Assembly: GCF_023555055.1 (NCBI RefSeq)
Contig: NZ_JAMJPL010000004.1
Coordinates: 1-64,000, forward strand
DNA from: Marinobacter sp. ATCH36
GTDB taxonomy: Bacteria; Pseudomonadota; Gammaproteobacteria; Pseudomonadales; Oleiphilaceae
Direction: 5' to 3'
DNA length: 64,000 nucleotides
Within the stretch, counting starts at the first letter, position 1. The number at the start of each line of letters is the position of its first letter. Under the pieces are notes generated by a model. That model was not told where the DNA came from. It searched no databases and worked only from the letters and a program-made list of their open reading frames with translations. Both the position numbers and the translations under genes were made by a program. Shown here in pieces: positions 1-64,000 of this stretch.

Positions 1-279
1 TTGACCAAATAACAACCAATGACGCCAATAATTCAGGCATCGCTGGTATCCTTTAGCTTCTCACTCACACTGGTTCTTCCTGGAGCACGTCAGATCACCG
101 GAAAACGGTGTTTCTGGATGGGCACTATCTAGCCAAAGGACGACCGCATAGAAGCCGGATCTCGGCTCCGGGGTGGGGGTCCTTTTCTGCCGGGAAAAAG
201 GTGTCTGAGCAAAGCGAGTTCTTTTTCCCAGAAGAAAAGGACCCCCACTCCGGGGCCAGCCTCCTAATCCAGCCCTGAG
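1..279. other. Non-coding flank downstream of aapP
   Basis: I find no convincing gene here. It holds a short hairpin (CACCG-GAAAA-CGGTG, 96-110) followed by a few T, and from about 168 to 256 the long inverted repeat described as its own entry. Since aapP is transcribed leftwards and stops at 280, this stretch is the 3' trailer of the aap operon. A gene entering from the left edge cannot be excluded. Confidence 0.5.
168..256. repeat. Long hairpin repeat, copy 1
   Basis: Outer arms CCGGGGTGGGGGTCC (about 168-182) and GGACCCCCACTCCGG (about 239-253) are near-perfect inverted repeats. They continue inward through CTTTTCT and GGGAAAAAG on the left, matched by CTTTTTCCC and AGAAAAG on the right. 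The core at 181-239 recurs in reverse orientation at 18999-19057 with about two substitutions and one extra base, although the outer arms there have a different sequence. It sits just past the aapP stop codon. As RNA it would fold into a very long stem, so it could act as a terminator or 3' end stabiliser. No transposase is linked to it. Confidence 0.75.
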
Positions 280-1089
280 TTAATGCTGGAGAATCTGCTC
301 CAGGAACTGCTGGGTTCTAGGCTCTTGTGGATTGGTGAAAAACTCGTGGGGAGGTGCTTCCTCCACAATCTCTCCGCCGTCCATGAAAATTACCCGGTCC
401 GCCACGGTTTTTGCAAAACCCATTTCATGGGTTACACAGATCATGGTCATGCCACTGCCCGCAAGCTCGATCATCACGTCCAGCACTTCCTTGATCATTT
501 CCGGGTCCAGCGCTGAAGTCGGCTCGTCAAACAGCATGATCTTCGGTTTCATGCACAGGGCACGGGCAATGGCGACACGCTGCTGCTGACCACCGGACAA
601 CTGGCCGGGATACTTGCTGGCCTGATCGGGAATCTTGACCCGCTCCAGATATTCCATTGCCGCTGCTTCTGCCTCTTTTCTGGGCGTTTTTCTGACCCAG
701 ATGGGCGACAGGCAGCAGTTCTCCAGCACCGTCAGGTGTGGGAACAGGTTGAAATGCTGGAACACCATGCCGACTTCGCGGCGCACCGTATCAATGTGGC
801 GGATGTCATCGGTCAGTTCGATGTTATCCACGATGATTTTGCCCTGCTGGTGTTCCTCCAGCCGGTTAATGCAACGGATAAACGTCGACTTGCCAGACCC
901 TGACGGGCCGCAGATCACGATACGCTCACCGTGACGGACAGTGAGGTTCAGGTCCTTGAGTACGTGAAAGTCGCCGTACCACTTGTTCATCCCTTCCACC
1001 CGGATGATGGCGGAACTGTCGTCTTTCTGGCTGGGCACCGAATTCCGGGAATCCGCAGCCTGGGTTTGTTCTGTCATAGTGTTACCCAT
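280..1089 (-). CDS. aapP: Polar amino-acid ABC transporter ATP-binding protein
   Basis: This is the cytoplasmic ATPase subunit of the AapJQMP/GlnQ-type amino-acid importer. Visible motifs are Walker [10 protein letters not shown] (residues 61-69), Q-loop Gln111, signature LSGGQQQ (164-170), Walker B IMLFDEP (184-190) and H-loop His221. At 269 residues it is the usual size for the family (about 245-260) with a polar N-terminal tail of about 28 residues. Its ATG overlaps the aapM stop by one base (TGATG), so translation is probably coupled. A second in-frame ATG four codons downstream is possible. It is the last gene of the operon and ends next to the long hairpin repeat. Confidence 0.95.
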
Positions 1090-2177
1090 CAGGTCTTGTG
1101 ACCGGTGTCTAGTTTGCGTTCAAGGTTCTGGCTGTAACGGGAAATGCCGAAGCAGAAGACCCAGAAACAGAAAGCCACAAACACATAGCCTTCTATCGCC
1201 ACGTTCTGCCAGGCCGGGTCTGTAATCGTGGACTGCACGGTACCGAGAATATCGAACAGGCCGATAATGAGTACCAGCGTGGTGTCTTTGAACAACGAAA
1301 TGAAAGTATTGACGATGCCTGGAATCACCATCTTCAAGGCCTGTGGCAGGATAATCAGACCGGTTTTTTTCCAATACCCCAGCCCGAGCGCATCGGCCGC
1401 TTCATACTGACCCCGCGGAATAGCCTGCAGGCCCCCACGAATAACTTCCGCCATATAGGCCGATTGCCAGAGAGTGATACCGATCAGTGCCCGCATCAGC
1501 TTCTCAAAGTTCATGCCATCTGGCAGGAACAGCGGCAGCATCACCGATGCCATGAACAATACCGTTATCAGTGGCACGGCCCGCCATACTTCAATAAACA
1601 CGACACAGATACCACGGATGATCGGCATTTCAGAACGCCGTCCCAGCGCCAGAAGAATGCCGATTGGCAGTGATGCGATGATCCCGATATAGGCGAGAAT
1701 CAGCGTCAGCATCAGGCCGCCCCATTTGCTGCTTTGCACTTCTTCCAGTCCGAAGTTGCCGCCGGGAATCAGGAAATAGCCAATGACCGGCAAGCCGGTC
1801 AGGCCGAACAGACCGAACCACTTGCGGCCGGGAAATCGCTCAATGAATTGGGGAATAAAGCAGACCGCCAGCAGCAGGAACATCACGTCTACCCGCCACT
1901 GAAGATCATCCGGATAGAACCCATAGATAAAGAAGTTCAGCCGCTGACTGATAAATAGCCAGCAGGCACCCGTGCCCGTGCAGTCACTCGAATCTTCGCC
2001 CAAAAAGGTCGCATTAAAAAACAGCCAACTGAACAGCGGCCAGGCGCTGGTCACCACCAGATAGCCCACCACGATGGTCAGCAGGCTGTTGTACCAGCTG
2101 GAGAACAGATTCTCTCGCATCCAATCCACGGGGCTGATTGCAATTTTGGGTGGTTTCAACATTGGCTCAGCCATCAT
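1089..2177 (-). CDS. aapM: Polar amino-acid ABC transporter permease
   Basis: This inner-membrane permease has 362 residues, the long AapM type rather than the short HisM type. It has a first membrane span near residues 30-55, a large periplasmic segment with paired Cys (residues about 86-92), and five or more C-terminal spans. The EAA loop that contacts the ATPase is visible (EVIRGGLQ...EAADALGLG, about residues 243-265). The start ATG overlaps the aapQ stop (ATGA, 2174-2177), and its own stop overlaps aapP. Together with AapQ it should form the heteromeric channel. Substrate range is inferred from the family and is probably broad for polar or acidic amino acids. Confidence 0.94.
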
Positions 2178-3361
2178 CGCTCCTTAATCGCCACGGCCCG
2201 ATTATAAATATTCATAACCAGAGAGATTGACAGGCTGATGGTCAGATACACCGCCATCGTTATCGCCACCACTTCGACCGCCTGGCCGGTCTGGTTCAGG
2301 GTTGTGCCCATGAACACCGCCACCAGGTCGGGATAGCCGATCGCCGTGGCCAGCGATGAGTTCTTCGCCAAGTTCAGGTACTGACTGGTTAGCGGGGGAA
2401 TGATCACCCGCATGGCCTGGGGAATAACCACCAGTCGCAGAGTCAGTCCGTTAGGCAACCCCAGAGCTTTTGCAGCTTCCGTCTGCCCCCCGCTGACCGA
2501 GAGAATGCCCGAGCGGACAATTTCGGCAATGAAGCTGGCGGTATACAGGGAAAGCGCAATCCACAGGGCAGCCAGTTCTGGAATGATGGTGATGCCGCCC
2601 CCAAAGTTGAACCCTTTGAGTTCAGGCAGATCCCATTCCAGCGGCGCGCCAGCGACAAAGTATCCGGCCACAGGCACAACTACCAGAATAGCCAGGCCCA
2701 CCCTGAACGTCGGGAAGATTGCACCTGTGGCGAGTTGGCGTTCTTTCGCCCAGATACGTAAACCAATAACCGCAACGATGGCCGCAATAACCGCCCCCCA
2801 GACCAGGCCAAATCCATCCTGGGTCACTGGACCCGGCAGGTAGAGCCCACGGTTGTTGAGAAAAAAGGTGCCACCCACGTCCAGGCTTTGGCGCGCAGAG
2901 GGAAGGCTCCCCAGTACCGCGAAGTACCAGAAAAATATCTGTAGCAGCAGTGGAATATTGCGAATCACTTCAATGTAAACGAGCGCGAGCTTGGCAACCA
3001 GCCAGTTACTGGAGAGCCTGGCCACGCCGACGACAAAGCCAATAATCGTGGCGGTCACGATACCCATTGCCGAGACAAGCAATGTGTTCATAAGCCCCAC
3101 GACAAAGGTCCGACCATACGTCATGGTGGAATCATAGGGCACCAACGACATGATAATGCCGAAACCTGAGGTTTCGCCAAGGAATCCAAAGCCGGTGCTG
3201 ATTCCACGGCTTTGCATATTCGAAAGGGTATTATCAACCAGAGTCCACCCACCCCAGAACACCAGGGCGATGGCAATGAATTGGAAAAAGAGGGATCGTA
3301 CCCGCGGGTCGTACCAGGGTTTCGGCCCCGCCGGTACTGAATCAGTAGCTTGTTTTTTCAT
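2174..3361 (-). CDS. aapQ: Polar amino-acid ABC transporter permease
   Basis: This is the second permease subunit, 395 residues, matching the long AapQ type with an N-terminal span near residues 24-44, a periplasmic segment and a C-terminal BPD_transp_1 module. The EAA loop reads EIVRSGIL...EAAKALGLP (about residues 280-305). It overlaps aapM by four bases. It is separated from aapJ by 94 bases containing a strong hairpin. That arrangement is common where the binding protein must be made in excess of the membrane subunits, because the hairpin protects the upstream message or reduces read-through. Confidence 0.94.
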   Translation of the reverse strand: MKKQATDSVPAGPKPWYDPRVRSLFFQFIAIALVFWGGWTLVDNTLSNMQSRGISTGFGFLGETSGFGIIMSLVPYDSTMTYGRTFVVGLMNTLLVSAMGIVTATIIGFVVGVARLSSNWLVAKLALVYIEVIRNIPLLLQIFFWYFAVLGSLPSARQSLDVGGTFFLNNRGLYLPGPVTQDGFGLVWGAVIAAIVAVIGLRIWAKERQLATGAIFPTFRVGLAILVVVPVAGYFVAGAPLEWDLPELKGFNFGGGITIIPELAALWIALSLYTASFIAEIVRSGILSVSGGQTEAAKALGLPNGLTLRLVVIPQAMRVIIPPLTSQYLNLAKNSSLATAIGYPDLVAVFMGTTLNQTGQAVEVVAITMAVYLTISLSISLVMNIYNRAVAIKER

Positions 3362-3411
3362 GTGTTATCCCGGAAAGCTGAACCGCGATGAAACAAATCA
3401 CGAACACAGCA

Positions 3412-3437
3412 GGCTGGCCCGGTTTGTCGGGCCAGCC
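3412..3437 (-). promoter_or_regulatory. Intercistronic hairpin between aapJ and aapQ
   Basis: There is a perfect 9-bp inverted repeat GGCTGGCCC/GGGCCAGCC with an 8-base loop, lying between the aapJ stop (3456) and the aapQ start (3361). There is no T-run, so it is more likely an mRNA-stabilising or attenuating hairpin than a full terminator. It would favour synthesis of the binding protein over the permeases. The function is inferred from position and structure. Confidence 0.6.
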
Positions 3438-3455
3438 CCTGCACGCTTTCAGGTT

Positions 3456-4481
3456 TTAGCGAAGCGGTGGCGCATAAAGGACGCCGCCGTCAGTCCACAG
3501 AGCGTTGACGCCACGGTCAAGCCCGAGAGGGGTGTCCGGGCCTACGTTGCGGTCGTACATCTCGCCATAGTTACCAACTTGCTTGATCACCTTGTGACCG
3601 AAGTCATCGGGCAGGCCAAGTTTGGCACCCATATCGCCGTCAGTTCCCAGCAGGCGCTGAATGCTCGGGTTGTCCGATTTCAACATGTCGTCAGCGTTGT
3701 CACTGGTAACGCCCAGTTCTTCTGCGTTGATCTGTGCATACAGCACCCATTTGATAATATTAAACCACTGATCATCACCCTGACGCACTACTGGGCCCAA
3801 AGGCTCTTTGGAGATGGTGTTCGGAAGGATCTTTGCGGAACTCGGGTCGTTCAGCTTGGAGCGCAGTGCCGCCAGCTGCGAGCGGTCGGAGGTCAGCACG
3901 TCACAGCGGCCGGCAGCGAAACCCTGAACCGTCTGTTCAGAAGTATCGAAAACAATCGGCTGGTATTCCATGCCCTTTGAACGGAAGTAATCCGACAGGT
4001 TCAGCTCGGTAGTAGTACCTGCCTGAATACAGATGGTGGCACCATCCAGTTCGGTCGCATCATTGACGCCTATGTCCTTGTTGATCAGGAAGCCCTGGCC
4101 GTCGTAGTAGTTGGTGCCTGTGAAGTTCAGGCCCAGAGACGCATCCCTGGTCAGTGTCCAGGTGGTGTTACGGGACAGCACATCAATCTCACCTGACTGA
4201 AGCGCGGTAAATCGCTCCTTTGCGGTCAGGGGCGTAAATTCAACGGCCTGGGCATCGCCAAAAATGGCGGCCGCAAAGGCACGACAGGTGTCCACATCAA
4301 TACCTGTCCAGTTGCCTTTATCGTCCGGCTGGGAAAATCCTGGCAGACCACTGGTCACGCCACACTGCAAATGTCCTTTTTCCTTGACGCTTTCAAGGGT
4401 TGTCGCGGCACTGGCAAAGGGTGCGGCGAGCACACCGCACAGCATTACAGCGCCGACAGCAATCGACTTGGTATTGTTCAT
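3456..4481 (-). CDS. aapJ: Periplasmic amino-acid-binding protein
   Basis: This is the solute-binding protein of the Aap importer, 341 residues from the ATG at 4481. I chose this start because a typical Sec signal peptide follows it (positive MNNTK, hydrophobic core, cleavage after FASA at about residue 25) and GGAG sits 8 bases upstream. A frame extending to 4550 has no such signal. SBP_bac_3 features include GVTSGLPGFSQPD, DVDTCRAFAAAIFG and NTTWTLTRD near the N terminus. It is the first gene of the operon, preceded by a sigma-54 promoter, which suggests control by nitrogen status or by an amino-acid sensor. Confidence 0.94.
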   Translation of the reverse strand: MNNTKSIAVGAVMLCGVLAAPFASAATTLESVKEKGHLQCGVTSGLPGFSQPDDKGNWTGIDVDTCRAFAAAIFGDAQAVEFTPLTAKERFTALQSGEIDVLSRNTTWTLTRDASLGLNFTGTNYYDGQGFLINKDIGVNDATELDGATICIQAGTTTELNLSDYFRSKGMEYQPIVFDTSEQTVQGFAAGRCDVLTSDRSQLAALRSKLNDPSSAKILPNTISKEPLGPVVRQGDDQWFNIIKWVLYAQINAEELGVTSDNADDMLKSDNPSIQRLLGTDGDMGAKLGLPDDFGHKVIKQVGNYGEMYDRNVGPDTPLGLDRGVNALWTDGGVLYAPPLR

Positions 4482-4527
4482 TCTGGTTTCTCCGAAATTC
4501 CGTTGGTTAGAGGAGCAACTAGCTTTC

Positions 4528-4543
4528 AGCAATTTGCAAGCCA
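4528..4543 (-). promoter_or_regulatory. Sigma-54 (RpoN) promoter of aapJQMP
   Basis: On the minus strand the sequence TGGCTTGCAAATTGCT matches the sigma-54 consensus TGGCACG-N4-TTGCW at 10 of 12 defined positions, with the obligatory GG and GC separated by exactly 10 bases. The GC (-12) lies at 4529-4530, so transcription should start near 4517, about 36 bases before the aapJ ATG. RpoN control is known for acidic and polar amino-acid importers in pseudomonads, and the regulator here is not encoded nearby. Confidence 0.72.
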
Positions 4544-4648
4544 GGCACACTAACTCATTGATTTATAATATTTGTTTTCTCTGAGCATTCCTCGATAACG
4601 CCAACAGGCCACAATACGGTGCGGTCAATGCCTCAATTCGGGGCACTG

Positions 4649-4674
4649 GGAGCACCAGTGGCTCCGGAGCCACT
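4649..4674. repeat. Nested palindromes upstream of the aap promoter
   Basis: A perfect 18-bp palindrome AGTGGCTCCGGAGCCACT (4657-4674) overlaps a second inverted repeat GGAGC-N7-GCTCC (4649-4665). The pair lies about 130-160 bases upstream of the predicted sigma-54 start site of aapJ, the usual distance for an enhancer-binding protein site. It also lies downstream of the lipoprotein gene stop (4763), so a terminator role is possible, although no good T-run follows in that direction. The remaining sequence between 4482 and 4762 shows no gene I can support. Confidence 0.4.
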
Positions 4675-4762
4675 ATTTCTGAACGCTCATGTATAAAATA
4701 GAAGCAGTTACGGAAATCAACCAGTTTTCCGGAGATTTTCTGCAGCCGGGCTTCGCAATTCT

Positions 4763-5596
4763 CTAGCCCGGTTCCTGGTAGGTATCGATCCGCGCCAACC
4801 ATCCCGCTAGCCACTTATCGCGCTCGATGGCTCTTGGGGCGAGCTCTGCCCGACGTGTGAGCGTCATCTTCGCTGCCGTTCGAAAGCGCTGAAGGGCGGG
4901 GCCGCCTTTGTCAGGCATGGCCAGGAGCACCTGCAGCAAGCCCCACCCCTGCCCGCGATAGGTTTCCTGTGCTGACAGCCCCTCGCCCTTGAAATTGACG
5001 TAATCAATGACGGCATAGGCGCCCCCTGGCGTTCCAACAAGTTGACGCAGTTTATTACGGAGTGACTCCCGGCGGGGCTCCGGGGCTGCCGCCACAACTC
5101 TCTCCAGAGCACTTCGCGCCCGACGAACAATGAATTCTGCCTGCGCCCCACGGGTGGCCCAGAGAAATTCCCGCAGTAACGACACTCTTTCATCGCGCTC
5201 TTCACTTACTACCGCCTGCATGAAGGCGGCTCGATCCGGCCATGGTGCGTCGAACGGTTCCAGCTCACTCAACCACCGAGGCAAAGGAACGGATTGCTGC
5301 TGCATAAAGTCGATCAGCTCCGGGAAACTCTCCACAAACTGGCCATCAACACTGGTGGGATACCAGATGAAATGCCCGATACCCAGGGATGGAAAGGCTT
5401 CTCCCTCGTTCCAATGCACCAGACAGCTAGTTTTGCTGGCACACTCATTACGGAAGACCTGCTCACCAATCCAGGTCAGATCGGCAGGGGTCAGCTCAAT
5501 ATCCAGGGCCGTCGTTTCACTGGTTTGCCGGCAGCCTGCCATAAGAAGTAGGAGCATCAATGCGATTACCAGAGTTTCATAATTAGCTCGCGACAT
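4763..5596 (-). CDS. Putative lipoprotein of unknown function
   Basis: A 277-residue protein with a clear lipoprotein signal: a short N terminus, a hydrophobic run and the lipobox LMAGC with Cys22. I start at ATG 5596 because GGAGG lies 6 bases upstream and the lipobox then falls at the right place. The frame also extends to 5692. The mature N-terminal third has a motif NECASK...LVHWNEGEAFPSLGIGH, loosely like a lysozyme-type fold (Glu followed by GIGH), but I cannot establish catalysis. It is divergent from the sulfatase-like gene at 5696 and probably belongs to the same envelope locus. I do not recognise a named family with certainty. Confidence 0.8.
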   Translation of the reverse strand: MSRANYETLVIALMLLLLMAGCRQTSETTALDIELTPADLTWIGEQVFRNECASKTSCLVHWNEGEAFPSLGIGHFIWYPTSVDGQFVESFPELIDFMQQQSVPLPRWLSELEPFDAPWPDRAAFMQAVVSEERDERVSLLREFLWATRGAQAEFIVRRARSALERVVAAAPEPRRESLRNKLRQLVGTPGGAYAVIDYVNFKGEGLSAQETYRGQGWGLLQVLLAMPDKGGPALQRFRTAAKMTLTRRAELAPRAIERDKWLAGWLARIDTYQEPG

Positions 5597-5695
5597 TGCC
5601 AGCCTCCAGCCAGTGGGGATAACCTGTGTTACAGATATGTTGCCACGCACCAAGACACTGGCAGCCGGAATCCGTGGCAAACACCGGAACATACT

Positions 5696-7555
5696 ATGAC
5701 ATTTTTTTCAGCGCTCGCCTCCCGGCGCTTTGCATACACTGTGCTGTTAGCACTTGTCTGGCTGCTGATCGTAAGGGCAAGCCACATACTACAAAGCGGT
5801 ATCTGGCCAAATTCCGCAGGCATGCTCGCAAGCGATCTTGCCGGAGCGGTGGTTCTGGCGGTTTTATTGAGCATAACGGCGGGCGCCTGCAGAGTATTGC
5901 TGTTTGTTCTTCTGGGCTGTGCAGCCTTCGTGGCAGGAATGCACCTCACCGTCCACGGCACGATTTTTCAGTTGTCGCTGATTGGCAAAGGTGTCGATCC
6001 AACCTTCATCAGCGGAAGCCTGATCAACAGGCACTCTCTACTGTTACCGGTCTACCTTGTCTTTGCCTGGCTCCTTCACTGGCTACACCGCAGATTTGTG
6101 ACCGCACCCGTCGCCGGTGGCAAGGGACTGGTTGTATTCGCCACGCTCGTGGTAGCTGTTTATGGCGTCTCCTTCCAGAGTCTTACAACACCGACTAATA
6201 ATCTTGTTGCCAGCTTTTTCTCACAGCTTCCCGGCGCCCTTGTCAGTCCCTTTACGTCCTCAGGCAACTCCGGGGGTGAGCTAGCAGACAATGCTCAGAA
6301 GATGCCTGACGACACCAATTTTTTTCACCAGCAGGTGGCCGCTCCCAGCGTAGAAAATCCGCCCAACGTATTGCTGGTCATGATTGAAGGCTTGTCAGCG
6401 GGCTATTTCCCGGGTGTGAGCAACTACCACAACCTCGATCCCTCCGTGAAGTTGAGCAGCCTCGAGGAGAACCTTGCCCGTCACGGGTTCCGCGTTTACA
6501 GGAACGCCTTGAGCATGGAGCGACAGACCGACCGGGGAACCTTCTCCATCCTCTGCGGTGCGTATCCGGATTTCAGCAGGCAATCCCGAAAAATGGTCGA
6601 TGTAGCCGAAGACCGGGCAAGCCCTGACTGTATGCCCGCAAGACTGCTGGCAAGTGGCTACACCACAGCCTACTGGCAGGCTGCTCCCCTGGGTTATATG
6701 AGCAAAGGTGACTTTATGCCGCGAGTCGGGTTCAAGGACGTGACCGGAGCCGAAGTCTTCACCAGCGAGGGTGTCAAGGTGGAGGGCTGGGGCCCACCTG
6801 ATCCGACGTATTTTGACAACATAGCCAAGCGTATTCGAAAGCTGGATTCCACCGCGGCTCCCTGGATGGTGACTTTGCTGAACGTGGGCACACACCACCC
6901 GTTCAATATCGGAAAAGAAGAACTTGAGGATGATGGCTTTGACTCCGGCGATCTCGAAGAGCTGGCAGAGACCGAGCCACAGGAATCCCGCCGAAAAGCG
7001 ATGAAAACCATGGAGGCATCACTGAATCGCTTTCTCGACGGTCTCGCATCCGAGGGCATCCTCGATAACACCCTGGTGATTCTCACCTCCGACGAATCCG
7101 GTGGTTTTATCAGACAGGATCCGGAGTCCGTGCCCCTGAACAGCAACGTTGGGGTGCTGGCAGTGAAGCCTCCCGAAGGAGACACGCTGGCACGGTACGC
7201 CTCCGAGAACCAGATCGTCGCACAGATAGACATTCCCCCAACGATACTGGACATTACCGGGCTGGGCCGGAAAACCGGCGATATGATTGGCCGAAGCCTG
7301 CTGGTACAACAACACGATTCAGAGCGCGACCTTCTGCTTGCAGACACCTACACAGGGCTGAAATACTTTCTCAGGGAGTCCGGTCAGTTGCTGAGCTGCA
7401 GTGAGCTGATGACCAATTGCAGCACATGGCGTTTCGACCCGCAACGTGTGTTCGGCACATTGCAGCAGACGGATAATGAACCGTTTCTCACCTTTGAGGA
7501 ACGTACAGCGCTGTTCAATAACGCTGCGTCTATGAAACCTGTTGAAAACCCATAG
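5696..7555 (+). CDS. LtaS-like membrane sulfatase / phosphoglycerol transferase
   Basis: A 619-residue inner-membrane protein with about four to five spans in residues 10-165 and a periplasmic alkaline-phosphatase/sulfatase domain from about 220 to 590. Family landmarks are metal ligand Glu231 in MIEG, the nucleophile region T278-D-R-G-T282, HHPF (400-403) and TSDES (464-468). Such proteins (LtaS, OpgB, EptA relatives) transfer phosphoglycerol or phosphoethanolamine to an acceptor or hydrolyse it. The substrate cannot be read from sequence. The next gene is a membrane glycerophosphodiesterase 33 bases downstream, which favours phosphoglycerol chemistry. It is divergent from the lipoprotein gene across 99 bases. 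Confidence 0.88.
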   Translation: MTFFSALASRRFAYTVLLALVWLLIVRASHILQSGIWPNSAGMLASDLAGAVVLAVLLSITAGACRVLLFVLLGCAAFVAGMHLTVHGTIFQLSLIGKGVDPTFISGSLINRHSLLLPVYLVFAWLLHWLHRRFVTAPVAGGKGLVVFATLVVAVYGVSFQSLTTPTNNLVASFFSQLPGALVSPFTSSGNSGGELADNAQKMPDDTNFFHQQVAAPSVENPPNVLLVMIEGLSAGYFPGVSNYHNLDPSVKLSSLEENLARHGFRVYRNALSMERQTDRGTFSILCGAYPDFSRQSRKMVDVAEDRASPDCMPARLLASGYTTAYWQAAPLGYMSKGDFMPRVGFKDVTGAEVFTSEGVKVEGWGPPDPTYFDNIAKRIRKLDSTAAPWMVTLLNVGTHHPFNIGKEELEDDGFDSGDLEELAETEPQESRRKAMKTMEASLNRFLDGLASEGILDNTLVILTSDESGGFIRQDPESVPLNSNVGVLAVKPPEGDTLARYASENQIVAQIDIPPTILDITGLGRKTGDMIGRSLLVQQHDSERDLLLADTYTGLKYFLRESGQLLSCSELMTNCSTWRFDPQRVFGTLQQTDNEPFLTFEERTALFNNAASMKPVENP

Positions 7556-7588
7556 GCAGAAACTTCAAACCGGGAGTTCTTCACCTGA

Positions 7589-9385
7589 ATGAAGATTCTT
7601 GCACTACATACTCTGGCATTTCTGCACGTTCATCGTCGGGGTCTGCTGACGTTTTACCTGTTTTTCACTGGCCTGACCCTGGCTGCGCTGACGCCCCTGT
7701 TCTCAGCCGCATTGGCGACGCTTGGCCCGGTCACCGGCAAGGCGGCGATCAGTACTGGCGGCCTGGTGCAATTCGTCATCTCGCCGGGTGGAATTCTCTG
7801 GCTTGCCGCCACTGCCACTATTGCCACACTGCTGGTGCTTCTGCAGCAGGCAGGCATGACCTGGATCGCCGCTTCCAGCGGCCATCGGGAATACCGAATT
7901 GCATTGTCGGCACTCTGGGCCATTGCCCGCCATTTCAGGAAACTTACGGCTCTGGCTTTGCTGCATGTTGGCAGCCATCTCATGGTGGCACTGCCTTTTC
8001 TGCTTACGGTGATCCTCGCCTATCAACTGCTCCTTTCGCCCCACGACATATACTACCTGCGGCTTGAACGGCCACCGGTTCTCTGGTGGTTCCTGGGGAT
8101 CTCCGCCACTGCGGCACTGGGAATTGCCTTCTGCAATGGCTGGCTGTATCTGCGGTGGATACTCTCTGTTCCCCTGGTTCTGCTGGAAGGCCACGGTGCT
8201 AGAACAGCGCTCAGACTGAGCAGCCAATACGTGCATGGTCAGCGCCTGCCTGCCACCGGCGCATTGCTGACAGGCCTTTGCGGGCTGGTGATACTTCCGA
8301 TTCTGGTCACCCTTGTCTTTCAGGGCATTGGCAGCCAACTGCTACCCAGGTTACCGGAACGGATGGACCTGCTCATGCCGGTAACGCTCGCCTTTGTCGC
8401 ACTTTATATCTTCTTCACCATAACGCTGGCCTTTGCAGGCATCGCGGCCTACAGCATGCTTGTTTATAGCGTTTACCGTCAGGCAACCGGCCACAACCAG
8501 CGCGTATCCTCGAAAGGCTTGCCCAAACAGGCCGGCCCTATGGCCTGGACGGCAGAATTGCTGGTTATCGTATTGGCAGTCGGCCAGGCATGGCTCGTAC
8601 TGCAGTCCTTCGAACAACAGGACGAAGTCGCGATAACCGCCCACAGAGGCAGTGCCTTGAAGGCACCAGAAAACACTCTGAGTGCCATAGAGCAGGCCAT
8701 TGAAGATGGGGCGGATTACATTGAAATTGATGTTCGTATGACCGCTGACGGGGTACCGGTGCTCTGGCACGACACCGATATGCGGCGCGTCTTCGGCCTG
8801 GCAGGAAAAATCTCCGATATCAACCTGGAAGACGCCCGTAACCGGGATGCCGGTTCCTGGTTCGACCCGGCCTTCAGTCACGAGCGAATCGCCACTCTGG
8901 AAGAAGCCATCACCGCCACCAGGGGCGAGGCAAACCTTTACGTCGACATAAAGCCCGACCGGGACACCCCCGAACTGACCCGGGAAGTGGTCACGCTGCT
9001 CCAGCGAATGAACGCCGTGGACGGCACCGTAATTGCGGCAGCCGAATGGTACGTGCTGGCTGAAGTTCGCCAACTGGAACCCGAGCTGAGAACCACACTT
9101 CTGGCGCAGTTTATTGTCGGCCCGCTTTGGGAACGGAGCTTTGACAATCTCGGCCTACGGAGGAACAGGACGACGCCCGCCACGGTTGCGCAAACTCACC
9201 GATCCGGCAACGAACTTCATGTTTGGACGGTCAATAGTCCCAACGCCATGTCACGCTTTATCGACATGGGCGTGGACAACATCATCACCGACAGGCCGGA
9301 GGTACTGGCTGCCTTGCTTGAGCAACGGCGTGGACTCACCGATGCCGAAGTGCTGGTGATCAAGCTGCGCAACTGGCTTCGATAA
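7589..9385 (+). CDS. Membrane-anchored glycerophosphodiester phosphodiesterase
   Basis: A 598-residue protein with a GPDPase_memb-type N-terminal half (about seven hydrophobic spans to residue 335) followed by a C-terminal GDPD domain (about 347-585). Catalytic features are HRG (352-354), metal ligands Glu379 and Asp381 in EIDV, and His394 in LWHD; the C-terminal NIITDRPE signature is also present. It should hydrolyse glycerophosphodiesters to glycerol-3-phosphate and an alcohol at the membrane. It is probably co-transcribed with the LtaS-like gene 33 bases upstream. A second, soluble GDPD gene occurs at 62772, so this one probably has a distinct envelope substrate. Confidence 0.92.
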   Translation: MKILALHTLAFLHVHRRGLLTFYLFFTGLTLAALTPLFSAALATLGPVTGKAAISTGGLVQFVISPGGILWLAATATIATLLVLLQQAGMTWIAASSGHREYRIALSALWAIARHFRKLTALALLHVGSHLMVALPFLLTVILAYQLLLSPHDIYYLRLERPPVLWWFLGISATAALGIAFCNGWLYLRWILSVPLVLLEGHGARTALRLSSQYVHGQRLPATGALLTGLCGLVILPILVTLVFQGIGSQLLPRLPERMDLLMPVTLAFVALYIFFTITLAFAGIAAYSMLVYSVYRQATGHNQRVSSKGLPKQAGPMAWTAELLVIVLAVGQAWLVLQSFEQQDEVAITAHRGSALKAPENTLSAIEQAIEDGADYIEIDVRMTADGVPVLWHDTDMRRVFGLAGKISDINLEDARNRDAGSWFDPAFSHERIATLEEAITATRGEANLYVDIKPDRDTPELTREVVTLLQRMNAVDGTVIAAAEWYVLAEVRQLEPELRTTLLAQFIVGPLWERSFDNLGLRRNRTTPATVAQTHRSGNELHVWTVNSPNAMSRFIDMGVDNIITDRPEVLAALLEQRRGLTDAEVLVIKLRNWLR

Positions 9386-9457
9386 CAGCTGATTACCCAT
9401 GGTAACTGGTCTAATCTTGAATGTGACTTCACCATCCAGCGCAAGGAGAGCGTCGAC

Positions 9458-12154
9458 ATGAACCGCCCAGGCCAACGCTCACGCCGCTGGTTCAGATCAC
9501 TCTGTCTGATATGCGCAGTCATTTTGTTCTGTTCAGCCGTGCCGGCCCACGCCGAACAGCAAAACGAAGGGTCTGGTGAAGAGAGCAACCAGGAAGGCGC
9601 CGAGGCGCCCCCCGAAGAAAAAGAAGAAGAGCCCGAAGAAGCAAGACCTGCAGTCCAGCCCGAGCTGGAAGCAGATGCCGAAGGGCCACCCGAGATTCAG
9701 CTTCCTGATACCGAGACGGCGGATATCCGCCAGCAGATCCAGGCCCTGAGAACCTCACTGGACCAGCGCCTGGTTGCGGTTGACTCCACCCGCAACCGGC
9801 TCACCTACGCGGAATCACTTCTCAACCGACTCAAAGACGAATACGACAGTTTTGAGCTCCGACTGGAAAAAGCCGGCCTCAACCTCACCGGCAACTACGC
9901 CAACCTCCTTCAGCAGCGGCTTGAGAGACTCCAGCGTCAGGGGATTGCCGAGGATCTGATTGGTGACATCGAAGATCAGTTGTCGACAGCGCGTGAGGAA
10001 CAACTCCGACTGGAAGAGTTCGAGGCCATCATTGATCCCGGCGATGATGCCCGCGACCAGTTAAGGAGCCAGAGGGCCAGCCTGGTTCGCCAGTTGCACA
10101 AGGCCGTCACCGAGCACATCCAGGTTCTGAACGAGTACTACAGTACAGTATCGGCCCTGAAGGACCGCGTGGAGGCGTATCAGATTCTGCTGCAGCAGCG
10201 CCTGTTCTGGCTGCCCAGTGCACCGGTTGTCGGAACGGAGACCCTTACGGAACTGTTGAACGCAGCGACCTGGTTTACCGGGCAGTTGCGTGTTGACCCG
10301 CTCAGAGACGCCATTGCTGAATCGGTTGAGGAGCGCGGCGGCCGTATAGCCTTACTGATTGCCCTTCTGGCATTACTGCTGATCAAGCGGCGAGCCATCA
10401 GACGAAACCTGGATGCCAACAGCCAGTACGTTGGCAACGTCGGCCATGATCGTATTGATTTTACGCTGTATGCGTTTGCCAACAGCGTGTTACTGGCCCT
10501 GCCCGGCGTGCTGGTGCTCGCAGTCGCCTCCCTATCGCTGATGGAAGGCAACGACTTCTATTCCGCCCTGTCCAAGGGACTGGCCACGGCGGCCCTTGTC
10601 ACACTCCTGCTGGCGTTTATCAAAAACGTTGCCCGCCGCGGTGGATTGGGAGACGCCCATTTCCACTGGCATATCGACTCGCTGCGCGCCATTCGCCGGG
10701 AGCTTCCGTTTCTATTGACGCTGATAATTCCTATCACCGTTATTTTGCCGACCACCGCCACACCCGGCGGCTCCGAATTTGAAGGCAGTCTGGGGCGCCT
10801 TCTTTTCACCACTGTATCCATAGCCCTGTCAATGTTCGCACAGCGTATTATGAGTGCAGTTCGCGCCGACCGTCCGCAGAACAGATTCTTGCTGGCCCTG
10901 CATATACTGGCGGTAGCAACGCCCCTGCTACTGGCAGTGGCCTCACTGGTTGGATACCACTACACCGCCCTCGAACTGGAGCGAAATCTGTTCATCAGCA
11001 TCTGCTGGATCGCATTCAACGCTATGCTGTTCTACGTCGGACTCCGGGCACTCTCGGTCAGGGAGCGTCGCCTCACCCTGGAGCGCCTGCGGGAACATCG
11101 GGAGGCGGAACGCAAGGTCGCTGATCACAAAGAAGCGGCGGAATCCTCAGGCGAAGGGGTTCCCCAAAGCCTGGACATGCCGGAAATGGACCTCAAGGAT
11201 ATCAGTCAGCAAAGTACCGCACTTTTGCGCATCCTGATTTCCGCGCTTGTCATATCCGGCCTCTGGCTGTTCTGGGCCGGCCTGATACCGGCCCTGCAGC
11301 TGTTCGACAACATCTCACTCTGGACCATCGCGACCGATCTTGAAGGCGGCGACCCACTGCCCATCACTCTTGGTGACCTGCTGCTGGCGCTGTTGGTCGG
11401 CGTCGGTACAGTGCTCGCCGTCAAAAACCTGCCCGGCACACTGGAAGTCATGGTGCTAAGCCGGTTGAAGCTTGAGCCAGGAACAGGCTATGCCATCACT
11501 ACCCTCACCACCTATTCCCTGGTGTTAGTCGGGGTGGTGTTTTTTCTCGGCGTGATCGGAGTGCAATGGTCCAAGCTGCAGTGGCTGGTAGCCGCGCTCG
11601 GGGTGGGGTTGGGCTTTGGCCTTCAGGAAATTGTCGCCAACTTTGTGTCCGGCATTATCCTGTTGTTCGAACGTCCCATCCGTGTAGGAGATACGGTCAC
11701 CATCGGCGGCATAACCGGCACGGTCTCGCGTATCCGCATTCGCGCAACCACTCTGGTTGACTGGGACCGCAAGGAGCAGATCATTCCCAACAAGACTTTC
11801 GTGACCCAGGACCTGACCAACTGGACACTGTCTGACTCGATCACCCGCGTCATACTGAAAGTCGGCGTTGCCTACGGCTCCGACATGGACCAGGTGCAGG
11901 AACTGCTCACGGAGGTGGCTCAGAGCAACGAACGGGTCGTGGATGATCCGGCACCAGCCGTATTCTGCGTCGGTCTCGGTGACAGCCGCATTGATTTCGA
12001 GCTACGGGTGTTTGTCAAAGATCCCCTGGACATTATGCCCCTGTCCCACGAGATCAACGCCGGCATTACTCGCGCCCTGAAGGAAGCAGGCATCGAGATC
12101 CCCTTCCCTCAGCGGGATATTCACGTGGGGAAAAGTTACTGGAGGCCCGAATAA
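9458..12154 (+). CDS. Large MscS-family mechanosensitive channel (MscK/KefA-like)
   Basis: An 898-residue protein: signal peptide (cleavage near AHA, about residue 31), a very acidic Glu/Pro-rich stretch (about 32-85), a periplasmic coiled-coil region (about 88-230), several membrane spans (about 297-660), and a C-terminal MscS channel domain. The pore helix GVGLGFGLQEIVANFVSG lies near residues 714-732 and is followed by the MscS beta domain (FERPIRVGDTVTIG). It releases solutes during hypo-osmotic shock. The start ATG follows AAGGAG. Its last 19 bases overlap the 3' end of the opposing gene at 12136. It lies 72 bases after the GDPD gene and may share its transcript. Confidence 0.92.
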   Translation: MNRPGQRSRRWFRSLCLICAVILFCSAVPAHAEQQNEGSGEESNQEGAEAPPEEKEEEPEEARPAVQPELEADAEGPPEIQLPDTETADIRQQIQALRTSLDQRLVAVDSTRNRLTYAESLLNRLKDEYDSFELRLEKAGLNLTGNYANLLQQRLERLQRQGIAEDLIGDIEDQLSTAREEQLRLEEFEAIIDPGDDARDQLRSQRASLVRQLHKAVTEHIQVLNEYYSTVSALKDRVEAYQILLQQRLFWLPSAPVVGTETLTELLNAATWFTGQLRVDPLRDAIAESVEERGGRIALLIALLALLLIKRRAIRRNLDANSQYVGNVGHDRIDFTLYAFANSVLLALPGVLVLAVASLSLMEGNDFYSALSKGLATAALVTLLLAFIKNVARRGGLGDAHFHWHIDSLRAIRRELPFLLTLIIPITVILPTTATPGGSEFEGSLGRLLFTTVSIALSMFAQRIMSAVRADRPQNRFLLALHILAVATPLLLAVASLVGYHYTALELERNLFISICWIAFNAMLFYVGLRALSVRERRLTLERLREHREAERKVADHKEAAESSGEGVPQSLDMPEMDLKDISQQSTALLRILISALVISGLWLFWAGLIPALQLFDNISLWTIATDLEGGDPLPITLGDLLLALLVGVGTVLAVKNLPGTLEVMVLSRLKLEPGTGYAITTLTTYSLVLVGVVFFLGVIGVQWSKLQWLVAALGVGLGFGLQEIVANFVSGIILLFERPIRVGDTVTIGGITGTVSRIRIRATTLVDWDRKEQIIPNKTFVTQDLTNWTLSDSITRVILKVGVAYGSDMDQVQELLTEVAQSNERVVDDPAPAVFCVGLGDSRIDFELRVFVKDPLDIMPLSHEINAGITRALKEAGIEIPFPQRDIHVGKSYWRPE

Positions 12155-13236
12155 CCGGGCCTTCGACCAGACAGTCGGTACAGGGCCGCAAGAAGTCCCC
12201 GGAGCAGGGCAATGGCTGGCCATAACAACCAGCTGAGGAGGTACAGGGCCGGCACAAGGATGATCAACCAGCCAACGATCTGTATAGCCATTGGAGATAC
12301 ACCCAGCACATCCGCCACCCCGGCAAAGAAATCATTGATCAGGCTGGGATGCGTGACCACCAGGTACCCTGCTCCCAGGATTACGGGCCATTTCACATAC
12401 CGGGCGCTGCTGAGAATCAGCCGCCCGCTGCCAGTTATGCGGGCAGCCAAAGCTGCTGAGCGGGTTGATAGCCTGGCTCCCTGTGTTGCCTTTGCCGCCG
12501 TGCGGCCTGCACGAAGCACCTTCACTGCGCTGGCGAACACCAGCACATCCACCGAGGCCCAGCCGATATCGCTGGCGGAAATATCCTCCCCGGTACGGTA
12601 GTCCGACTCCAGTTGCCGAACTCCACTGGTGAAAAACTGGGCAATGCCTTCGGTCACTCTTTCGGTCTGCACCCACTGGGTCTGGCCACTGGCATCCACG
12701 ACAAACTGCCCGAGGAAATCGTGTCCTTCATTGTGAATGAAATTCACCGCATACCAGCCTCGCTCTTCCGGCGTCAGTGGTTCAGCTTCTTCCCTTGGAT
12801 CAATCTCCTTGCCTCTGAGCTGTGCAATGTAATCCTTGGCAAGTTCATACTGACGGGCCGCCTTGCTCATCCATTCAACGGAACTGACGGGATGCCGGAT
12901 AAAATAGTGAATGGGCGGCAAAACGCTTTCACCGTAGGTGCGAAGTACTTCACGAAACTCCGGTTCTGAGGCGTAAAGGGGAAGGATGGTACGGGCCATA
13001 CCGGGATAGGAAAGCAGGGCTGCCTGGGCCTTGAGCAACACCAGCGGATCATCCCCGAGATCCAGTATGGCTGCCTGGACTTCAATGGGCTCGTCTTTGA
13101 TATTGTCAAAACCGGGCAATGCTTCCCGGGCCTGAATCGAAATAAGCTTGTGCTCAATCGGCACCGGTCGGGACGAGTAACTGGCAAGTGCGGCAACCAG
13201 TAGCGCCACACCAAGGACCCACATGGCTTTGTTCAA
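12136..13236 (-). CDS. Hypothetical membrane protein
   Basis: A 366-residue protein with an N-terminal hydrophobic segment (residues 5-20, signal peptide or anchor), a soluble middle region with several Trp and His (for example WYAVNFIHNEGHDFLGQF) and two or three hydrophobic spans at the C terminus (about 280-300 and 313-350). The middle part from about 215 to 265 is rich in Ala, Arg and Ser, as in membrane-proximal linkers. I do not recognise the family. It converges on the mechanosensitive channel with a 19-base overlap and lies 24 bases upstream of the SMR gene on the same strand order fpr-SMR-this gene. Coding status is well supported by length and codon pattern. Confidence 0.75.
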   Translation of the reverse strand: MNKAMWVLGVALLVAALASYSSRPVPIEHKLISIQAREALPGFDNIKDEPIEVQAAILDLGDDPLVLLKAQAALLSYPGMARTILPLYASEPEFREVLRTYGESVLPPIHYFIRHPVSSVEWMSKAARQYELAKDYIAQLRGKEIDPREEAEPLTPEERGWYAVNFIHNEGHDFLGQFVVDASGQTQWVQTERVTEGIAQFFTSGVRQLESDYRTGEDISASDIGWASVDVLVFASAVKVLRAGRTAAKATQGARLSTRSAALAARITGSGRLILSSARYVKWPVILGAGYLVVTHPSLINDFFAGVADVLGVSPMAIQIVGWLIILVPALYLLSWLLWPAIALLRGLLAALYRLSGRRPGYSGLQ

Positions 13237-13260
13237 ACACTCACCCCTGGCTAATTGGAT

Positions 13261-13590
13261 TCAACCTATACTGCCTGAGAATACGTTGATTACCATCACG
13301 CCGGCAACGATGAGGCCGATTCCGATCATCGCAGCCAGGTCCAGAGATTGACCGAAGAACACGTAGCCCGCCAGTGCAATCAATGCCACGCCAGCGCCGG
13401 CCCAGACGGCGTAGGCAACCCCGACAGGAAGTGTTTTCAGAGTGAGTGCCAGGAAGTAGAACGCCACAATATAAGCCACCACGACAACCAGAGACGGTGT
13501 CAGTCGGGTAAAGCCCTCTGAGCTTTTCAGGAAGGATGTGCCGATGACTTCGGCGAGGATGGCAATCGACAAATACGCCCACTGAATCAT
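13261..13590 (-). CDS. SMR-family multidrug efflux transporter (EmrE-like)
   Basis: A 109-residue four-span protein with the key EmrE residues at identical positions: Glu14 in AILAEVIGT (proton and drug coupling), Trp63 in AYAVWAG and the KSSEGFTRL loop. It exports cationic lipophilic compounds in exchange for protons as an inner-membrane dimer. I chose ATG 13590, which gives the standard SMR N terminus. The frame extends to 13644 but that portion overlaps the fpr terminator. The substrate is not determinable. It is followed after 24 bases by the hypothetical gene. Confidence 0.93.
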   Translation of the reverse strand: MIQWAYLSIAILAEVIGTSFLKSSEGFTRLTPSLVVVVAYIVAFYFLALTLKTLPVGVAYAVWAGAGVALIALAGYVFFGQSLDLAAMIGIGLIVAGVMVINVFSGSIG

Positions 13591-13623
13591 TTCAATGCAT
13601 ACCTTGTTGAGTCGCTTCGAATG

Positions 13624-13655
13624 CAAAAACCCCGAAGCTTGCACTCCGGGGTTTC
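13624..13655 (-). terminator. Rho-independent terminator of fpr
   Basis: On the minus strand AACCCCG is paired with CGGGGTT across a 12-base loop and followed by a T-run. It lies 37 bases after the fpr stop, separating fpr from the SMR gene. Confidence 0.8.
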
Positions 13656-13691
13656 ATGGTCACCAGGATTGGTGCTGATGAAGCGTGAGAT

Positions 13692-14462
13692 TTACTGCTC
13701 CACAAACGCCCTCTCGATAACGTAGTGCCCAAGGTCGCCATGACGTGCTTCCTTGAAGCCCATATTGTTGAGGATGGCACAGGTATCTTTCAACATGCTT
13801 GGGCTACCGCAGACCATGAAGCGGTCGTTCTCAAGATCAAACTCGGGAAGATCCAGGTCTTTTGTGAGCTTGCCATTTTCCATGGCGTCGGTCAGGCGCC
13901 CGGTGTTGCGGAAATCTTCACGAGTGACCGTGGGGTAATAAAGCAGCTTGCCATCCACCATCTCACCAAAGAATTCGTTATTCGGCAGTTCCTCGATCTC
14001 ATCCTGGTAAGCCAGCTCGGACTTGTACCGAACGCCGTGGGTGACAATCACCTTATCGTAGGCCTCATAGACTTCCGGGTCCTTGATGATGCTGATAAAT
14101 GGCGCCAGGCCGGTGCCTGTGCTGATCAGCCAGAGGTTCTTTCCCGGCAGCAGGTTGTCCATAATCAGGGTGCCGGTTGGCTTGCGGCTCACCATGATCT
14201 CATCGCCTACCTGGATTTTCTGCAGCCGTGAAGTCAGCGGGCCGTCCTGCACCTTGATAGAGAAAAACTCCAGCTCTTCTTCATAATTGGCGCTGGCAAT
14301 ACTGTAGGCGCGCATCAGCGGCTTGCCGTCGGTTTCCAGACCAATCATGGTGAAGTGGCCATTCTTGAACCGGAATCCGGGATCACGGGTGGTGGTAAAG
14401 CTGAAGAGGGTGTCGTTCCAGTGACGAACACTTGTTACACGCTCTTTGTTCAGGTTGCTCAT
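13692..14462 (-). CDS. fpr: Ferredoxin-NADP(+) reductase
   Basis: A 256-residue flavoprotein of the bacterial FprA type. The FAD-binding barrel has RAYSIASANYEEELEFFSIKVQ-like sequence (residues about 50-70) with the RxYS motif, and the NAD(P)-binding half has LISTGTGLAPF (about 112-122) and VCGSPSMLKDT. The C terminus ends HYVIERAFVEQ, as in Azotobacter and Pseudomonas Fpr. It passes electrons between NADPH and ferredoxin or flavodoxin, and serves oxidative-stress defence and iron-sulfur chemistry. It is divergent from the LysR gene at 14582, which in pseudomonads (FinR) activates fpr under superoxide stress. It ends in its own terminator. Confidence 0.94.
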   Translation of the reverse strand: MSNLNKERVTSVRHWNDTLFSFTTTRDPGFRFKNGHFTMIGLETDGKPLMRAYSIASANYEEELEFFSIKVQDGPLTSRLQKIQVGDEIMVSRKPTGTLIMDNLLPGKNLWLISTGTGLAPFISIIKDPEVYEAYDKVIVTHGVRYKSELAYQDEIEELPNNEFFGEMVDGKLLYYPTVTREDFRNTGRLTDAMENGKLTKDLDLPEFDLENDRFMVCGSPSMLKDTCAILNNMGFKEARHGDLGHYVIERAFVEQ

Positions 14463-14581
14463 GGTATCGCCCGTTTGTTAGCCGTTAGCAAATGAATGAA
14501 AATCATTGTGTGAATAATAACCCACAGGTAACCTATCGACAAAATGGGATATTTTCATAACCTTATTCGGGTTTTCCGATT

Positions 14582-15508
14582 ATGAAGTTCAGTTTTCGTC
14601 AGCTTGAAGTATTCCTGGCTGCAGCGCACTTCCAGAACATCACCCGCGCCGCAGACTCCCTGGCCATGTCCCAGTCTGCTGCCAGCAGCGCCCTGAAAGA
14701 ACTGGAGAACCAGTTCGATATCCAGCTTTTTGACCGGGTCGGCAAACGCCTTCAGCTCAATGAGCTTGGCCGGCTTTACCGCCCGAAAGTTGAGGCCCTG
14801 CTAGCCCAGGCCGGTGAACTGGAGCAGGCTTTCAGCAAGCATACCGAGGTCGGCGCCCTCAAGGTTGGCGCCACACTCACGATCGGTAACTATCTGGCTG
14901 TAGGCGTCATGGCCCAATACATGAATACCCCTACCCATCCCAAGATTTCCCTGGAAGTGGCCAATACGCGCACCATTGCCAAACGGGTCAGTGACTTCGA
15001 GTTGGACATCGGATTGATTGAGGGCGAGCTGCAGTCCTCAGAACTGGAAGTGATCCCCTGGCGTGGAGATGAGTTGGTGGCGTTCTGTTCTCCCAACCAT
15101 CCTTTCGCCAGCAAGGCAAGACTATCAGACGCCGACCTGCGCTCCGCCACCTGGATAATGCGAGAACAAGGCTCAGGGACCCGCCAGACCTTTGAGCGGG
15201 GCATGCACGGCCTGCTATCGGATCTGGATATACTGCTGGAACTGGAACACACGGAAGCGATCAAGCGTGCCGTGGAAGCCAACCTTGGTATCGGCTGCCT
15301 TTCCCGGGTATGTCTTGCGGACGCGTTCCGGCGGGGAAGTCTGGTACCTCTGAAGGTTCCTGAAGAAAGGCAATTCGACCGTACCTTCTACTTCATTCTG
15401 CACAAACAGAAATACCGGAGTGCTGGTATCGATCGCTGGATAGAGCTCTGTGAGCAGCTTCAGGACCCGCCAATGCCAACCTCACAGGGCCAGACCGGAC
15501 CACTGTGA
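14582..15508 (+). CDS. finR: LysR-type regulator, probable FinR
   Basis: A 308-residue LysR regulator with the winged helix-turn-helix in residues 3-60 (FLAAAHFQNITRAADSLAM) and a LysR substrate domain from about 90 to 295. It is divergently transcribed from fpr across a 119-base gap, the arrangement seen for FinR, which activates fpr-1 in Pseudomonas putida. The assignment rests on this context. A CysB- or CbbR-like role is possible on sequence alone. Its last 49 coding bases overlap the 3' end of miaE on the other strand. Confidence 0.82.
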   Translation: MKFSFRQLEVFLAAAHFQNITRAADSLAMSQSAASSALKELENQFDIQLFDRVGKRLQLNELGRLYRPKVEALLAQAGELEQAFSKHTEVGALKVGATLTIGNYLAVGVMAQYMNTPTHPKISLEVANTRTIAKRVSDFELDIGLIEGELQSSELEVIPWRGDELVAFCSPNHPFASKARLSDADLRSATWIMREQGSGTRQTFERGMHGLLSDLDILLELEHTEAIKRAVEANLGIGCLSRVCLADAFRRGSLVPLKVPEERQFDRTFYFILHKQKYRSAGIDRWIELCEQLQDPPMPTSQGQTGPL

Positions 15509-16092
15509 AACCGGAATTCGGTATCTGGTGATTCTATCAGTTGCCTTTCCAGTTCCAGGAAACTGTCAATACGATGCTCGACCGGCTCACCTGCCGCCTG
15601 CTCTGCCAGGTCCAGGTAATCCCGATAGTGCCGCGCCTCGGATTTCAGGAGCCCGTTGTAGAATTCCGACAGTTTTTCATCGAGATGAGGCGCCAGGGCG
15701 GCAAAGCGCTCACAGGAGCGCGCCTCGATAATGGCTCCGACAATCAGAACATCCACCAGCCGGCCTGGATCCTCCGCCCTGACCTCTTTGCGTAAACCGG
15801 CGGCATAACGCGCCGGGGTGAGGTGGGCGTAGCGCACGCCACGCTTTTCCATAATGGCCAGTACCTGCTCGAAATGCCTGAGCTCTTCCCGGGCCAGACG
15901 GGACATCTTGTTGAGCAAGTCGGTGTTATCCACATAGCGATACATAAGGCTGAGCGCTGTCGAAGCTGCCTTTTTCTCGCAATGGGCATGGTCGATCAAC
16001 ATCAGATCCTGGTTTGCCAGGGCATTGTCGATCCATTGTTGTGGAGTTCGACACGGCAGAAAGTTGTGGATCTCTAGCAAGGCGTCGTTCAT
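15460..16092 (-). CDS. miaE: tRNA-(ms2io6A)-hydroxylase
   Basis: A 210-residue ferritin-like di-iron monooxygenase that hydroxylates the isopentenyl group of 2-methylthio-N6-isopentenyladenosine at position 37 of tRNA. Carboxylate and His ligands are visible: HCEKKAA, REELRHFEQV (ExxH), EARSCERF and SEARHYRDYL (ExxH). I use ATG 16092, which gives MNDALLEIHNFLP as in homologues. A longer frame reaches 16164 but runs into the acnB promoter region. The gene converges on finR with a 49-base overlap. Confidence 0.92.
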   Translation of the reverse strand: MNDALLEIHNFLPCRTPQQWIDNALANQDLMLIDHAHCEKKAASTALSLMYRYVDNTDLLNKMSRLAREELRHFEQVLAIMEKRGVRYAHLTPARYAAGLRKEVRAEDPGRLVDVLIVGAIIEARSCERFAALAPHLDEKLSEFYNGLLKSEARHYRDYLDLAEQAAGEPVEHRIDSFLELERQLIESPDTEFRFHSGPVWPCEVGIGGS

Positions 16093-16165
16093 GGCGTCAT
16101 AACAGTATTGATGTGCGGCAGGCGAGTATAACGCAGACAACAGCTTCCTCCGACCTCTGTCCAAC

Positions 16166-16194
16166 TTAACTTTATAAGGGCTTTCCTATAGAAT
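16166..16194 (+). promoter_or_regulatory. Predicted sigma-70 promoter of acnB
   Basis: TTAACT at 16166-16171 (4 of 6 to -35) and TAGAAT at 16189-16194 (5 of 6 to -10) are separated by exactly 17 bases. Start would be near 16201, giving a leader of about 86 bases before the acnB GTG. This is a hand match. Confidence 0.5.
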
Positions 16195-16286
16195 GCAGCG
16201 CCAACTTAACACCTTTTCGCCATAAAACTCCCGTCGGGCAAAGACGCCCACGACGCGGAACATTCCAACTGATGAGGGTCCATATC

Positions 16287-18881
16287 GTGTTAGAAGCCTA
16301 TCGTGAACACGTTGCAGAACGCGAAGCTCTGGGAATTCCCCCCAAGCCGCTGAATCCCGAGCAGACCGCCGCGCTGGTCGAATTGCTGAAAAATCCACCG
16401 GCCGGTGAAGAAGAAACGCTTGTTTACCTGCTGGAAAACCGTATACCGCCGGGCGTAGACGAAGCCGCTTATGTGAAAGCCGCTTTCCTGTCTGCCATCG
16501 TGAAGGGTGAAGCCACTTCCCCACTGATCGACAAGAAGAAAGCGGTCCAGTTGCTGGGCATGATGCAGGGCGGCTACAACATCGCCACGCTGGTTGACCT
16601 TCTGGACGACAGCGAACTGGCCGAGCTGGCCGGTATAGAGCTCAAGCACACGCTGCTGATGTTTGATGCCTTCAACGATGTGAAAGAGAAAATGGACGCC
16701 GGCAACGCCGTTGCCAAGTCCGTGGTTGAATCCTGGGCCAACGCCGAGTGGTTCACCAACAAGAAGAAGGTTCCCGAGAGCACCAAGATGGTGGTGTTCA
16801 AGGTTACCGGCGAAACCAACACCGATGACCTGTCCCCGGCCCCGGATGCCTGGTCACGCCCGGATATCCCGCTGCACGCCCGCGCAGCCTATAAAATGGA
16901 GCGTGACGGCCTCGAGCCGGACGAGCCCGGCGTTACCGGCCCCATGGCTCAGATTGATGAAATCAAGGCCAAGGGTCTTCCCGTTGTCTTCGTTGGCGAC
17001 GTTGTGGGTACCGGCTCTTCACGCAAGTCTGCAACCAACTCTGTTCTGTGGTTCTTCGGCGAAGACATGCCGGGCGTACCCAATAAGCGCACCGGTGGCG
17101 TCTGTATCGGCAATAAAGTTGCCCCGATCTTCTTCAATACCATGGAAGACGCCGGCGCGCTGGTCTTCGAAGCACCTGTTGATAACATGAATATGGGCGA
17201 CGTCATCGAAATTCGCCCATACGAAGGTAAGGTTCTGAACGAGGCTGGCGAAACCATTTCCGAATTCGGCTTCAAATCCGAAGTCATTCTGGACGAAGTT
17301 CAGGCCGGCGGCCGTATTCCGCTGATCATCGGCCGCGGCCTGACCGCCAAAGCCCGCACCGCACTGGGCATGGGCGCCACTGACATCTTCCGTCTGCCTG
17401 ACGACCCGGAAGCCGGCACCAAGGGCTTCACCCTGGGCCAGAAGATGGTCGGCAAGGCCTGTGGCCTGGAAGAAGGCAAAGGCGTTCGCCCGGGTACCTA
17501 CTGCGAACCGCACATGACTACCGTCGGCTCCCAGGACACCACCGGCCCGATGACCCGTGACGAGCTGAAAGACCTGGCGTGCCTGGGCTTCCAGGCAGAC
17601 CTGGTGATGCAGTCCTTCTGTCACACTGCCGCCTATCCCAAGCCGGTTGACGTGGAAATGCAGCACACCATGCCGGACTTTATCCGTACCCGTGGCGGTG
17701 TTTCCCTGCGCCCGGGCGACGGCATCATCCACTCGTGGCTGAACCGCATGCTGCTGCCGGACACCGTCGGTACCGGTGGTGACTCCCACACCCGTTTCCC
17801 GATGGGCATCTCCTTCCCGGCCGGTTCTGGCCTGGTTGCGTTTGCTGCAGCCACTGGCGTTATGCCGCTGGATATGCCGGAATCGGTTCTGGTGCGCTTC
17901 AAAGGCGAAATGCAGCCAGGCATCACCCTGCGCGACCTGGTACACGCGATCCCGCTGTACGGCATCAAGCAGGGCATGCTGACGGTTGAGAAGAAGGGAA
18001 AGATCAACGAATTCTCCGGTCGCATCCTGGAAATTGAGGGCCTCGAACACCTCACCGTCGAGCAGGCGTTCGAGCTTTCTGACGCCTCCGCCGAACGCTC
18101 CGCAGCCGGTTGTACCATCAACCTGTCGGAAGAGTCTGTCGCCGAGTACCTGCGCTCCAACATCACCATGCTGCGCTGGATGATTGCCGAAGGTTACGGC
18201 GACCCTCGTACCCTGGAGCGTCGCGCCCAGCAAATGGAAGAATGGATTGCCGATCCGAAGCTGATGCGTGCGGACAAGGACGCCGAGTACTCGCATGTGG
18301 TGGAAATCGACCTGGCCGAGATCAAAGAGCCGATCGTCTGCTGCCCGAATGATCCGGACGATGCGCGCACCCTGTCCGAAGTGGCTGGCGACAAGGTAGA
18401 CGAAGTGTTCATCGGTTCCTGTATGACCAACATCGGTCACTTCCGTGCCGCCGGCAAACTGCTGGCACAGAACAAAGAACCCCTGAAGACCCGTCTGTGG
18501 ATGTCTCCTCCCACCAAGATGGACCAGGCCCAGTTGATGGAAGAAGGCTACTTCAACATCTACGGCACCGCCGGTGTTCGCACCGAGATGCCGGGCTGCT
18601 CCCTGTGCATGGGCAACCAGGCGCGTGTGGCAGCCAAGAGCACCGTGCTGTCCACGTCCACTCGTAACTTCCCCAACCGCCTGGGCGATGGTGCCAACGT
18701 GTACCTGACCTCTGCGGAACTGGCGGCAGTCGGCGCGGTACTGGGCAAACTGCCCTCCGCTGCGGAGTACATGGAGTACGCCAAGAACCTGAACAGCATG
18801 TCGAAAGAGATCTACAAGTATCTCAACTTCGACCAGATGGAGAAATACACCAGCAAGGCATCTGAAGCGAACGTCGCTTAA
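16287..18881 (+). CDS. acnB: Bifunctional aconitate hydratase 2 / 2-methylisocitrate dehydratase
   Basis: An 864-residue AcnB: HEAT-like N-terminal domain (about 1-160), swivel domain, then the [4Fe-4S] catalytic domains. Cluster ligands appear as Cys in [10 protein letters not shown] and [12 protein letters not shown] near residues 710-775. It interconverts citrate and isocitrate in the TCA cycle and also acts in the methylcitrate pathway. I start at GTG 16287 ([12 protein letters not shown], matching MLEEYRKHV of E. coli) because GAGGGT lies about 9 bases upstream. An ATG five codons earlier (16272) is a less likely alternative. Monocistronic, with a promoter at 16166 and a terminator at 18911. 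Confidence 0.97.
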
Positions 18882-18910
18882 GACCTGACCTTAACGGTTT
18901 AGCTCCATGA

Positions 18911-18937
18911 AAACGCCAGCCTCCGGGCTGGCGTTTT
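18911..18937 (+). terminator. Rho-independent terminator of acnB
   Basis: AACGCCAGCC and GGCTGGCGTT form a perfect 10-bp stem with a TCCG loop followed by a T-run, 30 bases after the acnB stop. Confidence 0.92.
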
Positions 18938-18980
18938 TTGTGGCTGGTTACACAGAAGTAGCCTGACAGATCGTGAGGCT

Positions 18981-19110
18981 GGGCCCGCCGCGGGGTACTT
19001 TTTCTTCTGGGAAAAAGAACTCGCTGCGCTCAGACACCTTTTTCCCGGCAGAAAAGGCACCCCACACCGTGCCCGATCTAACTCCGAGGATATACCCCCG
19101 CGGCGGGCCC
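18981..19110. repeat. Long hairpin repeat, copy 2, with outer inverted repeat
   Basis: The core at 18999-19057 is the reverse complement of the core at 181-239, differing at about two internal bases plus one extra T. Here it sits between a 17-bp inverted repeat GGGCCCGCCGCGGGGTA (18981-18997) and its complement at 19093-19110 with one inserted C. The arms are unrelated to the arms of copy 1, but again pair with each other. The element occupies the gap between the convergent genes acnB and putP, in addition to a normal terminator for each. Confidence 0.75.
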
Positions 19111-19120
19111 ACCCCACTAC

Positions 19121-19148
19121 AAAAAAGGGGCCCCCTAAGGAGCCCCTG
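19121..19148 (-). terminator. Rho-independent terminator of putP
   Basis: On the minus strand AGGGGCTCC pairs with GGGGGCCCCT (one G-T pair) over a short TTA loop and is followed by six T. It lies about 33 bases after the putP stop. Confidence 0.85.
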
Positions 19149-19180
19149 TCATTATTCAGAGCGTTATAAGTGCTCTTTTT

Positions 19181-20671
19181 TTACCGGGTGATGTGCTGAT
19201 ACTCGCCGGCATCTTCAGTAGCAAGGCTCACCACCATGATGGCAACCCAGGCAATGATGAAGCCAGGAATGATCTCGTACACGCCAGGACCACCCATGAA
19301 CGAGCCGTTCCAGCCCAGCGAGATCCAGATGATAACGGTAGCAGCACCTGCCACCATGCCGGCGATAGCGCCAGCACCGTTGGTACGCGGCCACATCAGC
19401 GACAGGAGGATCAGCGGGCCGAATGCAGCCCCGAAGCCTGCCCAGGCGTTACTGACCAGCGCCAGAACCTGAGAGTTCGGATCGGATGCAATAACCGCTG
19501 CAACCAGACCAACCAGCACGACACAAATTCGGCCAACCCTTACGCATTCTTTATCGTCCGCTTCTTTTCGCAGGAACAGACGGTAGAAGTCCTCGGTCAG
19601 TGATGAAGACGACACCAGCAACTGACTGGAGATGGTACTCATGACCGCTGCAAGCAGCGCAGCGTAGAGGAAACCAGTGATCAACGGATGGAAAAGCAGA
19701 TCCGCCAGGATAATAAAGATGGTCTCCGGATCCTGAACATCCATGCCATTGCGGATTGCGTAGGCCCGACCGAACACGCCCAGAGAGACAGCGCCAATCA
19801 GCGAGATAAGCATCCAGCCCATGCCGATGTTACGGGCAGTCGGTACCTCTTTAAGTGTACGGATCGCCATGAACCGCACAATGATGTGTGGCTGGCCAAA
19901 ATAACCAAGACCCCAGGTTACAGCAGACAACCAGCCAATAAGCGTCAATCCCTCCGTCCAGGATAGCAACGTGGGGTCGACTTCATTCAGAGTCTGCGAC
20001 GCCTGCGCAAATCCGCCGCCGCCTTCGCCAAAGAGCACAACCGCCGGCATGATCACCAGTGCCAGCATCATGATGCAGCCTTGCACGAAGTCCGTCATGC
20101 TCACAGCCAGGAAGCCGCCAACCACGGTATAGACAAGTACCACGCCCAACGTGATCACGATGCCCACCGCGTAATCGCTCAAACCACCGAAGTTGAAGAT
20201 GCCTGAGAATGCGCTCTCGAACAGTTTACCACCTGCTACCAGGCCGGAGGCCGTGTAGACCGCGAAGAAGATAACGATGACGACAGCGGATACCGTTCTC
20301 AGCGACAGTGCCTGAGTCGGGAACCGGTTTGCCAGGAAGGATGGAATGGTTATCGCGTTGCCGTAGTGAACCGTCTGTTCACGAAGGCGCGGAGCCACCA
20401 GGGTCCAGTTAAAGAACGCACCCACGAGCAGACCGATACCAATCCAGGCAGAGCCCAGACCAGATACGAACATCGCCCCGGGCAGGCCCAGGAGCAACCA
20501 ACCACTCATATCCGAAGCACCAGCCGACAAAGCCGCCACTTTTGGACTGAGCGCTCGGCCACCCAGCATGTAATCTTCAGATGAAGACGTAGCCCTGCGC
20601 ATTGCATAAACGCCGATAGCGATCATGAGCGCAAAGTAAGCAAATAGACTAATCCAAACACCAATAGCCAT
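19181..20671 (-). CDS. putP: Sodium/proline symporter
   Basis: A 496-residue SSS-family transporter with about 13 membrane spans that imports proline with Na+. The first helix region (DYMLGGRALSPKVAALSAGASDMSGW, split here as DYMLGGR and ALSAGASDMSGW) is the PutP hallmark; GTLALYFGQPHI-like sequence (GYFGQPHIIVRFMA) follows near residue 250. I start at ATG 20671 (MAIGVWISLF) because GGAGGAG lies just upstream, rather than six codons earlier. It is in the order pruR-putA-putP with 211 bases between putA and putP. It ends in its own terminator. Confidence 0.95.
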   Translation of the reverse strand: MAIGVWISLFAYFALMIAIGVYAMRRATSSSEDYMLGGRALSPKVAALSAGASDMSGWLLLGLPGAMFVSGLGSAWIGIGLLVGAFFNWTLVAPRLREQTVHYGNAITIPSFLANRFPTQALSLRTVSAVVIVIFFAVYTASGLVAGGKLFESAFSGIFNFGGLSDYAVGIVITLGVVLVYTVVGGFLAVSMTDFVQGCIMMLALVIMPAVVLFGEGGGGFAQASQTLNEVDPTLLSWTEGLTLIGWLSAVTWGLGYFGQPHIIVRFMAIRTLKEVPTARNIGMGWMLISLIGAVSLGVFGRAYAIRNGMDVQDPETIFIILADLLFHPLITGFLYAALLAAVMSTISSQLLVSSSSLTEDFYRLFLRKEADDKECVRVGRICVVLVGLVAAVIASDPNSQVLALVSNAWAGFGAAFGPLILLSLMWPRTNGAGAIAGMVAGAATVIIWISLGWNGSFMGGPGVYEIIPGFIIAWVAIMVVSLATEDAGEYQHITR

Positions 20672-20882
20672 GAAACTCCTCCAGTTCAATTGGACGGATC
20701 TGACTCCGACCGGTTGGCGCGTTTACCCTGTTTAATCGGATAGTCGCACCCTTTGTTTTTTTAACGCTTTTTCTTGCCCAAATGATGAGGCGCTACTGCC
20801 TAAAGCGCCAGCCTCCGCATCGCAATGCTTACCTCCTGTCCGTCAGTTTTTGTTTCGCCCTGCTGTACGAGCATAGCGCCGT

Positions 20883-23800
20883 TTACACCCTTTCAATCCC
20901 AAGGGACAGCAGCGAGGCATTACCTCCCACCGCCGTCGTGTTGATGGTGCGGGTTCTCTCGGTGGCAAACCGCAGCAGATAATGCGGTCCACCGGCTTTG
21001 GGTCCGGTGCCCGACAGGCCCCGACCACCAAAGGGTTGAACACCGACAACCGCACCTATCTGGTTACGGTTGACGTAGGTATTGCCCACTTTTACACGCT
21101 GTTCGATATAGGCAGCGGTGGATTCACTGCGGCTGTGGATTCCCAGCGTAAGGCCATACCCTGCAGCGTTGATTTCGTCGATGACATCATCCAGCTTCTC
21201 TGCAGTGTAGCGGACAACGTGAACAATCGGCCCGAAATGTTCGTTTTTTAACTCTTTTATGCCCGAAATCCCGTAGGCGGTGGGCGGAATGAAGTACCCC
21301 GACTGACAGGATTCAGGCAATGGCGCGCTGGCAATAAATCGCGCGCCTTTGTTCAGATCGGCCAGATGTGACTGCAAGCTGGACCGTGCTTCATCATCGA
21401 TCACCGGCCCAACGTCGGTACTGTGTCGTTCCGGATTACCAACTGACAGCTCCTGCATGGCTCCCGCCAGCAGGGTTTCCATCCGCTCGGCCACCTCTTT
21501 CTGGATATAAAGCACACGCAGTGCAGAACATCGCTGCCCAGCACTGGCAAAGGCGGACTGGACAACATCCCTGACCACCTGCTCCGGTAACGCGCTGCTG
21601 TCCACAATCATGGCATTCTGCCCGCCTGTTTCTGCGATAAGAGGCACGATTGCTCCCTCACGCTGCGCAAGGGTACGATTGAGGATATGGGCTACCTGTG
21701 TAGAGCCGGTGAAGGCGACGCCGGCAATCCTGGGGTCCGGGGTCAGTCTGCCGCCGATTGTTGCACCATCACCGGGTAAAAGTTGAATTACATCAGGTGG
21801 AAATCCGGCCTCAAGCATCAGCTCAAAGGCGCGGCCCGCTACCAGGCTTGTCTGTTCCGCCGGTTTGGCGATCACAGTATTGCCGGCAACCAGCGCAGCC
21901 ATGATCTGGCCGGTAAATATGGCCAACGGGAAATTCCAGGGGCTGATGCAGAGAAACACACCACGCCCTTCCATATAGAGTTCGTTGCTTTCTCCCGTCG
22001 GCCCCGGCAAAGCCATGGCATCGCCGAATCGAGCCCGGCCTTGAATGGCGTAATAACGACAAAAATCAACAGCTTCCCGAACTTCGTCGATGCCATCCTG
22101 CATGGTTTTACCCGCTTCGCGGCAACAGATCGCCATCAGCTCTTCCATGTGGGATTCCAGCAGATCGGCATATTTTTCTAGGCATCGGGCCCGCTCCTCG
22201 ACGGGACGATCGCGCCACCCGGGGAAACCCGCACTGGCTGCGTCAAGAGCTTCGGCTGCCTGGGATTCGGTGCTCCAATAAACATGCCCAACCGGTTGAG
22301 TAGTGTCGTAGGGAGCGGTAATTTCTCTGGGACTTCCCTCGCGCCTTTGCTCTCCACCAATGACCGGGGCCGCCTGCCAGCCGGATTCCGAGCATCCGGA
22401 GAGATGGTTCAGCAGCGGCTCAAGGTCGGCAGCAACATGAATATTCATACCTCTGGCATTGCGGCGCTCTTCACCATAGATATGAGTTGGTGCCGGAATC
22501 CGGTCATTGGGAAGGGAGTCATATTTCTGTAGCTCATGGACCGGATTCTGAACGAGATCCTCAATTGGGGTCTCCGCGTCCACCAGACGATGAACGAATG
22601 ACGAGTTGGCGCCGTTTTCCAGTAGTCGACGGACCAGGTACGGCAACAGTTCCTTGTGGGCGCCTACCGGTGCGTAAATACGCACGGGAATATCGTTCTC
22701 CTGGAGGATACTGTTGTAAAGCGCATCTCCCATACCATGCAGTCGCTGGAACTCGATCCGGCGGCGTTTGGTCTTCGCCATGGCGAGCACCGAGGCAACG
22801 GTGTGGGCGTTATGGCTCGCCAGCTGTGGGTACAACGCCCCTTCGGTATAGTCACTCAACAGAAATCGAAGGCACGCAAGGTAAGACGTATCGGTGGCTT
22901 CCTTGCGGGTGAATACCGGGTAACTCTCCAGCCCCAGCTGCTGACAGATCTTGATTTCGGTATCCCAATAGGCCCCTTTGACCAACCGGATGGGAATCTC
23001 GTCGCCCTGTTCCTTCGCCAGTTTTGTGAGCCAGCACAAAACCGGCAGCGCCCGTTTGGAATAAGCCTGAACAACCATCCCGAATCCGTCCCACCCTCTG
23101 GCAACCGGCGAGCTGAAGACTTTTTCAAACAGTTTCAGGGAGATTTCCAGACGATCCATTTCCTCGGCATCAATCGTAATCGACACCTTGTTCTCACGGG
23201 CAAATGTCAGAAGATCCGTAAGTGTAGCGCCCAGTTCCTGCAGAACACGCTCTTCCTGGGATGCCTCAAATCTGGGATGAAGCGCGGAAAGCTTGATGGA
23301 AATTGAGGGGGGCGAAATATCACTGTCGGGATAGCTGTCGTTTCCGACGGATTGAATGGCATCCATGTAATCCTTCAGGTAGCGGGCAGCGTCATCACTG
23401 GTCATTGCCGCTTCGCCCAGCATATCGAAGGAATAGGTGTAACCCATATCGCGGTATTCTTGGGCGTTCCTCAAGGCCTCGTCAATATTACGGCCGAGAA
23501 CGAACTGTTTTCCCATGATGGCCATGGCCCGGTACATGGCACTGCGAATTACTGGCTCACCGCTGCGTTTGACCAGACGGTGCCAGATGCTGGAGGGTGA
23601 GCCGTCGAGGCGCCTGTCCATTTTGACCACCCTCCCCGTCAACAGCAGCCCCCAGGTAGAGGCATTAACGAGGGTGGATTCGCTGCGGCCTACGTGCTTT
23701 TTCCAGTCGGCATCGGAGAGCTTGTCCTGAATCAGGGCATCCGCCGTGTATTTATCGGGAATACGCATCAATGCTTCAGCCAGACACATCAGCAGGATGC

Positions 23801-24062
23801 CTTCCTGCGTATCCAGGCTGTACTCCTGAAGGAGCGCATCGATCATGTGGACGGAGTCATCCTGCTCCCTGACTTTTCTGATCAGGCTGGTAGCTATTTG
23901 GGTGACGGCACGATGCTCCGCAGCGTCACTCTCGGCCAGGGGAATCAGTTCGCTCAGGTATTTCGCTTCATCGACGGCGTAATTGGCAAGAACTCCCTGC
24001 CAGAAGAAAGGTTTCGGCTGTTCCTGAAATGCAGGCTCTAAAACCTTGCTTGCATTGAACAT
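20883..24062 (-). CDS. putA: Bifunctional proline dehydrogenase / P5C dehydrogenase
   Basis: A 1059-residue enzyme that oxidises proline to glutamate in two steps, with FAD in the proline dehydrogenase half (about residues 180-470; DAEEMDRLE, RLVKGAYWD) and NAD in the aldehyde dehydrogenase half (about 560-1030; ISPWNFPLAIF, ETGGQNA with the general-base Glu, GQRCSALR with catalytic Cys). It lacks the N-terminal ribbon-helix-helix repressor domain of the 1320-residue E. coli type, as in Pseudomonas aeruginosa PutA. Regulation therefore probably falls to the AraC-type gene upstream. A peripheral membrane enzyme feeding electrons to quinone. Confidence 0.96.
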   Translation of the reverse strand: MFNASKVLEPAFQEQPKPFFWQGVLANYAVDEAKYLSELIPLAESDAAEHRAVTQIATSLIRKVREQDDSVHMIDALLQEYSLDTQEGILLMCLAEALMRIPDKYTADALIQDKLSDADWKKHVGRSESTLVNASTWGLLLTGRVVKMDRRLDGSPSSIWHRLVKRSGEPVIRSAMYRAMAIMGKQFVLGRNIDEALRNAQEYRDMGYTYSFDMLGEAAMTSDDAARYLKDYMDAIQSVGNDSYPDSDISPPSISIKLSALHPRFEASQEERVLQELGATLTDLLTFARENKVSITIDAEEMDRLEISLKLFEKVFSSPVARGWDGFGMVVQAYSKRALPVLCWLTKLAKEQGDEIPIRLVKGAYWDTEIKICQQLGLESYPVFTRKEATDTSYLACLRFLLSDYTEGALYPQLASHNAHTVASVLAMAKTKRRRIEFQRLHGMGDALYNSILQENDIPVRIYAPVGAHKELLPYLVRRLLENGANSSFVHRLVDAETPIEDLVQNPVHELQKYDSLPNDRIPAPTHIYGEERRNARGMNIHVAADLEPLLNHLSGCSESGWQAAPVIGGEQRREGSPREITAPYDTTQPVGHVYWSTESQAAEALDAASAGFPGWRDRPVEERARCLEKYADLLESHMEELMAICCREAGKTMQDGIDEVREAVDFCRYYAIQGRARFGDAMALPGPTGESNELYMEGRGVFLCISPWNFPLAIFTGQIMAALVAGNTVIAKPAEQTSLVAGRAFELMLEAGFPPDVIQLLPGDGATIGGRLTPDPRIAGVAFTGSTQVAHILNRTLAQREGAIVPLIAETGGQNAMIVDSSALPEQVVRDVVQSAFASAGQRCSALRVLYIQKEVAERMETLLAGAMQELSVGNPERHSTDVGPVIDDEARSSLQSHLADLNKGARFIASAPLPESCQSGYFIPPTAYGISGIKELKNEHFGPIVHVVRYTAEKLDDVIDEINAAGYGLTLGIHSRSESTAAYIEQRVKVGNTYVNRNQIGAVVGVQPFGGRGLSGTGPKAGGPHYLLRFATERTRTINTTAVGGNASLLSLGIERV

Positions 24063-24265
24063 GTTAGCGCCCCGTCGATGGCACCGGCCGTCAGCCGAAT
24101 ACCAGAATTTATTATTCTGTTTGGGTCAGACAACACGCACGAATCCATTCCGCGCCCGGAAGATGACCAGCTTCCCCTATAAGTTAGTATTACTACGGAT
24201 CACAAGCTTACAAAATCCTACGATTTATTTGTAAATTCATCCGGAAATGGGAGCTTTTTAGCAAA

Positions 24266-25045
24266 TCAGGCAACTTTGCCATCAATTCGTAGTCTGGAAG
24301 GTGTTGTGCCCTTGTGTTTTCTGAGGGCATTGGTGAGAGCACTCTGAGAGGAGAATCCAGTCCGGTAACTGACTTCCGCCACCGACAGGGGGGTCATAGT
24401 CAACAACTGCACCGCCTGATCCAGGCGGGTCTGCAGAAGGAACTGGTGGGGCGTAACGCCAACCACCTCACGAAACATTTCATGAAAGCGGCTGACGCTG
24501 AGGCAGGCAACACCAGCAAGGTCGTTGACGGTAATCTTGCGTTGGATATTTTCCATGATATAGCGCCGTATGGTGTCCGGGCTTATGGCGTGACGATTCT
24601 GGCGAACTTCCCGGCCTTCACTCAGGCGCTCAGCCATGCAGTGCAGAATGCTGGCACCCATATGATGCTTCATGCCCTCGTTATCCGGCGAGCGATCAAA
24701 CTCTCCGGCGACAAACTGCACCAGTCCCTGCAACTTGCTATCCAGCACCAACGTACGCGGCTTCTCGAATAACGGGGCCAGCGTCTCGTATTCGCTATGA
24801 GCCGGGCTGTTGAGAGCGGGCATATAGGGATCAAGATTGATCACCAGAACGTGATTCTGAAGGTCGCCACAATAATCGTGCCTGGCTTCGGTGGGCACCA
24901 GGCATGCACGCCAGGTATCCAGGTGGGAACCGGTTCCGTCTACGCTGAGATCAGCCTCTCCGCGAACCCCCACAACAATCTGGTGATGTTCGTGGCGGTG
25001 GTGATGAGAAGCCGTTGGAAGCTTGAGCAAGCGTGCGTTCAACAT
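24266..25045 (-). CDS. pruR: AraC-family regulator of proline utilisation, probable PruR
   Basis: A 259-residue AraC/XylS regulator: an N-terminal cupin-like sensor domain (residues about 10-90, His-rich HHHRHEHHQ) and a C-terminal double helix-turn-helix (about 155-255; ITVNDLAGVACLSVSRFHEMF, then VAEVSYRTGFSSQSALTNALRK). It lies upstream of putA on the same strand with a 203-base gap that should hold the putA promoter. The same order occurs in Pseudomonas aeruginosa, where PruR activates putAP with proline. The ligand assignment is from context. Confidence 0.85.
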   Translation of the reverse strand: MLNARLLKLPTASHHHRHEHHQIVVGVRGEADLSVDGTGSHLDTWRACLVPTEARHDYCGDLQNHVLVINLDPYMPALNSPAHSEYETLAPLFEKPRTLVLDSKLQGLVQFVAGEFDRSPDNEGMKHHMGASILHCMAERLSEGREVRQNRHAISPDTIRRYIMENIQRKITVNDLAGVACLSVSRFHEMFREVVGVTPHQFLLQTRLDQAVQLLTMTPLSVAEVSYRTGFSSQSALTNALRKHKGTTPSRLRIDGKVA

Positions 25046-25112
25046 ACCCGCGACCCGGAGATTGACTGAGAATGTTACTCAATTAAAGCAGAACATCGCG
25101 CAACATGCACGA

Positions 25113-25745
25113 TCAGGACCGATGCACCAAGCTTTCGATCAGACTGGTAACATCTTCGCTGACTGCCTCCAGGGGCTGTGCCGCATCCACTATGTGATAT
25201 CGGCCAGGGTCTGCTGCCGCCCGTTCGAGGTAGGTCCGGCGAATGCGTTCAAAGAAGGCGACGGCTTCCTGCTCAAACCGGTCCAGCTCGCCCCGGTGAC
25301 GGGCGCGAATCATGCCGGTTTCAACCGGCGCATCCAGCAGAATAACCTGATCAGGGCGAAAGCTTCCCTGCACCAGACTTTCCAGTTGGGCAATCTGCTC
25401 TCCGGGCACGCCCCGCCCTCCTCCCTGATAGGCAAAGGTGGCGTCGGTGAAGCGGTCACACAGCACCCAACGCCCTGACTCCAGTTCCGGAAGTATGCGG
25501 GTATAGAGGTGCTGGGCGCGCGCAGCGAACATCAGCAGCAACTCGGTCATGTCATTGACCGGCTCGTCCCGGGGCGCCAGCAAGAGTTCGCGAATGGATT
25601 CAGCCATGGGCGTACCGCCGGGCTCCCGAGTCACGATAAAGTCGACACCGAGCATCTCCAGGGCAGTCGCTGCATTTGCCATCTGGGTGGATTTACCAAC
25701 GCCCTCGGTCCCCTCAAAGGTAATGAAATGTCCGCGGATGGTCAT
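25113..25745 (-). CDS. tmk: Thymidylate kinase
   Basis: A 210-residue dTMP kinase producing dTDP. The P-loop GTEGVGKST lies at residues 12-20, the DR(F/Y/T) motif appears as CDRFTDATFAYQGGGRG, and the lid region follows. Its ATG overlaps the mltG stop by four bases, consistent with the usual mltG-tmk coupling. In related genomes holB (DNA polymerase III delta prime) follows tmk; here pruR and the put genes follow instead. Confidence 0.96.
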   Translation of the reverse strand: MTIRGHFITFEGTEGVGKSTQMANAATALEMLGVDFIVTREPGGTPMAESIRELLLAPRDEPVNDMTELLLMFAARAQHLYTRILPELESGRWVLCDRFTDATFAYQGGGRGVPGEQIAQLESLVQGSFRPDQVILLDAPVETGMIRARHRGELDRFEQEAVAFFERIRRTYLERAAADPGRYHIVDAAQPLEAVSEDVTSLIESLVHRS

Positions 25746-26806
25746 TCGGCACCCCCGGAGTCGGGGTCAGTAACAGGTGCAGGCGAGGAGCGGTAGTCAG
25801 AGCGGCGGTTGAGCTGAAACTCCCGTACCGCCTTCTGATGCTCCTGCAACGTCCGGGAAAACTTGTGAGTGCCGTCACCACGAGCCACAAAATACAGCGC
25901 ATCACCATCCGCCGGGTTGAGTGCCGCGTGAATCGCCTCCTTACCGGGCAATGCAATGGGTGTCGGTGGCAGCCCATCGATCCGATAAGTGTTGTAGTCA
26001 GTGCGGGTTTGCAAATCGCGGCGGGTGATCCGTCCCTGGTAGTTTTCCCCCATGCCATAGATCACGGTGGGGTCCGTCTGCAGCCTCATTCCTTGCTCCA
26101 GGCGGCGGACGAAAACACCGGCTACTTCTTCCCGCTCGTGAGCGGCGCCGGTTTCACGTTCAACGATGGATGCCATAATCAGTGCCTCGTAAGGAGACTT
26201 GTAAGGCAGGCTTTCAGCCCTGACCTCCCACTCAGACGCCAGCACATCCTCCATCCTCTCGAAAGCGCGGCGCAAAAGATCGAGGTCAGACTCATCACTG
26301 GTAAACAGGTAGGTATCCGGGAAGAACCGTCCCTCGGGATGATCACCCTCAGCCCCCATGGCTTCCATGATCTGATCGTCTGTCCACGCTGTGGTCACTT
26401 TCTCAAGGCGTTTACTGGCCTCCAGCGCGCGACGCATATCGCGGAATGTCCAGCCTTCAATGAACTGGACCTGCCAGTGTTTCGTGGCGCCGGCCACCAT
26501 CATCGAGATCATGTCCAGAGTACTCATTCCGGCAGTGAATTCGTACTCGCCGGCTTTAAGGCGGGTCTGCTCTGGAAAGAGTCTGCCATGTATCTTCAGC
26601 CAGAGACTGTTCCCGGTAAGATCTTCCAACTCAAGCTTATGGGCAACCTGCCCATAACCAGTCCCGGACGGAACACTGAACAGTACCGGTTCATTCAGTG
26701 CTACCGGTTGCTCAAGGGTCTGGAGCCCCTGCCACACCCAGAGACTGCTGCCGGCAACTGCCAGAACAAAGAGGCAAAACAGACTGATTAACAACTTCTT
26801 GAACAA
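25742..26806 (-). CDS. mltG: Endolytic murein transglycosylase
   Basis: A 354-residue YceG-type protein with one N-terminal transmembrane helix (residues about 5-22) and a periplasmic LysM-like plus catalytic domain. The catalytic Glu is in SIVERETG, followed by the DPTVIYGMG signature. It cuts nascent glycan strands and is thought to act as the terminase of peptidoglycan synthesis. It starts 5 bases after pabC and overlaps tmk by four bases. The C-terminal 25 residues are acidic and proline-rich. Confidence 0.95.
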   Translation of the reverse strand: MFKKLLISLFCLFVLAVAGSSLWVWQGLQTLEQPVALNEPVLFSVPSGTGYGQVAHKLELEDLTGNSLWLKIHGRLFPEQTRLKAGEYEFTAGMSTLDMISMMVAGATKHWQVQFIEGWTFRDMRRALEASKRLEKVTTAWTDDQIMEAMGAEGDHPEGRFFPDTYLFTSDESDLDLLRRAFERMEDVLASEWEVRAESLPYKSPYEALIMASIVERETGAAHEREEVAGVFVRRLEQGMRLQTDPTVIYGMGENYQGRITRRDLQTRTDYNTYRIDGLPPTPIALPGKEAIHAALNPADGDALYFVARGDGTHKFSRTLQEHQKAVREFQLNRRSDYRSSPAPVTDPDSGGAE

Positions 26807-26811
26807 GCTAT

Positions 26812-27627
26812 TTATTCCAAAGTTTTCAGAGGGTCAGAGATTGTCTCAAGCCCGCCACCCACTGGCAAATCAACACCACCCATTTTGCGGACAGGAACAA
26901 TTCCCACAACGCTGTTAGTCAGATAAAGCCCCCGGAAATCGGGCGCCGAAACAATGGATGGTGGAATGAATTCCTCGACAACCTCATGTCCGGCTTCCCG
27001 AAGACAATCAATCAGATACTTTCTCATAACGCCGGCTACCGCGAGACTCCCGGCTGGCGGAGTAAGCCATTTTTCGCCGTGCCTGCAAAACAGGTTTGTA
27101 CGAGTGCCCTCAACCATATTACCTGCAACATCCCGCATAACCAGCTCGAACTCCCTCCCTGTAAACTCACGGCTTGCCATCACCTGTTCCAGCCGGTTGA
27201 GCGTTTTGATGCCAGCCAATTGGGGGTTCACTGTCAGGGGAAATCGAGAAAAATCTGCCACAACTCCGCTGATGTCCGGGACTGGCGGCATGGTAGAGAC
27301 GGACACTATCAGGTTGGGCTGGCAGCTCTCGGGCAACCGGTACCCCCGTCCACCGCTGCCGCGGGTCAAAATCAGCTTCAGTACCCAGTCAATGCCCTCG
27401 AAATCCGCCTCAAAATCGAGTCCGGCCTGCGTTATCGTCCTGTCCAGATCACTACGTTCGACCGGTATCTCCAGCCGAGCCGCATCTGTTACCAACCGGT
27501 CCAGATGCAACCCGCGCAATACCGCTTGCCGGCCGCGCATACGGATGGTTTCAAACAGGCCGTCGCCGTATGCCAACCCACGATCACCGGCGGGAACATT
27601 GCTGCTGTCGCGGATAACACTCAGCAC
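26812..27627 (-). CDS. pabC: Aminodeoxychorismate lyase
   Basis: A 271-residue class IV PLP enzyme that converts 4-amino-4-deoxychorismate to p-aminobenzoate and pyruvate for folate synthesis. The PLP lysine is in GIKTLNRLEQVMA (about residue 140) and the conserved Glu in NMVEGTRTNLF. It sits between fabF (8-base gap) and mltG (5-base gap), its standard place in proteobacteria. Confidence 0.95.
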   Translation of the reverse strand: MLSVIRDSSNVPAGDRGLAYGDGLFETIRMRGRQAVLRGLHLDRLVTDAARLEIPVERSDLDRTITQAGLDFEADFEGIDWVLKLILTRGSGGRGYRLPESCQPNLIVSVSTMPPVPDISGVVADFSRFPLTVNPQLAGIKTLNRLEQVMASREFTGREFELVMRDVAGNMVEGTRTNLFCRHGEKWLTPPAGSLAVAGVMRKYLIDCLREAGHEVVEEFIPPSIVSAPDFRGLYLTNSVVGIVPVRKMGGVDLPVGGGLETISDPLKTLE

Positions 27628-27635
27628 GATCCTGC

Positions 27636-28883
27636 TCAGTCTTCGTAGCGCTGGAAAATCAGGGTACCGTTGGTACCACCAAATCCGAAGGAGTTTGACA
27701 GGGCGACCCGAATATCGGCCTTGCGGCTCTTACCCGCCACAAAGTCGAGATCACAGCCTTCGTCCGGTTCCTCCAGATTGATGGTGGGAGGCAAGACACC
27801 GTCGCGAATTGACAGCACCGAGAAAATGGCCTCAACGGCACCCGCAGCACCGAGCAGGTGCCCGGTCATCGACTTGGTACTGCTGACTGACAAGTTATAA
27901 GCGTGCTCCGCAAACACCGACTTTACCGCGGCTACCTCGGCCACATCACCTACCTGAGTCGAGGTACCATGGGCGTTGATATAGTCAACCGCCTCGGGAT
28001 CAAGCCCTGCATCGCGAATCGCATTTTTCATTGAACGAGCAGCACCCTCTCCTCCTGCAGGCGGAGAAGTGATGTGAAAAGCGTCATCACTCATACCAAA
28101 ACCGATGATTTCACCGTAGATGGTTGCCCCACGACGTTTTGCATGATCAAGATCCTCAAGCACGACTACGCCGGCACCATCGCTGAGCACAAAACCATCC
28201 CGGCCAGAATCCCAGGGCCGGCTTGCCTTTTCGGGCTCATCATTGCGGGTAGACAGCGCCCTTGCTGCCGAAAACGCAGCGATGGAACTGCGAGTGGTCG
28301 CCATTTCAGACCCACCTGCGAGCATGACATCTGCATCACCATAGGCGATGGTGCGGGCAGCATATCCAATATTGTGCGTGCCCGTGGTACAGGCCGTCAC
28401 GATGGCAATGTTGGGGCCCTGGTAGCCAAAGCGGATGGCGACATTACCCGAAATCATGTTGATAATGGATGCAGGCACAAAGAATGGCGATACCTTCCTT
28501 GGGCCTGACTTCTCCATGGTAATCACGTTTTTTTCAATGTATTCGAGACCGCCGATGCCGGAACCAATGGCAACACCCACCCGCTCTCTGTCGAGGTCGG
28601 CATAGGCTTCAAGGCCACTGGCATCAACAGCCTGCTGGGCCGCAATGACGCCATAGTGAATAAACGGATCCAGCTTCCTGGCGTCTTTGGTGGAAAGGTA
28701 GGCGCCCATGTCCAGATTTTTGATACCGCCGCCAATCCGTGTGTTGTATCCCGTGGTATCGAACCGGTCGATCTCGGTTATGCCACTGCGCCCGGCCAGA
28801 ATGCCCTGCCAGGACGAGTCAACATCGTTACCCAGCGGCGAGAGCATTCCCATACCTGTTATCACAACACGTCGTTTAGCCAT
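27636..28883 (-). CDS. fabF: 3-oxoacyl-ACP synthase II
   Basis: A 415-residue beta-ketoacyl-ACP synthase that elongates acyl-ACP with malonyl-ACP and controls unsaturated chain length. The Cys-His-His triad is visible in TACTTGTHNIG (about residue 165), NAHGTSTQVGD (about 305) and STKSMTGHLLGAAG (about 342). It follows acpP by 119 bases containing a terminator-like hairpin, so it may be transcribed both by read-through and by its own promoter. Confidence 0.97.
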   Translation of the reverse strand: MAKRRVVITGMGMLSPLGNDVDSSWQGILAGRSGITEIDRFDTTGYNTRIGGGIKNLDMGAYLSTKDARKLDPFIHYGVIAAQQAVDASGLEAYADLDRERVGVAIGSGIGGLEYIEKNVITMEKSGPRKVSPFFVPASIINMISGNVAIRFGYQGPNIAIVTACTTGTHNIGYAARTIAYGDADVMLAGGSEMATTRSSIAAFSAARALSTRNDEPEKASRPWDSGRDGFVLSDGAGVVVLEDLDHAKRRGATIYGEIIGFGMSDDAFHITSPPAGGEGAARSMKNAIRDAGLDPEAVDYINAHGTSTQVGDVAEVAAVKSVFAEHAYNLSVSSTKSMTGHLLGAAGAVEAIFSVLSIRDGVLPPTINLEEPDEGCDLDFVAGKSRKADIRVALSNSFGFGGTNGTLIFQRYED

Positions 28884-28934
28884 ATCCCTTTCACCTGAAG
28901 TCTTTTCAAGTACTGTTTCAGTATATCTCGACCA

Positions 28935-28974
28935 ATAAAAAAGCCGCCCATTGCAGTATTACATGGACGGCTTC
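28935..28974 (-). terminator. Terminator or attenuator between acpP and fabF
   Basis: On the minus strand AAGCCGTCCAT pairs with ATGGGCGGCTT (one G-T pair) across an 11-base loop and is followed by TTTTTTAT. It lies just after the acpP stop (29003). A partial terminator here would let acpP be made in excess over fabF, which fits the high abundance of acyl carrier protein. Confidence 0.82.
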
Positions 28975-29002
28975 TTGCCTGGTGCAATAAACGTGCTGAG
29001 TA

Positions 29003-29236
29003 TCAGGTGTGCGCGACGATGTAGTCGATCGCGTCCTGAACACTCGCCAGCTTTTCCGCTTCCTCGTCCGGAATCTCGGTCTCGAACTCTTCCTCAAGTG
29101 CCATGACCAGCTCAACGGTGTCCAGTGAGTCAGCGCCAAGGTCCTCTACAAAAGAAGATGAGTTTTGAACTTCGGACTCTTTAACGCCCAACTGTTCGCA
29201 AACGATCTTCTTAACGCGCTCTTCAACTGTACTCAT
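29003..29236 (-). CDS. acpP: Acyl carrier protein
   Basis: A 77-residue acidic carrier with the phosphopantetheine attachment Ser37 in GADSLD. It carries growing acyl chains for FabD, FabG and FabF and for phospholipid and lipid A synthesis. The start is supported by a GAGGACATT-type leader just upstream. It is separated from fabG by 132 bases, probably including its own promoter, and from fabF by a terminator. Confidence 0.98.
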
Positions 29237-29355
29237 AATGTCCTCACTTTTGTGTCAACCAAGCAACTAGAATGCTGCCAGTTTAGTTTAAACCATACCT
29301 GCAAACAAGCAGGGGTTCCATTCAAACATGTTGTGCAACAAGGGTTTGCGCACAT

Positions 29356-29369
29356 GTCCCCGAAGGGAC
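29356..29369 (-). promoter_or_regulatory. UUCG-capped hairpin at the fabG stop
   Basis: On the minus strand GTCCC-TTCG-GGGAC forms a C(UUCG)G-capped five-base-pair stem beginning in the fabG stop codon. No T-run follows. Such stable caps often mark processed or protected 3' ends. The function is inferred. Confidence 0.4.
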
Positions 29370-30112
29370 TATCCCATGTACATACCGCCATTAACGTGAA
29401 TCGTTTCGCCTGTCACGTAACCGGCGGCCTCCGAGGCCAGGAAGGCAACCACTGCTGCCACTTCTTCCGGCTCACCCAGACGACCGGCAGGTATGACTTC
29501 CATCATAGCCTCGCGTTGCTTGTCGTCCAGTTTTCGGGTCATATCCGTGTCAATAAATCCAGGGGCAACACAGTTGGCTGTAATCCCACGGTTCGACATT
29601 TCTTTTGCCAGGCTGCGGGTGAAGCCCTCCACACCGGCCTTGGCAGCACAATAATTGGCCTGCCCGGGATTGCCCATTCCGGCAACCACAGAGCTGATGT
29701 TGATTACCCGTCCCCATCTGGCCTTCGCCATACCGCGCAAAACGGCCTTGCTGGTGCGATAGACACTCGACAGGTTGGTTTCAATCACGGACGACCAGTC
29801 GTCGTCCTTCAGGCGCATTAGCAGGTTATCACGGGTAATCCCCGCGTTGTTGACCAGGATAACCGGGGCACCGGCTTTTTCATTCACTTCTTTCAGCCCG
29901 GCGTCGATGCTCTCCGGGTCAGCAACGTTCATTACGATACCGAAACCCTTCGCACCCGCAGCCTTCAGATCGGCCGAAATGGTCTCAGCTCCAGCTTCGC
30001 TGGTTGCCGTTCCAATAACTGTTGCGCCCTGATCAGCCAGCGCCCTGGCGACGGCTTTACCAATACCACGCGTTGCACCGGTTACCAGTGCCGTTTTACC
30101 TTCAAGAGACAT
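29369..30112 (-). CDS. fabG: 3-oxoacyl-ACP reductase
   Basis: A 247-residue short-chain dehydrogenase that reduces beta-ketoacyl-ACP with NADPH. The cofactor motif is TGATRGIG (residues 10-17), NNAG is at about 90, and the catalytic Ser-Tyr-Lys set is in ISSVVAGMGNPGQANYCAAK (about 138-158). It starts 9 bases after fabD. Confidence 0.97.
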   Translation of the reverse strand: MSLEGKTALVTGATRGIGKAVARALADQGATVIGTATSEAGAETISADLKAAGAKGFGIVMNVADPESIDAGLKEVNEKAGAPVILVNNAGITRDNLLMRLKDDDWSSVIETNLSSVYRTSKAVLRGMAKARWGRVINISSVVAGMGNPGQANYCAAKAGVEGFTRSLAKEMSNRGITANCVAPGFIDTDMTRKLDDKQREAMMEVIPAGRLGEPEEVAAVVAFLASEAAGYVTGETIHVNGGMYMG

Positions 30113-30121
30113 GCAATGCTC

Positions 30122-31063
30122 CTATCCTTTCTGTCCGAATGCCTCTGACGCCTTTGCCAGGGCATCCGGTTCTTCAATTCCATAGACCGACAGATCACGA
30201 TCGATCCGCTTTGCCAGGCCAGCAAGCACCTTACCCGCGCCGCACTCTACCGCGATCCCGACATCGTTAGCCACCAATTCGCGGATTGTGTCTGCCCACA
30301 ACACTGGGGAGTATAGCTGCTTGACCAGATTACTCTTGAGAGAATCACTGTCCCGGGCAATGGACGCCGTCACATTCTGAACCAAGGGAATGACAGCATC
30401 GTTAAAACTGACTTCATCAAGTGCTGCTGCCATCTCCTCTGAGGCGCCCTTCATCAACGCACAGTGCGACGGGACACTCACCGGCAGAGGCATTGCCTTG
30501 CGAGCACCACGAGCCTTGCAGGCCTCAATGGCACGCTCTACTGCAGCAGCAGAACCGGCAATAACGACCTGGCCGGGCGCATTGAAGTTCACGGCGGCAA
30601 CCACATCACCATTGGCGGCCTCAGAGCAGGCCGCGATGACATCGTCATCTTCCAGGCCCAGGATGGCGGCCATCTTGCCTTCACCGGCTGGCACAGCCGT
30701 CTGCATGAGTTCACCACGCAGCCTCACCAGCTTGATGGCATCAAAGAAATTCAGGCTTTCGGCCGCCACCAGGGCGCTGTATTCACCAAGGCTGTGCCCG
30801 GCAAGAAAATCAGGCGCCTTACCGCCGGCCACAAACCATTGCCGCCACAGCGCAACGCTGGCGGTCAACAGAGCGGGCTGCGTCACCGTCGTCTGGTTCA
30901 GTTCTTCCGCAGGACCATGCTGGCACAGGTGCCATAGGTCATACCCCAGCAAATCGGAGGCTTCCAGGAAGGTTTTTTCTATGATCGGCCAGCTCTCGGC
31001 TGCTGTGGCCAGCATGCCTACAGACTGCGATCCTTGTCCGGGAAAAATAAAAGCTGATTTCAT
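30122..31063 (-). CDS. fabD: Malonyl-CoA:ACP transacylase
   Basis: A 313-residue transacylase that loads malonyl groups onto acyl carrier protein. The nucleophile Ser lies in GHSLGEYSAL (about residue 92), FPGQGSQ is at the N terminus, and the catalytic His is in PSHCALM (about 202). I start at ATG 31063 (MKSAFIFPGQGSQ) as in homologues, although the frame extends 15 codons upstream. It is followed at 9 bases by fabG. Confidence 0.97.
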   Translation of the reverse strand: MKSAFIFPGQGSQSVGMLATAAESWPIIEKTFLEASDLLGYDLWHLCQHGPAEELNQTTVTQPALLTASVALWRQWFVAGGKAPDFLAGHSLGEYSALVAAESLNFFDAIKLVRLRGELMQTAVPAGEGKMAAILGLEDDDVIAACSEAANGDVVAAVNFNAPGQVVIAGSAAAVERAIEACKARGARKAMPLPVSVPSHCALMKGASEEMAAALDEVSFNDAVIPLVQNVTASIARDSDSLKSNLVKQLYSPVLWADTIRELVANDVGIAVECGAGKVLAGLAKRIDRDLSVYGIEEPDALAKASEAFGQKG

Positions 31064-31191
31064 AGCGCGAATCTTACCGTTAATAATGGGTGACGGGAGA
31101 TTAGCCAATAGTACAACCCCGGGGCCGGTACAGCCAATCTGGCAAATATGGGAAGAGACTTTAGTCTCAGAAGGCTTTCAGAAAGGTATGG

Positions 31192-32193
31192 TCAGAACAT
31201 CAGGTCATCAAGACGCTCGTTGATGCGGCTGGGCACTTCCAGATCCACCTCACGCACGGCCTGCCGAATTGCCGCCAGCATGGCGCGTTCATTCGCGTTG
31301 CCGTGACTTTTAATGACCACGCCCTGAAGCCCGAGGAGGCTGGCACCATTGTGGCGCGAAGGGTCCATCAGTCTGAGCAGGCGTCCGATCATGGGCCGGG
31401 CCAGCAGACCAACGAACTTCCCGTAGAGCGTTTTGGTAAATGCCTGCTCCAGCAATTCGATCAGTAGCCCGGCAACACCCTCGCCGGTTTTCAGAGCGAT
31501 ATTGCCCACGAACCCGTCGCAGACCACCACGTCGGCTACATCTCTGAACAGATCGCTGCCCTCAATATATCCGATGTAATTGATGGTATCGCACTGGGCC
31601 AGCATGTGAGACGCGAGCCGCACTTGCTCATTGCCCTTGATCTCTTCTTCGCCGACGTTAAGCAACGCGACACGGGGTTCGGGCTGGCTGCAGATGGCCG
31701 ATGCCATCAGGGACCCCATCAGCGCATACTGATAGAGATTTTCTGCCGTAGAGTCCACGTTCGCACCCAGGTCAAGCACGTGACAGCGGCCACGGAGAGA
31801 TGGAATCAGCTTGGCGATTGCAGGCCGCTCTATCCCCGGGTACATACGGATAAGGGATCGCCCGAAAGCCATCAGAGCACCGGTATTACCGGCACTCACA
31901 CAACCCTGGGCAACGCCATCACGAACCAGGCCAAGGGCAACCGCCATGGAGGAATTGCGTTTATGCCGAAGCGCATGGGAGGGCCGTTCGTTCATTCGAA
32001 CCACATCAGCCGCTTCCACAATGCGGATTCGTGGGTGCCCCTCATGCAACAAAGCCTCAAGTTCGCTCCGGATTCCTACCAGAACAAGACTCAAGGCTTC
32101 GTTTTCTTTCACCGCATCCAGTGCAGCAGAGACCACCACGGCGGCTCCGCGATCACCACTCATGGCATCAATAGCGATGGTGACCGGCTTCAC
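31192..32193 (-). CDS. plsX: Phosphate acyltransferase
   Basis: A 333-residue PlsX that makes acyl-phosphate from acyl-ACP for phosphatidate synthesis. The N-terminal signature is TIAIDAMSGDRG, and GNTGALMA and CDGFVGNIALKTGEG are further landmarks. I chose GTG 32193, directly after GGAGGG (short spacing). An ATG six codons earlier (32211) has no ribosome site but is possible. It lies downstream of rpmF across a perfect hairpin. Confidence 0.95.
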   Translation of the reverse strand: MKPVTIAIDAMSGDRGAAVVVSAALDAVKENEALSLVLVGIRSELEALLHEGHPRIRIVEAADVVRMNERPSHALRHKRNSSMAVALGLVRDGVAQGCVSAGNTGALMAFGRSLIRMYPGIERPAIAKLIPSLRGRCHVLDLGANVDSTAENLYQYALMGSLMASAICSQPEPRVALLNVGEEEIKGNEQVRLASHMLAQCDTINYIGYIEGSDLFRDVADVVVCDGFVGNIALKTGEGVAGLLIELLEQAFTKTLYGKFVGLLARPMIGRLLRLMDPSRHNGASLLGLQGVVIKSHGNANERAMLAAIRQAVREVDLEVPSRINERLDDLMF

Positions 32194-32223
32194 CGTCCCT
32201 CCATCTCGCATTGGCGGGTGGAT

Positions 32224-32250
32224 GCCAGCGACGATTTACTCGTCGCTGGC
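32224..32250 (-). promoter_or_regulatory. Hairpin around the rpmF stop codon
   Basis: A perfect 11-bp inverted repeat GCCAGCGACGA/TCGTCGCTGGC with a five-base loop. The rpmF stop TAA lies in the loop. Positions are 32224-32234 and 32240-32250. It separates rpmF from plsX, whose start is 30-40 bases further on. There is no T-run, so translation termination and mRNA folding are likely to interact here. Confidence 0.6.
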
Positions 32251-32415
32251 CTCAATTACCTGCCGGCCACGATAGAAACCATCCGGCGACACGTGGTGAC
32301 GACGATGCACTTCACCGGTGGTAACGTCAGTGGACAGAGCAGCGGCGCTCAAGGCGTCGTGCGAGCGGCGCATACCGCGCTTTGAGCGGGTTTTCCGGGA
32401 TTTCTGTACAGCCAT
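32236..32415 (-). CDS. rpmF: 50S ribosomal protein L32
   Basis: A 59-residue basic protein beginning [20 protein letters not shown], the L32 signature, and ending VIEASDE. It is a structural protein near the peptidyl transferase exit region. GGAGC lies 8 bases before the ATG. As in most Gammaproteobacteria it sits between yceD and plsX, which links ribosome and lipid synthesis. Translated by hand from the minus strand, with an open frame and a TAA stop at 32236. Confidence 0.97.
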
Positions 32416-32486
32416 GATTATGCTCCTGACCTGATAAACGTGTGTTCATGAGATTCGCACCGATTTTCCAAGAAAACGGCACCTGG

Positions 32487-33041
32487 TTAATGTTTCTTTG
32501 TCTTCAGATCCGCCAGCACACTGAACGGGTTATCTTCAGACTTTTTCACCGGCTCGACGCCGGACGCATCCGGTTCGAAAGCTTCCAGTTCCTCCCTCGC
32601 GGGACACTCGTCACGCTCATGAAGCGGGAACGGAGGCAAAATCAGCAGCAGCTCGTCTTCCGTCATGGACCACAAATTCGCGCTGAAATCGTCCGTCAGA
32701 AACGGTTCAAGCTCTTTGGGCAACTGCTGCGCCTGTTCATCACTGGTTACCAGACCGAGCGTAAAGCTGGAAACGAGCGTTTTCTGCATGGGCCCCATAC
32801 AACGCTGGCACTCCAGAATTACCGGTGCTTCCAGCTCACCTGTCACCATGCGCCTGCGCTCACTGTCCATCGAAAACGACAGCTCAACACGGCACACTGC
32901 ACCGTCTTCATATCCGTAAACGGAATCACCAAAGCGAGACAATGCCTTCAGAGGAATTTCTCCCTCCAACACAATCTTTTGCTCTGCCAAACGATAAGGA
33001 TCGACAGTTTTGGGCAGCTCGGCACTTGAGGCTTTCGACAT
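32487..33041 (-). CDS. yceD: YceD/DUF177 protein (rRNA accumulation protein)
   Basis: A 184-residue DUF177 protein. The typical region VELSFSMDSERRRMVTGELE is followed by two Cys (LECQRCMG), as in the E. coli homologue. It is required for normal 23S rRNA levels in plants and bacteria. The gene starts the yceD-rpmF-plsX run and is divergent from maf across about 150 bases that must hold both promoters. Confidence 0.93.
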   Translation of the reverse strand: MSKASSAELPKTVDPYRLAEQKIVLEGEIPLKALSRFGDSVYGYEDGAVCRVELSFSMDSERRRMVTGELEAPVILECQRCMGPMQKTLVSSFTLGLVTSDEQAQQLPKELEPFLTDDFSANLWSMTEDELLLILPPFPLHERDECPAREELEAFEPDASGVEPVKKSEDNPFSVLADLKTKKH

Positions 33042-33191
33042 AGGCGCGCAATTTTAGGGACCCGGCACGCTGCTGTCAAAGACTTCATGCGCATTTGGCC
33101 AGGGGTTATACTGAGGATAGGTGTATTCTACGATAATACCATTGCCATAAGGTCTGCCCGACCCCACTCATCCTGCTCGCCAAGGAAGCTC

Positions 33192-33815
33192 ATGAACCTG
33201 CGCCCACTCCTGCTCGCCTCTTCGTCACCCTACCGGCGAAACCTGCTGACAAGGCTCGGGTTGCCCTTCGAGACGGCATCACCGGACATCGACGAATCAC
33301 CCGCCGAAAATGAAACCGCAGAACACTTAGCAACACGACTCGCCCAAAAAAAGGCCGAAGCACTTGCGAAGGCCTGGCCCGACCACTGGATTATCGGCTC
33401 GGACCAGGTTGCCTGCCTACAGGATGGTACGTTGCTGAACAAACCCGGAAACCATGAGCAGGCCGTCCAGCAGCTTTTGCGGAGCAGTGGCCAGCGGGTT
33501 TCCTTCATGACCGGTCTGGCATTACTGAATTCTGGCTCAGGAGAACTACAAACACATTGTGAGCATTTCCATGCTCACTTCCGACAACTGAGTCCAGAGG
33601 AGATCGAGAATTATCTGCACCTCGAAACCCCCTACGACTGTGCTGGCAGCTTCAAAATGGAAGGCCTGGGTATCACACTGTTCAGTCGACTGGAAGGCAG
33701 AGATCCTAACAGCCTGGTGGGCCTGCCGCTGATCGCACTGAACGATATGCTGCGGAACTGGGGGCTGAACCCTCTGCTTCAGCCCCGGGCGCCATCAACG
33801 AAGCTCGAACCGTGA
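33192..33815 (+). CDS. maf: Maf/YceF-type nucleoside triphosphate pyrophosphatase
   Basis: A 207-residue Maf-superfamily protein that removes non-canonical nucleotides (the YceF subgroup acts on 7-methyl-GTP). LLASSSPYRRNLL is at the N terminus and GSDQVACL in the middle. I start at ATG 33192 after AAGGA, because the upstream frame extension has no conserved content. The gene overlaps the 3' end of sppA by 21 bases. Its neighbours maf, yceD and sppA match Pseudomonas order. Confidence 0.94.
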   Translation: MNLRPLLLASSSPYRRNLLTRLGLPFETASPDIDESPAENETAEHLATRLAQKKAEALAKAWPDHWIIGSDQVACLQDGTLLNKPGNHEQAVQQLLRSSGQRVSFMTGLALLNSGSGELQTHCEHFHAHFRQLSPEEIENYLHLETPYDCAGSFKMEGLGITLFSRLEGRDPNSLVGLPLIALNDMLRNWGLNPLLQPRAPSTKLEP

Positions 33816-34847
33816 CTCGGTGACGTAGCGGGCAATACCACTTCCCACTGACACACCAAGCTGATCCACAATATCCTGGAACGGGGATTTGCGACGACTG
33901 TAATCCACCAGGTCTTCCTGGCCGATAACCTGCCTGGCCACATGGGACGAGCTACCCAGGCCATCAATCAGACCCAGCTCCAGCGCCTGCTCACCACTCC
34001 ATACCAGCCCTGAGAACAGGCGCTCATCATCGGCGAGACGATCGCCACGCCCTTTGCGCACGCTTTCAATGAACTGGCTATGAGTGGTTTCCAACACGCT
34101 TTCCCAGAACTGAACTTCTTCCTCTTCCTCAGGTGAAAACGGGTCGAGAAATGCTTTGTTCTCACCAGCGGTATAGAGACGGCGGTCGACGCCGATCTTT
34201 TCCATTACACCAGTAAATCCGAAGCCCCCGGCGACCACACCGATGGACCCAACCAGGCTGGCCTTGTCGGCATAGATTTCATCCGCGGCCGCGGCAATAT
34301 AATAGGCGCCGGAGGCGCCGATATCTGAAATAACGGCATACAGTTTTTTGTCCGGGTATTCGCCCCGTAGACGGACAATTTCATCGTAAATGTATCCCGA
34401 CTGCACAGGGCTACCACCCGGGCTGTTAATCCGCAAAATAATAGCCACCGAATTGTCAGCCTCAAATGCACCACGCAGGGCGCCGACAATATTGTCCGCA
34501 CTGGCGAGCTCATCCGCAGCAATAGTGCCTTCCACTTCCACAAGCGCCGTGTGCTTGCCTTTGGAGGCGGATTCCAGGGCGTCACCAAAAGGGAACTGGA
34601 TCATGAACAGTAGAGCAAAAAGATATCCGAAGGTCAGCAGCTTGAAAAAAATACCCCAGCGCCGGCTCTTCCTCTGTTCAGACTGGAGGGACATCACCAG
34701 CTTTTCAATCAGCTTCCAATCCCGCGCCGACTCCGGTGGTATTGCTGGTGACTTGCGGCTGCCAGACGGTTTAGCCGCCCCGCTCTCACCCCCATTCTCT
34801 GGCTTGCTTCCCCAGCCCGGATTCCTGTCTGACTCCCAATCGCTCAT
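33795..34847 (-). CDS. sppA: Signal peptide peptidase, S49 family (SppA/SohB-like)
   Basis: A 350-residue short-form SppA with a cytoplasmic N-terminal tail (about 60 residues, polar), one transmembrane helix (about 67-90) and one protease domain. The Ser-Lys dyad is visible: Ser in DIGASGAYY and Lys in TAGENKAFLD, 52 residues apart, the same spacing as Bacillus subtilis SppA. It degrades remnant signal peptides. The last 21 bases overlap the end of maf. Confidence 0.93.
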   Translation of the reverse strand: MSDWESDRNPGWGSKPENGGESGAAKPSGSRKSPAIPPESARDWKLIEKLVMSLQSEQRKSRRWGIFFKLLTFGYLFALLFMIQFPFGDALESASKGKHTALVEVEGTIAADELASADNIVGALRGAFEADNSVAIILRINSPGGSPVQSGYIYDEIVRLRGEYPDKKLYAVISDIGASGAYYIAAAADEIYADKASLVGSIGVVAGGFGFTGVMEKIGVDRRLYTAGENKAFLDPFSPEEEEEVQFWESVLETTHSQFIESVRKGRGDRLADDERLFSGLVWSGEQALELGLIDGLGSSSHVARQVIGQEDLVDYSRRKSPFQDIVDQLGVSVGSGIARYVTESRFELR

Positions 34848-34872
34848 TGATGCATCCTGTTGCTGTTAACGT

Positions 34873-35520
34873 TCAGAGACCTAGTACGTCCCGCAGATCC
34901 TTCACAGAATCAACGATTGCGTGTGGAGAATAGTGCCCCAGCACATCCCGCTTGTGCACGCCCCACTCCACTCCAATGGAAGGCATGCCGATACGCTGCG
35001 CCATTTCGAGATCGTACCGGGTATCGCCGATCATTACCGCCTGGGACGGCTCAATACCGTAAAAGCGGATAATCTCGGCCAGCATGGCCGGATCGGGCTT
35101 GGAACGGGTTTCGTCGGCACAGCGGGTGATATCAAAGTGTGGCCCAAGACCGCTTGAAACCAGCGCACCCTCAAGACCACGGCGACTCTTGCCAGTTGCA
35201 ACCGAGCAACCACGTCCGCCGCCGCGCAGATCGGCCACTACATCCGCCATTCCCTCGAAAACGTTTTGCGGAGTGGTGACTTTGGCGAAGAAATAGCGAG
35301 CATAACCCTCTCGGATTGTGTTCATTTCTTCACGGCTGATGCCGGGATACAGCTTTTCCAGCGCCTCAATCATGCCCAGACCAATAATGTCGCGATAGGC
35401 TTCGCGCTCCAATTCCGGGTAACCCAGCTCAGTGGCGGCCTGGTGCAGGCTGTCCGCGATGTGATCGACGGAATCCACCAAGGTTCCGTCCCAGTCAAAA
35501 ATTACGACTTTTACGTCCAT
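34873..35520 (-). CDS. HAD-family hydrolase, phosphoglycolate-phosphatase-like
   Basis: A 215-residue HAD-IA hydrolase with motif I IFDWDGTLVDS (Asp9 nucleophile, Asp11 acid), motif II near VATGKSRRG, and motif III/IV KPDPAMLAEI...MIGDTRYDLEMA. It most likely dephosphorylates a small metabolite; the substrate cannot be read. It sits between rluC and sppA, the same position as PA2974 in Pseudomonas aeruginosa. Confidence 0.9.
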   Translation of the reverse strand: MDVKVVIFDWDGTLVDSVDHIADSLHQAATELGYPELEREAYRDIIGLGMIEALEKLYPGISREEMNTIREGYARYFFAKVTTPQNVFEGMADVVADLRGGGRGCSVATGKSRRGLEGALVSSGLGPHFDITRCADETRSKPDPAMLAEIIRFYGIEPSQAVMIGDTRYDLEMAQRIGMPSIGVEWGVHKRDVLGHYSPHAIVDSVKDLRDVLGL

Positions 35521-35570
35521 TCATACTACCCTGCTGAGGTCACACTGCATTCACTAAGCAGCGAGACCGG

Positions 35571-36623
35571 TTATTCGGAAACCTTCCGGCGGGCTGTCAA
35601 CCTGGCTATGGTATCGCCAAACGCCTCGTCATAAGGCGCCTCAAGATGAACAGCCTCTCCGGTTGAAGGCAATGTGAAGTCCAGTGCCCGGGCATGCAGC
35701 ATCAAACGATGACCACCAACGGAGCGGAAAGCCCGTAGACTCACATCATCCATATACTTGTCATCCCCGGCAATTGGATGACCCGCCCAGGCACTATGAA
35801 CCCGAATCTGGTGCGTCCGCCCTGTTACCGGCGAGGCTTCCACCAGACTGTAGCCACTGAACGACTCAAGGCACCGGAAAAGTGTAAGAGACTCTTTGCC
35901 AGCGCTATCTACCCGCACCCGGCGCTCACCGGAGCTGAGCTCAAAACGCAACAACGGCTCATCGACCCGCTTAAGTGATCGCGGCCAGTCTCCGGCCACC
36001 AGGGCATGGTACCTTTTACGAATTCGCTTTTGGCGCAATTCATCCTGAAGGTATCGCAGTGCCGAGCGTTTTTTCGCCACCATCACCAGACCGGAGGTAT
36101 CCCGGTCCAGGCGATGAACCAGTTCCAGGAACTTTGATTCGGGCCTTGCAGCCCGCAAAACCTCTATCAGGCCGAAATCCAGGCCGCTGCCACCGTGAAC
36201 GGCAATGCCGGACGGCTTGTTCACCACCAGCATCTGGTCATTCTCGAAAACGACCGCATCCTGCATCACCCCCTGGACCCGGGAACCGGGCAGAACCTGA
36301 TCCGGCTTTTCCTTACGGGTTACCGGTGGAATTCTCACTTCATCTCCGGTGTGGAGCCGGGTATCAGGCTTCACCCGACCCTTGTTCACCCGCACTTCAC
36401 CCTTGCGGATGATGCGGTAAATGATGCTGCGCGGCACATCCCGGATTTGCGCCATCAGGTAATTGTCCACCCGCTGCCCGGCGTTATCTTCATCCACCAC
36501 CACTTTTCGAACGCCCTGCTTGACCTCTGTGTTCCGGGTACCGGTCGCATCACTGACGCTCCGTTCATCCCGGTCTCGTCGGGGAGAAGAAAAAGGGCGT
36601 TTTCGCCTGGGAGATCTGGACAT
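35571..36623 (-). CDS. rluC: 23S rRNA pseudouridine(955/2504/2580) synthase
   Basis: A 350-residue RluC with an arginine-rich N-terminal extension of about 40 residues, an S4 RNA-binding domain (about 48-108; QRVDNYLMAQ, GEVRVNKGRVK) and the catalytic domain. The nucleophile Asp is in HRLDRDTSGL (about residue 173). It modifies three positions in 23S rRNA. It is divergent from rne; the -35 of the rne promoter lies 31 bases from its ATG. Confidence 0.95.
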   Translation of the reverse strand: MSRSPRRKRPFSSPRRDRDERSVSDATGTRNTEVKQGVRKVVVDEDNAGQRVDNYLMAQIRDVPRSIIYRIIRKGEVRVNKGRVKPDTRLHTGDEVRIPPVTRKEKPDQVLPGSRVQGVMQDAVVFENDQMLVVNKPSGIAVHGGSGLDFGLIEVLRAARPESKFLELVHRLDRDTSGLVMVAKKRSALRYLQDELRQKRIRKRYHALVAGDWPRSLKRVDEPLLRFELSSGERRVRVDSAGKESLTLFRCLESFSGYSLVEASPVTGRTHQIRVHSAWAGHPIAGDDKYMDDVSLRAFRSVGGHRLMLHARALDFTLPSTGEAVHLEAPYDEAFGDTIARLTARRKVSE

Positions 36624-37219
36624 GATTACCTTACCGCCAAAAAGCCTGCGGGATTGAAGGGTATGACGAATACTGTTATATTCCGGCGTGCTTTACCGTT
36701 TGTCTACGGCCTGGCCAGTATGCCAGAAGCCGGAGCGGCAGAAGTATACCGACACTATTTGAGAGTTTGAACGCCGAGAGCCCAATCATTACCGGGTACG
36801 GCGCAAGAATCCTCCCGGGTTGAAACGGAAGAAGCCGAGAACGGCAACTGACCGGACTCCGGGAGAACATGAAACCGTACGGAAAACCGTCGGGCGACAT
36901 CGCGAAGAATCTTTACCAGCACGCAGGGCCGGGCCGTCCAGCATACGAATACGACGTGAGACCCAGGTACCCGCGTGAACCTGAAAACGGATAACATGCG
37001 TCAACAGACATTAACCTTATACGACACATCTCTGCCTTCGGGCAGTTGCACTGTCGGCGGTGACTTCAGAGCCTCGGGAAGACTTCCCATCGGGCTATGA
37101 TTCGTCTGGTCGCCGGTTTGCTCCTCATTCATGGAGCCCGCGGCACGCAAGTTCTGCTTTGCTGATGCCAATCCCCGGGGTTTTCTGTCCAAATCAAACG
37201 ACAGGAACCACTTCTTTCC
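36624..37219 (+). other. Gap between rluC and rne: rne promoter and leader
   Basis: This 596-base stretch has no supported gene. It holds the rne promoter (36654-36682) near the left edge and then about 530 bases that would form the untranslated leader of rne. Short GC-rich inverted segments occur (for example CGGGCCGGGCCG near 36926). The E. coli rne leader is also long (361 bases) and carries a hairpin through which RNase E controls its own mRNA. Confidence 0.6.
36654..36682 (+). promoter_or_regulatory. Predicted extended -10 promoter of rne
   Basis: TTGAAG at 36654-36659 (4 of 6) and TATATT at 36677-36682 (5 of 6) are 17 bases apart, and TG at 36674-36675 gives an extended -10. Transcription would start near 36690, giving a 5' leader of about 530 bases. 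Confidence 0.6.
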
Positions 37220-40200
37220 ATGAAAAGAATGCTGATCAATGCAACTCATCCCGAAGAGTTGCGCGTAGCCCTGGTAGACGGCCAGCGTCTGTTCGATCTG
37301 GATATCGAATCCAGCTCCCGCGAGCAGAAGAAAGCCAACATCTATAAGGGCCGTATCACCCGCGTAGAGCCCAGCCTCGAAGCCGCCTTCGTGGACTTCG
37401 GCGCTGATCGTCACGGATTCCTCCCCCTCAAGGAAATCTCCAAGGAGTACTTCAAGAAATCACCAGGCCAGATAGAGGGCAAAATCAACATCAAGGATGT
37501 TGTGGCCGAGGGTCAGGAAGTGATCATTCAGGTCGACAAGGAAGAGCGTGGCAATAAGGGTGCAGCCCTTACCACCTTTGTATCGCTCGCCGGTCGCTAT
37601 CTGGTGCTGATGCCTAACAACCCTCGCGCCGGTGGCATTTCCCGCCGCATCGAAGGTGACGAGCGGGCACAGCTGAAAGATGCCATGAGTGACGTTCAGG
37701 TGCCCAAGTCCATGGGCATCATCGTTCGCACCGCTGGCATCGGCCGCACCACGGAAGAGCTCCAATGGGATCTCGACTACCTGGTACAGTTCTGGGAAGC
37801 CATTACACAGGCCGCTGGCGAACGCAAGGCACCATTCCTGATTCATCAGGAAAGCAACGTAATCATCCGCGCCGTGCGTGACTACCTTCGCCAGGACATT
37901 GGTGAGGTATTGATTGACGCCAACACCGTCTATGAGGATGTGCTGAACTTTGTTCGCGCGGTGATGCCCTCATTCGAAAACAAGATCAAGCTGTACAAGG
38001 ACGAAATCCCCCTGTTCAGCCGCTACCAGATCGAAGGCCAGATCGAGACCGCTTTCCAGCGGGAAGTGAAATTGCCCTCCGGCGGCTCAATCGTTATCGA
38101 CCCCACAGAAGCTCTGGTTTCCATCGATATCAACTCCTCCCGCGCCACCAAGGGACATGACATCGAGGAAACTGCCTTTCAGACCAATCTGGAGGCGGCA
38201 GAAGAAATTGCCCGCCAGCTACGCCTGCGGGACATGGGCGGCCTGATTGTCATCGACTTCATTGACATGACCCCGGCCAAACATCAGCGGGAAGTTGAAC
38301 AGAAAATGCGTGAAGCGCTGGAAATCGATCGCGCCCGGGTTCAGGTGGGCAAGATTTCCCGCTTTGGCCTGCTGGAAATGTCGCGTCAGCGTTTGCGGCC
38401 GTCACTCGGCGAAACCCGCAGTGAAGTTTGCCCGCGCTGCGAAGGCCAGGGCACCATCCGGGGTATTGAATCACTTGCCCTGAGTATCATGCGCCTGATT
38501 TTCGAGGAGTCTTCCAAGGAGAAGACGGGGCAGGTTCGCGCTGTTGTGCCGGTTGCTGTCGCCACCTTCCTGCTTAACGAAAAGCGCAAGCAATTGGCTG
38601 ATATTGAAGCTCGACAGGAAGTGGAAGTTGTAGTCGTTCCGGCACCACATATGGAAACACCACACTTTGAAATTCTGCGTATGCGCGATGATGAAGCGGG
38701 TGTGGAGCAGGTATCCAGCTACCAGGTGGCCCAGGAATACCTTGAGAGAGAAGAAGAGATATTCGAGGCTCCCGCAGCCCAGCCTCCGGTGCGTGAGCAG
38801 GCTGCAGTGAAAGCAATACGCCCGGTTGCACCGGCCCCTGCGTCCAAGCCGATCCCGGACCAGACAGAAGAAGCGGCTTCCGCCGAACAGACTGAAGGTC
38901 TGTTCCGCAAACTCGGTCGGAAAATTGCCGACTTTTTCAGTGGTGAGGAAGTCATCGGTGAGCCACCGGCAAGTCGACAGCAAGCTGGTCGTCCCGGCAA
39001 TGAGGAACGCCGCACCCAGGACCGCCAGGAACGCCGCAAGTCCAGGGTAGCACGGGATGATAACCGCTCAGGCAACCGCAGCGGGGCCGACCGTCGTCAG
39101 GCCAGCAATAATCGCAGCGATAGTGTTCGCAGCGACGACAACCGTAGCCGCAACCGTGGCGCCAATCGCACTCGTGGCGAAGACCAGGCTCGAGGCGGGC
39201 AAACCCAGCAGGCCAGCACCGAGAAATCAGGTGATAGCCGGCGGGACGGCAGCCGCAAGGACGGGCAGCCGCAGGGCCGTGGCCAGGGTCGCAACCGGCC
39301 TCAGGGCCGCGACCAGAAGGATACCCGCGACCAGAAGGATTCTCAGGAACTGAAGGAGCAACAGGACAGCCCTGCCCAAGCCGCGCCCGCTGCTGACAAA
39401 CCCAGCTCCGATGAGAAGCGCCGTAAACCCAGGCGCAATCGCAATCGCGACGGCTCACCGGCGGAAACCCCGGCCTCTACACCGGCGGAACGCAAGACGG
39501 CCCGGAGCGAAAAACACCAGAAAGATACTCAGCCGGAAGACCAATCGGCTGAACAACCTGTAGTGAAGCCCAGTGTAGCGGCTGCCAATACGGTTGATGA
39601 CAAGCCAGCGGAAAAACCGATTGAAAAACCGACAGAAAAGCCGGCAGACAACGAGAGCGTCAAAGTAGCCGCTGCTACAGCGACTCCGGATGCGCCTCAG
39701 CAACAGCCAGAGCTTGAAACCTCTGACACGGTGAAGGCTGATCAGGTGGAAACGCCTGCCGAACCACCAGTAACGGAACAGGCGGCCAGTGAAGACAAGC
39801 CAAAACGCCCTGCCCGTCCGCGCCGGTCTGCCGCCAGAAAACCAGCGGCCAAGAAGTCCGAAACAGCCACTGACACAAGCCCGGAGACTGACACAGGTCC
39901 GGAGGCGGTGGCCGAGCCATCACCAGACAACGCAGTTGAAGAGTCGACAGTGGAAACCGGTACACCAGAACCTGAAGTGAAGGCAAGCCCCGAGCCGCAA
40001 ACCCAAGCCGGGACGGCAACCAGCTCTGATGATACTGCTGACGCTGCACCCAAGGCTCCGGAACCTGAAAAGATCGAGCCGCCCGCGGAGGAGGCTCCGA
40101 AACCCTCCACAGAACCGGACGCCGACCCGGCCAAACAGGAAGAAAACTCTGCCGAAACGACTCAGGAGCCAGTGACAGAACCAGAAAAGCCAACTCAGCA

Positions 40201-40303
40201 GGTCGATGTACCGGTAACTCCGGGCCGAGCCTACAATGATCCGAGGGAAGTCCGTAAACGTCAGCGGGCCGCCGAAGAGGCCAAAAAGGCCGGGAGTAAC
40301 TGA
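37220..40303 (+). CDS. rne: Ribonuclease E
   Basis: A 1027-residue endonuclease that drives mRNA decay and rRNA/tRNA processing as the degradosome scaffold. The S1 domain is at about 37-119 ([19 protein letters not shown]), the catalytic metal-binding Asp303 is in SIDINSSR, and the zinc link CPRCEGQG has Cys404 and Cys407. A putative membrane-targeting amphipathic helix lies at about 557-575 ([18 protein letters not shown]). Residues from about 600 to 760 are Arg/Asp/Gly-rich (RNA binding) and the rest up to 1027 is acidic, Pro/Ala/Glu-rich and disordered. It is preceded by a long leader and followed by a UPF0149 gene at 4 bases. Confidence 0.97.
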
Positions 40304-40306
40304 CGA

Positions 40307-40846
40307 ATGCTATCAGATTCGGACATCGAGGCGCTGGAAGACATCCTGTTCGCCGAGCCCTGGGGCGACGAAGCCCTGGACTTCTTCGGATTGCACGGGG
40401 TTGTCTGCGCCAGCGTAGTAGGACCGGCATCACTCAGCACTGAAGATATCTTCCGGCTGGCTACGGGTGCCGATCAGGCACCTGGTGGCCAGGTTCCGGA
40501 GACCTTCCGGGAAGCCGTGGAAAAGCTTGCCAGAGACATGGCCCACTCTCTCGATATGGGCCAATCCCTTGAGTTGCCGGAACCCGAGGATGGCGACCCG
40601 ATGAATGCACTGGAAAACTGGTGTGCGGGCTTTGTGGATACGTTCCTGGAGAATGAGGATGCCTGGCTGTCAGCAGGCGAGGAAGAAACGGCTGACCTGC
40701 TGGTGCCCATGCTGACACTATCTGGCCTTTTCGAGGATGAAGACTTCCAGAATGTACGCAACAGCCCGAAGCTTTCAAGGGATATGGTAGATGCGATTCC
40801 GGACTCGCTGACGGATCTGTTCCTGCTGTTCCACGCTCCGGATTAA
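40307..40846 (+). CDS. YecA/YgfB-family (UPF0149) protein
   Basis: A 179-residue acidic protein of the UPF0149 family; the pattern LDFFGLHGVVCASVVGP at the N terminus and NALENWCAGFVDTFL in the middle are typical. The biochemical role is not established. It starts 4 bases after rne, so the two are almost certainly co-transcribed. It lacks the C-terminal SEC-C zinc motif seen in longer YecA proteins. The stop overlaps the 3' end of the PHP gene by 4 bases, with a terminator downstream inside that gene. Confidence 0.85.
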   Translation: MLSDSDIEALEDILFAEPWGDEALDFFGLHGVVCASVVGPASLSTEDIFRLATGADQAPGGQVPETFREAVEKLARDMAHSLDMGQSLELPEPEDGDPMNALENWCAGFVDTFLENEDAWLSAGEEETADLLVPMLTLSGLFEDEDFQNVRNSPKLSRDMVDAIPDSLTDLFLLFHAPD

Positions 40847-41721
40847 ACCGCTGCGGGAACTCCCACCGGTTGTCTGAAATGATGCCAGACAGGCTCAAGC
40901 CCGTCTGGCATTTTCATTATGGACCCCAGCTCACACCAGGGCGCTCCGGGAAAATGAAAATCGCTCCCCTGAGACGCCAACAGGTTTTCACGACGACACA
41001 GCTCCGCCAGGAAGCCGAGATCGCCACTGGATTGGCCGGATGTAGACACCTCAATCGCCCGACCACCGGCCTGACGAAAATCCTTGGTCAGTGCACGTAA
41101 TTTTGTTGCGGTCAGCTTGTACTTTCTCGGATGCGCGAGAACTGCAATCCCGCCTGCACTGGTGATCCATTGCACGACTTCTTCCAGAGACGGCCAGAAG
41201 CCCTTCACATCACCCGCCTTACCAGCACCGAGGTATCGTTTGAACGCCTGCGCGGAGTCCTTGACCGCACCCTCTTCCACAAGCACCCTGGCAAAGTGTG
41301 GACGGCCCGGCACATCGCCGCCGGCCTTGAGTGTGGCCTTCTCCACCATGTTGTCAATTTTCAGCTTGGCGAGTTTCTCCGCAATCGTACGGGCACGGCG
41401 CCAGCGGTTATCATTCTGCCGTGCCAGAGCTTCGTTCAGATGGTGGTCAGAGGTATCAAAGTCCAGCCCGACAATGTGAATTGTCTGGCTTTTCCAGAGG
41501 CAGGAAAGTTCAGTACCCGCAACCAGGGAAATACCAACGGCCTGCGCCGCTGTCCTGGCATCGTCCAGCCCTGAAATGGTGTCGTGATCTGTCAGTGCAA
41601 GATGTGTCACACCTTTAGCGCTCGCCCTGTGAATCAGGTCGGTCGGCGGCAGAGCGCCGTCAGACGCTGTACTGTGGCAATGCAGATCAATGCAGAACTC
41701 AGCTTCTTGCGTTATAGTCAC
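40843..41721 (-). CDS. rnm: PHP-domain 5'-3' exoribonuclease / nucleotide phosphatase
   Basis: A 292-residue PHP protein homologous to E. coli YciV/TrpH (RNase AM), which trims 5' ends of rRNA and removes phosphate from 3',5'-bisphosphorylated nucleotides. Metal-binding motifs are [30 protein letters not shown] and GSDFH. I place the start at GTG 41721 (VTITQEAEF), near GGA. A longer frame to 41808 would overlap the yciI start on the other strand. The rne-UPF0149 terminator is embedded in its 3' end. Confidence 0.9.
40882..40915 (+). terminator. Terminator of rne-UPF0149 inside the opposing gene
   Basis: ATGCCAGAC (40882-40890) pairs with GTCTGGCAT (40903-40911) around a small inner stem GGC-TCAA-GCC, followed by a T-rich tail TTTTCATT. 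The hairpin lies within the coding 3' end of the PHP gene on the minus strand, 36 bases after the UPF0149 stop. Confidence 0.8.
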
Positions 41722-41806
41722 ATCAATTCCGATTTCAGAGTTATTACAAGGGCCCCAGTGTACCAGCCAGGCACTGCCCCGTGTCACCATATATCCGGAG
41801 AGCGCC

Positions 41807-42106
41807 ATGTATTACGCGATCATCAGTGAGGACGTTGAAGACAGCCTTAACCTGCGAACCTCGGCACGCCCGGCCCATATCGGGCGACTCAACGCATTGA
41901 AAGATGAGGGCCGGCTTCTGGTTGCAGGCCCCCACCCTGCCCTCGACACCCCGGAACCCGGCGACGCAGGTTTTACTGGCAGCCTGGTCATTGCCGAATT
42001 TGAATCCCTGGAGTCCGCGCAGGCCTGGGCTGACGCCGACCCCTACGTGGAAGCAGGCGTATACCAACGAGTCACTGTCAAGCCTTTCAAGGCGGTGCTG
42101 CCATGA
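41807..42106 (+). CDS. yciI: YciI-like protein
   Basis: A 99-residue YCII-family protein starting [14 protein letters not shown], with the conserved His-Asp region [23 protein letters not shown] and a C-terminal DPYVEAGVY motif. The biochemical role is uncertain; the fold is ferredoxin-like. I use ATG 41807 after GGAGAG; an upstream extension in frame has no family content. It is divergent from the PHP gene. Confidence 0.92.
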
Positions 42107-42223
42107 GGTACACCCATGCCACGTATCGCGCTCCATGAGTTTTTTGTAATGAATGCCACCTTGTATGGCCCGGTATCTATGACAAAATTGCGCCTCAAAT
42201 TGCTGTTTCAGGGAACAAAACCA

Positions 42224-42895
42224 GTGACACCTCTACGTCTTCTTACCTGTCTGATTGTGTTGATGGTTGCTGCCGCCTCGGCCCATGCAAAAACTGTCTA
42301 CGTCGATGACACCCTGTTTGCTCCCATTCGCAGTGGCGAAGGGACACAATACCGCATTCTTCATTCCGGCGTTCGCAGTGGTACTGCTCTGGAACTTCTG
42401 GAAACATCCGAATCCGGCTACAGCCGGGTACGAACTCCCGATGGTATCGAAGGCTGGATAGTCAGCCGGTACATTACCGAGACTCCAATCGCCAGACAGC
42501 GCCTTGAACAGACCAACCGTCAGCTCGAACAGGCACGTAACGAACTGGGCGAGCTCAAGACACAGTTGCAAGAAGTCACCAGTGAGCGGAATGAGCTCAG
42601 GAATTCCGAAGAAACCCTGCAATCCAGGGCCGGGCGACTTAGCGAAGAGCTCAACAATATTAAAGAGGTGGCTGCCGATTCGATCAACCTTGACCGTCGA
42701 AACGGCGAACTTCGCGAGGAGAACCAGAAACTTCGCAATGAGCTGGAGGTGCTTACCGCCGAAAAGGAAAGGCTGGAGGGGAAGAAAGAATCCGACTTCA
42801 TGCTGCTTGGCGCCGCCCTGGTATTGGCCGGCGTGATTCTCGCACTGGTTATCCCGATGCTTAAGCCAACCCGAAAAAACGATAACTGGGCCTGA
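42224..42895 (+). CDS. SH3-domain membrane protein (YgiM-like)
   Basis: About 223 residues: a signal peptide (cleavage after AHA), a bacterial SH3 domain (TVYVDDTLFAPIRSGEGTQ start; GWIVSRYIT end), a coiled coil of about 110 residues and a C-terminal transmembrane helix followed by a short basic tail. This is the TIGR04211 layout. Three starts are possible: GTG 42224 (AGGGAA upstream, 22-residue signal), ATG 42179, or ATG 42116 (GAGGT upstream but a 58-residue leader). I prefer 42224. Function is unknown; it probably links the envelope to peptidoglycan. Confidence 0.82.
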   Translation: MTPLRLLTCLIVLMVAAASAHAKTVYVDDTLFAPIRSGEGTQYRILHSGVRSGTALELLETSESGYSRVRTPDGIEGWIVSRYITETPIARQRLEQTNRQLEQARNELGELKTQLQEVTSERNELRNSEETLQSRAGRLSEELNNIKEVAADSINLDRRNGELREENQKLRNELEVLTAEKERLEGKKESDFMLLGAALVLAGVILALVIPMLKPTRKNDNWA

Positions 42896-42984
42896 GCTCG
42901 GGCCCCGGCACACTCAGGCGTGTTCTTTGACGCTCGCGCGCTTAGCCATTATAAAGAATAAAACAACAATCGAGAGGTGGCGGT

Positions 42985-43287
42985 ATGTCTGAGTTCATGA
43001 AGGATTATTCAGAAAAGCGCGATTTCCACCGCATGACCATGAATTCGGAAATCGAACTCTCGGACAGCAATGGAGTCGCATTTCCGGGAATTTGTAAAGA
43101 CCTGAGTGGCAGCGGCATGCAGCTGTTTGTTGAAAAAGCATTTTCCGAGGGAGACGAGATACATACCCTGCTGCCGTCAACCAGTGAGCAGTTTCCCCCG
43201 TTCGAGACGGTTTGCCGCGTGCTTCGATGCGAACCCGAAGGCGACGGATTTCTGCTGGGAATGGAGATTTTGAAGGTCACACGCTAA
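42985..43287 (+). CDS. PilZ-domain protein
   Basis: A 100-residue single-domain PilZ protein. The cyclic-di-GMP-binding pattern RxxxR appears as EKRDFHRM and the second motif as DLSGSGMQL (D-x-S-x-x-G). It should be a c-di-GMP receptor or adaptor; the target is unknown. GAGGTGG precedes the ATG. It stands between the SH3 gene and the rraA end, with no clear partner. Confidence 0.88.
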   Translation: MSEFMKDYSEKRDFHRMTMNSEIELSDSNGVAFPGICKDLSGSGMQLFVEKAFSEGDEIHTLLPSTSEQFPPFETVCRVLRCEPEGDGFLLGMEILKVTR

Positions 43288-43343
43288 CGAGGATACCCGG
43301 CAGTCACAGGCGACTACCGGGCCCGGAACAGCATCAACGGAGG

Positions 43344-43826
43344 TCAGTCGGCCTTGAGCGACGTTTCGGACACCACAATACCGTTGTTGTCAGCATAGAC
43401 ATAGTGACCTGGATGGAAGGTCACGCCACCAAACGTTACAGATACGTTCAGATCACCCACACCGCGTTTTTCCGTTTTACGTGGATGCGTGCCCAAAGCC
43501 TGAACACCCAGAGCAGTCTTTCCGATCACGTCCACATCCCGGATGCAGCCGTAAATGATCAGCCCGGCCCATCCATTGTCAGCCGCTTTTTCCGCCAGCA
43601 TGTCGCCGAGCAGCGCAGCACGCTTTGAACCACCACCGTCAACAACCATTACCCGTCCATTGCCCGGAAGGGCTACCTGCTCTTTGACGATGGAATTATC
43701 CTCAAAGCACTTGACCGTAACTATCTCGCCGCCAAAAGCATCTCGGCCACCAAAGTTCCGAAAACCCGGCTCCACCACAAGAACTTCGGGATAATCATCA
43801 CACAGATCAGGGGTTACGATAGGCAC
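43344..43826 (-). CDS. rraA: Regulator of ribonuclease activity A
   Basis: A 160-residue RraA that binds RNase E and inhibits mRNA processing. Hallmarks are [10 protein letters not shown] at the N terminus, [21 protein letters not shown] and YGCIRDVD. I use GTG 43826, after AAGGAG, because this gives 160 residues (E. coli 161). A longer frame to 43877 would overlap ppsA by 23 bases. It lies directly downstream of ppsA, and about 3 kb from the end of rne, its target. Confidence 0.92.
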
Positions 43827-43854
43827 GCTTGCGCTCTCCTTTATCTCAAAATGA

Positions 43855-46227
43855 TCAATCAATTTTTTCGTCAGCAAGGAAAAACCAGGTATCCAGAACC
43901 GAGTCCGGATTCAGGGAAACAGAATCGATACCCTGATCCATCAGCCACTTCGCAAGATCCGGATGGTCGGAGGGCCCCTGCCCACAAATGCCGATGTACT
44001 TGTTGGCCTTCTTGCAGGCCTGAATAGCACTGGCCAGTAATGCTTTGACAGCATCATTCCGCTCATCAAAAAGGTGCGCAATGATACCGGAGTCCCTGTC
44101 CAGCCCCAGGGTTAGCTGGGTCAGATCATTGGAGCCGATGGAAAAACCGTCAAAGTGCTCCAGAAACTGATCCGCCAGCAAGGCGTTGGCAGGCAGCTCA
44201 CACATCATGATGACCCTAAGGCCATTCTCGCCACGTTTGAGCCCATTCTCGGCCAGCAGGCTCACCACCTGCTCTGCCTCACCCACGGTGCGCACAAACG
44301 GCACCATCACCTCGACGTTGGTGAGCCCCATCTCATTGCGAACTTTCTTGAGCGCACGGCATTCCAGCTCAAAACAGTCACGGAAGGTTTCCGAGATATA
44401 GCGAGACGCGCCCCGGAAGCCCAGCATCGGGTTTTCCTCATCCGGTTCGTACAGGGTTCCACCGATCAGGTTTGCGTATTCATTGGATTTGAAGTCTGAC
44501 AGGCGGACAATCACTTTCTTGGGGGCAAAAGCCGCAGCCAGTGTGGAGATGCCTTCAACCAGCTTGTCGACGTAGAAATCCACCGGGGAACTGTATCCCG
44601 AGATCCGTTTTTCCACGGTCTGGCGAATGTCACGTGGCAGGCCGTCATAGTTCAGCAGCGCCTTGGGATGCACGCCGATCATCCGGTTAATAATGAACTC
44701 CAGGCGCGCCAGGCCAACGCCCTCATTGGGCAATGCCTGAAAGTCGAAAGCCCGGTCGGGGTTGCCCACGTTCATCATGATCTTGAACGGAATGGCAGGC
44801 ATGGAATCCACGGTGTTCTCTTTCAGCTCAAAGTCCAGGCTGCCTTCATAGATCATGCCGGTGTCGCCCTCGGCGCAGGAAACCGTCACTTCCTGACCGT
44901 CTTTCAGTACTTCCGTGGCATCGCCACAACCCACCACCGCGGGAATCCCCAACTCACGGGCAATAATTGCCGCGTGACAGGTGCGCCCGCCCCGGTCAGT
45001 CACGATGGCGGAGGCCCGCTTCATGACCGGCTCCCAGTCCGGGTCAGTCATGTCGGTTACCAGCACATCTCCGGCCTGCACCCGGTCCATTTCCTTGATA
45101 CTGGTGATGATCTTGACCGGACCGCTGCCAATCTTGTGACCAATACTGCGGCCTTCCACCAGAACGGTGCCGGTTTCATTCAGCAGATAGCGCTCCATGA
45201 CGTTTGCGGATGCACGACTCTTGACGGTTTCCGGACGGGCCTGAACGATGTAGATCAGGCCGTCATCACCGTCTTTCGCCCACTCAATATCCATCGGGCG
45301 CTGGTAGTGCTTTTCGATGATCATGGCCTGTTTGGCAAGCTCTTCCACTTCTGCATCGGTAATACAGAAGCGGTTACGGTCGTCCTGCTCAACCTTCACG
45401 GTTTCCACGAACTGCCCTGCGGACGGATCCGTGTGATGAACCATCTTGATGGCCTTGCTGCCCAGATTGCGGCGCAGAACCGCAGGCCGGCCTGCCTCCA
45501 GGGTAGGCTTGTGCACGTAGAACTCATCAGGATTCACGGCGCCCTGAACCACCGTTTCACCAAGGCCGTAGGAACCGGTGATAAACACGACATCCCGGAA
45601 GCCTGACTCGGTGTCGAGGGTAAACATAACACCACTGGCAGCGGTTTCGCTGCGAACCATCTTCTGAATGCCTGCAGACAGGGCTACCTGTTTATGATCG
45701 AATCCGTGGTGAACGCGATAGGATATGGCACGGTCGTTAAACAGCGATGCGAAAACTTCTTTAACCGATGTTCGGACCTGTTCAAGACCCACCACATTGA
45801 GAAACGTTTCCTGCTGGCCCGCAAACGAGGCATCAGGCAGGTCTTCAGCCGTAGCTGAGGAGCGCACTGCTACCGCCATCCTGTCATTACCGGCACGGAG
45901 TTTGGCGTAAGCGTCTTCCAGTGGCTTCTCTAGTGCCTCAGGGAACGGCGTATCGAGGATCCACTGGCGGATCTGGGATCCGACCCGCGCAAGTTCATTA
46001 ACGTCATTGATGTCGAGGACGTCGAGAGCATTATCGATCTTTTCCCGCAGGCCATCTTTTGCGAGGAATTCTCGATAGGCATGGGCCGTGGTGGCAAATC
46101 CGCCGGGTACAGTAACACCAGCATTGGCGAGATTACTGATCATTTCACCGAGGGAGGCGTTCTTCCCCCCCACCCGGTCAACGTCTGACATTCCCAGGTG
46201 ATCAAACCAGATGATGTAATCTTCCAA
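43855..46227 (-). CDS. ppsA: Phosphoenolpyruvate synthase
   Basis: A 790-residue enzyme (E. coli PpsA 792) making PEP from pyruvate and ATP for gluconeogenesis. The start is TTG 46227: the sequence [21 protein letters not shown] aligns with the E. coli start and AAGGGAG lies 7 bases upstream, whereas the extension to 46323 has no family content. The phospho-His lies in [15 protein letters not shown] and the C-terminal PEP site near [18 protein letters not shown]. It is divergent from ppsR and followed by rraA. Confidence 0.95.
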
Positions 46228-46418
46228 AGCGTGTCTCCCTTGATTCGTTTTAGCAAAGAGCGATACCGGAGCGGTGAAGGTAACTCTCGCGTTAGCGTTA
46301 CCCTGACCCTGCAATTCCTGCATTCTCCACTGCGGGCTCTCGAACTTGGCGTGTATGATACTGTAACCTGTGGGAATTACCTAGGGAACCCGCCAATTAC
46401 GGAGCCGGACTACACGCC

Positions 46419-47234
46419 ATGAAAAGAACCGCTTTCTTCATCTCCGATGGTACCGGGCTGACCGCCGAGGCTCTCGGCCACAGCCTGCTGGCGCAATTCG
46501 AGAAAATCGAATTCGAGCGCATTACCGTGCCATACATCGATGACGCTGACAAAGCCCGGGAGATGGTCAAGCGCATCAATAAAGCAGCCGAGGTAGACGG
46601 CTCGCGACCACTGGTTTTTGACACTATCGTAAACAGCGACATTCGGGATCTCATTTCCGGTGCAGAAGGCTTCATGGTGGATATCTTTGGCACCTTCCTG
46701 AGCCCGCTTGAGCAGGAGTTACGGTCGTCTTCGTCCTACACCGTCGGCAAGTCCCACGCCATCAACAATGAGGGCAGCTACGAACGAAGGATCAAAGCCG
46801 TCAACTTCGCACTTGCGAACGACGACGGTGCGCGCACCCGTCACTATGACGAAGCCGACCTGATACTCGTAGGCGCATCCCGTAGTGGCAAAACTCCCAC
46901 TTGCCTGTATCTGGCACTGCAATACGGCGTAAAGGCTGCCAACTACCCGATCACCGAGGAGGATCTGGAAGACCAGCGGATGCCATCAGCATTACGCTCC
47001 CACAAGGAAAAAATCTTTGGGCTGACCATCGAGCCTGAGCGACTGGCCATCATCCGCAATGAGCGCAAGCCCAATTCGCGGTACTCGTCCCTGAAGCAAT
47101 GCATGCATGAAATCGAGGAAATCGAGCTGATGTATCGCCGGGAGCGCATCCCCTACCTCAATACCACGGCCTACTCCGTAGAGGAGATATCCACCCGTAT
47201 CATGGTAACTACCGGGCTCAAACGAAACCGTTAG
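46419..47234 (+). CDS. ppsR: PEP synthase regulatory kinase/phosphorylase
   Basis: A 271-residue DUF299 protein that inactivates PEP synthase by ADP-dependent phosphorylation of a Thr and reactivates it by Pi-dependent phosphorolysis. The P-loop is [10 protein letters not shown] (about residues 152-161). It is divergent from its target ppsA across 191 bases and converges on the M16 protease gene. Confidence 0.95.
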
Positions 47235-47252
47235 CCCGGACAGCGAAATGGC

Positions 47253-50177
47253 CTACAGCTCCTGAATCTCCAGCCCCAGCTTCTCCGCGGTGTCGCGGTT
47301 TTCGAAGCTGGTGACAACCGCCACACTGGCGTTCTCCGGCTTCAGCCATTCCTTCGCCACCCGCTTTATGTCTTCCAGGGTCACTTCCAGTACCCGCTCG
47401 CGGAATCGGGCGCGCTGCTCTGGTGTACGACCAAACAGGTGATTATGGAAGGCATGACGGGCCGCACCCGCCGGGGAGCGTGGGCGGTCCAGCTGGCCGA
47501 TGACTCCGAGAATGGACTCTTCCAGTTCCTGGGGGTCATGCTGCTCTTGCTGCAACCAATCCAGTGCCGTGTCGAAGTCCCCGAGAGTCTCGGACAGCCT
47601 CGGATCACGATAGGAAAAGAACCGGAAGATACCGTTAACACTGTCCTGGCCAGCACCGCCTCCATAGGCTCCGCCCTTCTCACGGATGGCCCTGTGCAGG
47701 TACCCGTTGCGAAGAAAGCCACCCAACACCGTCAATGCAGCTGCATCGGGATGATCGATGGCAACTGTGCTGTAAGCCTTGGCACAGAAATTCACCTGCG
47801 TCGAGGTCAGCCAGGCTTCACGGGCCCGATAACTGACGGGTGCCAGCTTCCAGGGTTCGCCAGCTTCGGCTTTGGTATCGCCCCAGATGGATTTCAACTC
47901 CGTCAACATGGGACCCAGCTGATCTTCCTCACCAATCAGCAGGAATTCACGGGATTGCTGCCGGATACGCTCGTGCAGCGCGGCGAGGCGTTCGCAAAGC
48001 GTGTCTAGCTCCGCGGGGGTGTCCAGTGATTTGTCCAATGCCTTGACCCCGCGAACGGCCGCCAGACCACCGAGCCGGAAAGCCAGCCAGGCACCGGCGC
48101 TGAGGCCCTGGGCAGCAGCGCCCATAGCCAGGGCATGACCACTACCGGTCACGCCCTGCTCCCTGCGGGAACGAATCTGGGCTACCAGTTCGCGAACCCG
48201 CTCTTTTTCGTCAAAACGGGCGCCGTCGAACACGTCCTTTAACAGACGGGTCAGCGCCTCGCGGTTTCTGGCCAGCGCCTTACCATTGAATACAATGTAG
48301 CCTGACAAATCCTGCACATCGTCGATTTTTCCCTTGGCAGTAAAGGAAGCACTGATGCCGCCGGATTCGGCGGAAATTCGATCCTGCATCTGCAGGTAAT
48401 CCAGATTACCGCAGCCCACTTCCGGAATCAGCGTGGTGTAGTACGGCAGTAACAACAGCTCGGCTTCAGATAGATCCGGGACCGGCACAACTACCTGTTC
48501 ATAGACCAGGCCGTTGGTCCCCCGCGCATAAATGGTTGCCGACATGTCGCCGTCAAACCGCGCTTCGGGTTCCGGCAACTGCAGTGGCACATCGGTCAAA
48601 TCCACCTTGGGCAGGATGGAATCATCATCCTTGCGGGTCTGGCGTTCTTCGAGAGCCCTGGCCCGATCGACAATCTGTTGAACCTCTTTATCGGTGAGTG
48701 AGGCCTTGCGTCGGGCCAACGCCTCACGAATCGCGGCCTGACGGCGGCTTTCCAGCTTGTCATCGGGGCGTAGCGTGAGGGTAACCCGGTGGGGATTTTC
48801 AAGCAGTTTGCTGCGAATCAGGTCCGGCACATAGTTCGGGTCCCGGATTTTCTCACGCATGTCCGCCAGCACAGGTTCCAAGTCCAGAAGCTCCACCGGA
48901 TCACCGCCATGAACCATCGGCGAAATGGCCGTCATGATCAACTGCAGACCGTATGGGAAACTGTCACCCGCAATCTCACGCTGGTGAAGCTCCAGCTGGT
49001 GCAGAATGGCCTCCAGGCGGTCCTGGCTGACACCCTCTTCCACCACTTTTGCCAGCGTCTGTTCGATCAACTCTTCCAGATCGCCCTGTTTGTCCGGTTC
49101 GCTACCCTCGATGCCGCAGACAAAAGTCATTTCGCGGTTGGAGTCCTCAAGGCCGCACATGGGCGAAGGCGAGTGCCCGATATCCGTGGTTTCCAGAGCA
49201 CGCATCAATGGCGAAGCACTGTTTTCCAACAGCACACTGGCCAGCAGCTGGCCTTCAAGGTTTTCCTGCAGGTCAAAGCTGTGCCCCAGCAACCAGCCCA
49301 TCACGATGTGGGTCTTGTGGCTGGTTTCCTCACCCTCACTGATGGCGTAGCTCTGGTCGACACGAACCGGGGAGAACATCCGCTTCTCGTCCCGCACCGG
49401 CAGTTCCACATCCAGACGATCAAACTGCTTGAGGGCAAGTTCTTCGAAGCGCTGATGATGTTCGTGAGCCGGTATATCGCCGTAAGTGGCAAAAATTGCA
49501 TTGCTGGGATGATAGTGGTGACGGTAAAAACGCAGCAGATCATCGTAGCTCAGATCGACAATGTGGTCTGGTTCCCCACCGCTGTTGTAGTGATAGGTGG
49601 TAGTCGGGAACAGATGGCTGGAGAGGTTCTGCCACAACTGGGACGTGGGTGCGCTCATGGCACCTTTCATTTCGTTGTATACCACACCGCGGTAAACCAG
49701 ATCCGTGGACGGATCCTCCGGTGTATCGAATTCCAGGCGGTGACCTTCCTGGGCGAAGTCCAGGGGATCCAGTGACGAGAAAAACACCGAATCCAGATAG
49801 ACCGTCAGCAGGTTATCAAAATCCTTGCGGTTCATGCTGGCAAAGGGGTATGCAGTCCAGTCACTGCTGGTAAACGCATTCATGAAGGTGTTCAGGGAAC
49901 GGCGGATCATCATGAAAAACGGATCCCGCACCGGGAATCGTTCGCTACCACAAAGCGCAGTATGCTCCAGGATATGGGCCACCCCGGAGGAGTCCATAGG
50001 GAAGGTCCGCAGCGCAACGAAGAACACATTCTCATCGTTGTCTGCCGCCAGGTGCAGATGGCGGGCGCCGGTTTTCCGGTGACGGTACTCTTCAACGGTC
50101 ACGTTCAGCGTGCTGATCCGGTGGCTGCGTAGCATTTCAAACGCCGGATGGACTGTGTTCTCGATCACTGCCGCCAT
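47253..50177 (-). CDS. M16C metalloprotease (presequence protease-like)
   Basis: A 974-residue insulinase-family protease. The inverted zinc motif HILEH (HxxEH) is near residue 66, with the downstream Glu region near 140; M16C domain and Peptidase_M16_C follow. It resembles mitochondrial PreP and the bacterial homologues that degrade peptides. I use ATG 50177, which has AGGAT upstream; a frame to 50348 has no family content. No signal peptide is evident, so it is probably cytoplasmic. Confidence 0.93.
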   Translation of the reverse strand: MAAVIENTVHPAFEMLRSHRISTLNVTVEEYRHRKTGARHLHLAADNDENVFFVALRTFPMDSSGVAHILEHTALCGSERFPVRDPFFMMIRRSLNTFMNAFTSSDWTAYPFASMNRKDFDNLLTVYLDSVFFSSLDPLDFAQEGHRLEFDTPEDPSTDLVYRGVVYNEMKGAMSAPTSQLWQNLSSHLFPTTTYHYNSGGEPDHIVDLSYDDLLRFYRHHYHPSNAIFATYGDIPAHEHHQRFEELALKQFDRLDVELPVRDEKRMFSPVRVDQSYAISEGEETSHKTHIVMGWLLGHSFDLQENLEGQLLASVLLENSASPLMRALETTDIGHSPSPMCGLEDSNREMTFVCGIEGSEPDKQGDLEELIEQTLAKVVEEGVSQDRLEAILHQLELHQREIAGDSFPYGLQLIMTAISPMVHGGDPVELLDLEPVLADMREKIRDPNYVPDLIRSKLLENPHRVTLTLRPDDKLESRRQAAIREALARRKASLTDKEVQQIVDRARALEERQTRKDDDSILPKVDLTDVPLQLPEPEARFDGDMSATIYARGTNGLVYEQVVVPVPDLSEAELLLLPYYTTLIPEVGCGNLDYLQMQDRISAESGGISASFTAKGKIDDVQDLSGYIVFNGKALARNREALTRLLKDVFDGARFDEKERVRELVAQIRSRREQGVTGSGHALAMGAAAQGLSAGAWLAFRLGGLAAVRGVKALDKSLDTPAELDTLCERLAALHERIRQQSREFLLIGEEDQLGPMLTELKSIWGDTKAEAGEPWKLAPVSYRAREAWLTSTQVNFCAKAYSTVAIDHPDAAALTVLGGFLRNGYLHRAIREKGGAYGGGAGQDSVNGIFRFFSYRDPRLSETLGDFDTALDWLQQEQHDPQELEESILGVIGQLDRPRSPAGAARHAFHNHLFGRTPEQRARFRERVLEVTLEDIKRVAKEWLKPENASVAVVTSFENRDTAEKLGLEIQEL

Positions 50178-50275
50178 TAAAACTATCCTGTCTTTAACCA
50201 AATGGGGATTGTAGGGTAACACGTACTTTCTACTATCATGCACTAACCAGACACCACAAGGCAGTAGCCGAATCC

Positions 50276-50797
50276 ATGACCACTGAAACTCAGGGTAACC
50301 AACCTCCGGAAACCGCCAGGAGTACTTCCGGGCCCGGTCAAAAGCCAACCAGCAAGGGCCAGAATATTCATGCCCCAGAAGTGGCCGCCTATTGGGACGA
50401 ACGCCGCAGGTACCTGGAGCGCATACGCCGGGTCCCCGAGATCAGGCAGCGTTACTGGCGCGCCATTGGCATATACCTGCTTCGCAGGGTGCTGTGGTCA
50501 TTCGGTTTTTTCCCGGTGTTTCTCGCTTTCTGGATACCGTTTGTGCTTTCCAGCTTCAACCCCGTGGTCATGGCATCCGACCTGATCCCTTTGCTTGAGA
50601 GTTTCGTCGACGCAAATCCGGAAGTGCAGGCTAATACTATCAGTACGCTGGCCATCGCTTGGGGATCTGTCGGATTTTTCTTTCTGGTATTCGATTTTGT
50701 GCTAACGCCATTCAAATCCCCCTATCGGTACGAGGCGGATGTGTACATGCGTTCCTGGGAGCAGCTCAACCATGACCAGCTTCCGGAGAAAGTGTGA
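50276..50797 (+). CDS. Small membrane protein of unknown function
   Basis: A 173-residue protein with a polar N-terminal 60 residues rich in Pro, Thr, Gly and Arg and two hydrophobic spans (about 67-93 and 121-145), so two transmembrane helices. Divergent from the M16 protease. I do not recognise the family. Codon use resembles its neighbours. Confidence 0.75.
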   Translation: MTTETQGNQPPETARSTSGPGQKPTSKGQNIHAPEVAAYWDERRRYLERIRRVPEIRQRYWRAIGIYLLRRVLWSFGFFPVFLAFWIPFVLSSFNPVVMASDLIPLLESFVDANPEVQANTISTLAIAWGSVGFFFLVFDFVLTPFKSPYRYEADVYMRSWEQLNHDQLPEKV

Positions 50798-50958
50798 TTT
50801 GTCCTGCATTCTCGTGAACTTCAGTGACTTTCTGTTACATAACATTGCCCCGGCTGGGTAAGATTAGGCTGTGTAATCCCTGATTCCTGCTGAAGAACGA
50901 CAACGAAACAGACGGGGCATTGGAAGTCACACAGGAATGCAGAATTGAGAGGTTTCCC

Positions 50959-52044
50959 ATGGTCGATTTCAGACCGCTACTGTTCGTTAACGCGCTGGCG
51001 CTGATGCTTCTGGTGACAGCAGGCTTTGCGTCGGTACGCAGTGAGTTGTCCATGAATACGGATACCGTGGCCAGTGAGCCAGAGACCGGGGAACTCTACC
51101 AGGACAACTCTAAAGAACCTGCTGCCGAACCTTTCTTTATTCCCGAGCTGCCAGACGATCCAAAGCTGGTGGCTGTCTCTGAGCAACCCTCGGCAATGCC
51201 CGAATCCGGCACTGATGCATCTCCAATGCAACCTGAAGAACCCCGCCCGACAACGGGTAAGCTGGTGCTGCGTTCAAATGTGGTCGGTGATGAAGTCACC
51301 ATCAACGGCAAGGAGTATGGCGCCACCCGGCTGGATCTGGAACTGGAAGCCGGCCAATACGAGGTTGTAATCAGCAAGGAAGGCTATAAGCCCTGGCAGC
51401 AAACGGTGGCGCTCTCGGCCGGCAATGAAAAGACACTTGTTGGCAAACTGGATGCCTACACCCGGGTAGAATACCGCGACGGTACCTGGATAGGCGGCGT
51501 TAAAACCGGCGACGGCACCTATGAAGATGCCAATGGCCTGCGCTACGAAGGGCACTTCGTGGCTGGCGAATTTGATGGCCAGGGCACACTCAGGCTTGCC
51601 AACAATGACATTCTGACCGGGCAGTGGTCCGAGGGACAACTGAACGGGCATGGCTCGCTCACGACATCGGATGGCACGCTGTATGTAGGCGGGTTCCGCA
51701 ACGACGAGTTTCACGGCGAAGGTACCCTCACCTATCCGGACGGGCGGCGTTACGAGGGAGAATTCTCAAACGGAGAATTTCACGGCCAAGGCCAGGAAGT
51801 GTTTGCCGACGGCAAGAAATACGAAGGCGGATACATTGAAGGTTCGTTCCACGGCAAGGGTTTGCTGCGCAATCCCAATGGCAGTTCGATTGAAGCGACC
51901 TTCCGGTATGGCGAACCCTACGGACAGGTTCGCCTGACAACGGCAGCCGGGGAGGTATTCACCGCCCGGACCAAGGAACCCGGTGTTTGTTATCGGGACA
52001 AGAGCTATCGGGCGACCCAATGCCCGAAACTGGAAGGCTGGTAA
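50959..52044 (+). CDS. PEGA and MORN repeat protein
   Basis: A 361-residue protein: N-terminal hydrophobic segment (residues 5-25), a low-complexity Glu/Pro linker, a PEGA domain (about 108-170) and then about six MORN repeats (pattern Y-x-G-x-F/W-x-x-G-x-x-H/D-G-x-G-x-L) from about 175 to 305, ending in a C-terminal domain with two Cys. I start at ATG 50959 (MVDFRPLLFV), preceded by GAGG. MORN repeats bind lipid or protein in eukaryotes; the role here is not known. It probably lies in the periplasm, tethered to the inner membrane. The receiver gene follows at 50 bases. Confidence 0.85.
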   Translation: MVDFRPLLFVNALALMLLVTAGFASVRSELSMNTDTVASEPETGELYQDNSKEPAAEPFFIPELPDDPKLVAVSEQPSAMPESGTDASPMQPEEPRPTTGKLVLRSNVVGDEVTINGKEYGATRLDLELEAGQYEVVISKEGYKPWQQTVALSAGNEKTLVGKLDAYTRVEYRDGTWIGGVKTGDGTYEDANGLRYEGHFVAGEFDGQGTLRLANNDILTGQWSEGQLNGHGSLTTSDGTLYVGGFRNDEFHGEGTLTYPDGRRYEGEFSNGEFHGQGQEVFADGKKYEGGYIEGSFHGKGLLRNPNGSSIEATFRYGEPYGQVRLTTAAGEVFTARTKEPGVCYRDKSYRATQCPKLEGW

Positions 52045-52093
52045 GCATCAGCCCGATAATGAACACACATGCAGTAAAGGTTGAGGTTGTGAC

Positions 52094-53194
52094 ATGGCGA
52101 TCAAGAACGCCCTCCTGGTGGATGACTCGAAAGTGGCTCGATTTGCCCTGAGCAAACTGCTGGAAGGCCGGGACATGCAAGTAAACATGGCCGGCTCGGC
52201 AGAGGAGGCACTGGACTTCCTTAGCTCCAACATTCGCCCGGATGTGATCTTCATGGATCACCTGATGCCAGGTATGAACGGCGTGGAAGCCACGAAAGCC
52301 ATCAAGGGCAATCCGGAAACCGCCACCATCCCCATCATTATGTGCACCTCCAAGAAATCACCGTCATTCATGGAGGAGGCCCGAAATTTCGGTGTCTATA
52401 ATATTCTCACCAAACCGCCTCACACTGAAGGCCTGAGCCTGGTTCTGGAACAGCTCGACAGCGACGTGACTGATGGCAATCTTCCTGAGCCACCGGAGCT
52501 GGACGTCGCTGCCGATGCCACTGAGGAAAGCCCGCTGGACATACCCGTTGATGCATCGGTAGAAATGTCGCCACAAGCCGATGGTAAAACGCATACCGGT
52601 GGCAACGGCAGCGGGTCCCAAGTGGTTCCACTGACCAGCGATCTGATCGAGCAGATTGCCCGCTCGGCAGTGAAAACCCACATCAACAATCGCCTGCACG
52701 AACTCCTCAGCTCTCTGTTTGACGAACAGTTCGACCACCTCAAGCGCGCACTGGACGAATCTGCAAAAAGGCAGGAAGCCGCCGTGGAAGAGCGCCTGAA
52801 CGCTGTCACAGGTATGGTCGAAGAGCGCACGCGCAACCTCTGTGACGATGTGGCAGCGGAAGTAAACCTGAACCTGACCCGGGAGCTGGCCGAGCTGCGC
52901 AAGGATCTGTCCCGCAATACCGGGTTTACCAGCGACCACATGGCAGAATTGAAGGACCACATCACCAGCGTACAAACCATCGACACCGAGTTCTGGCAGA
53001 CCCTGCAATCAGAAGCCATACAGCAGGCTCATGAGATTTCCCGGGAAACCGCCGAAGACATCGCCCAGCGCACGATCGACCTGTTTGTATCCCAGCAGCG
53101 TTCGACCACATCACGCATCTACACCATGGGCCTGGCTGCCAGCCTGGGCATTTTCGCAGTGGGCATCGCCTGGTTGTCAGGGCTGTTCGGCTAA
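52094..53194 (+). CDS. Response-regulator receiver protein with C-terminal membrane anchor
   Basis: A 366-residue protein. Residues 1-120 are a CheY-type receiver with acidic pocket LLVDDS, phospho-Asp in [12 protein letters not shown] (about residue 54) and Lys in LTKPP (about 107). Residues about 125-190 are an acidic linker, 190-340 are helical and coiled-coil-like with no output domain I know, and the last 20 residues ([21 protein letters not shown]) form a transmembrane helix. A cytoplasmic receiver held to the membrane by its tail is unusual. The cognate kinase is not nearby. The 3' end overlaps the next gene by 18 bases. Confidence 0.88.
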
Positions 53195-53788
53195 TCGTCG
53201 CCTGACGCGGTGCCAGTCTGCGGGTGTATCCACATCCAGGCTGGCGCCAGCCATGGCTATCCGGCCAGCGCCATTTCCCGCCAGCACACCAGCTGCCCCC
53301 CTGTCACCTTCCAGCATCATAACCTGCGGCCACAAACGCCTGGGAATATAGGCGGGCGCACCCGGCTTGCCTTGCATATCTGCGGCAAAGGGTTGCGACG
53401 GGTTGTTCCTGGCGGCATCCGCCAACGCATGCAACGAATTAACTTCTATCAGGGGCTGATCCAGCAGCACAACGAACACACCTTTTGCCCCGGGTGCAAG
53501 GCTTGCCAAGCCCGCCTTCAGTGATGCCGACATACCTATTCGCCAGTTCTGCGCAAAAACCCAGGATGATGGCTGCACACGGCAGCGATAACGCACCAGG
53601 GGGTACCAGCCGCCAGCAACAACGGTAACCGGCGCACCGAGCTGCCTTGCCTGGCCAATCGCGTGATCCAGCAGCGTACCTGAATGTACTGGCAACAACG
53701 CCTTTGACCCACCCATTCTGTGCGAAGCTCCGGCGGCCAATACGAGTACGGGAAAGGCATCATTGCGATCTGCGTCGGTCTTCTCCAT
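53177..53788 (-). CDS. MobA-like molybdenum-cofactor nucleotidyltransferase
   Basis: A 203-residue NTP-transferase with the [18 protein letters not shown] motif and DQP ([15 protein letters not shown]) of the MobA/MocA group. It could link CTP or GTP to molybdopterin. The substrate is inferred; MocA (CTP, for cytosine dinucleotide) is the closest pattern. I use ATG 53788 after AGGT; an ATG at 53815 is possible. It overlaps the receiver gene tail-to-tail by 18 bases. Confidence 0.82.
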
Positions 53789-53898
53789 TGTTACCTGCTC
53801 AGTTGTTTTCGCCATGCACCATACACAAAGCTGCGAGCGTTGGCGGATTTTTGCTAGAATTCGCCCATCAATCAACTTCATCTCCCCAGGCTTCTCTG

Positions 53899-54771
53899 AT
53901 GAACCACCTTTTCGTAGACAATCTGACGGTTATCGACTTCGCCTACCTGGACGCTACACGCGGGCTCGTAGGTGAAAGCTGGATTGCTGATGTGGTTCTT
54001 GGGGGCGAGCTGGACGACCAGGGCATGGTGTTTGATTTCAGCAACGTCAAGCGCACCATAAAACGGGTGATCGATGAGCGCGTGGATCACCGCCTGGTGA
54101 TTCCGCGGGGCTACAGCGGTCTTGAGTGGAATGAAGATGAGCCGGATCGTTTCCTGTGGCGCCTGAAAGACGGCACCCATATTGTCCACCAGTCCCCGGA
54201 CCAGGCGGTAGTCTGGCTGTCCTCCGAGAGAGTCGTGCCTTCGGCGGTCGCCAGACTTCTGGAGCATGAGTTGGTCGCAGTGCTGCCAGCCAATGTGACA
54301 GACGTGGAGATTACGCTCCGGGAAGACGTGATTGAGGGCGCCTATTACCACTATGTCCATGGCCTGAAAAAACATCTGGGCAACTGTCAGCGGATTGCTC
54401 ACGGGCATCGCTCTCCCATCCGCATTGACCGAAACGGCCACCGGGACCGCAATCTCGAAAATCTCTGGGCGAAGCTCTGGCAGGATATCTATGTGGGCTC
54501 CGAGGAGGACGTGACACAGCGCCAGGTGGCCGCAGACGGCACCGCATACGTGACCTTCGAATACGAGGCGAACCAGGGAGAGTTTTCGCTGACACTGCCA
54601 GAAAGCCGTGTGTACATGCTGGATACCGACACCACGGTAGAGCTGATTGCAGCGCATATTGCCGAGCAACTCAAAGCCGAGTATCCGGAGGATGTTATTC
54701 GGGTAAAGGCCTACGAAGGGGTTGGTAAGGGTGCGATTGCCTCAAGGGGTCTGTCCCCGAACGGGGACTGA
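53899..54771 (+). CDS. Tandem QueD-like 6-carboxytetrahydropterin synthase homologue
   Basis: A 290-residue protein with two pterin-synthase-like halves. In the second half the zinc motif is intact (HGLKKHLGNCQRIAHGH, residues about 154-170). In the first half (FAYLDATRGLVGESW, then VDHRLV) the equivalent His positions have become Leu, Gly, Val or Ser. The protein may be a bifunctional or degenerate PTPS/QueD relative. The last residues RGLSPNGD and the stop codon come from a REP-like repeat (54746-54910), so the native 3' end has probably been altered by insertion. Start ATG 53899. Confidence 0.82.
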   Translation: MNHLFVDNLTVIDFAYLDATRGLVGESWIADVVLGGELDDQGMVFDFSNVKRTIKRVIDERVDHRLVIPRGYSGLEWNEDEPDRFLWRLKDGTHIVHQSPDQAVVWLSSERVVPSAVARLLEHELVAVLPANVTDVEITLREDVIEGAYYHYVHGLKKHLGNCQRIAHGHRSPIRIDRNGHRDRNLENLWAKLWQDIYVGSEEDVTQRQVAADGTAYVTFEYEANQGEFSLTLPESRVYMLDTDTTVELIAAHIAEQLKAEYPEDVIRVKAYEGVGKGAIASRGLSPNGD

Positions 54772-54910
54772 CCCCATTTACACTGACCCAGCTGGCTTCT
54801 CATCGGAGCTAGCGGGTGACTTGTTGACTGGTCAGTATGTATGGGTCAGTCCACGCAGGGACAGACCCCCGGAGATCTCTGACTGATGAGGATAAATGGG
54901 GACAGACCCC
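54746..54910. repeat. REP-like mini-element with 13-bp terminal inverted repeats
   Basis: GGGGTCTGTCCCC (54746-54758) and its exact reverse complement GGGGACAGACCCC (54898-54910) bound about 165 bases. Internal related copies are GGGGACTGACCCC (54763-54775), GGGTCAGTCC near 54843 and GGGACAGACCCCC (54858-54870). The left end is inside the coding sequence of the gene ending at 54771. The composition resembles REP/REPIN families mobilised by RAYT transposases; no transposase is present here. Confidence 0.7.
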
Positions 54911-54914
54911 TAAC

Positions 54915-54943
54915 AAAAAAACCGCCCGAAGGCGGTTTTTTTG
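54915..54943. terminator. Bidirectional rho-independent terminator
   Basis: AAAAAAACCGCC and GGCGGTTTTTTT form a stem with a CGAA loop on the plus strand (TTCG on the minus strand). It would stop both the tRNA transcript coming from the right and the gene ending at 54771. Confidence 0.9.
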
Positions 54944-54978
54944 ATGGCTGACCGGTGGACTAAACCGATAAGCCGTAT

Positions 54979-55054
54979 TGGCGTCCCCTAGGGGGTTCGA
55001 ACCCCTGTTGCCGCCGTGAAAGGGCGGAGTCCTAGGCCACTAGACGAAGGGGAC
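54979..55054 (-). tRNA. tRNA-Glu (UUC)
   Basis: On the minus strand: acceptor stem GTCCCC/GGGGAC, discriminator G, encoded CCA, anticodon stem CCGCC/GGCGG with loop CTTTCAC (anticodon TTC), T arm GGTTCGAACC. Length 76 bases. It lies next to tRNA-Ala and downstream of gltX, whose enzyme charges it. Confidence 0.97.
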
Positions 55055-55061
55055 TAGAAAT

Positions 55062-55137
55062 TGGTGGAGCCAAGCGGGATCGAACCGCTGACCTCAACAC
55101 TGCCAGTGTTGCGCTCTCCCAGCTGAGCTATGGCCCC
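55062..55137 (-). tRNA. tRNA-Ala (GGC)
   Basis: On the minus strand: acceptor GGGGCC/GGCTCC (one G-T), encoded CCA, anticodon loop CTGGCAG within stem CAACA/TGTTG (anticodon GGC), T arm GGTTCGATCC. Length 76 bases. It precedes tRNA-Glu by 7 bases, so the two are probably one transcript. Confidence 0.97.
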
Positions 55138-55249
55138 TCAACGGCTGCGTATATTAAGGATCGGCCCCTGGGGCGTCAACCTTTTTTCCAACGTTTTTTC
55201 AGTTTCGTGAACATCCCTGTCCGGGCCGTTTACTATTCCATCAATCTGG

Positions 55250-56734
55250 TTACTCAGCGAGCAAAGCTGCGTATTCCTTCTCCACCCGTTTGGTTTCCTT
55301 TTTCGAGAAGCCGCCCATCAACTCAAGAGCATGGCGCAGGCGGGAACGGGTCATGTCCGGGCCGAGGATGGCCATGGAATCCATGACGGACCAGGAGTTG
55401 GGCGTACCGGCAATGGCGACAAAGATGGCAAACATAAAGTCACCCATTTTCAGCTCCATGGCCTTGGCCAGGGTCTTGATGTCAGCAAAGATGTTGTCCT
55501 TGCTCCAGTGACGCTGGGCTTCCAGCTTCCAGAGCGTGAACTGGAGAACACGCTTGACCTGAGCCTCCTCAAGCTTGTTATGACTGAAGTCTTCCGGCTT
55601 GAGATTGAGCATGCCAGAGAACATGAACGACGCCATGGGCGCCACATCACTGAACACTTCTGCCCTGCCCTTGATGTGCGGCACCAGGTCCCGCAGCGCC
55701 TGTTCGTTGAACCACCACTGGCGCATGCGCTCGATGAACTGGTCGTCGCTGAGTTCGTCGCGGATCCACTGGCCGTTGAGCCAGCGCAGTTTTTCCACGT
55801 CGAAAACCGGCCCCCCCAGGGAAACCCGCTGGATATCAAAGTTCTCGATCATTTCGTCCAGGGTGAATTTTTCGCGCTCGTCGGGCATGGACCAGCCCAT
55901 GCGGCCAAGGTAGTTGGTCACTGCTTCGGGCAGGAAGCCCATGCGCTCGTAGAAATTGATGCTGGTGGGGTTTTTGCGCTTGGACAGCTTGCTCTTGTCA
56001 GGATTGCGCAGCAGTGGCAGGTGACACAGCACCGGCATATCCCAACCGAAGTACTCATACAACAGTTTGTGCTTGGGCGCCGAGTTGATCCACTCTTCAC
56101 CACGCAACACGTGGGTGATATCCATCAGATGGTCGTCCACAACGTTGGCCAGATGATAAGTGGGCATGCCGTCAGATTTCAGCAGGATCTGGCTGTCCAC
56201 CTGGGACCAGTCGATCTCGATCGTGCCGCGCAACATATCTTCAATCTCGCAAACACCAGTCTCCGGCACCTTCATGCGGATCACATAAGGGTCGCCGGCA
56301 TCCAGCCGGCGCTTGACCTCTTCCTCCGGCAGCTCCAGATCACCTTTAATTCCGGGATTCAGACCCTGAGCCTTACGCTCTTCGCGGATGGCCTCCAGCT
56401 CGTCCGGTGTACGGAAACAGTAAAAGGCATGCCCTTTGGTAACCAGGTCCAACGCGTACTGACGGTAGGAATCCTTGCGCTCCGACTGCCTGTAGGGACC
56501 ATGGGGGCCACCCACATCCGGCCCCTCGTCCCATTCAAGCCCCAGCCAGCGTAGCGCCTGCAGGATATCCTGTTCCGACTCTTCGGTGCTTCGGGCCTGA
56601 TCCGTATCTTCAATCCGCAGAATAAACTGTCCGCCATGCTGCCGGGCGAAGCACAGGTTAAACAGCGCCACGAAGGCGGTACCAACGTGGGGGTCTCCGG
56701 TGGGAGACGGTGCGATTCGGGTGCGTACGGTCAT
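55250..56734 (-). CDS. gltX: Glutamyl-tRNA synthetase
   Basis: A 494-residue class I synthetase with [12 protein letters not shown] (HIGH motif) at residues about 9-21 and KLSKRKNP (KMSKS motif) near 252. It charges tRNA-Glu and is followed on the same strand by tRNA-Ala and tRNA-Glu after 113 bases, a conserved arrangement in Pseudomonas relatives. It is divergent from znuA. The start ATG 56734 is standard. Confidence 0.97.
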
Positions 56735-56847
56735 GAAAACATCCTGAAGGTTACTGCCTGATGAAGGCTGTGCGTTAAAAGCCCCGCATTATACCGGCCA
56801 CAGCCAGTTTTCGCATGGGCGCCGGTAAATCCGCTTCATCCAAGCCT

Positions 56848-56872
56848 GAAAATGTTATATTATAACGTATCT
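56848..56872 (+). promoter_or_regulatory. Zur-binding site upstream of znuA
   Basis: GAAAATGTTATATTATAACG has the perfect 13-base palindrome GTTATA-T-TATAAC (56854-56866), the core of the gammaproteobacterial Zur box (consensus GAAATGTTATANTATAACATTTC). It lies about 31-43 bases before the znuA ATG, placing it across the likely promoter, so zinc-loaded Zur should repress znuA. Confidence 0.85.
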
Positions 56873-56896
56873 TTAATTTTAAAGGACTCACCGAAT

Positions 56897-57853
56897 ATGA
56901 TCGCCAAACGCTTTGCAGGCGCCACCGCGCTGGGATTTGCCGGGCTCCTCGGAGCCGCCAATGCCCTCGCGGCCACGCAAATTGTCACCTCACTGAAACC
57001 CATTGAGTTATTGGTAAAGGCTGTGGCGACGGACGATGTTGAAGTCACCACGCTGGTACCTCCCGGTTCCAGCCCCCACAACTACTCCATGAAGCCCTCA
57101 CAACGCCGGGCACTGTCAAACGCCGATGCCGTTTTCTGGGTTGGCCCGGAAATGGAAACCTTTCTGACACGGCTGCTCAGCGGTAACGAATTCAGTAACC
57201 GCACCCATTCCCTCATGCACGGAGAAAACGTACCCGAAGTCGATACGGATGACGATCACCATGGCCATGACGACCATGGACACGGGCATGAGCAAGAAAC
57301 CAGTCATCATGGTCATGACCACGGCGCCGGAGAAGATCCCCATATCTGGCTGGATCCGGCACTGGCACTGGATATGGCAAGGGATATTCACAGCATACTG
57401 GCGCGGCAGGATGGCGCAGACGTAGCGGCACTTGATACCAATCTGAACAGGTTTGAGCAGAGGCTGTCCGAAGCCGAAAGCGAGATTACCAGCCGGTTGA
57501 AGCCAGTGGCAGACATCGACCTGTTTACCTACCACGATGCATTCACGCGATTCGTGGAGCACTATGGCCTGACGCTGGAAGGCGTGCTGACCCTGAACCC
57601 CGAACTCTCCCCGGGGGCCAGGCATATTGCAGAAGTACAACAGAAATTGCAGAAGGCCAATCAGCCTTGCCTGCTGACGGAACCCCAGTTCAATCGCCAA
57701 TGGTGGCGTTCGATCACTGAAGGTCTGGATATCACCTTCAGCACCTGGGACCCGTTAGCGACCGATATTGAGCCCGACCGCGACGGCTACATTGCTTTCC
57801 AGTATGGCCTGGCTGATGCGGTACTCAAGTGCTTACCAGAGAATGCCCAGTAA
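56897..57853 (+). CDS. znuA: Zinc ABC transporter substrate-binding protein
   Basis: A 318-residue periplasmic zinc-binding protein with a signal peptide (cleavage near ALA-A, residue 23-26), ligand His in PPGSSPHNY, a His/Asp-rich loop (residues about 116-145: DDDHHGHDDHGHGH) and C-terminal ligands in TYHDAF. I start at ATG 56897 after AAGGA; an upstream frame overlaps the Zur box. It is the only znu gene here: no znuB, znuC or zur is visible, so the permease must be elsewhere. It overlaps the AEC gene by 21 bases. Confidence 0.94.
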   Translation: MIAKRFAGATALGFAGLLGAANALAATQIVTSLKPIELLVKAVATDDVEVTTLVPPGSSPHNYSMKPSQRRALSNADAVFWVGPEMETFLTRLLSGNEFSNRTHSLMHGENVPEVDTDDDHHGHDDHGHGHEQETSHHGHDHGAGEDPHIWLDPALALDMARDIHSILARQDGADVAALDTNLNRFEQRLSEAESEITSRLKPVADIDLFTYHDAFTRFVEHYGLTLEGVLTLNPELSPGARHIAEVQQKLQKANQPCLLTEPQFNRQWWRSITEGLDITFSTWDPLATDIEPDRDGYIAFQYGLADAVLKCLPENAQ

Positions 57854-58747
57854 TAGTGGGATAGTCACCATGGCCAGCAATGTCTGACCACTGATAATCC
57901 CCGCCATCAATGGCGCGTCACCACCCAGCTGACGCGCCAGTATGTAGGAAGACGTGGCCGTTGGCAGGGCGGCCAGCAAAACGGCCACTTGCACCATCAT
58001 CCCCTCCAACCCCAAAAGCAGCGCCAGGCCGGCCGTCAACAACGGGAAAACCACCAGTTTGGCGGTCGAAGAGACCAGAAACGGCATTGAGGCACCACGC
58101 AGCGCCTTGAGCTGCAGACCAGCGCCAACAGTCATCAGGCCGAGCGGCAGGGCCAGATCGCTCAATGGCTCCAGAATTCCGGCCATCAGTGGATGGAATC
58201 CGATCTGGAAGTAGCTCCAGACCATCCCGACCACGGAGCCGATAATCAGCGGATTGGAAACAATGGCCTTGAGTACGGGTTTAAGTTTTACCGCGCCCTT
58301 TTCGGCGACCAGCGAAAACATGAGTATGCACAGCAGGTTGAGTAGAGGAACCTTCACTGCTATCGCTATGGCGATCAGCGACAGCCCCTCATCCCCGAGC
58401 AACATGCCTGCCGCCGCCAGGGCAACGTAGGAGTTGAAGCGAATGCCGCCCTGGAATACGGAGGAAAAAACCGGCCCGGGCCAACGCCAGACCCACCATA
58501 GCGCGAACAGCAACACCGTCATGGCCACCAGCATGGCCACGATCAATATCAGGATATCGCCATAGGCAGAAGCCGGCACCCTGGCCTGGCCCAGCTTGAA
58601 AATCAGCATTGCCGGGAAGAGCACGTAGTAGGTGAACCGCTCGGCCTGGAACCAGAAATCATCCCCGGGAAAATGCCAGCGCCGGAAAAGGTAGCCCAAA
58701 AGAATCAGCACAAACACAGGCATCAGCGCCTGTACCATTACCGGCAT
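57833..58747 (-). CDS. AEC-family transporter (auxin efflux carrier-like)
   Basis: A 304-residue ten-span membrane protein of the AEC family, typified by a hydrophobic N terminus (MVQALMPVFVLILLGYLF) and LAALPTATSSYILARQLGGD near the C terminus. Family members move malonate, malate or amino-acid-like anions; the substrate is not visible. Its 3' end overlaps znuA by 21 bases. An internal Met at codon 4 is also possible. Confidence 0.88.
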   Translation of the reverse strand: MPVMVQALMPVFVLILLGYLFRRWHFPGDDFWFQAERFTYYVLFPAMLIFKLGQARVPASAYGDILILIVAMLVAMTVLLFALWWVWRWPGPVFSSVFQGGIRFNSYVALAAAGMLLGDEGLSLIAIAIAVKVPLLNLLCILMFSLVAEKGAVKLKPVLKAIVSNPLIIGSVVGMVWSYFQIGFHPLMAGILEPLSDLALPLGLMTVGAGLQLKALRGASMPFLVSSTAKLVVFPLLTAGLALLLGLEGMMVQVAVLLAALPTATSSYILARQLGGDAPLMAGIISGQTLLAMVTIPLLLGILW

Positions 58748-58992
58748 TGAAAATTACTCTCTGGAAAGGTGTTCCCGCATCAGCTGTGCGGTGCTCGACG
58801 AGAGCTTACTGTAGACTTCCAGCAATGCTGAAATCAACTCACCTGCGCACCTGATCAAGAACTGTAAAGTGTCCCGTGTTTCGCTAAAGCCCTACGGCAA
58901 GGGGGGCAGTTTTCCTGATAGAATAACGACTCTTTTCATTCAACCCGCTGACCTCAGCGACGAATGGCAGACAGATTCAGATTGGGCAGTTA

Positions 58993-60063
58993 ATGAGCAC
59001 GATTAGCACCACAGACATACCGGAACAGACAGCGGAAAGACCTACAGACACCCACTTCGGGCCGTCACGAAGATTCTGCGTGGCGCCAATGATGGACTGG
59101 ACAACCTCCCACTATCGCTACCTGGCCCGTCAACTCAGCCGGCACGCTCTACTGTACACCGAGATGGTCACCACCGGCGCGCTGATCCATGGCGATACCG
59201 CGCGTTTCCTGCGGCATGAACCTGCGGAGTACCCGCTGGCGCTGCAACTGGGTGGCAGCAATCCGCAGGAACTGGCCCATTGCGCGGCGTTGGCGGAACA
59301 ATACGGTTTTGATGAAGTGAACCTGAACGTTGGCTGCCCCAGTGACCGGGTACAAAACAACATGATTGGCGCCTGTCTGATGGGCCATCCCGACAAGGTG
59401 GCTGAGGGCGTAGAAGCGATGATCAATACCACGCGCCTGCCGGTAACGGTAAAACACCGTATCGGGATTGATGGCCGTGAGTCTTGGGAAGATCTGTGCG
59501 AGTTTATCGAAAAGGTCTCCCAGGCCGGCTGCCGCACTTTTATCGTCCACGCGCGCATTGCCGTTCTGGAAGGGCTGAGCCCCAAGGAAAACCGGGACAT
59601 ACCACCACTGAAATACGACTGGGTGTATAGGCTCAAAGCCCGTTACCCTCATCTCGAGATCATCATCAATGGCGGCATCAAGACCTTTGATGAATGCCGG
59701 CAACACCTTGAACATACCGACGGTGTCATGCTTGGCCGCGAAGCCTATCACAACCCCTGGCTGCTGGCCGGTGTGGACAATGAGTTTTTTGGAGCGCCCG
59801 GGCCGGCCCAATCCCGGCATGATGCTCTGCGCGCGGTATTACCATTCATTCAGGATGAACTCGACCGTGGGGTCTACCTCAGCCATATGTCCCGCCATCT
59901 GATGGGACTGTTCCATGGTCAGCCCGGAGGCCGCCAGTTCCGGCGTTACATCAGTGAGAATGCCCACAAGCCGGGTTCCGGCATTGAAGTTATCGAGCAA
60001 GCCATGGCCAGGGTTCCGGAGCCTGCCAGCTCATTGACTGACGCTTCAACCGCACCTGCCTGA
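58993..60063 (+). CDS. dusA: tRNA-dihydrouridine(20/20a) synthase
   Basis: A 356-residue flavoenzyme reducing U20 and U20a in tRNA. N-terminal APMMDWTTSHYR and catalytic Cys in NLNVGCPSDRVQNNMIGACLM (the Cys within GCPS, residue about 118) are diagnostic of DusA. It starts 245 bases after the AEC gene start with no other gene between; tal follows after 119 bases. Confidence 0.96.
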   Translation: MSTISTTDIPEQTAERPTDTHFGPSRRFCVAPMMDWTTSHYRYLARQLSRHALLYTEMVTTGALIHGDTARFLRHEPAEYPLALQLGGSNPQELAHCAALAEQYGFDEVNLNVGCPSDRVQNNMIGACLMGHPDKVAEGVEAMINTTRLPVTVKHRIGIDGRESWEDLCEFIEKVSQAGCRTFIVHARIAVLEGLSPKENRDIPPLKYDWVYRLKARYPHLEIIINGGIKTFDECRQHLEHTDGVMLGREAYHNPWLLAGVDNEFFGAPGPAQSRHDALRAVLPFIQDELDRGVYLSHMSRHLMGLFHGQPGGRQFRRYISENAHKPGSGIEVIEQAMARVPEPASSLTDASTAPA

Positions 60064-60182
60064 ACGTCCCGATACCTTTTACTGTCTTGTTCCTGTCAGA
60101 GCAGCCCGTTATTGTAGTCACATGACCTTCAGCGCCCGCGATACGGGCGATCAATAAAAAACCAATCAGGACGACAGGACGA

Positions 60183-61148
60183 ATGACCAGCAAGCTCGAA
60201 CAACTCAAAGCCATGACCACCGTGGTTGCTGACACTGGTGATCTGGACGCTATAGCCCAGTGGAAACCCCAAGACGCCACTACCAACCCTTCACTGCTCC
60301 TCAAAGCTGCGGCCTCCGACGCCTATCGCCCGATGCTGGATGAAGCCGTGGCAGCCGCCCGAAGGCAGGGTGGTTCCGATGCCGACCAGTTAACTTATGC
60401 CACCGATATGCTGGCCGTATTGGCCGGAAAAGAGATTCTTGGCCGCATTCCGGGCGTGGTCTCAACGGAAGTGGACGCACGGCTATCCTTTGATACCGGC
60501 GCCACCCTCACCCGCGCCCGCCGACTTGTCGAGCTTTACGACCATCTTGGCATGGACACCAGCCGGGTACTGATCAAGATCGCCTCAACCTGGGAAGGCA
60601 TCCGTGCCGCCGAGCAACTGGAAAAGGAAGGCATCCGCTGCAACCTGACGCTGCTGTTCTCCTTCATCCAGGCCGCCGCCTGTGCCGATGCCGGCGCTTT
60701 CCTTATCTCACCGTTCGTGGGCCGTATACTGGACTGGCACCTGGCCGCGACCGGCCGCGACAGTTTCCCGGCAGAAGAAGATCCGGGTGTACAATCGGTA
60801 AGCCGCATTTACAACTACTACAAGGCCAATGGCTATAAAACCGTGGTTATGGGTGCCAGCTTCCGTAATACCGGTGAAATCGAGATGCTGGCGGGCTGTG
60901 ACCGGCTCACCATCAGCCCGGCGCTTTTGCAGGAACTGGACGACGACTCCGGTTCCCTGCCCCGCCAGTTGTCGGCCGAAGGCGCCACAAGTTCTGACAG
61001 GCCCGGTGATATCGATGAACGCCTGTTTCGCTGGGAATCCAATGAAGACGCCATGGCCACAGAAAAGCTGGCAGACGGCATCCGCCGATTCACCAATGAC
61101 CAGATTGAACTGGAAAAACGCGTCCGCCGGCTATCTCAGGCTGCCTGA
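60183..61148 (+). CDS. tal: Transaldolase
   Basis: A 321-residue class I aldolase linking glycolysis and the pentose phosphate pathway. The Schiff-base Lys is in [12 protein letters not shown] (about residue 133), and [10 protein letters not shown] is the N-terminal signature. AGGACG precedes the ATG. It is followed after 36 bases by the TerB-like gene. Confidence 0.96.
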
Positions 61149-61184
61149 CCCGGCAGCAGTAACCGCGAGGAGAGTCGCATTACC

Positions 61185-61631
61185 ATGATTGAGCGCCTGA
61201 AGAACCTGTTTGGCTCATCCGAAGACGAACCGACACAGCCCGACAACCACCAGCTGGCGATTGCAGCCACAGCGCTTATGGTCCAGCTGTCAAGGGTAGA
61301 CAATGACGAAGACCAGCAGGAGCTGAAAACCATCATCGAATGCGCGGTCCGCGCCCATCAGGTTACCCGGGAAGAGGCGGAAGACATCCTCCAGGACGCG
61401 CTGAGCCATGCCGATGACGCCACCTCTCTTTACGAATTTACTGGCCTGATCAACGAGCAGTTGAGCCAGGAAGAAAAACAGGTACTGCTTGAGAGTATCT
61501 GGAGGGTGGCCTTTGCCGACGGCCGCATCGACAAGTATGAGGAACACATGATACGCCGCATGGCTGACCTGCTGCACCTGAACCACCGGGAATTCATGCA
61601 GGCCCGTTATCGCGCCGAAAGCGCTAACTGA
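61185..61631 (+). CDS. TerB-like tellurite-resistance-family protein
   Basis: A 148-residue helical protein. LAIAATALMVQLSRVDNDED and a repeated VAFADGRIDKYEEHMIRR (D-x-D/D-G-R pattern) match the TerB family. There is no other ter gene here, so no tellurite role can be claimed; DUF1232-type relatives are involved in metal or stress responses. It is co-directional with tal and the DAHP synthase gene. Confidence 0.84.
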   Translation: MIERLKNLFGSSEDEPTQPDNHQLAIAATALMVQLSRVDNDEDQQELKTIIECAVRAHQVTREEAEDILQDALSHADDATSLYEFTGLINEQLSQEEKQVLLESIWRVAFADGRIDKYEEHMIRRMADLLHLNHREFMQARYRAESAN

Positions 61632-61647
61632 AACTTAAGGAGCAAGT

Positions 61648-62775
61648 ATGTTAGCTATTCTCCACCCTGATACCACGCTGGACAGCGAAGCCTATCGCCA
61701 GACCATGCACTTTCTCGAGAATCTGCCCGGTGTATCAGTCAGGGTTCATGAGGTTCAGGGTGCCACGCAGCGCCTCACCGAGGTTTATCTGCTGGGTGAC
61801 ACCAAATCCCTGGACAAAGACGAAATCGAGGCCCTTCCGGCAGTCGAGCGGGCTATTCGCATCTCGGACGACTACCGGATACTGGGTCGCCACAAGGATG
61901 ACCGCCGTCAGAATGGTTTCAACTACAATGGTGTCACCTTCGATCAGTCCAACCTGAACATCTTTGCCGGGCTGTGTGCCGTCGATGTCCCCGAGCACGT
62001 GGAACAGATGATGCAGGCTCTGGAAGACAACGGCCAGGTCTGTACCCGCATGGGTGCCTACAAGCCCCGCACCAACCCCTACTCTTTCCAGGGGCATGGC
62101 AAGGGTTGCCTGCCCTGGGTATTCGAGAAGGCCGGCAAACATGGCATCAAGGTGATTGCCATGGAAATCACCCATGAGAGCCATATTGAGGAAATCGACC
62201 ACTGCCTGGAACAGCTGGGCCGACCCACCGGTGTGATGCTGCAGGTCGGTACACGCAACACCCAGAATTTCGAGCTGCTCAAAGCCATTGGCCGCCAGTC
62301 AACTTATCCGGTGCTGCTGAAGCGCGGCTTTGGCATCACTCTGAACGAGTCACTGAACGCGGCCGAGTACCTTGCCAGCGAAGGCAACGCCAACGTGATT
62401 TTCTGCTTGCGCGGCATGAAAACCGAAGCGGGGCAGCCCCATCGCAACATGGTGGACTTTGCCCACGTGCCCGCGGTAAAACGGCTTACCCGCATGCCGG
62501 TGTGTGTTGACCCATCCCACTCGGTAGGCAGCCGTGAGAGGGCACCAGATGGCGTTCTGGACGTCATGCACGCCACGGCTCAGGGGGTGATTGCCGGTGC
62601 CAACATGGTGTTGGTGGACTTTCACCCCAAACCGGAAAAAGCGTTGGTGGATGGCCCACAGGCCCTGCTGATGCGAGAACTGCCAGCGTACCTGGAAGAC
62701 ATCCAGCTGTGTCATGACACCTGGAAGAAACGCCAGCAAATTTACAACCGTTTGAAGGAATCCGCTACAGAATGA
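61648..62775 (+). CDS. DAHP-synthase-like enzyme (type I beta group)
   Basis: A 375-residue DAHP synthase relative. Diagnostic segments are IFAGLCAVDV (ligand Cys), MGAYKPRTNPYSFQGHG, KRGFGIT, CLRGMKTE and DPSHSVGSRE. The metal-site motif normally IEVHP is VDFHP here, so a Glu is replaced by Asp, and GPC is GLC. It has an N-terminal extension of about 100 residues. It should condense PEP and erythrose-4-phosphate at the head of aromatic synthesis, next to tal, which makes erythrose-4-phosphate. AAGGAG precedes the ATG; it overlaps the GDPD start by four bases. Confidence 0.85.
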   Translation: MLAILHPDTTLDSEAYRQTMHFLENLPGVSVRVHEVQGATQRLTEVYLLGDTKSLDKDEIEALPAVERAIRISDDYRILGRHKDDRRQNGFNYNGVTFDQSNLNIFAGLCAVDVPEHVEQMMQALEDNGQVCTRMGAYKPRTNPYSFQGHGKGCLPWVFEKAGKHGIKVIAMEITHESHIEEIDHCLEQLGRPTGVMLQVGTRNTQNFELLKAIGRQSTYPVLLKRGFGITLNESLNAAEYLASEGNANVIFCLRGMKTEAGQPHRNMVDFAHVPAVKRLTRMPVCVDPSHSVGSRERAPDGVLDVMHATAQGVIAGANMVLVDFHPKPEKALVDGPQALLMRELPAYLEDIQLCHDTWKKRQQIYNRLKESATE

Positions 62776-63572
62776 TCGTTTATGGGCACAGGGGCGCAAA
62801 GGGAGAAGCCCCGGAAAACACCCTCGCCGGATTCACCCATGCTTACCGTCATGGTGTCCGGAACTTCGAGCTGGACCTGGTCCTGTCCAAAGACGGTAAG
62901 CCGGTTATCATTCACGATCTTACGGTGGACCGCACAACGGGCCATGAGGGCAACGTTGGCAGTTACACCGCCGAAGAGCTTGCGGCAATGGATGCCCGGC
63001 GAAGCGGTATATCCTGGCCGCGGGCTGTCGGAATTCCCTCGCTGGAAACGTTGCTCAATGAATATCCCGATTTTGAGCAGTTGCAACTGGAAGTAAAAAA
63101 AGACAGTCGCCATCGCCTGAACATTCTCTGTAACCGCATGATTGAGGTGATTCAGCGCCGCGACCTGTATAACCGCGTTGTGATCACCTCTTCTGATCAC
63201 TGGTTTCTGCAGCAAGCTCGTCGCAGGGACACGAAGGTGCGTATTGGTCTGGTTACTGACCGGAAATTCCCAAGGCCTGTGAATGCGGCGGCCCGGTTGC
63301 ACTGCGACTTTCTGTGCATCGGTTGGCGCATCTGCACAGAAGCAATCGTGAGCGATGCCCACCGAAGGGGTATGCACGTGTCTACATGGACCGTTAACCG
63401 CATCCACGACATGCTTCAGCTTGAAGCCAAGGGTGTCGACAGCATTATCACCGATTACCCGACCAGCACGCGCATGTACTTCGATAATCGGGCACAAGCA
63501 GCCCTGCATTTGCCCGCAGGGCAAACCAGGGCGGACGGAACGAAATCAGAAAATCCTGTTCAGACCGTTTAG
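62772..63572 (+). CDS. Cytoplasmic glycerophosphodiester phosphodiesterase
   Basis: A 266-residue GDPD-family enzyme without signal or membrane spans. Motifs [12 protein letters not shown] (residues 5-16), [17 protein letters not shown] (Glu and Asp metal ligands, His) and IITDYPT at the end are diagnostic. It hydrolyses glycerophosphodiesters to glycerol-3-phosphate. The ATG overlaps the stop of the DAHP synthase gene (ATGA), so translation is coupled. Its 3' end overlaps sthA by 27 bases. Confidence 0.94.
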
Positions 63573-64000
63573 TGCTGCCACCCGATAAGCCTCAGCCATG
63601 GTGGGGTAGTTGAACGTGGTATTAATGAAATAGTTCAGGGAGTTGGCTTCGCCTTCCTGATTCATGATGGCCTGGCCGATGTGAACAATCTCTGCGGCCT
63701 GGTCGCCAAAGCAGTGAATGCCCAGAATCTCCCGCGTCTCGCGATGGAAGAGTATTTTCAGCATGCCGACCGGATCGCCGGTAATCTGGGCCCGGGCCAG
63801 ATCCTTGAAGAAGGCCTGTCCCACCTCATAAGGCACCTTCCCCTCGGTCAGCTCCCGTTCTGTTTGGCCAACAGAACTGATTTCAGGGAGGGTATAAATG
63901 CCGGTCGGAACGTCGGTTACGCGACGGAAGTAATCATCCTTCAGGATATCGGAAGACGCTGACCGGCCCTGATCGTAAGCGGCACTGGCAAGACTTGGCC
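63546..64000 (-). CDS. sthA: Soluble pyridine nucleotide transhydrogenase, 3' part
   Basis: The C-terminal 151 residues of SthA are visible; the 5' part is beyond the window edge. The open frame runs leftwards from 64000 and reads [14 protein letters not shown], then [20 protein letters not shown], then [17 protein letters not shown] and GLNRIF at the end, matching E. coli SthA. The enzyme moves hydride between NADPH and NAD+. It overlaps the GDPD gene by 27 bases. Confidence 0.95.

What the first reader, a model, noticed from the sequence alone, without database searches (positions are those of the whole stretch)
168..256. Conserved hairpin core with non-conserved but self-pairing arms, copy 1
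The 58-59 base core at 181-239 recurs at 18999-19057 in opposite orientation with few changes. The GC-rich arms outside it are different in the two copies, yet in each copy they pair with each other. This suggests selection for a long stem rather than for one sequence, or insertion of the core into existing palindromes. Both copies lie at the 3' side of genes (downstream of aapP; between acnB and putP).
Basis: partly seen in the sequence, partly recalled or inferred. Interest (0 to 1): 0.6.

Follow-up and report, generated by a model that had tools for sequence, protein, structure and literature searches.

The report
Repeated mobile-looking hairpin with invariant cap
The two matching hairpins are members of a repeated DNA element, 38 copies in this apparently Marinobacter genome, whose 19-base cap stays the same while its arms change together; the same cap sits on unrelated hairpins in several bacterial phyla, and no published name was found for it.

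Summary
The two window copies (162-263, 18975-19076) belong to a family with 38 copies in this genome (genus inferred: Marinobacter); its loop is found in 113 of 124 genomes of the genus. A 19-nt loop, TGTYTGAGCGMAGCGAGTT, and an asymmetric internal loop are near-invariant. The outer arms vary but pair with their own partner. Outer-stem exceptions to Watson-Crick pairing are G.T on the loop strand, almost never A.C (31:1), so that strand's fold is what is kept. Copies occur singly or as dimers; 30 of 30 close pairs in five genomes have the same arrangement. In relatives the dimers are ~400-bp units with terminal inverted repeats. At orthologous sites elements are present, absent or flipped. 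The loop also caps hairpins with unrelated arms outside the genus (68 of 76 places tested). No Rfam family matches; ten literature searches found no description. Best reading: a non-autonomous REPIN/MITE-like element recognised in trans as a folded single strand, probably ssDNA. Transposition was not observed and no enzyme was found. A structured RNA, a gene-end role, or arm-to-arm exchange keeping the palindrome remain open.

The parts
162..263 (+). copy 1, whole element (loop strand = +)
164..190 (+). copy 1, 5' outer arm (variable, G-rich then TTTTCT)
   Evidence: fold; variable between copies
202..220 (+). copy 1, apical loop TGTCTGAGCAAAGCGAGTT
   Evidence: near-invariant in 38 copies
232..257 (+). 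copy 1, 3' outer arm, complementary to 164-190
   Evidence: (I2)
258..275 (+). copy 1, 3' tail (family trend CCAGCCCC-N-CAGGCTAC, degenerate here)
   Evidence: alignment; tail motif with at most one mismatch in 18 of 38 copies
18975..19076 (-). copy 2, whole element between acnB and putP
19018..19036 (-). copy 2, apical loop TGTCTGAGCGCAGCGAGTT
19092..19115 (+). probable remnant of the 3' arm of a second, opposite copy (relatives have a + copy or a pair here)
   Evidence: by eye against L085 and L100
18910..18939 (+). acnB's own intrinsic terminator, outside the element
19121..19149 (-). putP's own intrinsic terminator, outside the element

Best explanation
It is a non-autonomous mobile-type repeat of the REPIN/MITE sort. 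Its identity lies in a folded single strand: an invariant 19-nt cap and a conserved asymmetric inner bulge on one strand (the loop strand), on a long stem whose sequence is free as long as it pairs. I propose that an enzyme supplied in trans recognises the cap and bulge on that strand when it is single-stranded, probably as DNA during replication or repair, and cuts or copies the unit. The dimer with terminal inverted repeats is then the complete unit and solo hairpins are halves. Shown by sequence: the copies, the near-invariant cap, arm co-variation, strand asymmetry of the outer stem, dimer architecture, and presence, absence and flipping at orthologous sites. Inferred: that copies arose by transposition, that the working molecule is ssDNA rather than RNA, and that an unidentified enzyme recognises it.
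For: 38 copies in the genome. Genus: 113 of 124 genomes, 1335 loop matches with up to two mismatches, reversed control 0. Own arms pair better than swapped arms. Outer-stem non-WC pairs on the loop strand, G.T:A.C, scored alike: 31:1 (G000, 38 copies), 28:0 (G010, 33), 15:2 (G001, 20), 9:0 (acnB-site relatives, 18), 6:0 (other families, 55, whose arms are mostly cut short by the strict aligner); the sets are partly related. The ratio holds for any start from 16 to 24 nt outside the loop. Close neighbours (under 700 bp) are -/+ in 30 of 30 cases in five genomes. Eight dimers of G065/G081, about 400 bp (one shortened), align end to end with ends near TTGGGCTCCTAGCCTTC / GAAGGCTAGGAGCCCAA. Site 1: present in 7 of the 30 best loci (own included), absent in 23; in L445 it lies between an apparent stop codon and the old terminator. 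In the 15 tandem settings the loop strand is sense to the genes in 6 and antisense in 9 (my count), so read-through mRNA is not the general working molecule. The cap contains GCGAAGC/GCGCAGC, which I recall as unusually stable DNA mini-hairpins.
Against: No mobilising gene found. Y1_Tnp presence does not track copy number: 63 Y1+ genomes mean 10.5 copies, 61 Y1- mean 11.1, p 0.23; 35 genomes with 10 or more copies have no Y1 hit. The one Y1 gene of this genome sits among a different repeat. No target duplication seen at dimer ends, by eye. Some sites are old: all five of one G081/G065 cluster are shared. Flips need no transposase: the whole element at the acnB site (L081-084 and L098 against L085-087), the core alone inside fixed arms at site 1, 3 of 4 dimers between G081 and G065 all fit exchange between inverted repeats. 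The inner, internal-loop part of the stem does not show the G.T excess: counted from the loop outwards G000 gives 33 G.T to 76 A.C. G.T tolerance fits RNA at least as well as DNA. Among ORFs near 118 pan-bacterial loci I found no shared transposase; the two largest clusters were ORFs overlapping the element mixed with ordinary enzymes, and ABC ATPases. Three 1.7-kb copies in G865 that looked autonomous are IS3 or IS481 insertions.
Confidence: 0.47

Rival explanations
1. A structured RNA. The loop strand is transcribed, from its own promoter or by read-through, and the conserved cap binds a protein or RNA; copies spread by recombination or retro-like copying.
For: Strand-specific G.T tolerance of the outer stem, covariation, very strong RNA folds, cap found on paired arms outside the genus.
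Against: No conserved promoter noticed by eye in 5' flanks or dimer centres; loop strand antisense to neighbours in 9 of 15 tandem cases (my count); no Rfam family; 0 to 38 copies per species with 11 of 124 genomes having none.
Confidence: 0.25
2. No selection for pairing: palindromes are kept paired by template-switch repair or gene conversion between arms and copies.
For: In L436 the core is flipped inside arms unchanged from L437 and L438; nearest relatives of some dimers lie at non-orthologous sites and dimers flip, so exchange within and between copies happens.
Against: The asymmetric internal loop persists although arm correction should erase it; outer-stem G.T 31 against A.C 1 is not expected from strand-symmetric repair.
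Confidence: 0.13
3. A gene-end element: it terminates transcription or protects mRNA 3' ends, above all between convergent genes.
For: 18 of 38 copies lie between convergent genes; at site 1 six of seven carriers lack the bidirectional terminator that 19 of 23 non-carriers have (the own copy's left side is cut by a contig-end repeat); only 4 of 38 copies have a canonical terminator within 220 nt; in L439 and L441 the 5' arm alone forms a small hairpin followed by TTTTC.
Against: No T-tract after the whole stem on either strand in the window copies; acnB and putP keep their own terminators around copy 2; with the same detector only 1 of 5 element-free convergent gaps has a terminator, so 4 of 38 is inconclusive. 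Does not explain an invariant cap or the dimers.
Confidence: 0.1
4. A REP mobilised by the 173-aa REP-associated transposase found in several relatives.
For: In G010, G102 and G042 that gene lies between -/+ hairpins, and 4 of the other 7 such loci have one hairpin; it is a REP_Tyr_transpos (201.6 bits, cut-off 80); 13 genomes that I sorted by eye as having this gene type average 21.9 copies against 9.5 in the others, p 6e-5.
Against: TCGGATTA repeats lie nearer the gene; that comparison is not corrected for kinship; several genomes with 16-35 copies have no Y1 hit, e.g. G017, G001, G008.
Confidence: 0.05

Closest known systems
REP / REPIN (GTAG- and CGTC-tagged palindromes)
   Same: Intergenic palindromic repeats, singles and inverted dimers, asymmetric hairpin.
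   Different: REPs are 20-40 bp with stems of about 5-13 bp and a tag kept in over 90% of most families (passages of PMC3733652). This is ~100-130 nt per half, ~400 bp per dimer, with free arms and a near-invariant 19-nt cap also found outside the genus; CTAC (complement of GTAG) in only 11 of 38 tails; no linked RAYT required.
MITEs
   Same: Short, non-coding, terminal inverted repeats, dispersed, intergenic.
   Different: No target duplication seen, no parent transposon found; internal strand-specific hairpins.
ERIC / IRU, Correia/NEMIS, BOX, RUP
   Same: Intergenic hairpin repeats of roughly this size (recalled; search listing only).
   Different: Arms of those are conserved in sequence (recalled); here arms vary compensatorily and mainly the cap is fixed.
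Integron attC sites
   Same: Variable but self-complementary arms, folded single strand with asymmetric bulges (recalled).
   Different: No integron context was looked for; not tested.

Membership tests
REP/REPIN | 20-40 bp palindrome with short stem | tested here: not met
   element 102 nt or more, 35 pairs in the counted structure; REP size from PMC3733652 passages
REP/REPIN | terminal GTAG or CGTC tag | tested here: not met
   CTAC (rc of GTAG) in 11 of 38 tails, longer tail motif with at most one mismatch in 18 of 38; CGTC not scanned
REP/REPIN | inverted dimers | tested here: met
   30 of 30 close pairs -/+ in five genomes
REP/REPIN | associated RAYT flanked by the repeat | tested here: inconclusive
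   own Y1 gene has other repeats; no correlation with Y1 genes as a whole; but one RAYT type is bracketed in 3 relatives and its carriers have more copies
MITE | terminal inverted repeats | tested here: met
   dimers in G065/G081
MITE | target-site duplication | tested here: inconclusive
   none seen by eye in eight dimers; no formal scan, no close empty sites compared for dimers
MITE | mobilised by a parent transposon | tested here: inconclusive
   candidate long copies in G865 are IS insertions; no shared transposase near 118 loci
Intrinsic terminator | stem followed by T-tract | tested here: not met
   window copies, both strands
Rfam families | score above gathering threshold | tested here: not met
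   window: only two tRNAs; 20 of the 46 loci fetched from other families: nothing above gathering
attC | RYYYAAC/GTTRRRY boxes and IntI | not tested
   no scan made; feature recalled

The most novel reading that the evidence does not exclude
The capped hairpin is one ancient, pan-bacterial class of strand-specific structural element: a universal 19-nt cap on freely varying arms, read as a folded single strand by a widespread but unidentified factor, and spread across phyla by horizontal movement.
Probability: 0.4. Interest if true: 0.8.

Novelty: new variant of a known kind. Interest (0 to 1): 0.6.

Why it matters
As far as I know, most intergenic repeat families are bound to a genus or order and conserved in sequence. 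Here the arms are free, mainly a small cap and a bulge are fixed, and the same cap recurs on paired arms from Marinobacter to Lachnospiraceae, Bacteroidetes, Desulfuromonadales and others. That points to a common recognising factor. Finding it would reveal either a new mobilising enzyme or a new widespread nucleic-acid-binding factor, and the cap gives a ready bait.

Tried and rejected
RAYT as the driver: looked decisive in G010 (Y1 gene between two hairpins), then weakened by nearer TCGGATTA repeats and by lack of correlation with Y1 genes as a whole. Autonomous copies in G865 with 1.7-kb spacing: IS3 and IS481 insertions. Fixed orientation towards the neighbour's 3' end: 29 of 38 at first sight, but 9 of 15 in tandem contexts, so dropped (my counts). 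Terminator density near copies: baseline too poor.

Mismatch counts: a first, loose aligner that ran into tails and internal loops gave more A.C than G.T in four of five sets (G.T:A.C G000 80:201, G010 61:185, G001 54:86, acnB 54:59; other families 180:118). The stricter aligner, counting from 20 nt outside the loop, is the result reported. With that aligner and no cut the internal loop brings A.C back (G000 33:76, G001 19:20, G010 29:55, acnB 12:11, other 15:1); from 16 nt outwards the excess of G.T is stable. The pan-bacterial set, internal loops included, gave 45:27 over 77 places.

RNAalifold on the 38 copies found only the inner stem and part of the loop, with the outer arms out of register in that alignment. 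One search used wrong coordinates and was ignored. Rows left out of A2: L088, L093 and the second L100 copy, for indels or divergence. In one search two of four G081/G065 region pairs gave no alignment; they appear to have been paired wrongly by me (compare) and carry no information. Plasmid and phage BLAST of copy 1: no match. Viral contigs: Marinobacter-type pattern 0; bare loop 66 stretches, of which by my reading 13 have an arm score of 7 or more and 53 have 4.5 or less, mostly repeats of a few prophage junctions. Literature: ten searches; loop strings gave no relevant paper. Only PMC3733652 was opened, as found passages.

Full report
What is there. Copy 1 (162-263, loop strand +) and copy 2 (18975-19076, loop strand -) match over 102 nt at 85%. 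The window is contig 21 of a 4.29-Mb, 26-contig genome that holds 38 copies. No tool names this genome; named records with the same kind of element are Marinobacter, so I take the genus to be Marinobacter. By eye each copy has an outer stem of roughly 15-30 pairs, an asymmetric internal loop, an inner stem of about 7-9 pairs and the loop GTGTCTGAGCGMAGCGAGTTC with few changes.

Arms. Scoring each 5' arm against its own and up to 15 sampled other copies' 3' arms gave 16.4 versus 8.1 in this genome, own better in 94% of comparisons and 30 of 38 copies better than all sampled swaps; 13.8 versus 6.3 in G001; 16.1 versus 7.8 in G010; 7.6 versus 4.9 (72%) in other families, where I cut the arms at fixed distances. 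At the acnB-putP site, 16 aligned sequences keep 92.8% of cells paired against 85.8% shuffled, with 9 pairs changed on both sides and a covariation score of 0.227 against 0.104 (0 of 500); sliding the partner drops pairing to 65.3% or less. Relatedness inflates such shuffles.

Strand. With G.T and A.C penalised alike, outer-stem exceptions on the loop strand were 31 G.T to 1 A.C in this genome, 28:0 in G010, 15:2 in G001, 9:0 among acnB-site relatives and 6:0 in other families. The choice of region matters: the conserved internal loop holds A/C juxtapositions, and counting from the loop outwards gives 33:76 in this genome, while any start from 16 to 24 nt outwards gives 28-32 against 0-2. A looser alignment also gave the reverse. 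I read the outer stem as folded on the loop strand. As DNA, copy 2 folds at -28.6 on that strand and -21.1 on the other; copy 1 at -36.2 and -34.1.

Dimers. In five genomes (for G010 the 32 listed places of 38) every pair of loops closer than 700 bp is -/+ (30 of 30). In G065 and G081 eight such dimers align end to end as units of about 400 bp, one shortened, with terminal inverted repeats, two different hairpins and a variable centre. In G865, another family, the fetched pairs are +/-.

Sites. Copy 2's site: acnB and putP each keep their own terminator and the element lies between. Of the 30 best loci, L081-L098 (18) carry a copy within 420 nt of acnB; L100 has a pair, L105 only a loop-like remnant, L108 only arm-like remains; several of the rest are not followed by putP. 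The whole element is turned round between L081-L084 with L098 and L085-L087. Copy 1's site: 7 of the 30 best loci carry it (own included) and 23 do not; of those 23, 19 have a hairpin-plus-T terminator in the gap, while of the 7 carriers only L445 keeps it, with the element between an apparent stop codon and the terminator. In L436 the core is turned round inside arms that read as in L437 and L438. This is the clearest sign of gain or loss at a fixed place, but carriers may be related to one another.

Neighbours. 18 convergent, 15 tandem, 3 divergent, 2 contig edge, against 19, 55 and 27 gaps of at least 60 nt in the same loci, element-bearing gaps included (home-made gene caller). In tandem settings the loop strand is sense in 6 and antisense in 9, my count.

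Spread. Genus 113 of 124 genomes, control 0. In the class 26 of 369 genomes with up to two mismatches, reversed control in 4 genomes by my reading. In the phylum 19 of 398 with an exact loop, control 0, all within the same class. Of 84 places in the listed loci with at least 30 nt on both sides, 76 have arm complementarity above the best of 20 shuffles; eight of the 84 are Marinobacter, which leaves 68 of 76 outside the genus. With 20 shuffles about one in twenty would pass by chance, and some records are metagenome bins that may be contaminated.

What moves it. The own Y1 gene sits among TGGGGTCTGACCCCA repeats. Y1 genes as a whole do not track copy number, but carriers of one RAYT type, sorted by eye, have more copies (21.9 against 9.5, p 6e-5, uncorrected for kinship). 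That 173-aa gene is flanked by hairpins on both sides in three genomes and on one side in four more of ten such loci, with other repeats nearer to it. Four of 14 genomes of other families that carry the loop have no Y1 hit. No shared transposase was found near 118 loci.

Conclusion. The sequence evidence shows a repeated, dimer-forming element whose folded loop strand is conserved. Mobility, ssDNA as the working form and an enzyme in trans are inferences. The ten searches listed under Tried and rejected found no description of this loop in print; most subscription papers were not searchable.

Noticed in passing
window 1-139: 98% identical stretch also at G000:C20:471773-471909 and G000:C23:3-134, and the same sequence near the far end of contig C21: probably an insertion-sequence end at which the assembly breaks, cutting copy 1's left neighbour.
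   Followed up: no
G000:C21:285192-285518 (L050): The genome's only Y1_Tnp hit sits among TGGGGTCTGACCCCA palindromes, a separate REP-like family.
   Followed up: no
L111 1700-3250: REP-associated tyrosine transposase (173 aa) between an SDR-like gene and a permease (names by eye), with many TGTCGGATTA..TAATCCGACCTAC repeats.
   Followed up: partly
L105 and L108, acnB downstream gap: One relative keeps only the loop without arms, another only collapsed arms (GGGGGGGTACCCCGCC): perhaps slippage products of the palindrome.
   Followed up: no
L481, L482, L483: Three dimers of G865 are interrupted by IS3 or IS481 family insertions.
   Followed up: yes
L370, L372, L376 and similar viral contigs: Many viral contigs carry TGTTTGAGCGAAGCGAGTT without arms at a few recurring junctions; possibly an attachment site at a gene end.
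   Followed up: no
G000:C11:273671-274511 (L031): A small gene that looks like nirD (name recalled) is bracketed by -/+ hairpins; similar 540-560 bp spacings occur in G001, G002 and G008.
   Followed up: no
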